DNA of 64,000 nucleotides, taken from positions 1 to 64,000 of the forward strand of contig JAPLDQ010000003.1 of NCBI GenBank assembly GCA_026391675.1, read 5' to 3'. Each line of letters starts with the position of its first letter. Within the stretch, counting starts at the first letter, position 1. The notes beneath the pieces are model-generated. The model was given only the letters and a program-made list of their open reading frames with translations, ran no database searches and had not been told where the DNA came from. Below, in pieces: positions 1-64,000 of the stretch. The translations under genes were made by a program, and so were the position numbers. This stretch comes from Bacteroidota bacterium (GTDB lineage: Bacteria; Bacteroidota; Bacteroidia; Bacteroidales; JACABE01).

Positions 1-1020
1 CTCACTGCAAAGGATGTGATAGCTCCGACCTTCAGCTGTCCTTCTGCTCAGGATGCTGCGTTGGATATTAACTGTCAAATTACTGTTCCTGACCTGCTCA
101 CCGGTATTACCGATGAAGCTGATAACTGTGGTACTGCAACCATGTCGCAGAATCCTACTGCCGGAACACTGATTACGTTGGCACATAAAGCAACAACTTC
201 AGTGCTGATTACTGCAAATGACGGCAACGGCAATACAAAAACCTGCAGTGTTACACTCACAGCAAAGGATGTGATAGCTCCGACCTTCAGCTGTCCTTCT
301 GCTCAGGATGCTGCATTGGATATTAACTGTCAGATTACTGTTCCTGACCTGCTCACCGGTATTACCGATGAAGCTGATAACTGTGGTACTGCTACCATGT
401 CACAAAATCCAACTGCCGGAACATTGATTACGTTGGCACATAATGCAACCACTTCAGTGCTGATTACTGCAAATGACGGCAACGGCAATACAAAAACCTG
501 CAGTGTTACACTCACTGCAAAGGATGTGATAGCTCCGACTTTCAGCTGTCCTTCTGCTCAGGATGCTGCCTTGGATATTAACTGTCAGATTACTGTTCCT
601 GACGTGCTCACCGGTATTACTGATGAAGCTGATAACTGTGGTACTGCAACCATGTCGCAGAATCCAACTGCCGGAACACTGATTACGTTGGCACATAACG
701 CAACAACTTCAGTACTGATTACTGCCAATGACGGCAACGGCAATACAAAAACCTGCAGTGTTACGCTCACAGCAAAGGATGTGATAGCTCCGACCTTCAG
801 CTGTCCTTCTGCTCAGGATGCTGCGCTGGATATTAACTGTCAGATTACTGTTCCTGACCTGATTACCGGTATTACCGATGAAGCGGATAACTGCGGTACT
901 GCAACCATGTCGCAGAATCCAACTGCCGGAACATTGATTACGTTGGCACATAACGCAACAACTTCAGTGCTGATTACTGCCAATGACGGCAACGGCAACA
1001 CTAAAACCTGCAGTGTTACA
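1..1020 (+). repeat. 4 x 255-bp near-identical in-frame tandem repeats (HYR-like units)
   Basis: ctcac[t/a]gcaaaggatgtgatagctccgac recurs at 1, 256, 511 and 766, with a diverged start of the next unit at 1021; period exactly 255 bp (85 codons). Confidence 0.95.
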
Positions 1021-2595
1021 CTCACTGCAAAGGATGTGATAACTCCGACCATTACTTCAATCGGAGATAAAACACGTTGTGCAACTACAACTGCCACATC
1101 ATATACAACTATTGGGACAGAATTTGATCCTGTAACGTATTCTGATAATTGCGGAACACCTACAATCACTAATAACATTACAGCAACCAATACATTGGCA
1201 GCACATATATTTACTGCAGGTATTACTCCTGTAGTATGGACAGTAAATGATGGTAATGGAAATACGAATAGTTTTACCATGAATATTACGGTTAATGCCA
1301 AACAATCTATCGGTGGTAATTTAAACTATTATAATACGGCAAATACACCATTAACATCAGGAATAGCTGTGAAATTGTGGGAAAACGGAATTCAGATAGG
1401 TTCAGACTATACTGTAACTGCAGGCACTTACGAATTTACGGATTTATGTCCGGGTACTTATTCAATAACAATTACCTCAACTAAATCAACCAGCGGTAGT
1501 ATAAATTCTACGGATGCTGCACAGTTGAACTACTGGTATGCTTTTGCAAACAGTGGAAATCCAATTCCAATTGAAAAAGTAAGGTTCTATGGAGGTGATG
1601 TGGTACTGAACAACTACCTCGATGCAGGTGATGCTGCCAGAATACTTCAATATTTCGTACAGGCAGGCAATCCAGGCTGGACTGAAAGAGCTAAATGGAC
1701 TTTCTGGCCATGCAGCGATCCGGCCATCAGCTACAATATGTCATCGCCACCTTCAGGAATGCAGTATCCTGCTTTTACAGTGAATCCTTCATTTACAGCA
1801 AATCCTGTTACAATGAACTTCTGGGGACTGGCAACCGGTGACTTTAACCGCAGCTTTATACCAGCTGCCGGAAGTGCAAAAGCCGGTAATTCTAATATTA
1901 CCCTGTTGAACGTACAAACATTGAATGTAAATGCCGGTATTGTATTTGAACTGCCTGTATATGCAGCCATGGATATGAATGTAGGCGCCATTTCAATGAT
2001 AATGAATTTCCCTGCAGATCAGCTGGAAATAACAGGAGTATATCTTAAGAATAATCCTTCTGTTCCTTTACAATATAATGTAAGTGGAAATGAACTGAGG
2101 ATAGGCTGGAATTCATTACAACCCATTTCATTACTTAACGGTCAGCGTTTGCTTACCCTCCTGGTAAAAGCCAAAGCTCCGGCAGGAGATAATAATATAA
2201 GCTTTAAGATGGTTGCTAATTTACTCAATGAGCTGGCCAATGAAAACTACAATTTAATTAACAATGCACTGATCAGTATGGATAATCTCAGTATAAATGC
2301 TTTAAATATTACGAATAATTTTGCTGATAAATTTGCTTTCAGCAATCATCCTAATCCGTTTAAGGAATTTACAACTTTTGATTATACCTTGCCTTATGAT
2401 GGCAAAGTCAGTCTGGAAATCTATGACATCATAGGCAAGAAAATTACCCTTATTATTGATGAAACACAAACAGCCGGTTCTCATACCTTTACATTAGATA
2501 CCAAAGTATTTAAAGCTGGCTTCTATACCTGTACTTTAAAACTTGAAAATAACAATAAAGTAATTTACCGTACTATCAAAATTGTAAGAGATTAA
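1..2595 (+). CDS. Large secreted/surface protein, 5'-truncated by window edge: 4 HYR-like repeats, Ig-like module, dockerin-like segment, cohesin-like domain, T9SS C-terminal sorting domain
   Basis: Open frame runs through base 1. 85-aa repeats DVIAPTFSCPSAQDAALDINCQITVPD..NDGNGNTKTCSVTLTAK; dockerin-like SINSTDAAQLNYW / DVVLNNYLDAGDAARILQYF; cohesin-like VFELPVYAAMDMNVGAISMIMNFPADQLEI; C-term HPNPFKEFTTFDYTLPYDGKVSLEIYDIIGKK..IKIVRD. Confidence 0.85.
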   Translation, partial: LTAKDVIAPTFSCPSAQDAALDINCQITVPDLLTGITDEADNCGTATMSQNPTAGTLITLAHKATTSVLITANDGNGNTKTCSVTLTAKDVIAPTFSCPSAQDAALDINCQITVPDLLTGITDEADNCGTATMSQNPTAGTLITLAHNATTSVLITANDGNGNTKTCSVTLTAKDVIAPTFSCPSAQDAALDINCQITVPDVLTGITDEADNCGTATMSQNPTAGTLITLAHNATTSVLITANDGNGNTKTCSVTLTAKDVIAPTFSCPSAQDAALDINCQITVPDLITGITDEADNCGTATMSQNPTAGTLITLAHNATTSVLITANDGNGNTKTCSVTLTAKDVITPTITSIGDKTRCATTTATSYTTIGTEFDPVTYSDNCGTPTITNNITATNTLAAHIFTAGITPVVWTVNDGNGNTNSFTMNITVNAKQSIGGNLNYYNTANTPLTSGIAVKLWENGIQIGSDYTVTAGTYEFTDLCPGTYSITITSTKSTSGSINSTDAAQLNYWYAFANSGNPIPIEKVRFYGGDVVLNNYLDAGDAARILQYFVQAGNPGWTERAKWTFWPCSDPAISYNMSSPPSGMQYPAFTVNPSFTANPVTMNFWGLATGDFNRSFIPAAGSAKAGNSNITLLNVQTLNVNAGIVFELPVYAAMDMNVGAISMIMNFPADQLEITGVYLKNNPSVPLQYNVSGNELRIGWNSLQPISLLNGQRLLTLLVKAKAPAGDNNISFKMVANLLNELANENYNLINNALISMDNLSINALNITNNFADKFAFSNHPNPFKEFTTFDYTLPYDGKVSLEIYDIIGKKITLIIDETQTAGSHTFTLDTKVFKAGFYTCTLKLENNNKVIYRTIKIVRD
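1489..1660 (+). other. Dockerin-like duplicated segment in the first CDS
   Basis: SGSINSTDAAQLNYW ... GGDVVLNNYLDAGDAARILQYF: two F-hand-like halves. Confidence 0.55.
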
Positions 2596-2616
2596 GGTAT
2601 TATGAATAATTAATCG

Positions 2617-2646
2617 GAGAACGGGGAAATTCCCCGTTCTCTTTTT
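2617..2646 (+). terminator. Intrinsic terminator
   Basis: GAGAACGGGGAAATTCCCCGTTCTC inverted repeat followed by TTTTT, just after stop at 2595. Confidence 0.85.
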
Positions 2647-2763
2647 CATTTATAAAAAATTAAAATCCACAGATGAACACAGATTAAAATATTTATATAT
2701 TTCATTGAAAAATCAGTGCTATCAGTGGTTAATCAGTGTTATCAGTGGATAAAATAATTTAAT

Positions 2764-4845
2764 ATGAAAAAGACAGTATATACATTTTGTTTCCTCCTGA
2801 TTGTTCTTATACAAACAGTCAGGGCACAGAATGCTCCTGTCTCAACCATAGCCAATGTATTGATGACAGCTACAACAGTTACCGTCCCCATAACAGCTGC
2901 CAATTTTACCAATATCGGCAGTTGTAATTTAAAAATAACGTATAATCCGGCTATTGCAATTGCCACCAATGTTACTACTGGATCAGGAATGGGAGGAAAT
3001 CTGACAGCCAACCTCACTGTTTCCGGAGAAATAACCATAGGCTGGTATACTTATCCGGGAGTAACACTTTCTAACAACAGCATTATATTTAACATCAGTT
3101 TTCAGAAAGTAAGCAGCGGAACCACAGCGTTAACATTTAGCGATAATGGATTCAGCTGTATTTTTTACAACGGGAATTCAGTTGCATTAAATGACACACC
3201 TTATGCCGGCTATTATCAGAATGGCTCATTAACAGTACTTCAGACCACTGCACCACACACCATAGCCCCTGTAATGACAGTGATATCGGGGAATACAGTC
3301 AGTGTTCCCATAAAAGTCAGTGCTTTTAGCAATATAGGCAGTCTTGCCCTCAGTTTAAGTTATAATCCTGCTGTACTTACATATATTACAGCCATTAACA
3401 ATTCTTCATTTACAAGCTTTTCAGCAACTTCACCTGTGGCAGGCAGCCTCAACATCAGTGCTTCAACGACAGCCATAAACGGACTTACTTATCCTGATTC
3501 TACAGTATTGTTTACGTTGATTTTTAATTCTTTGGGTGGCACTAGCAGCCTGAACTGGATAGATAACGGAAGCAGCTGCAGTTATACCGGACCTTTGGGA
3601 TCTCCAGGCTTTACGGATACACTGCAGTCGCAATATTATATCAATGGCTCGGTGAGCACAGCAGCCACATCCATCAAAGGTAAGTTTACCTACAATAATG
3701 CAGCGAATACAGCAATTAATGGTGCAATTATTCAATTGGTAAACAGTTCAAACAGTATTATTGCAACAACTACAACAGCAGTTTATGCAGATTACAGCAT
3801 ACCTGCCAATCCGGTAAATGTGGGAGGTTATTATGAATTTACCAATATCATCAGCGGGAATTATACCGTCAGGGCAATTCCATCCATTAGCTGGGGAGGT
3901 GTAAATTCTACAGATGCCTTAATTATAAAAAAATATACAGTCGGTCTTATAACTCTAAGTAATCTTCCTTTAAGAGCTGCGGATGTTAACAAGTCAAATA
4001 CGGTAAATTCAACCGATGCCCTCCTATTGCAATTGCGTTCTATCGGGACCATAGGCCAATTCACGCTGGGCGATTGGGTATTTGGAGATTCAGCTGTGAG
4101 TGTAGGCGGAAATGCAACGCATGATATTTTACTACTGGCAGCAGGAGATGTAAATCAATCCTACAGTTTCATCAGTAAAAAAGAAAAGCAAATATTAAAT
4201 TTTGAGCAACAGGGCGGTGTTTATGCTGCAAAGCAACAGGAGATTGAAGTAGCTGTAAGCGTTAACGATGTATTAAACCTGGGGGCACTTTCCATGGAAA
4301 TGCTTTATGACAGGAATAAGATTGATATACTTACATTAACATCAGCATTAAAAGATATTAAATACAGCATCAGCGATGGCAAGATACGGATTGCCTGGGC
4401 TGAGCTCGATGCACAGCAATTGCATACTGATGATATTTTGTTAAGTTTAAAAGCAAAAGCAAAAGCTGAAATAAATAATATAAGAGATGTTTTCAGCTAT
4501 AGCAGTACTACAGAATTTGCGGATGAAAACGGCATTCCTGTAGATTTCAATATCCTGAAAATAGGCATAATGCCGGCAATTTCAAATAGCAGTGCCATAA
4601 GAATATATCCGAATCCGTGCAACGACCGGATTAATATAGAATATGATGTAAAAGAAGCAGGAAATGTAAGCCTATGGCTTTATAATGCTTTGGGGCAGAG
4701 AATAAATATAGCAGAAACATACAATAAGGCAGGTAGTAATAAAATCAGTTTCGATACTTCAATTTTGGATGCAGGTATATATTGGCTTGAAATAAAGCTG
4801 AATGATACCGCATTGTTAGTGAAGAAAATAAGTAAAATAAATTAA
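2764..4845 (+). CDS. Secreted protein with cohesin-like domains, dockerin-like segment and T9SS C-terminal sorting domain
   Basis: Signal peptide MKKTVYTFCFLLIVLIQTVRAQ; cohesin-like VTVPITAANFTNIGSCNLKITYNP and VSVPIKVSAFSNIGSLALSLSYNPAVL; dockerin-like AADVNKSNTVNSTDALLLQLR; C-term IRIYPNPCNDRINIEYDVKEAGNVSLWLYNALGQRI. Confidence 0.85.
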   Translation: MKKTVYTFCFLLIVLIQTVRAQNAPVSTIANVLMTATTVTVPITAANFTNIGSCNLKITYNPAIAIATNVTTGSGMGGNLTANLTVSGEITIGWYTYPGVTLSNNSIIFNISFQKVSSGTTALTFSDNGFSCIFYNGNSVALNDTPYAGYYQNGSLTVLQTTAPHTIAPVMTVISGNTVSVPIKVSAFSNIGSLALSLSYNPAVLTYITAINNSSFTSFSATSPVAGSLNISASTTAINGLTYPDSTVLFTLIFNSLGGTSSLNWIDNGSSCSYTGPLGSPGFTDTLQSQYYINGSVSTAATSIKGKFTYNNAANTAINGAIIQLVNSSNSIIATTTTAVYADYSIPANPVNVGGYYEFTNIISGNYTVRAIPSISWGGVNSTDALIIKKYTVGLITLSNLPLRAADVNKSNTVNSTDALLLQLRSIGTIGQFTLGDWVFGDSAVSVGGNATHDILLLAAGDVNQSYSFISKKEKQILNFEQQGGVYAAKQQEIEVAVSVNDVLNLGALSMEMLYDRNKIDILTLTSALKDIKYSISDGKIRIAWAELDAQQLHTDDILLSLKAKAKAEINNIRDVFSYSSTTEFADENGIPVDFNILKIGIMPAISNSSAIRIYPNPCNDRINIEYDVKEAGNVSLWLYNALGQRINIAETYNKAGSNKISFDTSILDAGIYWLEIKLNDTALLVKKISKIN
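3890..4050 (+). other. Dockerin-like segment (two half repeats)
   Basis: WGGVNSTDALIIKKYTVG ... AADVNKSNTVNSTDALLLQLRSIG; second half fits the D-x-N-x-[DS]-x-x-[IV]-N-x-x-D Ca-loop pattern. Confidence 0.65.
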
Positions 4846-5046
4846 GTGATGAGTAATGAGTGATGAGTGATAAATTATGAATTATGAATTATGAATTATG
4901 AGTGATGAATTTTGAGAAAATTTGTGTAATTTGTGGATAAAGATAAGATATATCAGCGGGAATCTGCGAATTTATCTGCGAAACTCACCGAGAAAATTTT
5001 TATAAAAAAATAAAGTTAAAAAAGCTTAAAATTTAAATAATATTTA

Positions 5047-5054
5047 TACATTTG
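5047..5054 (+). promoter_or_regulatory. Bacteroidota-type -7 element (TAnnTTTG)
   Basis: TACATTTG 69 bp upstream of the giant CDS start. Confidence 0.4.
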
Positions 5055-5122
5055 TTGCTAAACCAATATGTGAATTTAAACGAATACGCTAACAATATCA
5101 AAGAAACCAAATACCAATTAAT

Positions 5123-8100
5123 ATGAAAACCAATTACACGCTACAGACATTTACAGAATCAAATGCGGGTCAATCGAATGCTAAAGAAACTCTGAAATCT
5201 ACTAATCTGAAAAAAATATTACAAAAAATTGTGATGTTCAGCATTGCATTTGTGATAGTGAATTTTTTATTGGCTAATATTTCTTATGGACAGAAAACAT
5301 GGGATGGTGGAGGCGATGGCACAAACTGGAGCAGTGGAAACAACTGGAACCCGGATGGTTTACCTGCAAGTACGGATGCTGTTACATTAATTCAGGGACA
5401 AACAGTAAATGTGGATATAACAACTGCTGTTTGTGCTGCACTAAATTTAAGCCCTACAGGAGCTGGTACAGCAACGCTGCAATTCACCAATGGTTCAAAA
5501 TTAACTGCTTCAGGAATCGTAACATTAGGACAGAGTGGAAATACCAATCGGATAGGTGCATTGAACATGACAAACTCAGGCACTTTAAGTTGTCAGGGTT
5601 TGGCGCTTGGAAATGCAGGAGCAAATACTTTTACTCCTGGAACTGGTAAAATTGAATTGACAGCAAACAATACTTTGCCTTCAACTATTTTTACGAGTTT
5701 TAATAATTTAACTATAAATGGAGGAACAACTACTGCGGGCATTGGTCTGACAATAACAGGCAATATGACTATAACTTCAGGCACTTTTGCTGCCTCAACC
5801 TATTTACATAATATTGCAGGTGACTGGACCAATAACGGAACATTTACACAGGGAACATCCACCATTAATTTCAATGGAACGAATTCACTTCAAACCATTA
5901 GTGGAAGCTCAACATCCACTTTTTATTGGTTAAAGGTTACTAAAGGTGCACAAGACAGAATACTTGAAGCAACAGGATTAATAGGTTTATCTGCACCATC
6001 AAATCCTTTGATTATAACTAGCGGTACATTTAAATTATCAAGTGCTTCAACAATAGCCCCTTTTACATCTAATGCAGGAGCTGTAATTCCAGCAACTGGA
6101 GGATTCTGGAATAACGGTGGTACAATTACAGCAGGAGCATATTCTTGGGGTGGGACCACAGCAATTGCCGGTTTAGTTAGAAATACATCTGGTACGTTTG
6201 GCATTGGAAGTGCTACTGGTAATTCACTTGCTTATGCTGCAGGATCTATTTTCACTATAGAAGGTGGTGTTGTAAACATAGCAGGCAGTTATAGAGGAAG
6301 CGGAGCTATTTCATTTAGTATGTCTGGAGGAACACTTAATGTAAATAATGTAGGAAATACAGCAGCAACAGCAAGTTTTGATATTTCTAATGCCGGATCT
6401 ACTTTTACCATGAGTAATGGAACAATAATAATAAACAATGAAAATACTAATGCTGCTCCTTTAGATTATAGAAACATTGCAGGAACTGTTAATATTACAG
6501 GTGGTACAGTTCAATTTGGAACAGCTGCAACAACAGGATCACCAACATATGTAGTTGGGGTAACAGGGACAACAAATATTTTACCAAGTCTTTCGCTGGT
6601 TAAAGCGGCCACATCTACTACAGTAACTATAGCTGCTCCGGTCACTATAAATGGAAATGTTACAGTACCCACCGGAACTACATTTGCTGCAGCAAGTCAA
6701 GCAATATCTGTTACAGGTAATGCCTCACCAGGAACCTTTGTTGGTGATTGGACCTTAGGAGGGACATTTACGCCTGGTACACAAACGGTAACTTTTAATA
6801 GTACTTCAGCACAACAAATTACAGGAGCTACTGCATTCAGTAGTCTTACTTTAAATAATGCAAATGGACTAAGTATTAATAATGATGTAACAATAAATGG
6901 AACGCTTACTTTTACAAGTGGAAAAATAACTACTGCAGCCAATAAATTAATTCTTGCCAATGCTGCAACTGTATCTGGTGCTGGCACTGGTTGGGTTATA
7001 GGGAATCTTCAGCAAGGTTTTGCAAGTGGAGTAACTTCTTATACTTTTGCAATAGGAAATGCCGGCAATTATTTACCTTCAATTTTAAATTTTGCAGGTA
7101 CAGGAACCACAAATGCCACTGGTAAAATTACTGCAAGTACTACAAATGGCCAACAACTGAATTATGCAACTTCAGGACTCAGTCAATCAAAATATATAAA
7201 CAGGTATTGGACTCTTACTAACTCGGGTGTTACTATTAATACTACTTATGGTGCTACCTTTACTTTTGTTAATTCTTCAGATTATATTGGTTCACCGACA
7301 ATAGCCAGTCTGGTTGTTAAAAAATATGATGGTTCTTGGTCATTGCCCACACAAGGTACACCAACTGCCACAACAATTGCATGTTCAGGCTTAAGTACTT
7401 TCAGTGATTTTGCTGCAGGAGAAGACTGTACAACGCCTTCTTCGCCTACTACCGCAACAATGAGCCCTTCAAGTCCTGCATGTGCTGGTCAAACACTTAC
7501 ATTAAGCGGAGCTGCATCGGGTGGCACTGATGCCGGTTGTACGATAGAATACCAATATTCTACAGATAATGGAGTAAACTGGAGTACTCCCGGTTCATCC
7601 ATTCCTTCATTTACGGCAGTAACAGGGAACAATATTATTCAGGCAAGAAGAAATACATGCTCAACAGGATGCGGTGGTACTTATCCAACAGCATGGAATA
7701 CTGTTGCAAGCTGGACTGTGAATGCTTTACCTTCGGCTCCTGGAGTAGGAACTATCACACAGCCAAGCTGTACAACAGCCACAGCCAGTGTTGAATTAAG
7801 CGGTCTGCCTTCAGGCAACTGGACCATCAATCCGGGAGCTATAGCAGGGTCTACAACGACTACTACCCTTTCGGGTTTAGCAGCAGGCAGCACCCATACT
7901 TATACTGTTACCAATTCTGACGGATGTACATCAGTAGCTTCAGCAGCTATTGTTATCAATACAATTCCTGCTCCACCATCTGCACCGATAGTAGGAACCA
8001 TCATACAACCAAGCTGTACAACAGCCTCAACCAGTGTTGAATTAAGTGGCTTGCCTTCCGGAAACTGGACCATTAATCCCGGAACTATAGCAGGTTCAAC

Positions 8101-11100
8101 AATTACTACAACACTTTCAGGATTAACGGCAGGAAATCATAATTATACAGTAACCGATGCCAATGGCTGTACTTCAACAGCTTCAGCAAATGTAAACATA
8201 GCTTCCCCGCCTGAGAATGCACCTGTGACTTCAGTTTCAAACGTTAGTATTTGTGATGGAGCCACTTTCGTGGATATTCCTGTAACTGTTGCCGGATTTA
8301 CCAATAGTGTATCCGGTATTTCACTCACCATGACCTACGATCCTTTGCAACTGGGAACGCCCACACTACAATCAAATCCTTTAGGATTAACATTAAACCT
8401 TCCATCGGACGGTGTTATTAAAATAGGTGGTTTTGCCCCGGCCGGACAGGGATATAATTTAACAGGGAATACATTGGTTATCATACGTTTCACTAAAGCA
8501 ACACCTATTACTGCAGGTAACATTGCATTTGATGATGCCAACGGAGTTGATTGTGAATATTCAAAATATGATCCAGCTGATCCTTTTGCTTATCTGGCTT
8601 ATTGTGATAATCCTGCTTCAACCTATTATATTAGCGGCGGTGTAACCGTAAATCCATTGCCAACTGCAAGTATCAGTGGCAACAACAGTCCGATATGTGC
8701 AGGCAATATTGCAGTATTCATTCTCAGCGGTACTACTAATGCTATTGTTACCTATTCTCTGGATGGAGGAGCATCAACATCAACAATAACACTTACAGGA
8801 GGAACGGCTACTATAACCGTAAATAATGCTGTTGTTAATCAAACGCTATCTTTAATAGCTGTTGCCGATGCTAACTGTTCTCAAGGTTTAACAGCGACTT
8901 CAACAGTAACTGTTAATCCTTTACCCTACGACCTTCAAATAACAAATGGATTACAGGCTTTTTATTCATTCAGCGGCAATGCCAATGATGAAAGTCCGAA
9001 CCATTATAACGGAACGGTTTATAATGCCACATTAACATCCGACAGAAATGCCAATGCAAACAGTGCATATAGTTTTAACGGAAGTAATACTTATATTGAT
9101 TTAGGAGATCAGGATAATTTAAATCCTCATCTGGGAAGTATAACCGTTTCTGCATGGGCAAAAAAAGCAAGCTTAGATCAGCATGCCAGAATTTTCTCTA
9201 AAGGAACATCCGGAGGAATACAAACAGGTTATGCTTTAATGTTTTATGGAGGGGGTTACCCAACACCTGCAGCTGTAATTTTCAATGCAAACGGACATGA
9301 ACATGTTCTTTACTCTGATAATCCGATAAATGATTTATTATGGCATCATTATGCAGCAGTTATAAACAGAAATGGTAATATTAATCTCTATGTTGATGGT
9401 GTTAAGCAAAATAACTTTATTGATATTTCAGATCATGCCAGTATTGATATTGGTGTAAATACTTATAATGCTACTATCGGTGCTTCTTATAGTAATTATG
9501 GAAGTCCGGGACCAGTAAATGAATTCTTTAATGGAAATATTGATGAAGTTGCTGTGTATAATCGTGCACTTTCTGATAATGAAGTTAAAACCCTTTATTA
9601 CCAGAAACCAAGGGTTGATGTAGCTGCAAATCCAATTTGTTATAATACTTCAACCATGATTTTACTAAATCATTCACAAAACGGAATTTCCTATCAATTA
9701 AAGAAAAATGGATCTGACGAAGATGTTGCTCAGACAGGAAACGGAAACACGTTGACTTTCAGTACCGGTATTTTAACTTCAAACGCATCATTTACTTTCC
9801 TTGCAACTGACCCAACAAGTGGATGTACAAATTTACTCGATCCAAACCTGACGATAACTGTTAATCCTTTACCAACAGTAAGTATTGATGGTAATAATAG
9901 TTCGATATGTTCGGGAAATAATGCTGTATTTAATTTAAGCGGAACAGCTGATGCTGTTGTTACCTATTCATTGAATGGAGGCTCAACAACGTCCACTACA
10001 ACATTAACAGGAGGAAGTGCAATAGTAACAGTTAACAATGCAAGTTCAGATCAAACACTGACACTAATAAATGTAACAAATCCAGTAACAAATTGCTCAC
10101 AAGCATTAACTGTAACATCAACAGTTACTGTTAATCCTGTACCAGTATTTTCGATTTCAGGAAATAATATAGTATGTGCTGGATCAACTGAAGAATATTT
10201 GAATCCGCCGGTTGTAAATACTGTTGTCTGGTCAGTTTCAGGCGGAACAATAAATTCAGGCTATACCAACATTTCAGACCCGATAAAAATTGACTGGGGA
10301 ACAGGCTCAACAGCCAGTATTACTGCTACCGAAACAAACGGATATGGTTGCTCTACAACACATACTATGGATATTACCATAAATCCATTGCCAACAGCAA
10401 GTATAGATGGAAACAACGATCCAATTTGTGCAGGAAATACAGCTATATTTTTACTTAGCGGGACTAGCGGTGCAGTAGTAACTTATTCTATGGATGGAGG
10501 AATATCAACATCCACTTTAACACTATCATCCGGGACTTCCTACATATATAGCAACGGAACTACAACTCAAACACTAACACTAATCTCTGTTTCAGATGCA
10601 AATTGCAGTCAGGCATTAACGGCTACTTCTACTGTTACTTTTATGCCATTCAGTATTACAGCCAGTGCTGGTACCAATGGAAATATTACGCCCAATGGAT
10701 TATCAACAATTTACTGTGGTAACAGTCAAACCTACAACTTCACGCCTGATGCTCATTATCATATAGCTGATGTGCTGGTTGACGGTATAAGCGTTGGGAC
10801 ACCTTCCAGCTATACTTTAAATAATGTAAATGCTAACCATACCATCAGTGTTAGTTTTGATATTGATATGTTTACACTTACTGTAACAAGAAATGGAATC
10901 GGTAGTGGTATTATATCAACCGGTGATGGATTTATTCATTGTGGATCAACTTGTAGTTATAGTTATCCGTATGGTTCATCAGTAAATTTATCTGCTATAG
11001 CCGATGCTACTTCTAACTTTGATGGTTGGGGTGGTAGTAGTTGTAGCGGTACATCCGGATGTACATTAACTATGGATGGGGACAAATCAGTATCAGCTAC

Positions 11101-14100
11101 ATTTTCAAGAATTTTATATACACTCACTGTAAATTATTCCGGTTCTGGTTCTGTTAGCAGCTCACCATCAGGTATAAGTTGTGGTTCAACCTGCAGTGCA
11201 CTTTATGTAACAGGAACATTAGTTACACTTACAGCAACTCCGGCATCAGGTTACCATTTTACAGGATGGACAGGTGGATGCTCAGGAACAGGAAGTTGCA
11301 ATATTCTTATGGATGCATCCAAATCAGTTACTGCTCATTTTGAACTGGATAATCATACGGTTAGCTTTAATGCCAATGGTGGCAATGGAACAATGTCTAA
11401 TCAGGTTTCTGCCATAGCTGCAAATCTTACAATCAATACTTTTACCCAAAATTGTTTCTCCTTCACAGGATGGAATACATTGGCCAATGGCAGCGGTACA
11501 GCATACAATGATGGACAATCCTATTCTTTCGCTGCAGATTTAACACTCTATGCACAATGGTTGGCAAACACACCTATTATTCCTGTATTTACTGCATTAG
11601 GACCCTATTGCCAGAATTCAGCTCCTGCTACTTTAGCTGGTATCAGTAACAATGCTATTACAGGAAGCTGGAATCCTGCCACTATTACAACAGCAATTGG
11701 AGGAACAACAACCTATACCTTTACACCGGATGCAGGACAATGTGCTACCACAAATACTATGACGGTGCTGATAAATGAACTGCCAACAGCAAGTATAAGT
11801 GGTAACAACAGTCCAATTTGTTCAGGAAACAATGCAGTATTCAATTTAAGTGGTACTACTGATGCTATAGTTACCTATTCACTGAATGGCGGAACAACAA
11901 CTGCAACAACAACATTAACAGGAGGAAGTGCAATAGTAACAGTCTATAATGCTATTATAAATCAGACATTATCATTAATCTCTGTAACAGATGCAAACTG
12001 TTCAGCAACATTAACAGCTAGTTCAACAGTAACAGTAAATGAAAAAACTGCGCATACAACTACCGTAACTACATGCGACAGCTATACATGGGCTGCACCT
12101 TTGGGAAATGGAAATACCTATACCGCTTCCGTAAGCGGTATTACTCATGAAAGCACTAATGCTGAAGGCTGTACCCATACTGAAACTTTAAATTTAACCA
12201 TAAACCACAGTTCAGCGCATACAACTACCGTAACTACATGCGACACCTATACATGGGCAGCACCTTTGGGAAATGGAAATACCTATACCGCTTCCGTAAG
12301 CGGAATTACTCATGAAAGCACTAATGCTGAAGGCTGTACCCATACTGAAACTTTAAATTTAACCATAACCCACAGCACAGCACATACTACTACTGTAACA
12401 ACCTGCGACAGCTATACATGGGCTCCTCCTTTGGGCGATGGAAATACTTATACTTCAACAGGTATATATACCCATGCAAGCACCAATGGAAGTGGTTGTA
12501 CTCATACTGAAACCCTGAATCTAACGATTAACCCTTTACCAACAGCTAGTATTAGTGGTAACAACAGTCCGGTTTGTTCAGGAAATAATGCTGTATTCTA
12601 TCTCAGCGGCACAACGAATGCTGTTGTTACATACAGCCTCAATGGAGGTACAACAACTGCGACTATAATTTTAACCGGAGGTTCAGCTACTGTTACTGTA
12701 AATGCAGCTACTGCTAACCAAACTTTAACATTAATTACAGTTAAAAATTCTACTACAAACTGTTCAAAAGCATTAACTGCAACTTCAACAGTAACGGTAA
12801 ATCCGAAACCAACATTGGCCACAGTAACGACTTCACCTGTTTGCGAAGGCAATACTACTACTGTTGTTTTGACAGGCCTGCTGCCTGGAGTTGCCGGTGT
12901 TGTATATTACACCATTGGAGCTAATGCTACTTCCACACTTTCATTTACTGCCGATGCAGGCGGAACATTCAGCTTTGCTTCTCCTGTGCTTACCCTGGCC
13001 GATGACGGTCTGAAAATCAGAGTCAGAAAACTGACAGTGGATGGAACTAACTGTGAAACAAACTTTGCTCTTAATGCAAAGATAGCTAATCTTAATGTCA
13101 GACCTAACCCAACACTGGCTACAGTAACAGCTGCCCCTGTTTGCGAAGGAAATACTACCGAAGTGGTATTGACAGGACTGCTGCCTAACGTTGCCGGTGT
13201 TGCATATTACACCATTGGAGCTGATCCGACTTTAATTCCAAAACCAGGTACTGCAGATGCAAGCGGAACATTCAGTTTTACGACTCCGCTGCTTACCATG
13301 GCCGAAAACGGACTGGTTATCGAAATCAAAAAACTGAGAGTTAACGGAACTAACTGTGAAACCATTTTTACCGGAAAGACTGTTAATCTTGTTGTGAATC
13401 CATTACCTGTATTTTCAATTTCAGGAAACAACTTAGTTTGTGCCGGAACAACTGAAGAATATTTAAATCCACCAGTTTCTAATTCTGTTGTATGGTCAGT
13501 TTCAGGCGGAACAATAAATTCCGGCTATACCAACACATCAGACCCGATAAAAATAGACTGGGGAACAGGCTCAACAGCCAGTATTACAGCTACCGAAACA
13601 AATATATATGGATGTTCAACCACCCATACTATGGATATAACTATTAATCCATTGCCAACAGCCAGTATAAGTGGTAACAACAGCCCGATATGTGCAGGAA
13701 ATAATGCTGTATTTACTCTTACAGGAACACCTTCTGCAATCGTTACTTATTCACTGGATGGTGGAATAACCACTGCGACAACAACATTAACAGGAGGTAC
13801 AGCTACAATTACAATAATCAATGCCATTGTTAATCAAACACTGACATTAATTTCAGTAAATGATGTGAATTGTTCTCAGCCATTAACAGCTACTTCAACA
13901 ATTACTGTAAATCCATTACCGAAAGATATAGTAAAATCTAATGGTTTGGTAGCTTATTATCCTTTTAATAATAATGCCAATGATGAAAGTGGAAACGGGA
14001 ATAATGGTACGCTTTCTGGTCCTGTATCAGTAGCTGACAGAAATTCTAATCCAAACAGTGCTTATTATTTCAATGGTTATAATAATTATATTTTGGTAAA

Positions 14101-17100
14101 TGATCCGGTACCTGCTTCATTACAAATTCAGAATGAAATTACTTTATCTGCATGGATTTATGCTACTCAATATCCAGGTTATAATCATTTGGGGCTTATA
14201 GTTGGAAGCCAATGCGACGCTTGTGGTCATAGTGGTGCATCCATCTTCTTAGATGGAAGAACAGATCCTGACGGGATAACCTCACCTGCAGGTCATATTC
14301 ATTTCCAGATTGGAGATGGAGCTGGCTGGCATCATTCAAACTCAAATTCCCAGGTACCGCTGAATCAATGGGTGCATATTGTTGCTACAAGAAAAGCAAA
14401 CGAAGCGGCTAAAATATATTACAATGGTGTGCTTCAACCTGTAAATGGTTTATCATGGAATGGAAATATTGATTATTCAGGTGCATTTTTTGCAATGGGA
14501 AGACAGAAAGATATTTCTGACAGGTATTTCAAAGGGAGTATGGACGAAGTCCGGGTTTATAATAAGGCTTTGAGTTTATCTGAAGTATATACGCTTTATC
14601 AATCATCATTAACTGTTAATGTAAGTTCAACTTCTATATGTGAGAATGATGCTGCAACCATACAACTTTTAAATTCTGAAAACGGTGTATCTTATCAATT
14701 AAGAAAAAGCGGAATTGATGTTGGATCTGCCCAGTCTGGAAATGGAAATACCTTAACATTTAATACCGGTAATTTAACTTCAACATCATCTTTCACAATT
14801 AAAGCAACAAATATTACAACAAACTGTGATATTGTTTTAGATACAATTATAACCATAACAGTCAATCCATTACCAACAGCAAGTATTAGTGGTAATATCA
14901 ATAATGTTTGTTCAGGAATGAATGCAGGCTTTACTATTACCGGGACTACCGATGCTATAGTTACTTATTCCCTGGATGGAGGAACAACAACAGCTACTAC
15001 TACATTGACAGGAGGTACAGCATCAATAACTATCAGCAATATCATTACTAATCAGACACTTACATTAATAGCTGTAACCAATCCTGTAACCAATTGCTCA
15101 CAAGCATTGACAGCAACTGCAACTTTAACAGTTAATTCACTGCCGGTAGTTTCTATTGCTCCTGCTGGGCCATTGGCAATTTGTGCTGGAAGCAATACCA
15201 CGCTTACGGCTTCAGGTAGTTGCAACACTTATACTTTTTCCTTGAATATGTCAGGAGCTCAGGAAGTACCACCAATTATTAGTCCAGCTGCAGCAACAGG
15301 ATGGGGAACATTTAACAAACTTACAAACCAACTTACAATAATATATTTAAACTTCGGTATAACTGCTTCCGTAACTGCAGCTCATATTCACAAAGGTGCA
15401 GTTGGTGTAAATGGCCCGGTAATTACTCCTATTATCGGATTCCCGGTAGGAGTATTTACAGGTACAATCTATAATTTTAATATAAACATACCTCCTGCTG
15501 AAGTTACAGATTTGCTTTCTGGAAATACTTATATCAACATTCATTCGACGCTGTATCCTGGTGGTGAGGTTCGATCTCAGCTATTAATGAATCCTATCTG
15601 CACACCAATAGTTTCTTATTTATGGAGTACCAATGAAACAACAGCAGCCATTTCTGTTTCTACAGCCAATACTTATACAGTAACCGGAACAGATGCAAAT
15701 GGGTGTTCAAGTACAGCAAGCATTACAGTTTCAGTTAATCCATTACCAACAGCAAGTATTAGTGGTAACAACAGCCCGGTTTGTTATGGAAACAATGCTG
15801 TATTTAATCTTACCGGAACAACTGATGCCATTGTTACTTATTCTCTGGATGGTGGAACAACAACTGCTACTACAACATTAACAGCAGGAAATGCAACAGT
15901 TACTGTCAATAATATAATTTCTGATCAGATACTGACGTTAATTGCTGTAAATAATCCGATAACCAATTGCTCACAAGCTTTATCGGCAACTTCAACAGTA
16001 ACGGTTAATCCTATACCAACTGCCGGTATTATCGGCAACAATGGTCCTGTATGTTCAGGAAGTAATGCTGTTTTCAGCCTTAACGGGACTGTTTCAGCTG
16101 TTGTTACCTATTCATTTAATGGTGGAACGACCACATCAACCATTACTTTAACAGGAGGTACTGCAACAGTAACTGTAAGCAATGCAACTGCCAGTCAGAC
16201 ATTAACATTAGTGTCTGTATCAAAATCAGGATGTTCTCAGGATTTGACAGCAAGCTCAACAGTAATCGTAAATCAATGTACTGTTCAATGTAAAGACACA
16301 GTGCATGTATCCAATAATCTGGATGATGCAAGTATAATAGGATCATTAAGAAACGCACTGGAAAGGGTTTGTGATAATGGAGTAATCTATTTTGACATAG
16401 ATTGTCCCGGTCAAACAATAAACTTAACAAAAGGAAGTCTAATTGTTTCAAAGAATGTATTATTTGAATTCACAGACTGTCAAACATGCATTCCAGCTAC
16501 AACAGGTATAACCTTAAATGGAAGTGGTATTAATATTACTATCAATGCAGGTAAAACACTAACTTTATCAGGTTGTACTAAATTTACATTAACAGGCTGC
16601 ATTCAGAACAACAATGGCGTTAATGGTCTGGTATTGAACTCAGGGGCATCGTTTATATACAATTGCTGTAATTTACCAGCAACAGCAAAAAGGGATATGA
16701 CCAATGTTTGGCATTTATTTGGTTCACCATTTGTAAAGAACAGCGGCGCAACATTGGGTAGTCTTTATCCACCAAGCGGATATACCCAAATGATGCCATA
16801 TACCAATGGTACAGGATGGGGAATAACAACTACAGCTTCATTATTCCAGTTTACACCAACTGTTGGATATGCAGTTAAACCAAGTCTATCATTAACTGCC
16901 GTATTAAGTGGTTATCTTTTCTGTAATTCCATGGCACCTAACTGTGATTACTATGTGAATCTGGTTTACAGCGGAACTTCAGCATTACAGAGCTGGAATC
17001 TGGTTGCAAATCCATTCCCATCTTATCTGAACTGGAATTTATTAGGGAAAACGAGCCTGAATACGACCTTGTATTTGTGGGATAATAGTTTATGTTTGGG

Positions 17101-17938
17101 ATGTACACCGGTAACCAACGGGGCTTACATGAGAACCTACAATTCAGCTAATAATGTTGGGGTTCCTGCTAATACAAAGCCATATATTTCGCCAATGCAG
17201 GGATTCTTTGTAAAGGCAAATTATACGAATCCGAAAATAACCTTCCCGTTATCAGCAAGGACACATAGTACATCGCCCTATTACAAAGAAGCATCTACTT
17301 CGATAATAGTCCGCTTAAAGACAGAAACAGAAGGTGCAATGGATGAATTGGTCATCTGCAAAAATGATAATTCAGCTTTAGGATTAGAAAATTTTGACTC
17401 AGAAAAACTGTTCACAGATTTACCTTTATCAATGTATTCAGAAGCATCAACCGGAGAAAGGCTGGTTATCAATACCATCAACACTACAGCCAATACAGTT
17501 ATTCCTTTGGGATTAAAGGGTGAAGCAGGCATGAAGGCAAAAATAACAGCCTTTGCGCTTGAGAGTGGAGAACAGGTATATCTGGAAGACAGATTAAGAG
17601 GAAAATTAATCAGTTTGACAGAAAATACAGCCTATGAGTTTGAATTCCCTACTGCTGCTATTCAGGGTAGATTCTTCATCAGGTTTGGAATGAATACTTC
17701 TCCAATAGCAAATTCAGGAATAAATGTATTTGAAAACAACAGCGAACTCAACATCATTGCCCAAACGGGAGAAAATATCCAGACTGTTGAATTATATTCA
17801 ATAACAGGAGCATGTATATTCAAAACTACAGGCAACGGCAATACCTTTACTCAAAAACTGGATTTAGCCGAAGGTGTTTATATGGTTAGAGTAAAAACAT
17901 CGCTTTCAACACAAAATACAAAAGTAAACTGGAGATAA
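5123..17938 (+). CDS. Giant (4271 aa) T9SS-dependent modular surface/adhesin-like protein
   Basis: Single uninterrupted frame; hydrophobic N-terminal signal region; about 9 copies of a NPLPTASISGNNSPICSGNNAVFxLSGT PKD/Ig-like unit; two LamG-like domains; cohesin-like domain; InlB-like and Listeria-Bacteroides-type repeats; CHRD domain; C-term sorting domain INVFENNSELNIIAQTGENIQTVELYSITGACIF. Confidence 0.9.
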   Translation: MKTNYTLQTFTESNAGQSNAKETLKSTNLKKILQKIVMFSIAFVIVNFLLANISYGQKTWDGGGDGTNWSSGNNWNPDGLPASTDAVTLIQGQTVNVDITTAVCAALNLSPTGAGTATLQFTNGSKLTASGIVTLGQSGNTNRIGALNMTNSGTLSCQGLALGNAGANTFTPGTGKIELTANNTLPSTIFTSFNNLTINGGTTTAGIGLTITGNMTITSGTFAASTYLHNIAGDWTNNGTFTQGTSTINFNGTNSLQTISGSSTSTFYWLKVTKGAQDRILEATGLIGLSAPSNPLIITSGTFKLSSASTIAPFTSNAGAVIPATGGFWNNGGTITAGAYSWGGTTAIAGLVRNTSGTFGIGSATGNSLAYAAGSIFTIEGGVVNIAGSYRGSGAISFSMSGGTLNVNNVGNTAATASFDISNAGSTFTMSNGTIIINNENTNAAPLDYRNIAGTVNITGGTVQFGTAATTGSPTYVVGVTGTTNILPSLSLVKAATSTTVTIAAPVTINGNVTVPTGTTFAAASQAISVTGNASPGTFVGDWTLGGTFTPGTQTVTFNSTSAQQITGATAFSSLTLNNANGLSINNDVTINGTLTFTSGKITTAANKLILANAATVSGAGTGWVIGNLQQGFASGVTSYTFAIGNAGNYLPSILNFAGTGTTNATGKITASTTNGQQLNYATSGLSQSKYINRYWTLTNSGVTINTTYGATFTFVNSSDYIGSPTIASLVVKKYDGSWSLPTQGTPTATTIACSGLSTFSDFAAGEDCTTPSSPTTATMSPSSPACAGQTLTLSGAASGGTDAGCTIEYQYSTDNGVNWSTPGSSIPSFTAVTGNNIIQARRNTCSTGCGGTYPTAWNTVASWTVNALPSAPGVGTITQPSCTTATASVELSGLPSGNWTINPGAIAGSTTTTTLSGLAAGSTHTYTVTNSDGCTSVASAAIVINTIPAPPSAPIVGTIIQPSCTTASTSVELSGLPSGNWTINPGTIAGSTITTTLSGLTAGNHNYTVTDANGCTSTASANVNIASPPENAPVTSVSNVSICDGATFVDIPVTVAGFTNSVSGISLTMTYDPLQLGTPTLQSNPLGLTLNLPSDGVIKIGGFAPAGQGYNLTGNTLVIIRFTKATPITAGNIAFDDANGVDCEYSKYDPADPFAYLAYCDNPASTYYISGGVTVNPLPTASISGNNSPICAGNIAVFILSGTTNAIVTYSLDGGASTSTITLTGGTATITVNNAVVNQTLSLIAVADANCSQGLTATSTVTVNPLPYDLQITNGLQAFYSFSGNANDESPNHYNGTVYNATLTSDRNANANSAYSFNGSNTYIDLGDQDNLNPHLGSITVSAWAKKASLDQHARIFSKGTSGGIQTGYALMFYGGGYPTPAAVIFNANGHEHVLYSDNPINDLLWHHYAAVINRNGNINLYVDGVKQNNFIDISDHASIDIGVNTYNATIGASYSNYGSPGPVNEFFNGNIDEVAVYNRALSDNEVKTLYYQKPRVDVAANPICYNTSTMILLNHSQNGISYQLKKNGSDEDVAQTGNGNTLTFSTGILTSNASFTFLATDPTSGCTNLLDPNLTITVNPLPTVSIDGNNSSICSGNNAVFNLSGTADAVVTYSLNGGSTTSTTTLTGGSAIVTVNNASSDQTLTLINVTNPVTNCSQALTVTSTVTVNPVPVFSISGNNIVCAGSTEEYLNPPVVNTVVWSVSGGTINSGYTNISDPIKIDWGTGSTASITATETNGYGCSTTHTMDITINPLPTASIDGNNDPICAGNTAIFLLSGTSGAVVTYSMDGGISTSTLTLSSGTSYIYSNGTTTQTLTLISVSDANCSQALTATSTVTFMPFSITASAGTNGNITPNGLSTIYCGNSQTYNFTPDAHYHIADVLVDGISVGTPSSYTLNNVNANHTISVSFDIDMFTLTVTRNGIGSGIISTGDGFIHCGSTCSYSYPYGSSVNLSAIADATSNFDGWGGSSCSGTSGCTLTMDGDKSVSATFSRILYTLTVNYSGSGSVSSSPSGISCGSTCSALYVTGTLVTLTATPASGYHFTGWTGGCSGTGSCNILMDASKSVTAHFELDNHTVSFNANGGNGTMSNQVSAIAANLTINTFTQNCFSFTGWNTLANGSGTAYNDGQSYSFAADLTLYAQWLANTPIIPVFTALGPYCQNSAPATLAGISNNAITGSWNPATITTAIGGTTTYTFTPDAGQCATTNTMTVLINELPTASISGNNSPICSGNNAVFNLSGTTDAIVTYSLNGGTTTATTTLTGGSAIVTVYNAIINQTLSLISVTDANCSATLTASSTVTVNEKTAHTTTVTTCDSYTWAAPLGNGNTYTASVSGITHESTNAEGCTHTETLNLTINHSSAHTTTVTTCDTYTWAAPLGNGNTYTASVSGITHESTNAEGCTHTETLNLTITHSTAHTTTVTTCDSYTWAPPLGDGNTYTSTGIYTHASTNGSGCTHTETLNLTINPLPTASISGNNSPVCSGNNAVFYLSGTTNAVVTYSLNGGTTTATIILTGGSATVTVNAATANQTLTLITVKNSTTNCSKALTATSTVTVNPKPTLATVTTSPVCEGNTTTVVLTGLLPGVAGVVYYTIGANATSTLSFTADAGGTFSFASPVLTLADDGLKIRVRKLTVDGTNCETNFALNAKIANLNVRPNPTLATVTAAPVCEGNTTEVVLTGLLPNVAGVAYYTIGADPTLIPKPGTADASGTFSFTTPLLTMAENGLVIEIKKLRVNGTNCETIFTGKTVNLVVNPLPVFSISGNNLVCAGTTEEYLNPPVSNSVVWSVSGGTINSGYTNTSDPIKIDWGTGSTASITATETNIYGCSTTHTMDITINPLPTASISGNNSPICAGNNAVFTLTGTPSAIVTYSLDGGITTATTTLTGGTATITIINAIVNQTLTLISVNDVNCSQPLTATSTITVNPLPKDIVKSNGLVAYYPFNNNANDESGNGNNGTLSGPVSVADRNSNPNSAYYFNGYNNYILVNDPVPASLQIQNEITLSAWIYATQYPGYNHLGLIVGSQCDACGHSGASIFLDGRTDPDGITSPAGHIHFQIGDGAGWHHSNSNSQVPLNQWVHIVATRKANEAAKIYYNGVLQPVNGLSWNGNIDYSGAFFAMGRQKDISDRYFKGSMDEVRVYNKALSLSEVYTLYQSSLTVNVSSTSICENDAATIQLLNSENGVSYQLRKSGIDVGSAQSGNGNTLTFNTGNLTSTSSFTIKATNITTNCDIVLDTIITITVNPLPTASISGNINNVCSGMNAGFTITGTTDAIVTYSLDGGTTTATTTLTGGTASITISNIITNQTLTLIAVTNPVTNCSQALTATATLTVNSLPVVSIAPAGPLAICAGSNTTLTASGSCNTYTFSLNMSGAQEVPPIISPAAATGWGTFNKLTNQLTIIYLNFGITASVTAAHIHKGAVGVNGPVITPIIGFPVGVFTGTIYNFNINIPPAEVTDLLSGNTYINIHSTLYPGGEVRSQLLMNPICTPIVSYLWSTNETTAAISVSTANTYTVTGTDANGCSSTASITVSVNPLPTASISGNNSPVCYGNNAVFNLTGTTDAIVTYSLDGGTTTATTTLTAGNATVTVNNIISDQILTLIAVNNPITNCSQALSATSTVTVNPIPTAGIIGNNGPVCSGSNAVFSLNGTVSAVVTYSFNGGTTTSTITLTGGTATVTVSNATASQTLTLVSVSKSGCSQDLTASSTVIVNQCTVQCKDTVHVSNNLDDASIIGSLRNALERVCDNGVIYFDIDCPGQTINLTKGSLIVSKNVLFEFTDCQTCIPATTGITLNGSGINITINAGKTLTLSGCTKFTLTGCIQNNNGVNGLVLNSGASFIYNCCNLPATAKRDMTNVWHLFGSPFVKNSGATLGSLYPPSGYTQMMPYTNGTGWGITTTASLFQFTPTVGYAVKPSLSLTAVLSGYLFCNSMAPNCDYYVNLVYSGTSALQSWNLVANPFPSYLNWNLLGKTSLNTTLYLWDNSLCLGCTPVTNGAYMRTYNSANNVGVPANTKPYISPMQGFFVKANYTNPKITFPLSARTHSTSPYYKEASTSIIVRLKTETEGAMDELVICKNDNSALGLENFDSEKLFTDLPLSMYSEASTGERLVINTINTTANTVIPLGLKGEAGMKAKITAFALESGEQVYLEDRLRGKLISLTENTAYEFEFPTAAIQGRFFIRFGMNTSPIANSGINVFENNSELNIIAQTGENIQTVELYSITGACIFKTTGNGNTFTQKLDLAEGVYMVRVKTSLSTQNTKVNWR
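8212..8650 (+). other. Cohesin-like domain within giant CDS
   Basis: ENAPVTSVSNVSICDGATFVDIPVTVAGFTNSVSGISLTMTYDPLQLGTP..GVIKIGGFAP; resembles the cohesin-like domains of the upstream gene. Confidence 0.55.
8926..9610 (+). other. LamG-like (concanavalin-type) domain
   Basis: GLQAFYSFSGNANDESPNHYNGTVYNATLTSDRNANANSAYSFNGSNTYIDLGD..SITVSAWAKK..NEFFNGNIDEVAVYNRALSDNEV. Confidence 0.8.
10650..11560 (+). other. Cluster of InlB B-repeat-like and Listeria-Bacteroides-type repeat modules
   Basis: LTVNYSGSGSVSSSPSGISCGSTCSALYVTGTLVTLTATPASGYHFTGWTGGCSG..DASKSVTAHFE; VSFNANGGNGTMSNQ..FTGWNTLANGSGTAYNDGQSYSFAADLTLYAQW. Confidence 0.75.
12051..12530 (+). repeat. 3 x 165-bp in-frame tandem repeat (55 aa units)
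   Basis: AHTTTVTTCDSYTWAAPLGNGNTYTASVSGITHESTNAEGCTHTETLNLTI; cgcatacaactaccgtaactacatgcgac at 12051 and 12216, diverged copy at 12381. Confidence 0.9.
13918..14600 (+). other. Second LamG-like domain
   Basis: GLVAYYPFNNNANDESGNGNNGTLSGPVSVADRNSNPNSAYYFNGYNNYI..ITLSAWIYATQYP..FKGSMDEVRVYNKALSLSEV. Confidence 0.8.
15226..15590 (+). other. CHRD domain inside giant CDS
   Basis: TFSLNMSGAQEVPPIISPAAATGWGTFNKLTNQLTIIYLNFGI..AAHIHKGAVGVNGPVI..YINIHSTLYPGGEVRSQL matches the CHRD consensus. Confidence 0.8.
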
Positions 17939-17944
17939 ATCCAC

Positions 17945-17981
17945 AGAGATAGTCTCACTTAAAGTGAGGCTATCTCTTTTA
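17945..17981 (+). terminator. Hairpin terminator after giant CDS
   Basis: AGAGATAGTCTCACTTAAAGTGAGGCTATCTCT + TTT; 15-bp stem including one U-G pair. Confidence 0.75.
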
Positions 17982-17991
17982 TAAAAATGAT

Positions 17992-18027
17992 AAAAGCCTT
18001 GCAAATTTGATTTGCAAGGCTTTTTTT
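17992..18027 (+). terminator. Second intrinsic terminator
   Basis: AAAAGCCTTGCAAAT-TTG-ATTTGCAAGGCTTTT followed by TTT. Confidence 0.85.
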
Positions 18028-18142
18028 GGGGAGTTGCAGGTTCTACAACTCTATTCTAAAACACTTTATTTTCAATACTTTGAATAATATATTTATAATA
18101 TTAGCATTATTTTTGTTTTACACATTTATTTATTATTTATTA

Positions 18143-18357
18143 TCATTGTTGTCCGGTTAAAATAATTTTAATGTAAAGAACACCCATATTTTATTATGTC
18201 CCTACGGGACATTAAAAAAAGCAGGGTTTTTTTTTCTACCAACATTTTATCCCTACGGGATTGTCCCGTTAGGGACATGATATTGGTAGAATGCATGTTA
18301 TAATAAAATCTGAACGTCCCGTTAGGGACGTGATAAAGTTTAACCGGACAACAATGA
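18143..18357. mobile_element. MITE-like non-coding element, 215 bp, 19-bp perfect TIRs, 7-bp flanking direct repeat
   Basis: TCATTGTTGTCCGGTTAAA (18143-18161) / TTTAACCGGACAACAATGA (18339-18357); flanked by TTTATTA at 18136-18142 and 18358-18364; internal GTCCC(T/G)...GGGAC palindromes. Confidence 0.65.
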
Positions 18358-18603
18358 TTTATTATAACAATTATAAGGTTAAAACCTTCATAACATAAAG
18401 GTTGCCAATCTTCTTTATCAGATGACCAGTTTCATGGTATAAAGTTTGATTATCAGATTACTCCCCATTGGTGTAAGTTGGAAAAGAGAAAGAGAGTTTA
18501 GACTCTAAAATAAATTATATCAATGAAGACTAAATAAAAGACGATTTTTTTAGTAAATGGAAAGTCTTTTTGAAATTATTTTTTTCAACAAGAAATAAAT
18601 ACT

Positions 18604-21258
18604 TTAATCTCTCACTATCAATTTAGTTTTTAATCTAAGGTCTTCTGATGAACTTCCTATTTGTAATTCATATTCCCCGGCTTCTATCAAATAATCATCA
18701 TCAGATTCACTGAAATATTTGAGATCATCTGCTTTAAGTAAAAAATCAACTTTGACCGACTCTCCTTTTTTTATATTTATTCTTTTAAATCCTTTTAACG
18801 ATTTTAAGGGCTGAGGCAATTTTGAACTCAGGTTTCTCACATACAACTGAACGACCTCATCACCATCAAAATTTCCTGAATTCTTTACAGTAAAATTAAT
18901 AATTACTGATTCCTTTTTATTAATGCTGGTTTTTGATATTTTAACCGCAGAATATTCAAAACCAGTATAACTTAAGCCAAAGCCAAATGGAAATAAAGCT
19001 TTACCCCTGAAGTATTTATAGGTACGTCCTTCCATAAAATAGTTCTCAAATTCAGGAAGATCATTTACCGATTTATAAAAAGTAACCGGTAATCTACCGG
19101 CAGGATTATAATCACCAAATAAGACATCAGCTACTGCATTTCCGCCTTCCTCACCCGGATACCAGGCTTCTACAATTGCAGGAATATTCTCATTTTCCCA
19201 GTTTATACTTAATGCGCTTCCGTTTGTAAGCACAATCACGATTGGTTTACCACAAGCTTTTAATGCTTTGATCAAGGCAAGTTGTTCTTCAGGTAAATCA
19301 AGACAAACTCTGTCGCCTCCTTTAAAACACTTTAGATTTATTGACATTTCTTCGCCTTCAATGTTAGAAGAAATCCCTGCAAATACAATGGTTACATCTG
19401 CATTTTTTGTCATAGAAACAGCTTTAGCAAACAATGTTTCTTTTGTTTCAGCTTCCTCTTCTGAATTATCTTTTTTCCAGCGAAAACGGATTCCGGCATA
19501 ATCTATACTATCAGCAAATTCCATCCTAATATTGTAGGCTTTACCTTTTTCCATCTTTACTTTTGCAGTCTTCATAACATTCATCTCATAAGGTCTCCAG
19601 TTATTTATTAGCAGCTTGTCTTCAAAATACAAACGACTTCTGTCATCTGAAACTATACCCAAATCATAATTACCAGTTTCGGGAGGTGTTATGCTTCCTG
19701 TCCAGCGGACTGAAAATAAATCCGGAGGTACCTTAGGTGCCGGAGCGTTTTTATCCCAATAAAATTCCATATTGGTATCAATTTGAATATAAACAGGATT
19801 TCCGTTTAGTTCAGGGTTGTCAAAATATTCGCCTTTTAATCCTGATTTACTATCAGGTGTTTTCAGAAAGTCAGAAGGAACTGTTGTTAAAGCACCTCCT
19901 TCATCATAAGGCATGACACCTTTTGTAAATTCAACTTTTACCTTATCACCCAGCTTATTTTTAATACCTTTTAAGAAAGTAACAGGATTTTTTGAAATCC
20001 CGTTGTAATTTCCATACAAAACATCTTCCCGTTGAATATAAGGTCCTATTACTGCAATTGATTTAATCTTATTCCTGTCAAGTGGAAGCAAATTATTCTG
20101 GTTCTTAAGCAAGACAATACTTTCATGCGCTACTTTTAATGAAAGGTTTCTATGTTCTGAAGATTCTATTTCAGAGGCAGGAATATCAGAATAAGGGACT
20201 ATTTCAGGAGGATCAAACATTCCGAGTTTCATTCTGGCAATCAGAAGATGTGAGAGCGCAATATCAATTTCTTTTTCGGTAATATAAGACTTATGAACAG
20301 CTTCTTTTAAGGCTTTGTATTCTGTCCCGCAAGTAATGTCACAACCTGCTTTTACAGCCATGGCAGAAGCTTTTGCCTCATCAGCTGCATATTTATGACC
20401 AACATAAATATCTCCTATTGCACCACAATCTGAAACCACATAACCTTTAAAACCCCATTTCTTTCTTAAAATATCCTTTAATAATAAATCACTGGCACAA
20501 CAGGGAACTCCCTGATAGCTTGAATAGGCACCCATTACTGAAAATGCGCCTCCTTCTTTAATACAAGCCTCGAAAGCAGGCAAATATGTTTCAAACAAAT
20601 CTCTTTTGGAAGTTTTCGCATCAAACTGATGTCGCAAAGGCTCAGGACCAGAGTGAACAGCATAATGTTTGGGTGTTGAAATGAGTTTAAAATATTTCGG
20701 ATCGTCACCCTGTAATCCTTTAACAAAAGCAACACCTATGCGCGAGGTTAAATAAGGATCTTCACCATATGTTTCCTGGCCTCTGCCCCATCTTGGATCT
20801 CTGAAAATATTTATATTTGGTGACCAGAATGTTAATCCTTTATGAACTCCTTTGATATCATTTTTTCTGATACATAAATAATACCAGGCACGAGCTTCTG
20901 TAGATATTACATCAGCTTCTTTCTTTATAAGATCTGGATTCCAAGTAGCTGCCATGGCAATAGCCTGGGGAAATACAGTAGCATTACCTCCTTCATTTAC
21001 AATTCCGTGCAGACATTCGCCACTCCAGTTATAATAAGGAATATCAAGCTTTGGTATTTCAAAAGCTTCATGTTGCATTTGCTGAATCTTTTCATCCAGT
21101 GTCATTCGGGAAATCAGATCTGCCACCCTGACCTCGAAAGATAAAGAAGTGTTTTTATAGGCTGGATTATCCTGTGCCTTAATGACATTAACATTAACTA
21201 TCAATAAAATAATAGTAAATAAGGATAGTTTTATTCTAATTTTCGCTGATTTTTCCAT
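18604..21258 (-). CDS. Glycoside hydrolase family 3 (beta-glucosidase/xylosidase-like) with PA14 insertion and C-terminal FnIII-like domain
   Basis: MTLDEKIQQM; FSPNINIFRDPRWGRGQETYGEDPYL; nucleophile motif GYVVSDCGAI; PA14-like GLKGEYFDNPELNG..SDDRSRLYFEDKLLINNW. Likely start is the internal Met MEKSAKIRIKL with signal peptide (ORF extends to 21303). Confidence 0.93.
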   Translation of the reverse strand: MEKSAKIRIKLSLFTIILLIVNVNVIKAQDNPAYKNTSLSFEVRVADLISRMTLDEKIQQMQHEAFEIPKLDIPYYNWSGECLHGIVNEGGNATVFPQAIAMAATWNPDLIKKEADVISTEARAWYYLCIRKNDIKGVHKGLTFWSPNINIFRDPRWGRGQETYGEDPYLTSRIGVAFVKGLQGDDPKYFKLISTPKHYAVHSGPEPLRHQFDAKTSKRDLFETYLPAFEACIKEGGAFSVMGAYSSYQGVPCCASDLLLKDILRKKWGFKGYVVSDCGAIGDIYVGHKYAADEAKASAMAVKAGCDITCGTEYKALKEAVHKSYITEKEIDIALSHLLIARMKLGMFDPPEIVPYSDIPASEIESSEHRNLSLKVAHESIVLLKNQNNLLPLDRNKIKSIAVIGPYIQREDVLYGNYNGISKNPVTFLKGIKNKLGDKVKVEFTKGVMPYDEGGALTTVPSDFLKTPDSKSGLKGEYFDNPELNGNPVYIQIDTNMEFYWDKNAPAPKVPPDLFSVRWTGSITPPETGNYDLGIVSDDRSRLYFEDKLLINNWRPYEMNVMKTAKVKMEKGKAYNIRMEFADSIDYAGIRFRWKKDNSEEEAETKETLFAKAVSMTKNADVTIVFAGISSNIEGEEMSINLKCFKGGDRVCLDLPEEQLALIKALKACGKPIVIVLTNGSALSINWENENIPAIVEAWYPGEEGGNAVADVLFGDYNPAGRLPVTFYKSVNDLPEFENYFMEGRTYKYFRGKALFPFGFGLSYTGFEYSAVKISKTSINKKESVIINFTVKNSGNFDGDEVVQLYVRNLSSKLPQPLKSLKGFKRINIKKGESVKVDFLLKADDLKYFSESDDDYLIEAGEYELQIGSSSEDLRLKTKLIVRD

Positions 21259-21781
21259 GACTTTAATTTTAAAGGGAAAAGCAAATCTTTTATTTAATGA
21301 CAAAGGTATAACTTAATTTGTTTGAAATGCATCAATTGAAACATCAATTGTCTAATTAACAGCATTTTTCAATCATGATTCCCCGCTAATACCAGCGTCA
21401 GTATCACTACTTAATACCGACCATAAAATGGAAAAATATTTTTCTTTCAACAGACTTAATTACATTGAAAAACGAAGTGACAGAACAAAATGTAAGTATT
21501 GATACATTAATAAATGATGATGTCTGGAAACAGAATCAGATTTTTAATATATAATTTGATTATCAACTAATTATCATAATATAATTTCAATTGAATAATA
21601 CAGGGTCTACTACTATATCCTTAAACACTTTATATTCAATACCTTCCATACCTATAGAAGAATATATTTATTAATTTTGTTTACAGCTTAAAATTACGCA
21701 TTTACTGTTAAATATTTAACTGACGATTTACAAATTGTTAATAAATTGTTTAAAATAATATTTTTATTAATTTTTTTTATA

Positions 21782-21789
21782 TATATTTG
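21782..21789 (+). promoter_or_regulatory. -7 element TATATTTG
   Basis: TAnnTTTG motif upstream of CDS at 21824. Confidence 0.4.
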
Positions 21790-21823
21790 TAAAAGCAAAG
21801 AGTAAATTAATATTTAATATAAT

Positions 21824-22258
21824 ATGAAAAAAATATTTACAATTCTTGTATTATTTAGTTTGCTAATTGGATGTAGCAAAGATGACAATTTACCAATTAA
21901 TAAGGTATCCACACAAAACCCATTGCAAATAAAAAAGAACATATTAACAACTAAAACTTGGTATTTATCTAATAAATTATGCACTGATGAAGCTTATCAT
22001 TTAAACTTCAACAATGATTCTGTTACTCAAATATTTTATCAAACATTTGATTTTGTTACTTGGTATAATTCATCAAATTCTGGAGCTTATATTTTAACCA
22101 ATGATTCAATTAAATTCAATAGATTATTTCATTATTATGGTGATAATACTTTACCTTATAAAATATCTAATGATTCTTTGATTCTTTACCCAACGAACAC
22201 AAGTTATATTATTGACAAACACATATATGTCTCTAATCCAATTCCTGGTAAACCATAA
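21824..22258 (+). CDS. Hypothetical lipoprotein
   Basis: Lipobox LLIGCSKDD after hydrophobic N-terminus. Confidence 0.7.
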   Translation: MKKIFTILVLFSLLIGCSKDDNLPINKVSTQNPLQIKKNILTTKTWYLSNKLCTDEAYHLNFNNDSVTQIFYQTFDFVTWYNSSNSGAYILTNDSIKFNRLFHYYGDNTLPYKISNDSLILYPTNTSYIIDKHIYVSNPIPGKP

Positions 22259-22496
22259 AAATAAATAAATGGACTTTTTTCGCCTGAACAAATGTCAAAT
22301 TGTCCTGTGCTGATGTTTGGGTTTTCTGGTTCTGTATCTGAAAACCCTTTTTTGTTTTCGTTATCTTCTGTATTGGCTTTATTTCTTTACAAATTTAATC
22401 ATAAAAAAAAAGAGAAAGTTTCTTATTTTAACCTCAACAATAATACAATTATAAGGTTATTGAAATATTTCATAAAATGTTTTACACATAATCAAT

Positions 22497-22533
22497 AAAG
22501 TCTAACATAATCAATATGTTAGACTTTATTTTT
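22497..22533 (+). terminator. Hairpin terminator
   Basis: AAAGTCTAACATA-ATCAA-TATGTTAGACTTT followed by ATTTTTT. Confidence 0.6.
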
Positions 22534-22535
22534 TG

Positions 22536-22902
22536 TGGAGCTGCAGGGATTCGAACCCTGGTCCAAACAAGCAGCAAAACTGCTTTCTACATGCTTAGTT
22601 TTCTATTGTTTGTCGGGCAAATACCGGCAAAAAACCAGCCTATACTTACCGTATCTCCTTTATTTCACTTTTGCACCGGAACCTTGCAAAAGCTATACCA
22701 ACATTTATGATGCTCCGTTCAAAACGCCGTTAGTAAAAGCTTTTTGGGGAGCAAATAGCTGCTAAATCCTGGATTAAGCTGCTAAAGCGTAAGAATTGTT
22801 TTCGCCGTTTATTGGCTGTGTAACTTGGGATTAACGAGTCATATTTACCACACTCGGCATGCTTACAATCCCACTTTCTTGCTGTCAAAACCAGTCAGCC
22901 CC
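22536..22902 (-). ncRNA. ssrA: tmRNA (transfer-messenger RNA)
   Basis: Minus strand 5' GGGGCTGACTGGTTTTGACAGC...; 3' GGTTCGAATCCCTGCAGCTCCA; acceptor GGGGCTG/CAGCTCC pairs; internal tag frame GENNSYALAA-stop at 22774-22806. Confidence 0.95.
22774..22806 (-). other. tmRNA proteolysis tag reading frame GENNSYALAA*
   Basis: GGC GAA AAC AAT TCT TAC GCT TTA GCA GCT TAA on the minus strand. Confidence 0.9.
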
Positions 22903-22917
22903 GTGAAATATATGCTG

Positions 22918-22925
22918 CAAAATTA
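22918..22925 (-). promoter_or_regulatory. -7 element TAATTTTG for ssrA
   Basis: TAnnTTTG on minus strand, 15 bp upstream of the tmRNA 5' end. Confidence 0.4.
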
Positions 22926-22969
22926 CGCATTTTTAGTGATTTATAGTAAATAATTAATAATTTTACTTT

Positions 22970-23030
22970 TAACTTTAAGTACTCTAAGTACTTCAAGTAA
23001 TCAAGGCACTCTAAGTACTTTATCCTCGTT
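22970..23030. repeat. 9-bp-period short repeat ACTYTAAGT
   Basis: actttaagt actctaagt acttcaagt aatcaaggc actctaagt actttatcc. Confidence 0.8.
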
Positions 23031-23082
23031 AAATATTGTTAAATAAGTCCATACAAATATATGGCATGAAAATAAAATGCTT

Positions 23083-23090
23083 TATATTTG
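23083..23090 (+). promoter_or_regulatory. -7 element TATATTTG
   Basis: TAnnTTTG upstream of FKBP gene. Confidence 0.4.
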
Positions 23091-23115
23091 TCGAATTAAT
23101 TTTAAACCATAAAAA

Positions 23116-23829
23116 ATGAAAAAAACCCTTTTATTTATCACAGCATTGATCTTAGTTTTAAGCTTCAGTGTTTCAGCTCAAAAAAATAAAGATTTTAAAC
23201 TTGTTACTAATCTTGATTCAATCAGTTATCTGATTGGTGCAGATATAGGTCATAACCTGGTTAATAATTCAATCCAGTTTACACCTGAATTATTGTATAA
23301 AGGCATTTCAGACGCATTAAAAAATACCGATTCTCTTGTAGTCAGCAACCAGAAAAAAAACGAATGTTTAGGTAAATGGCAACAGGAAAGAACAAAAAAA
23401 CAACAGGACGAAAAAGCTAAGAAATCAGAAGGTGCAAAAAAGGCCGGAACAGAATTTTTAGCAAAAAACAAAACAGCTGATGGTGTTAAAGTTACAGCCA
23501 GCGGATTACAATACAAAGTTGTAAAAGAAGGTAGCGGCGAACATCCAAAAGCAACTGATAAAGTTAAAGTTCATTATCATGGCACTTTAATTGACGGTAC
23601 TGTTTTTGATTCATCAGTACAAAGAGGTGAACCAATTTCATTCGGCTTAAACCAGGTTATTCCGGGTTGGACAGAAGGTGTTCAGTTAATGACACCCGGT
23701 TCAAAATATATTTTCTATATCCCTTCAAACTTAGCTTATGGCGATAGAGAAGCTGGTAAAATACCTCCGGGATCAACATTGATTTTTGAAGTTGAATTAT
23801 TTTCAATTGAACCTCAAACAGAAAAGTAA
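23116..23829 (+). CDS. FKBP-type peptidyl-prolyl cis-trans isomerase, secreted
   Basis: Signal peptide; FKBP_N-like region; VKVHYHGTLIDGTVFDSSVQRGEPISFGLNQVIPGWTEGVQLMTPGSKYIFYIPSNLAYGDREAGKIPPGSTLIFEVEL. Confidence 0.95.
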   Translation: MKKTLLFITALILVLSFSVSAQKNKDFKLVTNLDSISYLIGADIGHNLVNNSIQFTPELLYKGISDALKNTDSLVVSNQKKNECLGKWQQERTKKQQDEKAKKSEGAKKAGTEFLAKNKTADGVKVTASGLQYKVVKEGSGEHPKATDKVKVHYHGTLIDGTVFDSSVQRGEPISFGLNQVIPGWTEGVQLMTPGSKYIFYIPSNLAYGDREAGKIPPGSTLIFEVELFSIEPQTEK

Positions 23830-23860
23830 TTGTTTTTACTACATTTAAATACTATTTTAC

Positions 23861-23893
23861 AAAGCCGCTGTTATTTTACAACGGCTTTTTTTT
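23861..23893 (+). terminator. Intrinsic terminator
   Basis: AAAGCCG...CGGCTTT followed by T-run. Confidence 0.7.
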
Positions 23894-23917
23894 ATCTTTG
23901 CAATGAATAAAATAATA

Positions 23918-24490
23918 ATGCTTGACAAATTAAAAGATAAAACTGTTGGTATAGCAGGCTGTGGCGGTTTGGGTTCCAATTGTGCAATTGCATTGGCACG
24001 TATAGGAATTGGCAAACTGATTATAGCTGATTTTGATAATATTGTTCAATCCAATCTCAATCGTCAGTACTTTTTTATAAACCAGCTGGGGATGCCAAAA
24101 GTGGATGCATTAAAAACAAATATTGAAAATGTTAACAAAGAGGTTATTGTTGAAAAACATAATATAAAACTAAACCCAATAAATATTCCGCATATTTTTG
24201 CAGATTGTGACGTTATTATTGAAGCTTTCGACTTATCAGAAATGAAAACGCTGCTGATTGAAACAGTTTTGGCTGAAATGCCTGACAAATATATTATTTC
24301 CGGTTCAGGAATGGCAGGTTGGGGTAACAACAATGGTATTAAAACAATAAATTACGGTAAACTTTATATTTGTGGAGATATGACAACTGAAATTTCTGAA
24401 ACCAACCCTCCCCTTGCACCCCGGGTTGGTATAGTTGCCAATATGCAGGCCAATCAGGCAGTTGAGATTTTATTAAAAATTAAAAATTAG
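23918..24490 (+). CDS. thiF: ThiF-family sulfur-carrier adenylyltransferase (short form)
   Basis: VGIAGCGGLGSNCAIALARIGIGKLIIADFDNIVQSNLNRQYFF; ATG at 23918 preferred over 23903 because a TATCTTTG -7 motif ends at 23900. Confidence 0.85.
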   Translation: MLDKLKDKTVGIAGCGGLGSNCAIALARIGIGKLIIADFDNIVQSNLNRQYFFINQLGMPKVDALKTNIENVNKEVIVEKHNIKLNPINIPHIFADCDVIIEAFDLSEMKTLLIETVLAEMPDKYIISGSGMAGWGNNNGIKTINYGKLYICGDMTTEISETNPPLAPRVGIVANMQANQAVEILLKIKN

Positions 24491-24534
24491 GAATTAGGAA
24501 TTAGGAATTAGGTATCAGGCAACAGTAAGTAGTA

Positions 24535-24605
24535 AACATATATCCTAACAACCTAATAACTTAATAACTTAATAACCTAATAACTCAATAACATAATAAC
24601 TTAAT
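24535..24605. repeat. Degenerate 8-bp tandem repeat (CTTAATAA-type)
   Basis: cctaataacttaataacttaataacctaataactcaataacataataac. Confidence 0.85.
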
Positions 24606-24809
24606 ATGAAAATTACACTTAATAATAGCCCTGAAGATATAGAAAGAAATGAAATTAGCATTTCAGAACTGCTGGTTTTAAAAAACTTTGTGTTTAAAAT
24701 GCTGGTAATAAAGCTTAATGATAAAGTTATTAAAAAACCTGATTATGCAACAACATTTATTAAAGATGGTGATACTGTTATGGTTTTGCATTTAGTAAGC
24801 GGAGGTTAA
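24606..24809 (+). CDS. thiS: Sulfur carrier protein ThiS
   Basis: 67 aa, ubiquitin-like, C-terminal ..VMVLHLVSGG di-glycine. Confidence 0.85.
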   Translation: MKITLNNSPEDIERNEISISELLVLKNFVFKMLVIKLNDKVIKKPDYATTFIKDGDTVMVLHLVSGG

Positions 24810-24890
24810 ATCTTTTGTTAAAATCAAAATAAAAATCATTATCAATTTATTTTTTACTTAATTTTGTATTCCTTTGTTAAAATATCCGTT

Positions 24891-25898
24891 ATGTACAAAT
24901 ACTTCAGTTTTTTAATTTTCTTTCTTACAGTCATTATCATTTCTTCCTGCAAAACCGACTTTAATCCTAATGCAGAATACAAGGATATTACAGTAGTGTA
25001 TGGTATACTCAACCAAAGCGATACCAATACTTTTATTAAAATTAACAAAGCTTTTCTTGGCAATCAGAATGCTTATGTCATGGCTTCGGATGAATTCCTC
25101 AGCAGCTATGGTACAGATTTGCAGGTTAAATTGGAAGAATTAACGGGCAATGATGTTTCAAAAGTTTTTAATTTCGATACCTGCACTGTTTTTACCAAAG
25201 ATCCCGGTGTATTTTATGCCCCAAAACAAGTAGTATATAAATGCAAAACACTTAATCAATTACAGGAAAGTAAAACTTATAAATTAACCATTAAAAATAT
25301 AAAAACTGGGAAAATAATAAGTGCTCAAACCCATCTTGTTGGAAGTTTTAAAATTGATGTACCGGCAGCCTATCAGACTACAATTGATTTTACACTTACA
25401 GGAAAAACAAAATTACAATGGTATACAGCCAATGGTGGCAGAAAATATCAGGTTGATATGCGCATAAATTATTTTGAAAGTTTAAACGACACATCACACT
25501 ATGTTAGCAAATATGTTGATGTAAATCTCGGATTTGTTAATTCTACAACCTTAGAAAGCGGGACTCCCTTACAGCTTGAATTTCCAAGTGTTACCTATTA
25601 TCAGGCGTTGAAAAGCAATTTAATCTGGTCCACTCAGGCACATCAGATATTCCGTAAACCAGGAATGATTGAATTTTTCTTTAATGTTGCAGGAGACGAT
25701 TTAAGTACATATATTGACCTTAATGGTCCTTCCAATTCGATTGTTCAGGTTCGTCCGGAATTTACCAATATTAGTAACGGAATTGGTATTTTTTCAGCCA
25801 GATACAATAATTCGGTTGACAAACCCCGCCGGGTGGTTTTAAGTTCAAAATCAATAGATATTTTAAAATCTGAAACGTATTCAATGCTTGGATTTTAA
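24891..25898 (+). CDS. Secreted lipoprotein, DUF4249-like
   Basis: MYKYFSFLIFFLTVIIISSCKTDFNPNAEYKDITVVYGILNQSDTNTFIKINKAFLG; lipobox ISSC. Confidence 0.65.
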   Translation: MYKYFSFLIFFLTVIIISSCKTDFNPNAEYKDITVVYGILNQSDTNTFIKINKAFLGNQNAYVMASDEFLSSYGTDLQVKLEELTGNDVSKVFNFDTCTVFTKDPGVFYAPKQVVYKCKTLNQLQESKTYKLTIKNIKTGKIISAQTHLVGSFKIDVPAAYQTTIDFTLTGKTKLQWYTANGGRKYQVDMRINYFESLNDTSHYVSKYVDVNLGFVNSTTLESGTPLQLEFPSVTYYQALKSNLIWSTQAHQIFRKPGMIEFFFNVAGDDLSTYIDLNGPSNSIVQVRPEFTNISNGIGIFSARYNNSVDKPRRVVLSSKSIDILKSETYSMLGF

Positions 25899-25978
25899 TA
25901 TTATTTTAGCTTCTCATAATAATATTTTCTTAGTTTAAAAGTTTTATCATTTTAACTATTCATCAATTAAACTGCTAA

Positions 25979-26662
25979 GTGGAAATAAAAAAATCTAATA
26001 AGGCAGATCTTGAAAATAAAAAAACCATTTTTTTTCAATTGGGCTTGATTTTCTCATTAGGGATATGTTTATTTGCTTTTGAATGGAAATCATATAATAT
26101 GCCTGATAATGAAACTTTTTCGGTGAATGCTGCTGAAGTTTTTGCTGAAGAAGTTTCACAATCACAAGCTGAAATTCCGGTAGCAATTCCACTTCCACCT
26201 CAACAACAATCTTCAGATTTACAGATTGTTGAAAATGATGAGATCATAGGAACTGAAATTAAAATTGACCAGGAAAGCATGCATACAAATAGCGGGAATA
26301 ACAATGGATTGTCCGAAAACGGAGAAAGTGAAGTAGAAGAAGGTGAGATTTTAATGGTAGTTGAAGAAAATCCGTCATTTCCTGGTGGTGACGGTGCAAG
26401 AATAAAATTTTTACAGAATTATACGCTATACCCTAAAATTGCCCGGGAAAGGAACATACAAGGTACCGTTTATATTGAGTTTGTAATAGAAAAAGACGGT
26501 AGTGTAAATAAAGTTAAACTCCTGAACAGCATTGGTGGCGGTTGTGACGAAGAAGCAATCAGAATTGTTAAAGCCATGCCACACTGGATTCCAGGCAGAC
26601 AAAAAGGAAAAGCAGTCCGCGTTTTATTCCATATGCCAATAATATTCTCCTTAAACGGATAA
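25979..26662 (+). CDS. TonB C-terminal domain energy transducer protein
   Basis: FPGGDGARIKFLQNYTLYPKIARERNIQGTVYIEFVIEKDGSVNKVKLLNSIGGGCDEEAIRIVKAMPHWIPGRQKGKAV; N-term TM; GTG start. Confidence 0.9.
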   Translation: MEIKKSNKADLENKKTIFFQLGLIFSLGICLFAFEWKSYNMPDNETFSVNAAEVFAEEVSQSQAEIPVAIPLPPQQQSSDLQIVENDEIIGTEIKIDQESMHTNSGNNNGLSENGESEVEEGEILMVVEENPSFPGGDGARIKFLQNYTLYPKIARERNIQGTVYIEFVIEKDGSVNKVKLLNSIGGGCDEEAIRIVKAMPHWIPGRQKGKAVRVLFHMPIIFSLNG

Positions 26663-26899
26663 ATTCATAGAAAGAAAAGAATCAAGCAGAAAACTGTAGA
26701 CAAAATTATTTATTCTCTTTGATTTGGCGATTTGGCGATTTTGTAATTTGGTGATTTGGTTGATAGTTATTTGTTATTAAGTTATTAAGTTATTAAGTGG
26801 CAAGTGATAAGTGAAAAAATGGCAAGCTGATAACTCAGATTATACAGATTTACACCGATAAGGAGTTGATTTCTATAACTTTAAGTACTCTAAGTACTT
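26660..26899. repeat. Intergenic mosaic of short-period repeats
   Basis: gatttggcg x2-3; ttattaag x3; aagtgataagtg; TAACTTTAAGTACTCTAAGTACTT identical to 22970-22993. Confidence 0.8.
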
Positions 26900-29800
26900 A
26901 TTTATATTCATCCCAGCTTTTAATGGCAAGACTTTCCACATCCAGTTTGCATATTGCATAAATAAAAGCACTGGCAAGCCGGGCATTGGTAATTAATGGA
27001 ATATTAAAATCAATGGCACCTCTTCGGATAGCATAATCGTTATTAAGCTCTGATTTAGAAAGATTTTTCGGGATATTAATAACAAGATCAATCTTTCTTT
27101 CCTTAAGATAATCTATTGTATTTGGCTTGGCAGCATCATCCGGCCAGTGCAATACTGTGGCATTTACACCATTATCTTCAAGAAATCTGGCAGAACCCGG
27201 CGTTGCAAAAAGTGAATATCCACGTTCAATCAGCATTCGGGCACTTATAAGCAGTTCAATTTTTGAACGGCTATCGCCTGTTGAAAGCAGTATATTTTTA
27301 CCCGGCACCTTATATCCTACTGAAAGCATAGCCAGCAATAAAGCTTCATAATAATTTTCCCCGATACAACCAACTTCGCCGGTCGATGCCATTTCAACAC
27401 CAAGAACAGGATCAGCTTTCTGCAGACGCGAAAATGAAAACTGTGATGCTTTAATGCCGATATAGTCAAGATCAAAAGCAGATTTTTGTGGTTTTTCTGT
27501 TGGTATGCCCAGCATTATCCGTGTTGCCAGCTCAATAAAGTTTATCTTCAATACTTTTGAAACGAAGGGAAAACTACGGGAAGCCCTGAGGTTACATTCA
27601 ATAACCTTTATATCGTTATCCCTGGCCAGCAACTGCATATTAAACGGACCGGAAATATTTAATGCTTTGGCAATTTCACGGGAAATACGTTTAACTCTTC
27701 TGGCTGTTTCAAAATACATCTTCTGAGCCGGAAAAACCATAGTTGCATCACCGGAATGAACACCGGCAAATTCAATATGTTCAGAAATGGCATACGCAAT
27801 TATCTCTCCTTTGTCAGCTACGGCATCTATTTCAATTTCCTTGGCATGCTGGATAAATTCTGAGACCACAACAGGATATTCTTTTGAAACCTTGGCCGCC
27901 AGTTTAAGGAAATGTTCCAGTTCTTCAGTATTTGAAACAACATTCATTGCAGCACCCGAAAGTACATATGAAGGACGAATCAATAAAGGGAAACCGGCTT
28001 CAGCAGCAAAAACATGAATCTCGTCCATACTGCTAAGTTCTTTCCAACGTGGCTGATCAATCTGCAGCGTATCTAATAAAGAAGAAAAAGTATGACGGTT
28101 CTCTGCCCTGTCAATATCAACCGGGGAAGTACCTAAAACGACTACACCCTGATTATACAATCGCATAGCCAGGTTATTGGCTATCTGGCCTCCGGTAGAA
28201 ACGATTACTCCTTTTGGCTCTTCCATTTCAATGATATCCATTACACGTTCAAATGAAAGTTCATCAAAATAGAGTCTGTCGCAGCTATCATAATCAGTAC
28301 TTACCGTTTCCGGGTTATAATTAATCATTACAGAACGGAAGCCTATTTTTCTGGCAGTTTCAAGTGCATTAACCGAACACCAGTCAAACTCAACCGAACT
28401 TCCTATACGATAAGCTCCTGAACCAAGAACAATAACAGATTTCTTATCATGTACCGGACTGATATCACTTTCAGTAGCATTGTAGGTAAGATAAAGATAA
28501 TTTGTTTTTGCAGGATATTCTGCTGCCAATGTATCAATTTGTTTTGCAAAAGGTGTAATTCCTAGCTGTTTACGGTACATTCTCACTTTAAGCAGTTTCG
28601 AATGCATGGATGCTTCAGGTTTTATAACGAAACGGGCAATCTGAAAATCAGAAAAACCCTTTTGTTTTGCATTGAGAAGTAATTCAGGGGAACATTCTTC
28701 AAGTGATGGACATTGCTTTAGCTTTACCATCATGTCATAAATTGATTTTAGTTTAATTAAAAACCACTTATCAATGCTGGTAAGTTCATGTATCTTATCA
28801 ATACTTAAGCCTTCTTCAAAAGCAGATGCAATGCAATAAATCCTCATGTCAGTTGGATTTGAAAGTGACTCATGAATATCATCAAAGCTAAGGTCAGTAT
28901 TCCCAACGAAACCATGCGTTCCCTGCCCTACCATACGTAAACCCTTTTGAATGGCCTCTTCAAAACTTCTGCCTATAGCCATAACCTCGCCAACACTTTT
29001 CATACTCGAGCCAATCTCTTTGGACACACCGATGAATTTATTGAGGTCCCAGCGGGGAATTTTAACAACAACATAATCCAATGCAGGTTCAAAAAAAGCA
29101 GTGGTTGTTTTAGTTACTGCATTCTTTAACTCATGCAGTCCGTAACCCAATGCAAGTTTAGCCGCAACAAAAGCCAACGGATAGGCTGTTGCCTTGGATG
29201 CCAGCGCAGATGAACGGGAAAGACGTGCATTGACTTCTATCACCCTGTAATCTTCAGAATTTGGATCCAGCGCATACTGTACATTGCATTCTCCGATAAT
29301 TCCTATATTACGGACTATCTGGATTGACAGTTGTCTTAATTTATGATACTCGCTGTTGGTAAGTGTTTGTGATGGTGCTACCACTATGCTCTCACCGGTA
29401 TGAATACCCAATGGATCAAAGTTTTCCATATTGCAAACCGTAATACAGTTGTCGTATTTATCACGGACAACCTCATACTCCACTTCCTTCCAGCCTTTTA
29501 ATGATTCTTCAATTAATATCTGTGAGGAATAGGAAAATGCCTTGTCTGCCAGCCTGAACAATTCATCCTGATTATTGCAAAAACCGCTACCTTGTCCGCC
29601 AAGGGTAAAGGCAGCCCTGACAATAATCGGGAAGCCCAAATCATGGGCAGCTTGCTGCGCATCTTTCACAGATGTTACGGCTAAACTGCGGGCAGTTTTT
29701 ACGTTGATTGAACGTAATCTGTCAGCAAAAATTTGACGGTCTTCTGTATCAATAATGGCTTGCACAGGTGTGCCCAGGACTTTTACATTATATTTATCGA

Positions 29801-30116
29801 ATATACCCTGTTGATAGAGCTCAATTCCGCAATTTAAAGCAGTTTGACCGCCAAAAGCCAGCAGAACACCATCAGGTTTTTCCTTTTGAATAACTTTTTC
29901 GATGAAATGCGGTGTTACAGGAAGAAAATATATCTTATCAGCAACACCTTCCGAAGTTTGAACAGTTGCAATGTTTGGATTTATCAATATTGTAAATATG
30001 CCTTCTTCACGCAATGCTTTTAATGCCTGAGTTCCGCTGTAATCAAACTCTCCTGCCTCACCAATTTTCAGCGCTCCGCTTCCTAAAACCAATACTTTTT
30101 TAATTGAGTGTTCCAT
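26898..30116 (-). CDS. carB: Carbamoyl-phosphate synthase large subunit
   Basis: 1072 aa; KKVLVLGSGALKIGEAGEFDYSGTQALKALREEG; two ATP-grasp halves and MGS-like C-term. Confidence 0.98.
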   Translation of the reverse strand: MEHSIKKVLVLGSGALKIGEAGEFDYSGTQALKALREEGIFTILINPNIATVQTSEGVADKIYFLPVTPHFIEKVIQKEKPDGVLLAFGGQTALNCGIELYQQGIFDKYNVKVLGTPVQAIIDTEDRQIFADRLRSINVKTARSLAVTSVKDAQQAAHDLGFPIIVRAAFTLGGQGSGFCNNQDELFRLADKAFSYSSQILIEESLKGWKEVEYEVVRDKYDNCITVCNMENFDPLGIHTGESIVVAPSQTLTNSEYHKLRQLSIQIVRNIGIIGECNVQYALDPNSEDYRVIEVNARLSRSSALASKATAYPLAFVAAKLALGYGLHELKNAVTKTTTAFFEPALDYVVVKIPRWDLNKFIGVSKEIGSSMKSVGEVMAIGRSFEEAIQKGLRMVGQGTHGFVGNTDLSFDDIHESLSNPTDMRIYCIASAFEEGLSIDKIHELTSIDKWFLIKLKSIYDMMVKLKQCPSLEECSPELLLNAKQKGFSDFQIARFVIKPEASMHSKLLKVRMYRKQLGITPFAKQIDTLAAEYPAKTNYLYLTYNATESDISPVHDKKSVIVLGSGAYRIGSSVEFDWCSVNALETARKIGFRSVMINYNPETVSTDYDSCDRLYFDELSFERVMDIIEMEEPKGVIVSTGGQIANNLAMRLYNQGVVVLGTSPVDIDRAENRHTFSSLLDTLQIDQPRWKELSSMDEIHVFAAEAGFPLLIRPSYVLSGAAMNVVSNTEELEHFLKLAAKVSKEYPVVVSEFIQHAKEIEIDAVADKGEIIAYAISEHIEFAGVHSGDATMVFPAQKMYFETARRVKRISREIAKALNISGPFNMQLLARDNDIKVIECNLRASRSFPFVSKVLKINFIELATRIMLGIPTEKPQKSAFDLDYIGIKASQFSFSRLQKADPVLGVEMASTGEVGCIGENYYEALLLAMLSVGYKVPGKNILLSTGDSRSKIELLISARMLIERGYSLFATPGSARFLEDNGVNATVLHWPDDAAKPNTIDYLKERKIDLVINIPKNLSKSELNNDYAIRRGAIDFNIPLITNARLASAFIYAICKLDVESLAIKSWDEYK

Positions 30117-30181
30117 AATCTTTCAATGTTTTGATAGATTTTTTCTTTACCAAAAAAATTAACCCGAACTTTTAATATATA

Positions 30182-31264
30182 CTATCTTTTGCCTTTATAA
30201 TTGCTTACCATTTCCAGGAAATCATCAAAAAGAAACTCTGTATCTGTTGGTCCGCTGGATGCTTCAGGATGAAACTGAACAGAAAATATGGGCTTGGTCT
30301 TATGACGCAATCCTTCATTGGTAGCATCGTTCAGATTAATAAACAAAGGCTCCCATTCATCACTTAAACTGGCATTATCAATAGCAAAACCATGATTCTG
30401 TGATGTAATAAAAGCCTTATCGGTACCACACTGCAGTACCGGTTGGTTATGACTGCGATGTCCGTACTTGAGTTTATAGGTATCGGCACCGGAAGCCAGT
30501 GCAATAATCTGGTTGCCCAGACATATACCAAATATTGGCTTATCCTGTTTTAAAGCTTTAGCAACATTAGCTATTGAAGCTTCACACATTTTTGGATTAC
30601 CAGGACCATTAGATAAAAAGAGCCCGTCATATTCCACTTTAGAAAAGTCATAATCCCAGGGAACACGGATAACCGTTACATTTCTTTTAAGAAAATGCCG
30701 GATGATATTATTTTTTACACCGCAATCAAGCAGCAATATCCTTAAAGACCCGTTTCCATAGGTAATAACCTCAGAAGTACTAACCTGAGCCGTTAAGTTT
30801 TCCAGATTTGGGTCAATAAAATCAATATCATCTTTAAAAACAATCTTACCCAATAAAGCGCCACTTTCTCTGATGTGCTTGGTAAGCGCACGGGTATCAA
30901 CACCGGTTATAGCAGGTATTTTGTTTTTTTTAAGCCAGTCACCCAGACTCTGATTTGCATTCCAGTGACTGTAATGCTCTGAATAATCAGCGATTATCAA
31001 TCCACTGATATGCACCTTGTCCGATTCAAAAAAAGAAAACATTTGATTTTCTTCAGTAATACCCGGTACGCCATAATTTCCAATAAGCGGATAAGTGAGT
31101 ACGAGGATTTGTCCTTTATAGGACGGGTCGGTAAAACTTTCGGGATAACCAGTCATAGCAGTATTAAAAACTACTTCACCGGCTACACTTCCCTCATATC
31201 CGAATGAAGTCCCGACATATTCAGTTCCATCCTCAAGCTTAAGTTTTATTTTTAATTCATCCAT
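30182..31264 (-). CDS. carA: Carbamoyl-phosphate synthase small subunit
   Basis: LEDGTEYVGTSFGYEGSVAGEVVFNTAMTGYPE; GATase PIFGICLGNQIIALASGA. Confidence 0.98.
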   Translation of the reverse strand: MDELKIKLKLEDGTEYVGTSFGYEGSVAGEVVFNTAMTGYPESFTDPSYKGQILVLTYPLIGNYGVPGITEENQMFSFFESDKVHISGLIIADYSEHYSHWNANQSLGDWLKKNKIPAITGVDTRALTKHIRESGALLGKIVFKDDIDFIDPNLENLTAQVSTSEVITYGNGSLRILLLDCGVKNNIIRHFLKRNVTVIRVPWDYDFSKVEYDGLFLSNGPGNPKMCEASIANVAKALKQDKPIFGICLGNQIIALASGADTYKLKYGHRSHNQPVLQCGTDKAFITSQNHGFAIDNASLSDEWEPLFINLNDATNEGLRHKTKPIFSVQFHPEASSGPTDTEFLFDDFLEMVSNYKGKR

Positions 31265-31390
31265 AATCTGAGTCTGATTTTTTTGATAGCTTTCTTAATA
31301 AGCACAATAAAGATACTATAAATTTATTGACATTAGTACACAATAAAAAGGCTGACATAAGCCAGCCTCTAATAATTTTCTTATCAGTTA

Positions 31391-31915
31391 TCAGGCTTTT
31401 GCCAGTACAGGAAACTTAGCCTTGGCAAAATAAAATGCACCAAAGAACAAACTATTGTATGCTAATGTTCCAAGCAGTTCACTTCTGAAAAACGGTAAAG
31501 CCATTTCATAGCATAATCCTAATCCGGCTATTGTATGAGGATAAGCATATTTAACACTTAACCATACAGCAAAATTTGTTACTATAAAAAATAATACCGA
31601 AGAAGCAACAGAAGCAGTTATTGTATTAATTACAGTGGTTTTTCTATTTAATAATAAGCCAATGCCAACCGTAACTGCCAGACTCAAATAAACTGCATAC
31701 ATTTCTGAATAAAATCCTATAAATAAATCGCTGATAAACAGTGCAGCCAGAGGCAGTAAAAAAGCCAGGAATTTGCGATTAATGAAAGTACCGCCAAACA
31801 AAGCAATTGCAGCAATTGGAGTAACATTAGGAATATGTGGCAGTAACCTTGAAAAAGCTGCTACAAATATTACTGAGGCAATAAAAATTAATCTTGGAGT
31901 TAATATTTTCTTCAT
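31391..31915 (-). CDS. Multi-pass integral membrane protein, DUF6580-like
   Basis: RLLPHIPNVTPIAAIALFGGTFINRKFLAFLLPLAALFISDLFIGF. Confidence 0.7.
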   Translation of the reverse strand: MKKILTPRLIFIASVIFVAAFSRLLPHIPNVTPIAAIALFGGTFINRKFLAFLLPLAALFISDLFIGFYSEMYAVYLSLAVTVGIGLLLNRKTTVINTITASVASSVLFFIVTNFAVWLSVKYAYPHTIAGLGLCYEMALPFFRSELLGTLAYNSLFFGAFYFAKAKFPVLAKA

Positions 31916-32188
31916 TATGTTTTATATTTATTTGTGTGAACAAAATTATAAAATCTTTTGATTTAAACAGCATTTTTTAATGCAAAATCAAATTATTATA
32001 GATTCCTTTTAATTATAATTATAATTCTAAGTTTCAGCTTTTAAATTTTGACTATATAACATATAAATGAACATGTTAAAATACAAAAGGTCAAATTAAT
32101 TAACATTCTTTAACAATCCAGCTTTAATCAGGATTAAACCTTTAATTTAATTTTAAATCTAATATTCTAAATATTAAACCCAAATATT

Positions 32189-33076
32189 ATGAAAACAAGA
32201 ATTTTAACCCTTACATCATTTATTTTTTTAGCAGTTCTAATTATTACTGCTTGTAAAAAAGATAATCCTGCTCAACAAAATATTTCAGGAATAAATGATA
32301 ATGCTTTAAATCAGCAAAATCAGACTGTTACTAATGAATTGGTTACAACTTCACAAAATGAAGCTATAGCTCAAATGACATTTGAAAACATCGACCAGAT
32401 TGCTGATGAGGCTTATACAAGTTTCACATCAGCCGGTAAATCTGCTACTGCAAATACTAACAGCTTATTGAGTCCTTGTGCTACTAAAACAATTGATACA
32501 ATTACAATTCCACACACACTTACAATTGATTTCGGAACAACCAACTGTTTATGCAACGATGGCAAATACAGAAGAGGTCAGATTGTAATTGCATTCTATA
32601 AACATTACAAGGATTCAGGCGCTGTACATTCTACTACTTTTAATAATTATTATGTCAATGATAACCATATTATGGGTAGCAGATCAAGAATTAACAATGG
32701 TCATAATGCAGCAGGACACTGGAACATTACGACAACAGTTAACAGTATGATTATTTTTGCATTAAGCGGAGATACCTTAAGCTGGAATGCCACTCATAAC
32801 AGAGAATGGCTGCAAGGTTACTGGAGTCCTACAATCTGGGATGACATCACTTTATTAAGCGGTAGTTCAACAGGTCACAGACCCAATGGAACAAATTACA
32901 GCAAAACGATAGTAACACCTTTAAAAAGACATATGCCTTGCCCGTATTTTGTTAGTGGCAGTGTACAGCTAACACAAACCAACAGACCCGTAAGAGTTAT
33001 CAATTACGGTAACGGCAATTGTGATCCATGGGCAACAGTTACAATTAATGGCGTTACGCATATTATACATTTATAA
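32189..33076 (+). CDS. Hypothetical lipoprotein
   Basis: MKTRILTLTSFIFLAVLIITACKKDN lipobox; no confident family. Confidence 0.75.
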   Translation: MKTRILTLTSFIFLAVLIITACKKDNPAQQNISGINDNALNQQNQTVTNELVTTSQNEAIAQMTFENIDQIADEAYTSFTSAGKSATANTNSLLSPCATKTIDTITIPHTLTIDFGTTNCLCNDGKYRRGQIVIAFYKHYKDSGAVHSTTFNNYYVNDNHIMGSRSRINNGHNAAGHWNITTTVNSMIIFALSGDTLSWNATHNREWLQGYWSPTIWDDITLLSGSSTGHRPNGTNYSKTIVTPLKRHMPCPYFVSGSVQLTQTNRPVRVINYGNGNCDPWATVTINGVTHIIHL

Positions 33077-33108
33077 TTAATTTTTATTAATTCAACCAAT
33101 TTATAATA

Positions 33109-33148
33109 AAAGGCATTAAGAAATATTTCTTAATGCCTTTCTTATTTT
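33109..33148 (+). terminator. Perfect-palindrome terminator
   Basis: AAAGGCATTAAGAAATATTTCTTAATGCCTTT followed by CTTATTTT. Confidence 0.8.
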
Positions 33149-33313
33149 AGGTATTGTATAAAAAACACAAATAATATATTGTTATTAAAATTTCACAACT
33201 TTATGATATTAAGAAAATTGCAATGTTTTTATTATGTTTATTAAAAAAATAATTTATGGAATTTAGCTTCATAATAATAGCTATTTTTGAATACAAATAT
33301 CAGAGTCAAACAA

Positions 33314-35503
33314 ATGAAATTAAAAGCATTGCTTTTTTTGGTTTTTATTATTCAATTTGCTAATATTGGCATTGCTCAAAATAAAAATATTTCCAATATA
33401 TTTCAACTGGATTCAATTTTAAAAGCAAACGTTAATGTAATGAAGCAAATCAATATGAATGATATTGATATGATTATGCTGAATGACTGCAATTTAAATG
33501 AAATTGAATATAATATCGAAATGCTAAAAAATGAAAATATTGCCTCTCATATTGATTTTAAGAAAAAGGAAGAAATTGCCGTTTATGAGCATTTTACTGA
33601 GATTTCTAATCAAGCCAATCAACTAAGAGTAATATTAAATCAATACATCAGTAATTTAGACTTCTGGTATTATAAAAAAGCGATGGAATGCTTATCCAGA
33701 GGGGATTCGATAAATACACTGGCAAATTTCAACAAGTCCTTGCTTTTTAATCCATATTATATTCCTGCCTTGTATCAGAAATCGATGTTATTTCTTGGCA
33801 TTTCTCAAACAAATAATGCATCCGCTATTGCTCAGTTTATCTCAACTAATTTATACCCGAACGGCAATGATTTTCATTTGATTAATGCGTTAAACGAGCA
33901 GATCAGCAAACAATTTAAAACGAGAGGGGAAAGATTTCTTAAAACGCAATACTACAATGAATCATTGGAATTGTTCATGCAGGCTGATACTTTTTGTAAA
34001 TTCATTCATTCCAACGACTGTGAATATTTTAAAAATGGTATTCAATTATCCATAATTGGCCTTTACCATTCCTACTTAAGAGTTGCAGAACAAGCGATGG
34101 AAACTCAGAATTATACCATCGCTGAAAATTTTGTAATGAAAGCCAGAAGTTATGCGTTAATAAACAGAAATACTATTAAAACGGATGAGGAAAGCGATAA
34201 ATTTCTGAAACGTATAGTTGTTAAATATATTGAATTGAGTGTTATTTATAAGCACAGGGCTGATTATAAACAATCTGAATCCTATCTTCAGAAAGTCTAT
34301 TCAATTTGTGGATTAATTAAGGATAATGATTGTGAAGCCCTTATTAATAAAAAAGAACAGGAAGTTAAAATAGCTGAAATCAAAACCACAGCAAAGGATA
34401 CTGTTGCAGTTGCATCAATTCACATTACAGAAAAGGGGAAAGACAATGCTTTAAAATACAAAAAACACAAAAAGACAACTCTAAATAAAATAAAACCAGC
34501 ATCAGAAAAGATAATTGCGAAAAAAACCGTACATACTAAAAAACGTGAAGATGCAGTCTATTCTTCATTAATTGAAATGGGCAATGACTTAACTAATGAA
34601 AACAGAAATGAAGAAGCACTGGAGAAATATTTGGCTGCCAAAGAGAGAAAAAATACAGTTTTAAAATCTCCTGCTAAAGAGCCGGATTCATTAATAAGTA
34701 TTACTGCTGTGAATATTATCGAATCGCAGCTTAAAACAGCTAATTTTCTGATCTGGGCCAATGAATTTGCTATGGTTGATTCCATGTTTCAGAATTGTGT
34801 GAGATTACAGCACAACTATCATCTTGAAAATGATGGCCCTACCAATAAGGCTATCAATGCTTTCAACAAAAAAATAACAGCAAAGAAATGTCAGAATATA
34901 CAGGATGAAATTGAGCAATTGAACAATAAATGCAATAATTATATTGCATTAAAAGACTTTGAAAAAGTACAACTTACTGTAAATGAAGCAGATAATTTAT
35001 TAAAAACTCATACTGAATGTGATTTATCTTCATTGAATACCCTGAAATTAAAACAATTAATCAAACCCGTAACAACTTATTTCAGTCTGAAAGAGAATGC
35101 AAAAAAAGCCCTGGAAAAACAGGATAAACTGCTTTTTTGCCATGATTATACTGAAGCTGATGCTTTATATCATAACTCACGCCTTGATACACTTGGTATC
35201 CCCGATAATAATATTATAGCCTATATAAATTTCAAATCAGATGAAGAACTGATGCTGTATACAGCCGATTATTTTATTGGTAATTATAATTTTAACAATT
35301 GCTTATCGGTACTGAAACTATTAAAAGAAAAGGGAACAGATGCTGTAAAAACTAAAGCCTTGCAGCAGGCGTTAGCTCAAAAGCAATATAATATTGATAA
35401 ACCCTCACAAAATCCATTTGATAAAGAGAAGCAGCTTAAAAATTACACTGCTGATGATAAATGGTTCAGATATTTTAATACTGAATACAGGAAAAGTAAA
35501 TAG
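33314..35503 (+). CDS. Secreted TPR-like helical repeat protein
   Basis: MKLKALLFLVFIIQFANIGIAQ signal; repeated helical motifs (e.g. ESLELFMQADTFCKF, EEALEKYLAAKERKN); upstream TTG (33287) judged spurious. Confidence 0.7.
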   Translation: MKLKALLFLVFIIQFANIGIAQNKNISNIFQLDSILKANVNVMKQINMNDIDMIMLNDCNLNEIEYNIEMLKNENIASHIDFKKKEEIAVYEHFTEISNQANQLRVILNQYISNLDFWYYKKAMECLSRGDSINTLANFNKSLLFNPYYIPALYQKSMLFLGISQTNNASAIAQFISTNLYPNGNDFHLINALNEQISKQFKTRGERFLKTQYYNESLELFMQADTFCKFIHSNDCEYFKNGIQLSIIGLYHSYLRVAEQAMETQNYTIAENFVMKARSYALINRNTIKTDEESDKFLKRIVVKYIELSVIYKHRADYKQSESYLQKVYSICGLIKDNDCEALINKKEQEVKIAEIKTTAKDTVAVASIHITEKGKDNALKYKKHKKTTLNKIKPASEKIIAKKTVHTKKREDAVYSSLIEMGNDLTNENRNEEALEKYLAAKERKNTVLKSPAKEPDSLISITAVNIIESQLKTANFLIWANEFAMVDSMFQNCVRLQHNYHLENDGPTNKAINAFNKKITAKKCQNIQDEIEQLNNKCNNYIALKDFEKVQLTVNEADNLLKTHTECDLSSLNTLKLKQLIKPVTTYFSLKENAKKALEKQDKLLFCHDYTEADALYHNSRLDTLGIPDNNIIAYINFKSDEELMLYTADYFIGNYNFNNCLSVLKLLKEKGTDAVKTKALQQALAQKQYNIDKPSQNPFDKEKQLKNYTADDKWFRYFNTEYRKSK

Positions 35504-35632
35504 TTATTGGTTATTAGGTTATTAAGTTATTAAGTTATTAGGTTATTGAGTTATTGAGTTATTGAGTTATTGAGTTATTAAGTTACTGTTTACTGTTTAC
35601 TGATTACTGATTACTGATTTACTGATTTACTC
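35503..35632. repeat. 8-bp tandem array TTATTRRG followed by TTACTGA array
   Basis: ttattagg ttattaag ttattaag ttattagg (ttattgag)x4 ttattaag then ttactgt/ttactga repeats. Confidence 0.9.
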
Positions 35633-36076
35633 AGCTTTCCCCCTGTCTATTTCACGTTTTGTATCCTTATCCTTAAGGGTTTCTCTTTTATCGTATAGTT
35701 TTTTACCTTTGGCAATGGCTATTTCAAGTTTTGCCAGGCCTTTTTCATTGATAAAAAGCAGAGTAGGAATTATGGTTAAGCCTTTTTCCTTGGTTTTTGT
35801 TAATATTTTACGGAGTTCACGCTTGTTCAGCAATAGCTTTCTGTCGCGTTTGGGTTCGTGATTGTAATGGGAGCCGAAACTGTATTCAGCAATGTGCATG
35901 TTTTTTATAAAAAGTTCATCCCCCACAAATAAACAATAAGCATCTGTTAAATTTGCCTTACCTTCTCTCAGCGATTTGATTTCGGTACCGGTAATTTGCA
36001 TTCCGGCAGTAAATTTTTCAAGCAGAAAAAATTCAAATGCAGCTTTCTTGTTCTTTATATTAATCTGGTTTGGCAT
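35627..36076 (-). CDS. smpB: SsrA-binding protein
   Basis: [69 protein letters not shown]. Confidence 0.97.
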
Positions 36077-36196
36077 TATGTTAAGTAATGGGTTATTAAG
36101 TTATTGGGTTATTAAGTTATTAAGTTACTAAGTTATTAGATTATTGAATATTATTAATGGTTAATGGTTAATTATTCATAATTCATAACTTATAAC

Positions 36197-37180
36197 TCAC
36201 TTTACGCTTTCTTCAATCAACATAGTATAAATTTCCATGATGGTCATGCCCATGGCACGGATTTGTTGCGGAACAATACTTTCAGCTGACTGACCGGGCA
36301 CTGTATTTACTTCAAGGAAAAACAAATCATTTGTTTTATCTTTTAATATAAAATCAAACCTGACAACACCTTTACAATTCAGTTTATTGTACAAAAAGGC
36401 AGCCGTAGATTTAATTTTAATGGTAATGGCTTCATCTACTTCTGCAGGTGTAACTTCCTTTGATTTGCCCTTGTATTTGGCCTCGTAATCAAAGTACTCA
36501 TTTTCAGATATGATTTGTGTAACAGGAAAAACCAGGAGATTATCATTTGCCTTTATCATACCACAGCTTAATTCCCTGCCTCCGATAAATTCTTCTATCA
36601 AAACCTGGTCATCTTCATGAAAAGCCTTTTGAATGGCAGTTTCAAGTTCATTCTTATGATTTACCTTGGACATACCTATACTTGAACCGCCATTATTGGG
36701 TTTTACAAAACAAGGCAAAGAAATCTGATCCAGAATATGCTCAATAGTATAGGCATGTTGCTTAAACAGGTGAACTGATTTTGAAACATTTATACCGGCA
36801 GCCGCTACTATCTTATTGCAGAAACTCTTGTTAAAAGTAATGGCTGAAGTGGTGTGATCACAGGTAGTATAAGGAATATCAAGTAAATCAAAATAGCCCT
36901 GTAACCTGCCGTCTTCGCCGGGAGTGCCGTGTATTGCTATAAAAGCGCAATGAAAATTTATTTTCTTATTATTTAAGGTTAAACTGAAATCATTTTTATC
37001 AATCTGAAGCTTTTCTCCTTTTTCATCAACAAAATGCCAATCTTTCTTGTAAAGATTGATCTTAAAAACATTATAAAGCGTTTTATCTATATTTTGCTCA
37101 ATAATTATTGCGCTTTTATATGAAATTTCAGCTTCGCCTGAATTTCCACCGGCTAATAAAGCGATATTCTTTTTATTCAT
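36197..37180 (-). CDS. ddl: D-alanine--D-alanine ligase
   Basis: IALLAGGNSGEAEISYKSA; HGTPGEDGRLQGYFDLLDIPYTTCD; FVKPNNGGSSIGMSKV; FFLEVNTVPGQSAESIVPQQ. Confidence 0.95.
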   Translation of the reverse strand: MNKKNIALLAGGNSGEAEISYKSAIIIEQNIDKTLYNVFKINLYKKDWHFVDEKGEKLQIDKNDFSLTLNNKKINFHCAFIAIHGTPGEDGRLQGYFDLLDIPYTTCDHTTSAITFNKSFCNKIVAAAGINVSKSVHLFKQHAYTIEHILDQISLPCFVKPNNGGSSIGMSKVNHKNELETAIQKAFHEDDQVLIEEFIGGRELSCGMIKANDNLLVFPVTQIISENEYFDYEAKYKGKSKEVTPAEVDEAITIKIKSTAAFLYNKLNCKGVVRFDFILKDKTNDLFFLEVNTVPGQSAESIVPQQIRAMGMTIMEIYTMLIEESVK

Positions 37181-37280
37181 TTTGCTTTGTGTGTGTTTTT
37201 TTTATTACTGAAACAAAATTAATGTTTTAATTTCTTACAAAATCATCTGTAACTATTAATTAATCACATTTTATTGTTCA

Positions 37281-38129
37281 TTAATTTTTATTACTTTTCA
37301 ATGGAAATTTATTTAGTCTGGCAAACAGATATCCTCTTTTTCTCAGTTCAGGCACAATTTTCTGCATCGCTTCAAAGGTATTCCATTTCGGATGATTAAA
37401 ATGCATGATAATTATTGCTCCCGGTTTTACTGTAGTTAGTACATTTGCTGTGATAACCGAATCAGGTGTATTTGCAACTGCATCACCTGACAACACCTGA
37501 AAACTTACTGTAATAATACCCAGTTCGAATGCCATTCGGGCACAGGCCTCATCAATAAAGGCTGTTGCTGAACGGAAAAATTTGGGTTTATAATTAGTTA
37601 ATGCTTCTATTTTCTTAGCATTTGCTTCTATTTCATCAAAAGCATCGCCAACATTTGCTGTGCCGCGTATACCATATTCACTTTCGCCATCAACAGAACA
37701 GGGTTTATGGTTTAAGCCATGGTTTTCTATTTCAAATAAACTGTCTTTACTTAATTCTAAGAAGGTTTCAAAATGAGAATCTATCCATTTGCCGGTAATA
37801 AATAAAGTAGCAGGTATTTTTTCCCGTCTTAGATATTCAATTAATTCTTTATCATAGCCACTTCCCTTTTCGCCGCCACAGGCATCAAAAGTAAATGCTA
37901 CATATTTTTGCTGGGTAGCTAAATCTTCATCAACACCTTTAACAAATTCGCCCCAATGACCCGGTTTTGCATGTATATATTCGTGAACAACGCGCTTCTT
38001 AAGTTTCATGTATTCAACATCCTGCTTCAATTTTTTCAGAAACTTTTTGTTTGAAAAAGCTTTTGAATTCTGAGCAAAACCGGCATTAAAACTAATTATT
38101 AAATATATAAACAGGAGGAATCTGAGCAT
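37281..38129 (-). CDS. Secreted polysaccharide deacetylase-family protein
   Basis: YVAFTFDACGGEKGSGYDKELIEYLRREKIPATLFITGKWID (NodB fold). Confidence 0.85.
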   Translation of the reverse strand: MLRFLLFIYLIISFNAGFAQNSKAFSNKKFLKKLKQDVEYMKLKKRVVHEYIHAKPGHWGEFVKGVDEDLATQQKYVAFTFDACGGEKGSGYDKELIEYLRREKIPATLFITGKWIDSHFETFLELSKDSLFEIENHGLNHKPCSVDGESEYGIRGTANVGDAFDEIEANAKKIEALTNYKPKFFRSATAFIDEACARMAFELGIITVSFQVLSGDAVANTPDSVITANVLTTVKPGAIIIMHFNHPKWNTFEAMQKIVPELRKRGYLFARLNKFPLKSNKN

Positions 38130-38391
38130 AAATATGAATCTAAAATAATATCGAAATTTGTTTTTGCAAAATTAACTAAAATAAAAATTACATTTATTAT
38201 TAAGTTATCCCTGACGGAAAGAGATTATTGGCGGGAAGCAAAGAAAATGAGTGTTGATTGTATATCTTTTTATTTCTAAAATTTTCCCGCAGATTTTCAC
38301 AGATAAATATGAAATATCAACAAAAATGCATACTTAAAACCTGTCAGCGTGCTTGAACCTGACAGCGTTAAAATTCAAAAGCACTGTTTAT

Positions 38392-38420
38392 AGAGATAGT
38401 CTCACTCAAAGTGAGCTATC
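38392..38420. repeat. Dispersed palindrome, second copy of the 17945 hairpin
   Basis: AGAGATAGTCTCACTCAAAGTGAGCTATC vs AGAGATAGTCTCACTTAAAGTGAGGCTATC. Confidence 0.7.
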
Positions 38421-38562
38421 ACTGAGGATATAATATCCCAAAAAAAAATGCATATCGCATCGTGACATATTTCACATTAATTCGTATTATTTTCTAATAT
38501 GTTGAAAAAATTTATGATTAAAAGAAAATAATTTATATATTTGATGTCAAATTACTTATGCC

Positions 38563-40110
38563 ATGTTCTCAAAAAATGATATTGAAGAATTTCAATTGAA
38601 AGGTATTGACGTAGCAACAATAGAACTTCAACTTGAAAATTTTAAAAACGGTTTTCCTTATATAAATTTAACTAAACCAGCTATTTATAACGATGGAATT
38701 TGTTTTTTTGAGAACGATGAAATTGAGCAGTATGTTAATATCTTTGAAACAGAGATACAACATCATGCTGTTTTGAAATTCGTACCTGCATCAGGAGCTG
38801 CAAGCCGCATGTTTCAAACCTTATATGCTTTCAGAGATAAATTTAAAGGAAGCGAAAAAGATGTTATAGCTTTTGAAAATGATAAAAGTTTTAATTCTGT
38901 TTATAAATTTATTACACAAATCAGGAAATTTGCCTTTTACGAAGATTTAAAGGAAGTGATGCTGGCTCATAAACTGAATATCGATGAATGCATACAAAAA
39001 CGTGATTATTTCTCTATCATTAGCTATTTACTGGATGATACAGGTTTAGGCTATGGCAACTTACCAAAAGGCTTATTAAAATTTCATAATTATGCTGAAT
39101 ATTCCAGAACTGCCATTGAAGAACATCTGGTAGAAGCAGCTCATTATGCATTGGGAAACGATACTATTGCAAGCATTCATTTTACTTTATCCCCCGAACA
39201 TATTGATAAATTTAATACGCATATTGGTCTTGTTAAACCGCATTATGAGGAAAAATTAAATGTAAAATTCAATATCAGCTATTCTATACAGAAACCATCC
39301 ACAGATACTGTTGCTGTGGATATGAGCAATAATTTTTTCAGGGATAGCAACGGCAAAATCGTTTTCCGGCCAGCCGGACATGGAGCCTTAATAGAAAACC
39401 TTAACGATTTACAGGGAGATATCATCTTCATCAAAAACATCGACAATATAGTACCTGACAAACTGAAAGAAAAAACTCATTTATTTAAAAAGGTAATTGG
39501 TGGGTTTTTAATCAGTTTGCAGCAAAGGACGTTTAAATACCTTAATTTGCTTAAAAGCAAACAGATAGATGTAAAAAAGATTGATGAAATTATTGATTTT
39601 GCAACAAAGCATTTACTTATTTATTTCCCTGATGATTTTAATTCCATGTCTGAAAAGGAAAGAATAAATTATTTATTTCAGAAACTTAACCGTCCTATCA
39701 GGATTTGCGGTATGGTTAAAAACGAAGGTGAACCCGGTGGAGGCCCTTTCTGGACGAAAAATGCAAAAGGTGAAATTTCATTACAAATTGTTGAATCTTC
39801 ACAAATTAACATAAATAATACAGCACAAAACCATATTTTCAGAGGAGCTACTCATTTTAATCCGGTAGATCTGGTATGCGGTGTAAAAGATTTTGAAGGG
39901 ATTTGCTTTGATTTAAAACAATTTGTTGACCCGACAACCGGTTTTATTTCAACCAAATCAAAAGACGGAAAAAACCTGAAAGCTCAGGAATTACCAGGCT
40001 TATGGAATGGTGCTATGGCAGACTGGATAAGTATTTTCGTTGAAGTTCCGATTATTACATTCAACCCTGTAAAAACCATCAACGATTTACTACGGATTGA
40101 ACATCAGTAA
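38563..40110 (+). CDS. DUF4301 family protein
   Basis: HAVLKFVPASGAASRMFQTLYAFRDKF; KLNRPIRICGMVKNEGEPGGGPFW. Confidence 0.8.
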   Translation: MFSKNDIEEFQLKGIDVATIELQLENFKNGFPYINLTKPAIYNDGICFFENDEIEQYVNIFETEIQHHAVLKFVPASGAASRMFQTLYAFRDKFKGSEKDVIAFENDKSFNSVYKFITQIRKFAFYEDLKEVMLAHKLNIDECIQKRDYFSIISYLLDDTGLGYGNLPKGLLKFHNYAEYSRTAIEEHLVEAAHYALGNDTIASIHFTLSPEHIDKFNTHIGLVKPHYEEKLNVKFNISYSIQKPSTDTVAVDMSNNFFRDSNGKIVFRPAGHGALIENLNDLQGDIIFIKNIDNIVPDKLKEKTHLFKKVIGGFLISLQQRTFKYLNLLKSKQIDVKKIDEIIDFATKHLLIYFPDDFNSMSEKERINYLFQKLNRPIRICGMVKNEGEPGGGPFWTKNAKGEISLQIVESSQININNTAQNHIFRGATHFNPVDLVCGVKDFEGICFDLKQFVDPTTGFISTKSKDGKNLKAQELPGLWNGAMADWISIFVEVPIITFNPVKTINDLLRIEHQ

Positions 40111-40210
40111 ATTAAAATGAATTTAAAAGTTAGAATTCAGAAGTTAGAATTTTGTGCTTAGATAATTCTACATTCATAATTCATAATTTATAACTTATAA
40201 CTTACAACGC

Positions 40211-41629
40211 CTATTTATGTTTATCTAAATAGTTATCCAGGAATCCTTTTACATCTTCTATAGAAATATGCTTGGCAATAATGTGGAAATTACTATCCAA
40301 TAGGAATATAACAGGCGTACTGATTATATCATATGCTTTATGATAATCAACATTGGCTTTGGTACCTGTTACACTTATCCAGTCGTGTTTGTTTTCGATA
40401 ATATATTTTTTCCAGCGTTCCAGATCGCTGTCAGTATCAATGGCATATACTTCAAGATTATACTTTGCCTTGTATTCATCGTAAAACTTTTTAACTTTTG
40501 GAACTTCTATTTTACAGTGTCCGCAATCAGTATCCCAGAATAATAAGAGGGTAAAATTACCCCTGCTGGTGCGCATTGAGATAAAAGTACCGGCAGTATC
40601 TGGCATTATCAACTCAGGAGCAGGTTTTCCTATTAATATGGGTTTTAATTGCATCGCTCTTTTTGAAATGGTTTCGAGTATGCCGGGTGTAACCCAGAAT
40701 GCCTGATTACCCATATAATATTTTTCAACCAGATGTACAAAAATCTCATCCTGACCCATGATGGTAGATTTTTCGTATTTATTGGTTAAATACCATACTG
40801 TATATTTAAACAACTCTTTACTTGGACGCGCTTTTTCAATAATTTCATCACAATCGGCAATAGTAGAATCATTGGAAGGAATAACCAGATTCTTAAAAAA
40901 ATATTCAAGTTTTGAATTATAAACAGGTGTACGTATTATCCTGTCGTCAGTAAAATCGATATTATCCCAATAATGTTTTTTATAATAATGATAGGCAAAT
41001 GTCGAGTCAATACTGCCATCAGCTTTTTTAGGGGCTTCGGGGATGTCGATATCTTTAGAGGATTTAAAAATTTTAGTCATTAAATGCAAAGGATTATCAA
41101 CCATAAATTTTTTCTTATAGCTGATAAGATCGTCATTAATTGCAGCTATTTGTTTTTTACACCATGCTACTGAATCTTTATTATCTTTCAGGCTTTCCAT
41201 TTTTTTCTGAAATGGAGCATATGCATCGTATTTTTCGCGGTTATAATTCTGGAAATTGAAATAAATATCATTATCAGGAGAACCTTTAATCTTTATATTC
41301 TTATAAAATTCAGGATAAGTGGTTTCAACTGAAAAATCTTGTTCTTTATCAATAATCAACTCGAAAAAATTTCTGTCATTAGTAATTACGAGATAAACAC
41401 CACCTGGTAGTGCTTCTTTGCCCGAAAAAACGAACAACTTCTTTGAATTGATTATGGCTGTATCTTTAATATACTGACTGCTTCCATAATAATTACCCAG
41501 GAATAAAGTGTCATTTTTATAATTATTTATTTTAATTTTAATTTTATACCCTCCTTTTTGAGCATAAGAAAAAAATGAAAAGAAGAGTAAAAAACAGAGA
41601 AGAGTAAGTTTCAATTTATTAAGCATAGT
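40211..41629 (-). CDS. Secreted thioredoxin-like (TlpA/AhpC-TSA type) protein with DUF4369/DUF5106-like N-terminus
   Basis: FTLLLFWDTDCGHCKIEVPKVKKFYDEYK; signal peptide at MLNKLKLTLLCFLLFFSFFSYAQ (ORF extends to 41689). Confidence 0.85.
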   Translation of the reverse strand, partial: TMLNKLKLTLLCFLLFFSFFSYAQKGGYKIKIKINNYKNDTLFLGNYYGSSQYIKDTAIINSKKLFVFSGKEALPGGVYLVITNDRNFFELIIDKEQDFSVETTYPEFYKNIKIKGSPDNDIYFNFQNYNREKYDAYAPFQKKMESLKDNKDSVAWCKKQIAAINDDLISYKKKFMVDNPLHLMTKIFKSSKDIDIPEAPKKADGSIDSTFAYHYYKKHYWDNIDFTDDRIIRTPVYNSKLEYFFKNLVIPSNDSTIADCDEIIEKARPSKELFKYTVWYLTNKYEKSTIMGQDEIFVHLVEKYYMGNQAFWVTPGILETISKRAMQLKPILIGKPAPELIMPDTAGTFISMRTSRGNFTLLLFWDTDCGHCKIEVPKVKKFYDEYKAKYNLEVYAIDTDSDLERWKKYIIENKHDWISVTGTKANVDYHKAYDIISTPVIFLLDSNFHIIAKHISIEDVKGFLDNYLDKHK

Positions 41630-41793
41630 ATTGATATTTAATATTTTATTATTAATTTCTATTTCTGAAATTTTATGACAAAGTAACAAAAATTATGCTA
41701 AATTTGTAAAGAATTTAACAATCTTTAAGACTTAGCAGGCATTGTAGCACATAGACAGTTTTTTTTCTTAAAAGGTTGTTCCAAACATAAATT

Positions 41794-43149
41794 ATGCTTT
41801 TAAATCAGAAATCAAAACCATTTATTATAATTGCTATCTTAATTATAGCAGCCTTAATTGGCGTTTTTTATGTTACAGCAAATGAAATGCCAAAGTATAA
41901 AGGATTTATGCTGTTTTTTTTCTTTATCATTTCACTTGATTTTTATTTATGGTTCAGTGTACGTAAGTTCTTTCAGCGGAATAAGGGTATTGTAAAGTAT
42001 TTACTAATATTTACCTATTGGCTGAGCATAATCTTATGTTTCATTTTTTTTATTTCGCAATTGTCTGTTGATATAAAAAGCTGGAATGCTGTTTACAGAA
42101 CATATCTTACAGGTATTATGATGGTATTGTTTTCAACCAAATTAATTGCTATTTTATTTCTGTGCATTGCTGATTTGTTACGTTTCTTAAAATTTGCCTA
42201 TACATTCATTTTTAAAAGAAATAAATTTCAGCAAAAATTCTCTAATCCCCGGTGGAAACCTTTATTATTCCTTGGGAATACAATCGCCATCTTTTTCTTA
42301 TTCTTACTTATTAATGGAATGATAAACGGAGAATTTGATTTTAAAATCAAAAAAATAAATTTAACGTTTAAGCAATTACCACCTGTATTTGATAAACTTA
42401 AAATTGTTCAGATTTCGGATATACATTTGGGAAGCTGGTATGGAAAAGCACCGCTTGAACGTGCAGTTAAAATGATTAATGATTTACATCCTGATATTAT
42501 CTGTTTTACCGGCGATCTTGTAAACTACACTACTTCCGAAGCTTTTAAATACGAAGATATCCTTAAAGAACTAAAAGCTCCCTTAGGAATATATTCTATA
42601 TTAGGCAATCATGATTATGGTGAATATGTGGTTTGGAAAAATGAAAAAGCCAGGGATGAAAATATGCTTGAATTATATGCGCTGGAAAAACGAATTGGCT
42701 GGCATTTGCTGTTAAACAGCAATATCAGCATAAAAAAAGACAGTAGTTCAATTTATATAGCCGGAGTTGAGAACTGGGGCAAAAGTGCCCGTTTTCAAAA
42801 GAAAGGAGACATCAATAAAGCAATAAATGGCATCGACAGCAATGCATTTACAATACTTCTGTCTCATGATCCCAGCCATTGGGATATAATTATCAGTAAA
42901 AACTATCAAAAAATACCATTAACCTTATCCGGACATACACATGGTATGCAAATGGGATTAGTAACAAATAATATAGAATGGAGCCCCTCATCTTTTATTT
43001 ACAAGCATTGGGCAGGATTATACTCAAATCCCGATTCAAAAAATCCTCAGTATTTATATGTCAACCGTGGATTGGGCGTAATAGGTTATCCCGGTAGAGT
43101 TGGGATTATGCCTGAGATTACACTGTTTGAATTAGGAATCAGGAAATAG
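41794..43149 (+). CDS. Membrane-anchored metallophosphoesterase
   Basis: LKIVQISDIHLGSWYG; CFTGDLVNY; ILGNHDYGEY; LSGHTHGMQMG. Confidence 0.93.
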   Translation: MLLNQKSKPFIIIAILIIAALIGVFYVTANEMPKYKGFMLFFFFIISLDFYLWFSVRKFFQRNKGIVKYLLIFTYWLSIILCFIFFISQLSVDIKSWNAVYRTYLTGIMMVLFSTKLIAILFLCIADLLRFLKFAYTFIFKRNKFQQKFSNPRWKPLLFLGNTIAIFFLFLLINGMINGEFDFKIKKINLTFKQLPPVFDKLKIVQISDIHLGSWYGKAPLERAVKMINDLHPDIICFTGDLVNYTTSEAFKYEDILKELKAPLGIYSILGNHDYGEYVVWKNEKARDENMLELYALEKRIGWHLLLNSNISIKKDSSSIYIAGVENWGKSARFQKKGDINKAINGIDSNAFTILLSHDPSHWDIIISKNYQKIPLTLSGHTHGMQMGLVTNNIEWSPSSFIYKHWAGLYSNPDSKNPQYLYVNRGLGVIGYPGRVGIMPEITLFELGIRK

Positions 43150-43218
43150 GAAATTATAAACAAGATGAAAAAGCTGCAAGTGATAAATGATCAGTGAACA
43201 GTGAATAGTTACCAATAA

Positions 43219-43938
43219 CTAAAAACCAATAGCTTTTTTCTCAAAATGCAGCCATAATTTTTCATCAGGAACAGGAGCCACAATAAAAACTTCTTCTTTT
43301 TTAACAGGATGAATAAAACATATAGAGCGGGCATGCAAACTAATGGATAAATCGCTGTTAGGCCTGGAAAACCCGTATTTTACATCACCTTTAATCGGGC
43401 AGCCAATTCCGGCTAACTGTGCTCTGATCTGATGATGTTTACCGGTCATTAATTCTATTTCCAGTAAATAATAAGTATCGCTTTTATCTATTATCCTGTA
43501 TTTTAGTTCAGCTCTGTGACAACCGGGCACTTCCTTTTCGTAAACATAAGATTTGTTTTGTTCTTCGTTCTTTTTCAGGAAATTGATTAAATGACCAACC
43601 TCTTCGGCAGGTTTATTCTTTACGATAGCCCAATAAAGCTTCTTAATATCTCTTTGTTGGAAAAGCTTTGCCATACGGCTCATAGCTTTGTCTGTTTTTG
43701 CAAAAATAACAACGCCACTAACAGGTCGGTCAAGTCGGTGAATTACTGATAAAAAAACATCACCGGGTTTTTCGTATTTTTCTTTTAAATAAATTTTTAC
43801 AAGTTCACCCAGCGGTTTATCGCCGGTTTTATCACCCTGTACAATTTGTGATGGGAATTTATTGAGTATTATTAAGTGATTATCTTCGTAGATAATTTGT
43901 CTGGCAATATTTTCAGCTGTTTTTGATAATTGAGGCAT
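43219..43938 (-). CDS. RluA-family RNA pseudouridine synthase
   Basis: LSVIHRLDRPVSGVVIFAKTDKAMSRMAKLFQQRDIKKLYWA; TGKHHQIRAQLA. Confidence 0.93.
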   Translation of the reverse strand: MPQLSKTAENIARQIIYEDNHLIILNKFPSQIVQGDKTGDKPLGELVKIYLKEKYEKPGDVFLSVIHRLDRPVSGVVIFAKTDKAMSRMAKLFQQRDIKKLYWAIVKNKPAEEVGHLINFLKKNEEQNKSYVYEKEVPGCHRAELKYRIIDKSDTYYLLEIELMTGKHHQIRAQLAGIGCPIKGDVKYGFSRPNSDLSISLHARSICFIHPVKKEEVFIVAPVPDEKLWLHFEKKAIGF

Positions 43939-43949
43939 ATTCCCTTTGG

Positions 43950-44768
43950 TTAATACTGTTCTTTTTCGTTAGGGAAATCACGAATCTTAATATCGTGAAT
44001 ATAATTTCCTACAGCGCCATATATTTCTTCATATAAATTATGATACCTTCTTAAAAAACGGGGAGAGAAATCCTGAGTAATTCCAAGCATATCGTGTAAT
44101 ACTAATATCTGGCCATCAACTCCGCTACCGGCACCTATACCGATAATAGGTATTTTAAGTTCTGATGCAACTCTGGTAGCCAGTTGTGAAGGGACTTTTT
44201 CCAGCACAATAGAAAAACAACCTGCTTTTTCCAGCAAATGTGCATCTTCAATTAAGCGGTCTGCTTCATCCTTTTGTGTAGCCCTTACAACATAAGTTCC
44301 GAATTTATTGATTGATTGCGGTGTTAATCCCAAATGCCCCATTACCGGTATACCGGCTGATAATATTCTGTTAACAGACTCAATTACTTCCTGTCCGCCT
44401 TCTAATTTTACAGCATCAGCTCCTGTTTCTTTCATGATTCGGATAGACGAATTCAATGCTTCTTTAGAATTCCCCTGATAGGTACCAAAAGGTAAATCAA
44501 CAATAACCAATGCCCTGCTGACAGCTCTTACAACAGAAACACCATGGTAAATCATTTCATTTAATGTAATGGGCAATGTAGTCCGGTGACCTGCCATTAC
44601 ATTGGAAGCTGAATCACCAACCAATATGGCATCTATATTTGCTCTGTCGATTATCTTTGCGATTGAATAATCATAAGCAGTGAGCATAGCTATCTTTTCC
44701 CCTTTGTTCTTCATTTCCTGCAAAACATGGGTAGTAACTTTCGTAATAATATTTGGTAAAGCTGCCAT
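43950..44768 (-). CDS. panB: 3-methyl-2-oxobutanoate hydroxymethyltransferase
   Basis: [62 protein letters not shown]. Confidence 0.97.
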
Positions 44769-44850
44769 AATTTATATTTATTAAATTCAGACTACAAAGC
44801 TATAAAGTTTTTTATTAATTAAATTGTAAAATCCTAAATGATTTGACAAA

Positions 44851-44879
44851 AATAAAAAAGTCCCGCTAAAAGCGGGACT
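44851..44879 (-). terminator. Intrinsic terminator of the 44905-45984 gene
   Basis: Minus strand AGTCCCGCT-TTT-AGCGGGACT followed by TTTTTATT. Confidence 0.8.
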
Positions 44880-44904
44880 CAATATTTTATGTAACAATTA
44901 ACTA

Positions 44905-45984
44905 TTAATTAAAGAGTCCAAAATTTAGACCTCCTGAAACAGAAGAATATCCTCCAGGGGCAAAAGATCCTTCAGCAAATATAGCAAAAATGCCTAATTT
45001 GATTCTTACACCTGCATTTAATCCAAATTGGCTGCTACTTCCATTAAGACTAAAAGGATCCTGAATATGAGAAATAATTTTTGAAGTTGCAATTGAAGGA
45101 TTGCTTAAAGTTGTAACAGGATAATAACCTAATAAATCAAGGGTTGTTTTAGAATGTGAAAACCTAAATCCGCCAAATACTGTTAGTAAGGAAAGTTTCT
45201 TTGATATAATCAAATTAAGATTCCAGGCAGAAGTAGAAAAATTAAGTTCCTGAGTAGAATAATCTTTTTTATCCGGATTTGGCACGTTAACTTCAGGGTC
45301 TAATAAAAATTTATCTTTTGCCTGAACATCGAAACTTGCACTAGTAAAAGCACCAATTACAGATAAATCAAACGGAAGTTCTTTCATAAATGGAATCCAT
45401 TGTTTTATATCATGCTTTACACCAATACCAATATAACCTGCTTTATATGTAATACCTTCATTAGTAAAATGAAACTTTGGAAAACCACGTAACATTACTT
45501 CAGTTCCTTTAAACAGGCCTAAACTAAACTGAACAAGAGGAAGAGGCGAAATATTAAAACCTGAACCTTCAGGGATGTTTAATGGAAATAAAATACTGGA
45601 TGCTCCATCATTATATTTTGCAAAAACTCCTGTAGGAGAAGTTTTCTCTCCAAACATAGTAGATGCAGTTACCGGAACATTTCCGGTTGTAGAAATTACA
45701 GAGTATTCTTTAGGAATAATTTTAAAACTTTGTTCGTCTGCAGGAACCATAGAACCCGTAGCACCAATTGTAACTGTAAATCTACCCGTCTTTAATGGTG
45801 CTGCTGTTGAGTACCAGCCGTTATTCAAATTATTCCCAAAAGTATTTAAGAATGGTTTTGCATAATAATTTGCCATAATATTAGCATCTTTTTTACCGGC
45901 TGCTAAAAACTGAACGATGTCCTTTTGAGCATTAACAGAATATACAACTAACAATAATAATGTAGAAAATAATAATTTTTTCAT
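44905..45984 (-). CDS. Outer-membrane beta-barrel-like protein (DUF6588-like)
   Basis: Signal peptide; GIGVKHDIKQWIPFMKELPFDLSVIGAFTSASF; C-terminal aromatic residues. Confidence 0.7.
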   Translation of the reverse strand: MKKLLFSTLLLLVVYSVNAQKDIVQFLAAGKKDANIMANYYAKPFLNTFGNNLNNGWYSTAAPLKTGRFTVTIGATGSMVPADEQSFKIIPKEYSVISTTGNVPVTASTMFGEKTSPTGVFAKYNDGASSILFPLNIPEGSGFNISPLPLVQFSLGLFKGTEVMLRGFPKFHFTNEGITYKAGYIGIGVKHDIKQWIPFMKELPFDLSVIGAFTSASFDVQAKDKFLLDPEVNVPNPDKKDYSTQELNFSTSAWNLNLIISKKLSLLTVFGGFRFSHSKTTLDLLGYYPVTTLSNPSIATSKIISHIQDPFSLNGSSSQFGLNAGVRIKLGIFAIFAEGSFAPGGYSSVSGGLNFGLFN

Positions 45985-46176
45985 AGCTTAATTTTTTTAA
46001 TTAATAATAAATTAAATTTTTGTTAACAAATATAACAACAAATAAAAGAAATGTTTTACAAAAAATGTGAAAAAAAATCAATAAATTTTAAATAAAACAC
46101 ATAATTAATTTTATTTGTCTGATATACTGCATTTTAATACTTAATATTTTTTAACAAAAAATTTAGCAAATATTCT

Positions 46177-47670
<1,494 letters not shown>

Positions 47671-47726
47671 TTTAATAAAATAATCAATTAAAAACAACTT
47701 AAAATAACAATAAATCAATAAAGTTT

Positions 47727-49745
47727 ATGAAGAATCAGATTAAAATTTTACAGATTTTTTTATTTACCTTAATTTTCTCAAATGTTTTTGCTCAGCAAAA
47801 CAATGACCCTGTTCTTCTGAATGTTGCAGGTGAAAATATTACAAAATCAGAATTTTTGAGGGTTTACCAGAAAAATAACGCTAAAGATCAGGCTATTGAC
47901 AAAAAAGCATTGGATGAATATTTAGAACTTTATATTAATTTTAAACTTAAAGTTAAGGAAGCAGAAGAATTAGGATTAGATACCAATTCTATTTTTAAAT
48001 CAGAATTGAATGGTTATCGTGCTACGCTTGCTCAACCTTACTTAGTTGATAAAGATGTTACTGAAGATTTAATCAAAGAAGCTTATAGCCGGATGTTATT
48101 TGATGTCAGAGCAAGTCATATTTTAATCAGACTGGATAAAAATGCTATACCTTCTGATACTTTAGCTACTTTTAATAAAATAATGGCATTAAGAAAAAGG
48201 ATATTATCAGGAGAAGCTTTTGAAAAAATTGCTGCTGAAGCATCTGAAGATCCATCTGCCAAAGATGTTGCTGCAACTTCCGAAAGACCAGCTTATAAAG
48301 GTAACGGCGGAGATCTGGGATATTTTACTTCATTTGATATGATTTATCCTTTCGAAAATGCAGCTTTTAATACTAAAGTTGGCGAAGTATCAATGCCTAT
48401 CCGTTCTGAATATGGCTATCATCTTATAAAAGTTACGGATAAGAAAAAAGCAATGGGAAGAGTTCAGATTGCCCATTTATTGATTTCTGTTCCACAAAAT
48501 GCCAGTGAAATTGATATTAAAGAAGCTAAAATTAAAGCTTATGATATTATGGCTAAGCTGAAAAACGGAGAAAAATTTGATACATTAGTTAAACAACACT
48601 CTGATGATAAAGGTTCTGCCAATAAAGGCGGGGTTTTACCTGAATTTGGTGTAAACAGGATGATACCTGAATTTATTGTTGCAATTTCAAAATTAAATAA
48701 CCCAGGTGATTACAGCGAACCTATTCTTTCAAGATATGGCTGGCATATTATTAAACTGGTTGACCGGAAAGAAATTAAAAGTCTTGATGAATTAAAGAAT
48801 GAAATAAAACAAAAGGTTGCAAAAGACGAAAGAGCCAATAAAAGCAAAGAATCATTCCTAGCGAAAGTTAAAGTTGAATATAATTTTACTGAAAATCTTC
48901 AGACCGTTAAAGATTTCTATAAAGTTGTAACTGATTCAGTATTTACCAATTCATGGAAAGCTTCAGAAGCAAAAATGCTTACTGCAAAAATGTTTTCAAT
49001 AGGTACAAAAAACTTTACACAAACTGATTTTGCAGCATTTTTAGCTGCTATCAGAAACGAAAATCCGGCTAAAGAAAATCTTGAAATGTATGTAAACAGA
49101 AACTATAAAGACTATGTTGAAAGATGCATAATGCAGTATGCTGATAATAAATTGGAAGAAAAATATCCTGATTTTAAATCACTGATGAAAGAATATCATG
49201 ATGGAATATTACTTTTTGACTTAACAGATAAGAATGTATGGACAAAAGCAATTAAAGATACAGTCGGATTAAAAGATTTCTATCAGAAAAATACAATAAA
49301 TTATATGTGGGGCGAACGTTTGGATGCCACAATGTTTACATTTAAAGAAAGTAAAATTAAAGAAGCGGATGCCCGCAAATTTGTTGAGAAAATCCTTAAT
49401 AAACAATGGGGAAATAATGCAGATAAGATCAATGAACAAATAAAAAAGCTTTCGAAAGACAGTGCTGCAGTTACTTATATTCATGATAAATATTCAAAAG
49501 GCGATAATAAAATGATAGATCAGATCAAATGGCAGGAAGGAATAGCTGAAACGATTAAAGATGTGAACAATTTTGTTATCGTTTTGGTAAATAAAAAATT
49601 AATACCTGAACAAAAAACATTAACTGAAGCAAAAGGAATTGTAACAGCTGATTATCAAAACTATCTGGAAAAAGAATGGTTATTGATGTTACGCAAAAAA
49701 TATTCTTTCTCTGTAAATAAAGAAGTCTATAATTCAATAAAGTAA
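47727..49745 (+). CDS. Peptidyl-prolyl isomerase with two parvulin domains
   Basis: ASHILIRLDKNA..GGDLGYFTSFDMIYPFENAAF and IAHLLISVPQNA..GGVLPEFGVNRMIPEF. Confidence 0.93.
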   Translation: MKNQIKILQIFLFTLIFSNVFAQQNNDPVLLNVAGENITKSEFLRVYQKNNAKDQAIDKKALDEYLELYINFKLKVKEAEELGLDTNSIFKSELNGYRATLAQPYLVDKDVTEDLIKEAYSRMLFDVRASHILIRLDKNAIPSDTLATFNKIMALRKRILSGEAFEKIAAEASEDPSAKDVAATSERPAYKGNGGDLGYFTSFDMIYPFENAAFNTKVGEVSMPIRSEYGYHLIKVTDKKKAMGRVQIAHLLISVPQNASEIDIKEAKIKAYDIMAKLKNGEKFDTLVKQHSDDKGSANKGGVLPEFGVNRMIPEFIVAISKLNNPGDYSEPILSRYGWHIIKLVDRKEIKSLDELKNEIKQKVAKDERANKSKESFLAKVKVEYNFTENLQTVKDFYKVVTDSVFTNSWKASEAKMLTAKMFSIGTKNFTQTDFAAFLAAIRNENPAKENLEMYVNRNYKDYVERCIMQYADNKLEEKYPDFKSLMKEYHDGILLFDLTDKNVWTKAIKDTVGLKDFYQKNTINYMWGERLDATMFTFKESKIKEADARKFVEKILNKQWGNNADKINEQIKKLSKDSAAVTYIHDKYSKGDNKMIDQIKWQEGIAETIKDVNNFVIVLVNKKLIPEQKTLTEAKGIVTADYQNYLEKEWLLMLRKKYSFSVNKEVYNSIK

Positions 49746-49765
49746 ATAAACGTTTTTAGATTAAT

Positions 49766-49806
49766 AAAATCTGACAAGATCAGAACGATTTTGTCAGATT
49801 TTATAT
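49766..49806 (+). terminator. Hairpin terminator/attenuator between PPIase genes
   Basis: AAAATCTGACAA...TTGTCAGATTTT + ATATTTTT. Confidence 0.7.
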
Positions 49807-49836
49807 TTTTAAATCAATATATAAATCATCAATTAA

Positions 49837-50679
49837 ATGAAAGCTTTCCATAAAATTTTCTTCTTTTTTATGCTGATTGGAATTTTCGCAAGTTGTTCAT
49901 CAAAAAATAAAGAAGAAATTGTGGCTAAAGCCTTTGATTACTATTTATATAAATCGGAACTTAAAGGAATTATACCAAAGGGAAGTACAAAAAACGACAG
50001 TATTGCCATTACAAAAAACTTTATTAATAACTGGATTCATCAAAAGATAATTTTGCACAAAGCTGAAAAAAACCTTACAGAAGAACAAAAGGATTTTACA
50101 GCTCAGATTGAAAATTACAGAAATTCTTTACTCGTATACTCTTATGAAAGTAAGCTTATTATGCAATTACTGGATACTGCTGTAACCAATGCACAGATTC
50201 AGGAGTATTACGAAAAAAACACTGATAATTTCTTACTGAAAGATAATATTATTAAAGTTAACTATGTTAAACTTACCAAAAATTCAGCTATTAAAGAAAA
50301 AGTAAAATCCATGCTTTTTTCTGAAAAAGACAATAAAAACCAATTACTGGATATTTGCAGCAAACAGGCCGTTAATTTTTTTCTGGAAGATAATGAATGG
50401 TTGCTTTTTAATGATTTATTGAAAGAAATACCAATTGAAACATACAATCAGGAAAGTTTTCTGAAAAGCAACAGAACCCTTGAAATTAAAGATGATAATT
50501 ATATCTATTTAATTAATATTAAGGATTTTAAAATCAAAGAAAGCACATCACCCTTAAGTTTTGAGAAAGATAACATAAGAAATATAATATTAAATAAACG
50601 CAAATTATTATTAATCAATAAAATGCACGACGAATTGTTTGATGAAGCTGTAAAAAGCAATGAATTTAAAATTTATTAA
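49837..50679 (+). CDS. Lipoprotein in PPIase/SurA cluster; SurA/PpiC-related fold without recognisable parvulin core
   Basis: Lipobox FASCSS; helical region and position between two parvulin genes. Confidence 0.65.
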   Translation: MKAFHKIFFFFMLIGIFASCSSKNKEEIVAKAFDYYLYKSELKGIIPKGSTKNDSIAITKNFINNWIHQKIILHKAEKNLTEEQKDFTAQIENYRNSLLVYSYESKLIMQLLDTAVTNAQIQEYYEKNTDNFLLKDNIIKVNYVKLTKNSAIKEKVKSMLFSEKDNKNQLLDICSKQAVNFFLEDNEWLLFNDLLKEIPIETYNQESFLKSNRTLEIKDDNYIYLINIKDFKIKESTSPLSFEKDNIRNIILNKRKLLLINKMHDELFDEAVKSNEFKIY

Positions 50680-50735
50680 CCGGACAATAAATTAAACCAA
50701 ATCAAGTTTTTAAAAACAAAATAGAACCAAGCATT

Positions 50736-52088
50736 ATGCAATTAATAAAAAAACAGATTTTTCTTTTCCTATCCCTTATTATTTTAGGTATTACATTACA
50801 GGCTCAGGATATAATTATTGACCAGGTTGTTGCAATTGTAGGGGGGAATATTGTTAAAGCATCTGATGTTGAACTACAATACAGCCAAATGCGTATGCAG
50901 GGTAATATCAAAGGAGGCGATAATGCTAAATGCACTATCCTTGAAAACATAATGTTTACCAAATTGATGTTGAATCAGGCAAAACTTGACAGTGTTGTTG
51001 TAAGTGATGATCAGGTTGAAAGCAATCTGGAACAAAGACTAAGATATTTTATTGCCAAAATCGGTTCAAAAGAAAAATTTGAAGATTATTATAAAAAAAC
51101 CACTACTGAATTTAAAGATGAATACAGGAATATTATCCGCGACCAGATGATAGTTCAGAATGTAGAAAGTAATATTACAGACCCTATTAAAATAACACCA
51201 AGTGATGTTAAGAAATTCTATGACGAAATTCCATCAGACAGTATTCCGTTAATTAATGCTGAATACGAAATTGGTCAGATTATCCGTCAGCCGGCAATAA
51301 GCAAGGCAGAAAAAGAAGTTGTAAAACAGCGCTTGAATGAATTAAGAGAACGTATTATAAAAGGAGAAAGTTTTTCTGCATTAGCTGCTTTATATTCCGA
51401 AGATCCGGGTTCTGCCAAAAGAAGCGGTGAACTGGGTTTATTTGGCAGAGGCGAAATGTTTCCAGAATTCGAAGCAGCGGCTTTTAATCTTAAAACTCCT
51501 GATGAAGTGTCAAATGTAATTGAAACCAAAGCTGGTTATCATATACTGCAATTAATAGAAAGAAGAGGAGATTTTGTTAATGTCCGCCATATATTACTGA
51601 TGCCGAAAGTATCTCCCTACGAATTACAGAAAGCAAAAATATATTTAGACAGCGTTTTAACCATAATTAATGACAGTACCATGGAATTTGCACGAGCAGC
51701 CATGAAATTTTCCAATGATCCAAGTAAAAACAATGCAGGAATCATGGTAAATCCTAATTCAGGAAATTCAAAATTTAATGCTGAAGATATCGATCCAAGT
51801 ATTTTCTTTGCAGTGGATAAAATGAAAGTGGGTGATATGTCAAAACCAATGTTAATGACGGATGCTGACGGAAAACAGGCTTTCCGTATTATCTATCTTA
51901 AATCGCGCACTTCTGCACATCGTGCCAATCTAAAGGATGATTATGATAAAATCCAGAATGCTGCCCTGGAACGTGCTAAGTCTGAAGCCATTAAAAAATG
52001 GATCAATTCAAAAATTGAAAAAACCTATATCAAATTATTTGATAATTACAAAGATTGTAAGTTTGAAAATGTTTGGGTGAAAAAATAA
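50736..52088 (+). CDS. surA: SurA-like periplasmic chaperone / parvulin PPIase
   Basis: [71 protein letters not shown]. Confidence 0.9.
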
Positions 52089-52106
52089 AAATTCTTAAAA
52101 CCTAAA

Positions 52107-52991
52107 TTAACCGATTATTTCTTTTATCAGGTTCTGTATTAAGGCATTCGTTTGTTTATTTACCTTTACTAAAGGCAAACGCAGGTTATTCTGGCATATT
52201 TCCATCATTTCCAATGCAGCTTTTACGCCGGCAGGACTTCCGTCTTCAAAAATAGCATTCATAAAATCAAACAATTTATAATGCAATTCTTTTGCCTTTT
52301 TGCAATTGGCTGATAATGCCATTTGAACCATTTCTGAGAATTCTTTCGGGAAAGCATTTGCAACCACTGATATAACACCATCTGCTCCGGCAGCAATCAA
52401 AGGTAAAGTTAATGCATCATCACCCGAAATAACTAAAAAATCTTTCGGCTTATCTTTAATGATTTGCATGCATTGCATTAAATTTCCCGAAGCTTCTTTT
52501 ATTCCAATAATGCCGGGTACTTCAACAGCTAATTTTAGCGTTGTTTCTGCTGTAATATTTACACCGGTTCTGCCCGGAACATTGTAAATCAACATAGGGA
52601 CAGGCAACACCTCTTCTATGCTCTTAAAATGATAGAATAAGCCCTTCTGCTGCGGTTTATTATAATAAGGAGCAACTGATAAGACTGCATCAATTCCATC
52701 GAAATCAAAGCCTTTAATCTGGTCAACTATTTTTTGGGTGTCATTCCCTCCCATTCCTAACACAACAGGAACACGTTTGGCAACTGTATCCACAACAAAA
52801 TCGGTAACAGCCAGTTTTTCTTTTTCTGACAATGTAGCTGTTTCACCTGTTGTACCCAAAGCAACAATGTAATTTACACCATTGCTGACAATATGTTCGA
52901 TTAATTTACCTAATGAAGTAAAATCAACGGTTCCATGTTTGTGAAAAGGTGTAATTATGGCTACACCAGTACCTTTAAGTGCTTTTTTCAT
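52107..52991 (-). CDS. dapA: 4-hydroxy-tetrahydrodipicolinate synthase
   Basis: GTGVAIITPFHKHGTVDFTSLGKLIEHI; ALGTTGETATLSEKEK; MLIYNVPGRTGVNI; GIKEASGN. Confidence 0.97.
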   Translation of the reverse strand: MKKALKGTGVAIITPFHKHGTVDFTSLGKLIEHIVSNGVNYIVALGTTGETATLSEKEKLAVTDFVVDTVAKRVPVVLGMGGNDTQKIVDQIKGFDFDGIDAVLSVAPYYNKPQQKGLFYHFKSIEEVLPVPMLIYNVPGRTGVNITAETTLKLAVEVPGIIGIKEASGNLMQCMQIIKDKPKDFLVISGDDALTLPLIAAGADGVISVVANAFPKEFSEMVQMALSANCKKAKELHYKLFDFMNAIFEDGSPAGVKAALEMMEICQNNLRLPLVKVNKQTNALIQNLIKEIIG

Positions 52992-53541
52992 TATCAGTTT
53001 TATTAATAATACTCAAATAATGTATGATTAAAGTAATGAACTCATCTAATGTTGTTTTAGCATTAATATCTATCATTAAATCAAAAATTGCAGCATTGTT
53101 TTCTCCATCCTTGCCTACTTTAAATTTAGCTTTTGAAAATGCTGCAATAAATTTTGTCTGGAAATTAGCATCTAATGACAAATCAATTAATATATCGAAA
53201 TCAACTTTACAGAAATCAGTTACATAGTTACCTTTAGGTTTGTTGAACCAATTTAAATCCTTACGGTCGTAATAATCCAAAGATAATTTTTCAATGGCAT
53301 AAATAGGCCTGATATTACCGTCAAAAAAACCAATTGCTTTCACATTGATTTGTTTATCCTGTAATATTTTAACAAAACGGGTGATATGATTATAGGTTTG
53401 TTCGTCTTTTAATTCATAAATTATCCCAACAGTTTTAGCATTGTCAAGATTAACAATCTTACGAAAACGTTGATTTTTAGGTAAATTCTTATTGAGATAT
53501 TGTTTTGCAACAAACGCTTTAATAGTAGAAAAGATACTCAC
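52975..53541 (-). CDS. DUF6913-like conserved protein upstream of and overlapping dapA
   Basis: Intact 188-aa frame; 17-bp overlap with dapA. Confidence 0.75.
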   Translation of the reverse strand: MSIFSTIKAFVAKQYLNKNLPKNQRFRKIVNLDNAKTVGIIYELKDEQTYNHITRFVKILQDKQINVKAIGFFDGNIRPIYAIEKLSLDYYDRKDLNWFNKPKGNYVTDFCKVDFDILIDLSLDANFQTKFIAAFSKAKFKVGKDGENNAAIFDLMIDINAKTTLDEFITLIIHYLSIINKTDNEKST

Positions 53542-53686
53542 TTAATAAGTTTATAAAAATATTATTAATAATTAAATAGCGAGTAAAGTTAAAAAGAAAT
53601 TAAATATAAAGTAATAAATTTAAATTTATCTTTTCATTTTAACAAATAAATACTTTGTTTTTTGCTATTTTTACAAAAAAATCAAT

Positions 53687-54448
53687 TTGAAAATTACTTT
53701 TTTAGGAACAGGAACTTCACAGGGTGTTCCGGTAATAGCTTGCGAATGTGAAGTTTGCAAATCTACAGACTCAAAAGATAAGAGATTACGTTCTTCAGTA
53801 ATGGTTGAATGCCAGGGGAATGTATTTGTAATTGATACAGGCCCTGATTTCAGAGCACAAATGCTTCGTGAAAATGTTAAACATCTGGATGCTGTAATAC
53901 TGACACATGCACACAAAGACCATATTGCAGGTTTGGATGATGTAAGGGCTTTTAATTATTTTCAAAAAAAAGCTATTGATGTGTATGCCCGGCAAGATGT
54001 AAATATTCAGATAAAAAATGAATTTTCATACGCTTTTGATGTTTTTAAATATCCCGGAGTCCCGGAAATAAATTTACATACAATTGAAAACAAAGCTTTT
54101 GAAATCAATAATATAAGAATTATTCCAATTGAAGTATCGCATTTAGGATTATCAATTTTTGGATTTAGAATTGGTGATTTTACCTATATAACAGATGCTA
54201 ACCATATCAGCAATAAGGAAATTGAAAAAATAAAAGGATCAAAAGTGGTCGTATTAAATGCGCTGCGAAAGAAAAAACATGTTTCCCACTTTAACCTCGA
54301 AGAAGCTGTTGATATCTTAAAAGAAATTAATGCAGAACATTCATATTTAACACATATCAGCCACATGATGGGCTTGCACGAAAAAGTTGAAAAGGAATTA
54401 CCTGCTAATATTAAAATAGCTTACGATGGTCTATATTTAGAAATTTAA
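53687..54448 (+). CDS. MBL-fold metallohydrolase (PhnP-like)
   Basis: FLGTGTSQGVPVIACECEVC; VILTHAHKDHIAGLDDVRAFN; TTG start. Confidence 0.93.
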   Translation: MKITFLGTGTSQGVPVIACECEVCKSTDSKDKRLRSSVMVECQGNVFVIDTGPDFRAQMLRENVKHLDAVILTHAHKDHIAGLDDVRAFNYFQKKAIDVYARQDVNIQIKNEFSYAFDVFKYPGVPEINLHTIENKAFEINNIRIIPIEVSHLGLSIFGFRIGDFTYITDANHISNKEIEKIKGSKVVVLNALRKKKHVSHFNLEEAVDILKEINAEHSYLTHISHMMGLHEKVEKELPANIKIAYDGLYLEI

Positions 54449-54545
54449 TAAAGTAATATCTTCATTATAAGCTGAAAACTTATACTTTAGCTTAAATTAA
54501 TAAAATGCCGGCAATGTCATTGCGTTAAACTTTAAAAAAGAAACG

Positions 54546-55745
54546 ATGAAAATAAAAGATAAATTACGATTTCCTTCATTTTACTGGGTTTTGGGAGCTT
54601 TTTTTCTGCTCTTTTTTATAGCTGAAGTCATAAATCACCGGTTTGAATTAAACGATTTCAAGGTTTATTATCTGGCCATGCAAAACTTTATCAATGGAGA
54701 TGCTATATACTATACTCCTTTCGGCTTACAATCCGGATTTTATAAATATTCACCTTTTGCTTTAATACCATTTTCCATATTTTATGCTATACCTTATATT
54801 GTGGCTTCCATTATTTATTACTTACTGATTTGTATTGCCATATTTTTTGTACTGACTAAAAGCTACCGACTAATAAATGAAGTGTTTAATTTTGAAAATA
54901 CGCAAAAATCTACTATACTATATTTTACATTGCTGATTTTGTTAAACCATTTTTACCGAGAACTGCACCTGGGGAATGTGAATGTATTGCTTTTGCTGTT
55001 ATATCTGGTAAGTTTTGAGAAATTACTTAAAAACAAAGAAGTTTCCGCCGGAATATTAATGGGAATTGGTTTGCTCTTTAAGTTACATTTCATCGTATTA
55101 TTGCCGGTATTATTTTTATTCGGAAAATTTAAGACTTCAATTTTAATGGCTGGAAGTTTTATTATTGGTTTGTTTCTACCAGCAGTTTTTCTCGGATATG
55201 AAGCCAATAATGCACTGTTAAAAATATGGGTAAGTACCATGAAAGGGCATAATACCAATATAAATTCAAGTTCCGATACCATTTATGCATGGGTAAACAA
55301 ATTACTTTCAACCATTGGCCTTGAGCAGAAAAACTTAATGTATAGCCTTATAATTCTGGCATTAATTGCTGCTGTCTTTTTATGGCTGATATTCAGAAAA
55401 AATCATCAGAAACCCATTTATAGTAATTTCCAAAAATTCAGTCTAATCTATTTAGTTGTAATTGCAATAGTACCAAGCATTACGCTTACCGATAGCGAAC
55501 ATTTCCTGTTCAGCTTACCGGTAGTAATGCTCAGCCTTTTTTTATTTTTCATTAAACCTTCGATTACTATTTATGATAAAGTTTTTATCATAACTGCTTT
55601 TGTACTATATGGTGGAAATTGGCATGATTTATGGGGACACAGAATTTCAGTATTTTTCGCTTATAATGGATTCCTTGGATTGGGAAATCTCCTGTTAATC
55701 GCCTTTATTCTTTGGAAAATTGATGTTATTCTGAAGAAGAATTGA
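54546..55745 (+). CDS. Integral membrane glycosyltransferase (GT87/DUF2029-like)
   Basis: DFKVYYLAMQNFINGDAIYYTPFGLQSGFYKYSPFALIPF and multiple TMs. Confidence 0.85.
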   Translation: MKIKDKLRFPSFYWVLGAFFLLFFIAEVINHRFELNDFKVYYLAMQNFINGDAIYYTPFGLQSGFYKYSPFALIPFSIFYAIPYIVASIIYYLLICIAIFFVLTKSYRLINEVFNFENTQKSTILYFTLLILLNHFYRELHLGNVNVLLLLLYLVSFEKLLKNKEVSAGILMGIGLLFKLHFIVLLPVLFLFGKFKTSILMAGSFIIGLFLPAVFLGYEANNALLKIWVSTMKGHNTNINSSSDTIYAWVNKLLSTIGLEQKNLMYSLIILALIAAVFLWLIFRKNHQKPIYSNFQKFSLIYLVVIAIVPSITLTDSEHFLFSLPVVMLSLFLFFIKPSITIYDKVFIITAFVLYGGNWHDLWGHRISVFFAYNGFLGLGNLLLIAFILWKIDVILKKN

Positions 55746-55841
55746 ATGTGTTGATGCGGTAATGCGATAATTTGCTTATGTGTCCTGCCTCAAGCCAGCG
55801 TAAAAACTTTGCCGAACGGAGATATATATAATTTCTGAATT

Positions 55842-57227
55842 CTAATTTCTACCTTTCAACTTCACACCCTTCACAAGGCAATATAAATTATGCAGCAGCA
55901 TATAATCCAGGCCGTTGTAATTCCCACAAATACCGGAAAATTTACCCTGTTGGGAGTTTTTCGTTAGATGCCATCTGTAAGTAGATGACCAACCTGTATT
56001 TCTAGGATTATCTTCTATACCATAATTATACGGTCCTTCGTAAGGTGCATCATTTAATTGTTTGGCTGATCTTTGGAGCCTGTAATCCATATTTTTGTTT
56101 TTTTGATGCAGCACATACCATGATAAGGCATAAAAAGTATCCCAATCCTGTGATTTAGTTTTTGCTCTGATCCCAAAATATGTGGTATTCATCCTGAAAA
56201 TCAAACCAATTACAGGTATTGTAGCTCTCCAGGAATCACCAACAACGGCTAACGTAGTAATCATTGAAGTATTATCAGCATTCGGACTTGGTAAAAACTG
56301 GCCTAACTGAAAAAATAATTCCTGAGGATAACGGGTAATTTTCTTCCATAAATTATCATAAGCGGGATCAAAATAATGGGCTGCTCTCATAAAACCATGG
56401 GCATAAAACCAAGCCAAACCTCCCTTTCCTGCTTTTATTTTTTCCCCATTAGGACAAAATATATTCCATCGCATACTTAAAGGTTTTCCGTATAAGCGGG
56501 AAGAATTACGTATGTATGTAATTACATTTAATGCTATTTCTTTCGACAACTGTTTTTCATAAGAACTATCAGGTAAACAACAAAATACTAAAGCCAGTCC
56601 ATATAATAAACCAATGGCTTCATCCTGACTGAATACTTTTGGAATAGTATCACATTCAGAAACTTTTTCAACATAAGCAGGATGCCCTTTTGGTAAATCA
56701 GCTTTAAGGAAGCCATTCTTATATCGAAAATTGTCAGTAGGTTTGAGATCTTTATTAAAATAATCTTTTCTTGATTCCTTATTCAGGAAATCACAGCTCA
56801 CACATTCGCGGACAAAAAAACCATCAAAACTGTCTTTAATATTCTTATAAACCAATGATTCTGATTTATCCAGGAAATTCACAAATTGCTGCAATGCTAA
56901 TTTTAATTCATACTGAGTTTGCTGAGCTGTATTATCTTTGACATCATTCAATAATTTAAATTCAGTAGCAAGCATACCGATGTAATATCCAAAATAGATT
57001 GAATGCTGACCAAAATTAAGATCGTTGGCACCATAATCAAAACGATTACGAAAACCGGCAATCTGACTCTGACCTCTTTCAGTACCGGGCATTACAAAAT
57101 AATTCAACCGCTGACGGTAATGCCAGTATTTTTTCATGTTGAGAGAATCGTTCTGACAACAAGCAATTAATGAAAAAAATAATAAAATAAATGTTATACT
57201 GAAGTTTAAAATAATGTTTCTTCTCAT
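55842..57227 (-). CDS. Hypothetical secreted protein
   Basis: Intact frame; MRRNIILNFSITFILLFFSLIAC signal/lipobox-like start. Confidence 0.7.
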   Translation of the reverse strand: MRRNIILNFSITFILLFFSLIACCQNDSLNMKKYWHYRQRLNYFVMPGTERGQSQIAGFRNRFDYGANDLNFGQHSIYFGYYIGMLATEFKLLNDVKDNTAQQTQYELKLALQQFVNFLDKSESLVYKNIKDSFDGFFVRECVSCDFLNKESRKDYFNKDLKPTDNFRYKNGFLKADLPKGHPAYVEKVSECDTIPKVFSQDEAIGLLYGLALVFCCLPDSSYEKQLSKEIALNVITYIRNSSRLYGKPLSMRWNIFCPNGEKIKAGKGGLAWFYAHGFMRAAHYFDPAYDNLWKKITRYPQELFFQLGQFLPSPNADNTSMITTLAVVGDSWRATIPVIGLIFRMNTTYFGIRAKTKSQDWDTFYALSWYVLHQKNKNMDYRLQRSAKQLNDAPYEGPYNYGIEDNPRNTGWSSTYRWHLTKNSQQGKFSGICGNYNGLDYMLLHNLYCLVKGVKLKGRN

Positions 57228-57302
57228 TGTTTTCGGCTGAATAATATGCAAACCTACATAAAAATTCTTTAAAAACAGAAGAAAAACAATACAAATGATT
57301 GC

Positions 57303-57310
57303 TATCTTTG
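57303..57310 (+). promoter_or_regulatory. -7 element TATCTTTG for tRNA-Ser
   Basis: TAnnTTTG 12 bp upstream of tRNA 5' end. Confidence 0.45.
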
Positions 57311-57322
57311 CATTATAAAAAA

Positions 57323-57412
57323 GGAGGGATGCCGGAGCGGTTGAACGGGGCTGTCTCGAAAACAGTTGATCTGCCTAAAGTGGATCCGGGGGTTCGAATC
57401 CCCCTCCCTCCG
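57323..57412 (+). tRNA. tRNA-Ser (anticodon CGA)
   Basis: GGAGGGA/TCCCTCC acceptor; long variable arm; GGGGGTTCGAATCCCCC T-arm; anticodon loop CTCGAAA flanked by CTGT/ACAG; CCA not encoded. Confidence 0.97.
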
Positions 57413-57529
57413 CTGGAAATTATAAGTTATAAGTTATGAATTATAAGTATGACAAAAACACTATTCGAAATTCTAAATTTTGCTATCGTTTTTCGTCAAT
57501 CAATGAAACAAAAACTTTTTTCTTATAAT

Positions 57530-58423
57530 TTAACTTTTATTTTCCTTTACATATTTTTTATGCAGTCTGTAAATCAAACCATCTGCCAAACCAACTTTTG
57601 GCGCAATCAAGGATTCTATTCCCGCAGCTTTCAGTATTGTCAGAAAAATCTTGGCTGCAGGCACAATAACATCGGCACGGTCGGGGCGTAATCCCATTTT
57701 TTCTATCCTTTCCTTTAAAGGTATGGATTTTAATTGTTTGTAAGCAAATTGCAACTGGGTATATGTCAAGGTATTCTCTATCTGATCACCGAACAACTTG
57801 GTCAGGCGGTTGATATTTCCACCGGTTCCAATGCAATTAATTCTGCCAACATCAATTTTAAATTCAGCCAGCCAGTTTTTCATGTCTTCCCAGCTTTCAT
57901 CCTCCACTTTCTTGTTTAACAACCTTACTGTACCGATATTAAAGGAATTGCAGGTAACAAACTTATGATTTTTAAGTATGGATATTTCGGTACTACCACC
58001 ACCGACATCAATATACATACTAGTTTTATAATCGGCATTCAGGTCAATGTTATTGGAGGAACGAATAATTTCAGCTTCCTCAAAGCCATCAATAATCCTC
58101 ACGTCAAGGCCTGCTTCAGTTTTTATTCTTTCGATAATTTCAACATTATTGACAGCTTCACGCATGGCTGCAGTGGCACAGGCTTCAAATCCCAATGGAT
58201 TATATACATCAATCAGCAATTTGAAGGCTTCAAGTGTTTTAATCAGTTTTTGAATACGTTCTTCAGAGATTTTACCTGTTTTAAATACATCCTCACCTAA
58301 ACGCAAAGGAATACGAACAAGGGTAGCTTTTGCAGCTGTTGGTAATTGATTATCTGTAACATAAACATTCGAAAAAAGTAATCTAACGGCATTGGAACCA
58401 ATATCAATGGAGGCAAAAAGCAT
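57530..58423 (-). CDS. ppx: Ppx/GppA exopolyphosphatase-family protein
   Basis: FASIDIGSNAVRLLF; ACATAAMREAVN; MYIDVGGGSTEIS. Confidence 0.93.
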   Translation of the reverse strand: MLFASIDIGSNAVRLLFSNVYVTDNQLPTAAKATLVRIPLRLGEDVFKTGKISEERIQKLIKTLEAFKLLIDVYNPLGFEACATAAMREAVNNVEIIERIKTEAGLDVRIIDGFEEAEIIRSSNNIDLNADYKTSMYIDVGGGSTEISILKNHKFVTCNSFNIGTVRLLNKKVEDESWEDMKNWLAEFKIDVGRINCIGTGGNINRLTKLFGDQIENTLTYTQLQFAYKQLKSIPLKERIEKMGLRPDRADVIVPAAKIFLTILKAAGIESLIAPKVGLADGLIYRLHKKYVKENKS

Positions 58424-58424
58424 A

Positions 58425-60491
58425 TTATTGTTTGTTTTTTAGGTATTTATATATTTCAATTTGTGAGCGGATTTTTTCTTCACTTTCGGTTTTCTTATAT
58501 TCAATCGGAGTGGTAGAACTGATGAGACGGGCTTTTACATTGTCTTTTAATTGTATCTTCAACATAGCAATAAGATCAGCCTGAATTTTTTTATCAAAAA
58601 CTGGTGTAGTAACCTCAATACGGGAGTCGAAATTACGCTGCATCCAATCGGCAGAACCTATAAAATACTTGTAATCATTGTTATTGCAGAAAACAAAAAT
58701 ACGGGAATGTTCCAGATACCTGTCTACTATACTGATAGCTTCAATATTATCACTGATACCTGGAATACCGGGAACCAGCACACAAATACCCCGGGCAATA
58801 ATCTGTATCTTTACATTTGCCTGACTGGCCTCGTAAAGTTTATTGATAATTTTATCATCAACCAGGTTATTCAGTTTAATAATCATCCATGCCGGTTTAC
58901 CTTTCTTTGCATTCCTGATTTCATTTTCAATCTGATGCATAAAGAAATTACGCGTTTTGAAAGGAGATACAATTAAGCATTCAAAATCGGGCTGGTTATA
59001 ACTGGCTTCAAAAAGATGAAAAACTTTATTTACATCAGAAACAATTTTCTTATTGGCAGTTAACAGATGTTCATCAACATAGGTCTTTGAAGTGATTTCA
59101 TTGGGATTTCCAGTACCAATACCGGCATAATAAACATTTTCGTTATTTTCCTTTCTTCTGATCAGAATTAACTTGCAATGTACCTTATAACCCGGTATGT
59201 TCTGAACAACTTTTACGCCTTCTTCCTGCATAACACCAGCCCAATAAATATTTGCCTCTTCATCAAAGCGGGCTTGTAATTCAAGATATACGGTAACTTC
59301 TTTTCCATTACGGACTGCATTTATCAGGGCATTGATTACACGTGAATCTTTTGCTGCACGGTAAATAGTCATCTTAATCGCTCTTACAGCAGGATCGATA
59401 GAAGCTTCGCGTAATAAATCAATTACATACTGGAACGACTGGTAAGGATAATGAAGCATAATATCCTTTTTCTTTATACAATCCAGTATCCTTTTATTGG
59501 GCGAAATTTCCCTTGTATATAATTTAGGTACTTTTTCATATTTTAGATTATCAGCACCCAAATTAAGCGGAAATTTCATAAAGTCTTTAAAATTATGATA
59601 TTTCCCACCTTTTTTCAAGGTATCCTTTTTCTTGATATTGAACTTTTTAACTAAATTATCAAGTAATCCTGAAGGAATATTTTCATCATATACAAAACGT
59701 ACAGTAGCTCCTTTTTTCCGCTGCTTTATACTGTCACTTATTTTCTCCAAAAAGCTCTTTGAAACGTCATTATCAATATCTAATTCAGCATCACGTGTGA
59801 ATTTAATGGTATAAGCCTGATAGGTATCAAATCCAAAGATTGAAAAAATATCGGAAAGACAATATCTGATAATATCATCCAATAATATTATATACTTATT
59901 ATTGCTTCCGTTCTGAGGTAAAATCAAAAAACGGGATACCCTGTATGCAGGAATCTCAATTAATGCATAGTTGGCTAAAGAAGGCTGCTTGGTATAATTT
60001 AAATCAACTGCCAGATATATTGATTTATCACGCAAGGTTGAAAAATTATACAGTTGATCGAGCATAATCGGGAAAAGATGCTGACGGACTTCTTCCCTGA
60101 AATATTTCTTGACATAACGTCCCTGTTCAGAAGTAAGTTGCGTTTCATCAATGATATGAATATTTTCACCGGATAACTCTGTTTTTATACTTTCATATAT
60201 TTTATTAAAATCAGTTTGTAAGGAGTTAATTTTATTGTCAATTTCTTTTAAAATCAATTTAGGGTTAAAATCATAAATATCATCAGGTTGCATTTCCTGC
60301 AACTTAAGTATTCGTTTTAAAGTTGCCACACGAACCCTGTAAAATTCATCCTGGTTGTTTGAATAAATCCCAAGAAAGATCAGGCGTTCCAATAAAGGTG
60401 TTGAAACATCTTTGGCTTCCTGCAATACCCTTTCGTTAAATTGCAACCAGCTGATCTCCCGATTAATACTTTTCTGAAATTTGGTTGTCAT
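58425..60491 (-). CDS. ppk1: Polyphosphate kinase 1
   Basis: NREISWLQFNERVLQEA; LLHYPYQSFQYVIDLLREAS; GYKVHCKLILIRR catalytic His region. Confidence 0.97.
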   Translation of the reverse strand: MTTKFQKSINREISWLQFNERVLQEAKDVSTPLLERLIFLGIYSNNQDEFYRVRVATLKRILKLQEMQPDDIYDFNPKLILKEIDNKINSLQTDFNKIYESIKTELSGENIHIIDETQLTSEQGRYVKKYFREEVRQHLFPIMLDQLYNFSTLRDKSIYLAVDLNYTKQPSLANYALIEIPAYRVSRFLILPQNGSNNKYIILLDDIIRYCLSDIFSIFGFDTYQAYTIKFTRDAELDIDNDVSKSFLEKISDSIKQRKKGATVRFVYDENIPSGLLDNLVKKFNIKKKDTLKKGGKYHNFKDFMKFPLNLGADNLKYEKVPKLYTREISPNKRILDCIKKKDIMLHYPYQSFQYVIDLLREASIDPAVRAIKMTIYRAAKDSRVINALINAVRNGKEVTVYLELQARFDEEANIYWAGVMQEEGVKVVQNIPGYKVHCKLILIRRKENNENVYYAGIGTGNPNEITSKTYVDEHLLTANKKIVSDVNKVFHLFEASYNQPDFECLIVSPFKTRNFFMHQIENEIRNAKKGKPAWMIIKLNNLVDDKIINKLYEASQANVKIQIIARGICVLVPGIPGISDNIEAISIVDRYLEHSRIFVFCNNNDYKYFIGSADWMQRNFDSRIEVTTPVFDKKIQADLIAMLKIQLKDNVKARLISSTTPIEYKKTESEEKIRSQIEIYKYLKNKQ

Positions 60492-60494
60492 AAT

Positions 60495-61001
60495 TTATTT
60501 TTTAACTTTCATCAATTCTTTTGGCCGGATAACAAAACATTTTAATCTTGAAACATTTACAATTGTATTCCATTCATCAGTATCAAATTCGACACAAACT
60601 AAGCCTGAAGTAGGCAGATTATCAATTTTTTCGTCTAAAAAATAATTGGCTATATTGGTAAATGTTGGGTTGTGACCGAAAATAATGGCTGTATGATATT
60701 CATTTGAAATGCTGAAAATAGTAGTGAAAAGCCTGTCAATATTTGTTCCATAAATATTCTTATCAATAATAATCTTGTTATCTTGATAATTTATCTTTTT
60801 TGCTATAATTTTAGCTGTTTGCAAGGCTCTTTCAGCATGACTTGATATTATTATATCTGCAATTACATTATTTTCAGCCAAATAATGAGCAATTTTGCTG
60901 GTTCTTTTAATTCCTTTTTCTATTAACGGGCGTTCTTCATCAGATAGTTCAGGATAGTCCCATGAAGACTTGGCATGACGGATAAAATACAGAGTTTTCA
61001 T
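60495..61001 (-). CDS. sixA: SixA-type histidine phosphatase family protein
   Basis: LYFIRHAKSSWDYPELSDEERPLIEKGIKR; ISSHAERALQTA; IIFGHNPTFTNIANYF. Confidence 0.93.
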   Translation of the reverse strand: MKTLYFIRHAKSSWDYPELSDEERPLIEKGIKRTSKIAHYLAENNVIADIIISSHAERALQTAKIIAKKINYQDNKIIIDKNIYGTNIDRLFTTIFSISNEYHTAIIFGHNPTFTNIANYFLDEKIDNLPTSGLVCVEFDTDEWNTIVNVSRLKCFVIRPKELMKVKK

Positions 61002-61156
61002 TATGCGTATTTTAGGAAAATTAATGAATTATTAGTTTTTTTGACTAATTTTGAACTATCGTTTTTCAAAAATAATTCAAATTATAATACTTTTTAGCTT
61101 TTTTTTATTAATTTTCTTTTTAAAAGACATAAAGTACACAAATTCAAATATTTAAG

Positions 61157-62158
61157 TTGGAAGAAATGAGAAAAATATTAGTGATACAAACTGCATCAAT
61201 TGGTGATGTTATTCTGACTACACCCCTGCTTGAAAAACTACGTTATTTGTATCCTGATGCTGAAATCGATTTTTTATTAAAAAAAGGAAATGAATCCTTG
61301 TTTAACTCACATCCTTATTTGCATTATATTTATATATGGAATAAAGAAACAAACAAATATGGTAATCTGTTGCAAATTTTAAAAACGATAAGGAATAAAA
61401 AATATGACTTGGTTGTAAATGTTCAACGCTTTGCCACTTCAGGTATTATTACAGCATTCTCAAAAGCAAAAACTACAGTTGGTTTTGATAAAAATCCTTT
61501 TTCTGTATTTTTCAGTAAAAGGATTAAACACAAGATAGGAAAAGGAATACATGAAGTGGAAAGAAATATGGAACTATTAGCCTTTTTGCCTTCCAATAGG
61601 AAATTTGATGTCAGGTTATACCCTTCTGATGAAAATTTTGCCAGTGTTGCTCAATATAAAAGTCATATATATATATGTATTGCACCAGCTTCTTTATGGG
61701 AAACCAAGCAGTTTCCAAAAAATAAATGGATTGAGTTTATTAAGAGTTTGGATGGGGAATTAAGCATCTATTTATTGGGTTCAAAAAACGATATTGCGTT
61801 ATGTGAAGATATTATTTCAGCTAGTAATAGTAAAAATATTGTGAGTCTTTCTGGAAAGCTTAGTATGCTTGAATCTGCAGCACTTATGAAAAATGCGTTG
61901 ATGAATTATGTAAATGATTCATCACCATTACATCTTGCATCAGCCACTAATGCTAAAGTTACAGCTGTTTTTTGTTCAACAGTCGCTGAATTTGGCTTTG
62001 GACCTTTAAGTGATGATGCTGTAGTAATTGAAGTAAAAGAAAAATTAGCTTGTCGACCCTGTGGTTTGCACGGCTATCATAAATGTCCTGAAAAACACTT
62101 TAAATGCGCTTTAGATATTGATGTTCAACTTTTAAAAAACAGAATAAAAAGTGAATAA
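61157..62158 (+). CDS. Glycosyltransferase family 9 (heptosyltransferase-like)
   Basis: KILVIQTASIGDVILTTPLLEKLRYLYPDAEIDFLL; HLASATNAKVTAVF. Confidence 0.93.
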   Translation: MEEMRKILVIQTASIGDVILTTPLLEKLRYLYPDAEIDFLLKKGNESLFNSHPYLHYIYIWNKETNKYGNLLQILKTIRNKKYDLVVNVQRFATSGIITAFSKAKTTVGFDKNPFSVFFSKRIKHKIGKGIHEVERNMELLAFLPSNRKFDVRLYPSDENFASVAQYKSHIYICIAPASLWETKQFPKNKWIEFIKSLDGELSIYLLGSKNDIALCEDIISASNSKNIVSLSGKLSMLESAALMKNALMNYVNDSSPLHLASATNAKVTAVFCSTVAEFGFGPLSDDAVVIEVKEKLACRPCGLHGYHKCPEKHFKCALDIDVQLLKNRIKSE

Positions 62159-62726
62159 AGAAATCCTGACAGATATTGAAAATGCTGTAGAAGTTTTAAC
62201 TCAAGGTGGAATTATTCTCTATCCTACAGATACAATATGGGGAATAGGTTGTGATGCCACGAATGAAGATGCAGTTAAAAAAATATTTGATATTAAAAAA
62301 CGTGAAACAAATAAAAGTTTAATCGTTTTAATAGATAAAATCAGGAATGTGAGGAATTATGTAACTGTTATTCCTCCTGTTACTTACGAAATAATGAAGA
62401 ATAATACACGACCTACTACAATTATATACCCTGTTGCAAAAAACCTTGCAGCCAATGTAATAGCTGATGATGGTAGTATTGCGATAAGAATCCCTCATGA
62501 TAAATTTTGTCAGAAATTATTAAAAACTTTTGCAAAACCATTGGTATCCACTTCTGCAAACTTTTCAGGTGAAACATCAGCAGTAAGTTTTGACAAAATT
62601 TCCAAGGATCTGATAAAACAAATGGATTATGTCGTTCGTTATAATCAAACTCAAACAATGAATGTTCAGGCATCAAGAATAATAAAAGTAAATCTGAATA
62701 ATAGTATTATAATAATAAGAGATTAA
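62151..62726 (+). CDS. Sua5/YciO/YrdC/YwlC (TsaC-like) threonylcarbamoyl-AMP synthase family
   Basis: GGIILYPTDTIWGIGCDATNEDAVKKIFDIKKRETNKSLIVL; PLVSTSANFSG. Confidence 0.93.
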   Translation: MNKEILTDIENAVEVLTQGGIILYPTDTIWGIGCDATNEDAVKKIFDIKKRETNKSLIVLIDKIRNVRNYVTVIPPVTYEIMKNNTRPTTIIYPVAKNLAANVIADDGSIAIRIPHDKFCQKLLKTFAKPLVSTSANFSGETSAVSFDKISKDLIKQMDYVVRYNQTQTMNVQASRIIKVNLNNSIIIIRD

Positions 62727-62727
62727 T

Positions 62728-63150
62728 ATGGAAAAAATAAAGAAGAAATACTCCAATGGAGAAGTTACAATAATATGGGAACCGGATTTATGTGACCATT
62801 CAGCAATTTGTTTCCGTAGCTTACCGAATGTATTTATACCATCAAAACGTCCATGGATAGATCCAAAAGGGGCAACAACTGAAGAAATTATAAAAACAGT
62901 AAAGAGATGCCCAACCAGAGCTTTAAAATTTGAATTAATTGAAAATATTGCGGAAACAAAAACAGATAACACAACGAGTATCACTATTTTAAAAGATGGA
63001 CCTTATTTAATTGATGGAAGTTTTAAAGTACTGGATAATGACGGTAATGAGGTAATTTGCGAAGATAGTATTGCTTTATGCCGTTGTGGTTCTTCAAAAA
63101 AGAAACCTTTTTGTGACGGGGCACATAATTTCTCCGGCTTTAAAGATTAA
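62728..63150 (+). CDS. Fused divergent 4Fe-4S mono-cluster domain and CDGSH iron-sulfur domain protein
   Basis: WEPDLCDHSAICFRSLPNVFIPSKRPWIDPKGA..KRCPTRAL and IALCRCGSSKKKPFCDGAHNFSGF. Confidence 0.9.
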   Translation: MEKIKKKYSNGEVTIIWEPDLCDHSAICFRSLPNVFIPSKRPWIDPKGATTEEIIKTVKRCPTRALKFELIENIAETKTDNTTSITILKDGPYLIDGSFKVLDNDGNEVICEDSIALCRCGSSKKKPFCDGAHNFSGFKD

Positions 63151-63161
63151 AAATACTCATT

Positions 63162-63806
63162 TTGAAAAAAACCACTCTACTTATTTTTTTAATTTGCTTT
63201 CATTTTTCTTTATTTGCGCAAATAAGGACACAGAATGACAGTATTAAACCGCATAAATTTAAAGGATTTGTTAGCCTTTTGACAGATGTTACGATAAACG
63301 AACAACAACATTTCAGCACTGTAGGTATGGGTGGTGCTTATTTTTTCGGAAACAGCATGTTTATTGGTTGCTATGGCTTAGGGTTAGTTTCTCCTATTCA
63401 TCTTTCTGATATTTTAAGTGATAATACTTTTAATGATTACCATGTCAATTATGCGCATGGTGGACTTTGGCTGGGCTATATTGATTATCCATCCAGGCTT
63501 ATTCATGTAAATTTCACATTAAAAATTGGATGGGGAGCAATATTTTTAGATGATATAAATAAAACAATAAATTATAATTATAAAAGATCTGAATTTTTAG
63601 TAATAACGCCTCAATATGAACTGGAAGTAATGGTTACTAATTGGTTAAGACTGGATTTTGGATTAGGGATTAGGTTTATTTCAGGTATGAAACTAAACTA
63701 TACTGATGCTAATGGTATTAACAGAAACTTATATAATTCATCCGATTTTGAAGGCTTAATTGCCAGTTTTGCTTTAAAATTAGGTAAGATAAATAATTCC
63801 AGATAA
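63162..63806 (+). CDS. Secreted/outer-membrane beta-barrel-like hypothetical protein
   Basis: TTG-initiated signal peptide KKTTLLIFLICFHFSLFAQ; beta-rich C-term. Confidence 0.65.
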   Translation: MKKTTLLIFLICFHFSLFAQIRTQNDSIKPHKFKGFVSLLTDVTINEQQHFSTVGMGGAYFFGNSMFIGCYGLGLVSPIHLSDILSDNTFNDYHVNYAHGGLWLGYIDYPSRLIHVNFTLKIGWGAIFLDDINKTINYNYKRSEFLVITPQYELEVMVTNWLRLDFGLGIRFISGMKLNYTDANGINRNLYNSSDFEGLIASFALKLGKINNSR

Positions 63807-63817
63807 TTCTTCAGTAC

Positions 63818-64000
63818 TTATTGTAAATCAAAATCTTTCAGCAAATCAGTAAACCAGGATGGACAATGAAAAGGCTTCATTGTTGAAGATTTTACAAAAA
63901 CAAGGGTAGTTTCACCATAGTTTATTAATTCCTTTGAAGCATTATAAATTTCATAGTTAAATTTAATTCTATACTTTGGCATATCTGTAATACAGGTTTT
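63818..64000 (-). CDS. Acyl-CoA thioesterase (hotdog-fold) family protein, C-terminal part; truncated by window edge
   Basis: Not in ORF track. Manual translation of minus strand: KTCITDMPKYRIKFNYEIYNASKELINYGETTLVFVKSSTMKPFHCPSWFTDLLKDFDLQ*. Confidence 0.8.
   Translation of the reverse strand, partial: KTCITDMPKYRIKFNYEIYNASKELINYGETTLVFVKSSTMKPFHCPSWFTDLLKDFDLQ

Follow-up and report, generated by a model that had tools for sequence, protein, structure and literature searches.

A probable IS4-type MITE carrying a REP-type hairpin doublet in a Bacteroidota bacterium

Elements of the IS4Sa subgroup of the IS4 family are 1150-1750 bp in size, have ends of the form CA------T, and are flanked by direct repeats of 8-10 bp (PMC2266710). 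The spread of REP palindromes is described, in one account, as still poorly understood (PMC8266576), and subclass 1.2 of the Y1 transposases was reported by Quentin et al. without REP-type structures (PMC6006769, 2018). Here, we describe a locus in which features of both kinds are found together, at positions 18144-18356 of the window, i.e., the whole stretch of 64,000 nucleotides of a Bacteroidota bacterium that was analyzed. We interpret the locus, with a probability of about 0.82, as an IS4-type MITE with a REP doublet as its cargo, brought to this site in trans by an IS4Sa-like DDE transposase. The MITE thus likely combines two mobility systems in one chimeric element, which is found repeatedly across the Bacteroidota.

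The element, its boundaries and its copies

The original prediction, made from the window alone, placed perfect 19-bp TIRs around an element of 215 bp, with the 7-bp repeat TTTATTA directly outside both ends. The inverted pair is present at this site; however, the lengths had to be changed. Comparison with related elements sets the true end of the MITE at the C of CATTG, and the outermost T/A of the supposed 19-bp TIR is target sequence rather than a part of the MITE. A 7-bp target-site duplication (TSD) with a 19-bp TIR was rejected, since this appearance results from a target whose first base is A and whose last base is T; moving the ends to CATTG gives a TSD of 9 bp. The element and its surroundings comprise the following features.

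18144 to 18356 (no strand): MITE, 213 bp; the host copies C15:1298 (98%) and C15:170473 (96%) have the same ends, which were set by comparison with related elements
18135 to 18143 (+ strand): left TSD ATTTATTAT, 9 bp, an exact match to the right flank
18357 to 18365 (+ strand): right TSD ATTTATTAT, 9 bp, an exact match to the left flank
18144 to 18161 (+ strand): left TIR CATTGTTGTCCGGTTAAA, 18 bp, perfect; the exact complement of 18339-18356, with the same ends on IS4-family elements elsewhere
18339 to 18356 (- strand): right TIR, 18 bp, the exact complement of the left TIR
17992 to 18024 (no strand): terminator-like hairpin in the spacer that separates the giant gene from the MITE, outside the MITE

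Apart from the pair at the two ends of the element, the window contains no TCATTGTTGTCCGGTTAAA or exact complement of it, even when three mismatches are allowed; the number of matches expected in shuffled sequences is 0.03. The element has the properties of a MITE: it is short (213 bp), bounded by perfect 18-bp TIRs and non-coding, as no ORF of at least 90 aa overlaps it. As predicted, it lies between convergent genes, a giant ORF at 5123-17938 (+ strand) and a GH3 gene at 18604-21303 (- strand). The giant ORF is one open frame of 4271 aa. The only close orthologue of the GH3 gene, in genome G001, has a different gene order and other neighbours. The foldability that was proposed for the whole element also holds: compared to shuffles, the z-scores are -10.2 and -12.6 for the two strands folded as RNA and -10.0 for folding as DNA, and such strong folding is expected from the inverted repeats.

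The host genome is a draft assembly of 4.04 Mb in 48 contigs. Full copies are found on C17 (the window), at C15:1298-1514 (98%) and at C15:170473-170688 (96%); the right end is missing from another copy, C31:28655, and there are older derivatives at C31:16613-16773, C4:47099, C31:18769-19157 and C4:9513. Exact 9-bp TSDs flank the window copy (ATTTATTAT), C15:1298 (ATTCCTAAT) and C31:16613 (ATTCCTGAT). The TSD of the full copy C15:170473 is imperfect (CTAATTAAT / ATTACTAAT, 6/9), and its flanks would fit ATTACTAAT with a loss of 3 bp on the left. Thus, several copies share their ends and a target duplication, and neither of the situations named beforehand as speaking against a mobile element, a single copy everywhere or copies with no common boundaries or TSDs, was encountered. 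The proposal of a non-autonomous element mobilized in trans agrees well with multiple copies, common boundaries, a TSD of fixed length in most intact copies, and an IS with the same TIRs elsewhere.

Target sites and partner transposases

TIR-bearing loci were obtained by a pattern scan of 85,462 species genomes, for which the matches listed are a lower bound, and from 393 genomes of the host's order, 43 of which have a TIR match. The named records among the matches listed in the larger scan are nearly all Bacteroidota. For the analysis of TSDs, we used 73 inverted TIR pairs, spaced 100-520 bp, from these loci, mostly from other Bacteroidota. An exact 9-bp TSD was detected in 31 of these 73 pairs, which are not all independent (there are several copies per genome, and some pairs are nested or spurious), whereas random re-pairing of flanks yields 0.57 on average and never more than 5; for each of the remaining lengths between 5 and 12, exact matches were found in at most one of the 73. 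This comparison rejects the reservation of the original prediction that the duplication could be a coincidence of AT-rich flanks.

The target consensus of the TIR pairs among the matches listed is ATTNNNAAT, which accounts both for the T and A that flank the MITE, making the TIR seem 19 bp long, and for the location of copies in ATTCCTA-type arrays. The possibility that 7-bp tandem arrays are preferred for insertion in their own right was rejected, because the ATTNNNAAT target is itself present within the ATTCCTAAT arrays. A long run of short tandem repeats of the AATAACTC/AATAACCT type lies just downstream of the eroded host copy 16613-16773 on C31 (locus L005), and such short tandem arrays also flank other MITE copies.

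It should be noted that Salinimicrobium nanhaiense (L068, L096, L102, L129, L141) has six or more copies of a MITE of 222-225 bp that shares these ends, and exact 9-bp TSDs flank most of the copies; this is a hairpin-free sister type. Exact TIR-type matches also occur under non-Bacteroidota or borderline names, in a Micavibrio MAG (L095), a Balneolaceae MAG (L148) and a Victivallales MAG (L178), and may reflect either contamination or horizontal transfer. Spread by plasmids or phages was considered and rejected, since no plasmid matches to the MITE were found and viral contigs yielded no exact copy of the TIR.

In other genomes, the same TIRs bound elements of 1.40-1.43 kb with one gene each, encoding about 400-423 aa. 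The three partner proteins that were tested contain DUF4372 (PF14294) and DDE_Tnp_1 (PF01609) and score above the cut-off for the NCBIfam IS4 family; the YREK spacing is visible in partner transposase sequences, so that the partner elements in other genomes encode an IS4-family transposase with YREK. Exact 9-bp TSDs flank the partner elements L196 and L199. The ends, the direct repeats and the partner size all fall within the description of IS4Sa (PMC2266710).

The IS with the same TIR that the original prediction had sought is therefore found in other genomes and not in the host, where the TIR is present only on MITE copies; this result holds for a draft assembly and is not final. The resident IS4-family element of the host, C46:89015 (with a related fragment on C35), has related but different ends, CACTAGTGTCCACT. 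A further 12 genomes, selected because the doublet or the TIR is present in them, were searched and gave no convincing IS with matching ends. A partner IS in the same genome is usual for MITEs, not obligatory. The class of the enzyme that moves the MITE (IS4-type) is well supported, and the window copy was presumably mobilized in trans by an enzyme of this class, which would recognize the CATTGTTGTCCGGTTAAA ends, insert the MITE into ATTTATTAT, duplicate 9 bp, and prefer ATTNNNAAT as a target.

The interior doublet and Y1 transposases

The interior is arranged as hairpin A, spacer, TTCTACCAA, hairpin B, hairpin B', TTGGTAGAA, spacer and hairpin A', i.e., as two units of two hairpins each that mirror one another and have TTCTACC/GGTAGAA feet.

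18198 to 18210 (no strand): hairpin A, GTCCCTACGGGAC; an equivalent hairpin is present in relatives
18234 to 18291 (no strand): central REP doublet, consisting of foot TTCTACCAA, hairpins B and B', and foot TTGGTAGAA; R1 match (the window is in the training set) and covariation over 19 units
18249 to 18261 (no strand): hairpin B, ATCCCTACGGGAT; palindrome and covariation
18263 to 18276 (no strand): hairpin B', GTCCCGTTAGGGAC; palindrome and covariation
18316 to 18329 (no strand): hairpin A', GTCCCGTTAGGGAC; palindrome

The predicted internal inverted arms, 18188-18197/18300-18309 and 18235-18242/18283-18290, are present (about 0 expected), and so are the four palindromes that had been assigned to the GTCCC/GGGAC type, at the coordinates of the four hairpins, except that the second is ATCCC/GGGAT. 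The GTCCC/GGGAC palindromes of the MITE are far above chance as well (about 0 expected). These nested palindromes are not incidental; they constitute a conserved REP-doublet module that the original prediction had missed.

Relatives of full or nearly full length, in which the TIRs are similar and the parts are arranged in the same order, are found in other genera and families: G041, G162, G173 and G146 (the last two with a TSD of 9/9), Flavobacterium and Lutibacter records, and Bacteroidales. The stems vary among relatives (GTCCC, ATCCC, GCTCC, GTTCC, GCCCT and others), yet they stay paired. In an alignment of 19 central units, a set that was picked partly for hairpins, which favors the result (the members obtained by BLAST or TIR only, such as G041, G141, G146, G224 and L137, were not so picked), 92.3% of cells pair, compared to 34-45% when the partners are slid; changes on both sides are found in 13 of 22 pairs, and the covariation score was reached in none of 500 shuffles.

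We also used R1, a covariance model of the central doublet unit, which has matches in 18 of 59 genomes, the host included. Across 424 kb of loci, most of them fetched by TIR alone, all R1 matches are in or against TIR-bounded elements, usually near the center; the matching loci outside the training set are L081, L111 (two), L115, L138, L173 and L208. Many IS4-type MITEs are without the doublet. As in REPs, paired inverted palindromes with a conserved foot are present; the GT[AG]G foot is not directly at the hairpin base, as GTAG lies several bases away.

Five Y1_Tnp (PF01797) genes are present in the host. One of them, C31:43237, is flanked by doublets with this layout, and such doublets also adjoin the broken copy C16:44538 (with two TAA inside) and are found downstream of the Y1 gene C30:53033; the location beside a Y1 transposase gene that is typical of REPs thus applies to the module and not to the window copy. 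Among relatives, 6 of 45 distinct R1 places are within 1 kb of a Y1 gene, with about 0.1 expected (P about 1e-9), the true weight being less, as three of the six are at one G041 gene. R1 matches at E<0.01 are present at 9 of 34 Y1 loci. The dispersed doublets often have a convincing TIR and TSD pair of the IS4 type (G000, G030, G021, G141, G073, G173 and G146), for which a random control gave 24 of 2000, some of them in real MITEs. The signature of subclass 1.2, Y---Q--HH, is present in 8 of the 9 Y1 proteins at doublet-matching loci. Its association with doublet presence is not significant (8/24 versus 1/10, p=0.22); only a narrower type of Y1 protein, picked after seeing the data, gives p of about 1e-3 to 1e-4.

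Other arrangements were observed around these genes and modules. For example, L040 (G040:C302:18383-18660) contains REP doublets that are repeated head to tail every 79 bp, close a contig and have no IS4 ends, and in L065 (G000:C21, upstream of 43631) a Y1 gene follows an array of other hairpins (AAAGTCCGTAGGACTTT, GCTGCAGAGCAGC) with a repeat of about 252 bp, a different REP type. A genome of the host's genus, G003, has five Y1 genes with identical scores and open frames of 164 aa (C12, C23, C36, C56), which suggests a recently active IS200-like element.

We infer from these comparisons that the doublet originated in a REP system associated with Y1 and was captured before it spread across the Bacteroidota. 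Its hairpins would be maintained through their recognition, as folded single-stranded DNA, by a protein, which is most simply Y1.

Alternative explanations and known systems

The role of Y1 is dispensable if the element is a plain IS4-derived MITE, in which the hairpins are independent or persist only because they stop transcription from entering the MITE, and the likeness at Y1 genes is due to landed MITE fragments. Such a scenario accounts for the many hairpin-free MITEs with the same ends and for the R1 matches being weaker near Y1 genes than in MITEs. However, the feet and the layout are common in detail, none of the six Y1-side doublets examined has a convincing TIR and TSD pair, the proximity of doublets to Y1 genes is far above chance, and doublet arrays without IS4 ends exist, as in G040; we therefore consider a plain MITE unlikely. 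Conversely, a REP/BIME-type element might be spread by a Y1 transposase alone, the TIRs being the outer part of a larger palindrome. The nested palindromes and the five host Y1 genes, some with the same module alongside, point in this direction, whereas the TSDs largely refute it, as a fixed 9-bp TSD is unexpected from Y1 transposition (IS200/IS605); since the TIRs are, in addition, common to IS4-family elements and hairpin-free MITEs, this pathway is highly improbable.

The position between convergent genes and the strong predicted RNA folding could, in turn, indicate a host regulatory or terminator element for these genes, which the original prediction had kept as its alternative, or a structured RNA. 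No intrinsic terminator (a GC-rich hairpin followed by a T run) was found inside the MITE, the terminator-like hairpin being outside, at 17992-18024, and no Rfam family reaches its curated score for the MITE, so that a terminator or Rfam RNA was rejected; moreover, copies are at unrelated loci. We consider a function of this kind for the host extremely unlikely.

The packaged REP doublet in an IS4-type MITE can be extended to a phylum-wide stable alliance, in which a substrate doublet of Y1 (subclass 1.2-like) would be dispersed by an IS4-type DDE transposase via added TIRs, and the upkeep of hairpins by Y1 would explain the covariation of stems. This extension is possible, if doubtful; were it true, REPs would have a second route of spread, and a Y1 subclass that was reported without a REP partner would have one. 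Short of such an alliance, a REP doublet in a TIR/TSD shell with a readable 9-bp footprint represents a directly testable route for REP spread, and a REP-like partner for Y1 subclass 1.2 is suggested. For annotators of Bacteroidota, the family is recognizable by its ends CATTGTTGTCCG, the 9-bp TSD and the TTCTACC/GGTAGAA doublet. In the literature searched, we recognized no description of this MITE type or of REP doublets in IS4 MITEs.

Among the described systems, IS4Sa (PMC2266710) shares the CA ends, the T at position 9, the 9-bp TSD, the partner of 1.40-1.43 kb and the DDE transposase with YREK; unlike IS4Sa, the MITE has no transposase gene and has a conserved REP doublet as cargo, and its assignment to the subgroup is based on the ends, the partner size and the TSD length. 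BrickBuilt of Porphyromonas gingivalis (PMC4596501) is likewise a Bacteroidota MITE with a repeat as cargo, although its ends are IS5-like and it carries a 23-nt minisatellite instead of a REP doublet. Another Bacteroidota MITE, MITECca01 of Cardinium (PMC9769881), has IS982-like ends. The interior resembles REPs, REPINs and BIMEs with Y1/RAYT transposases (PMC3733652, PMC3116915, PMC6006769) in its paired inverted palindromes, its GTAG-containing foot, and its occurrence both beside Y1 genes and dispersed. It differs from them in that the foot is several bases from the hairpin, there are two hairpins per unit and few copies here, many doublets are inside IS4-type ends, and the matching Y1 signature (subclass 1.2) was reported without such structures.
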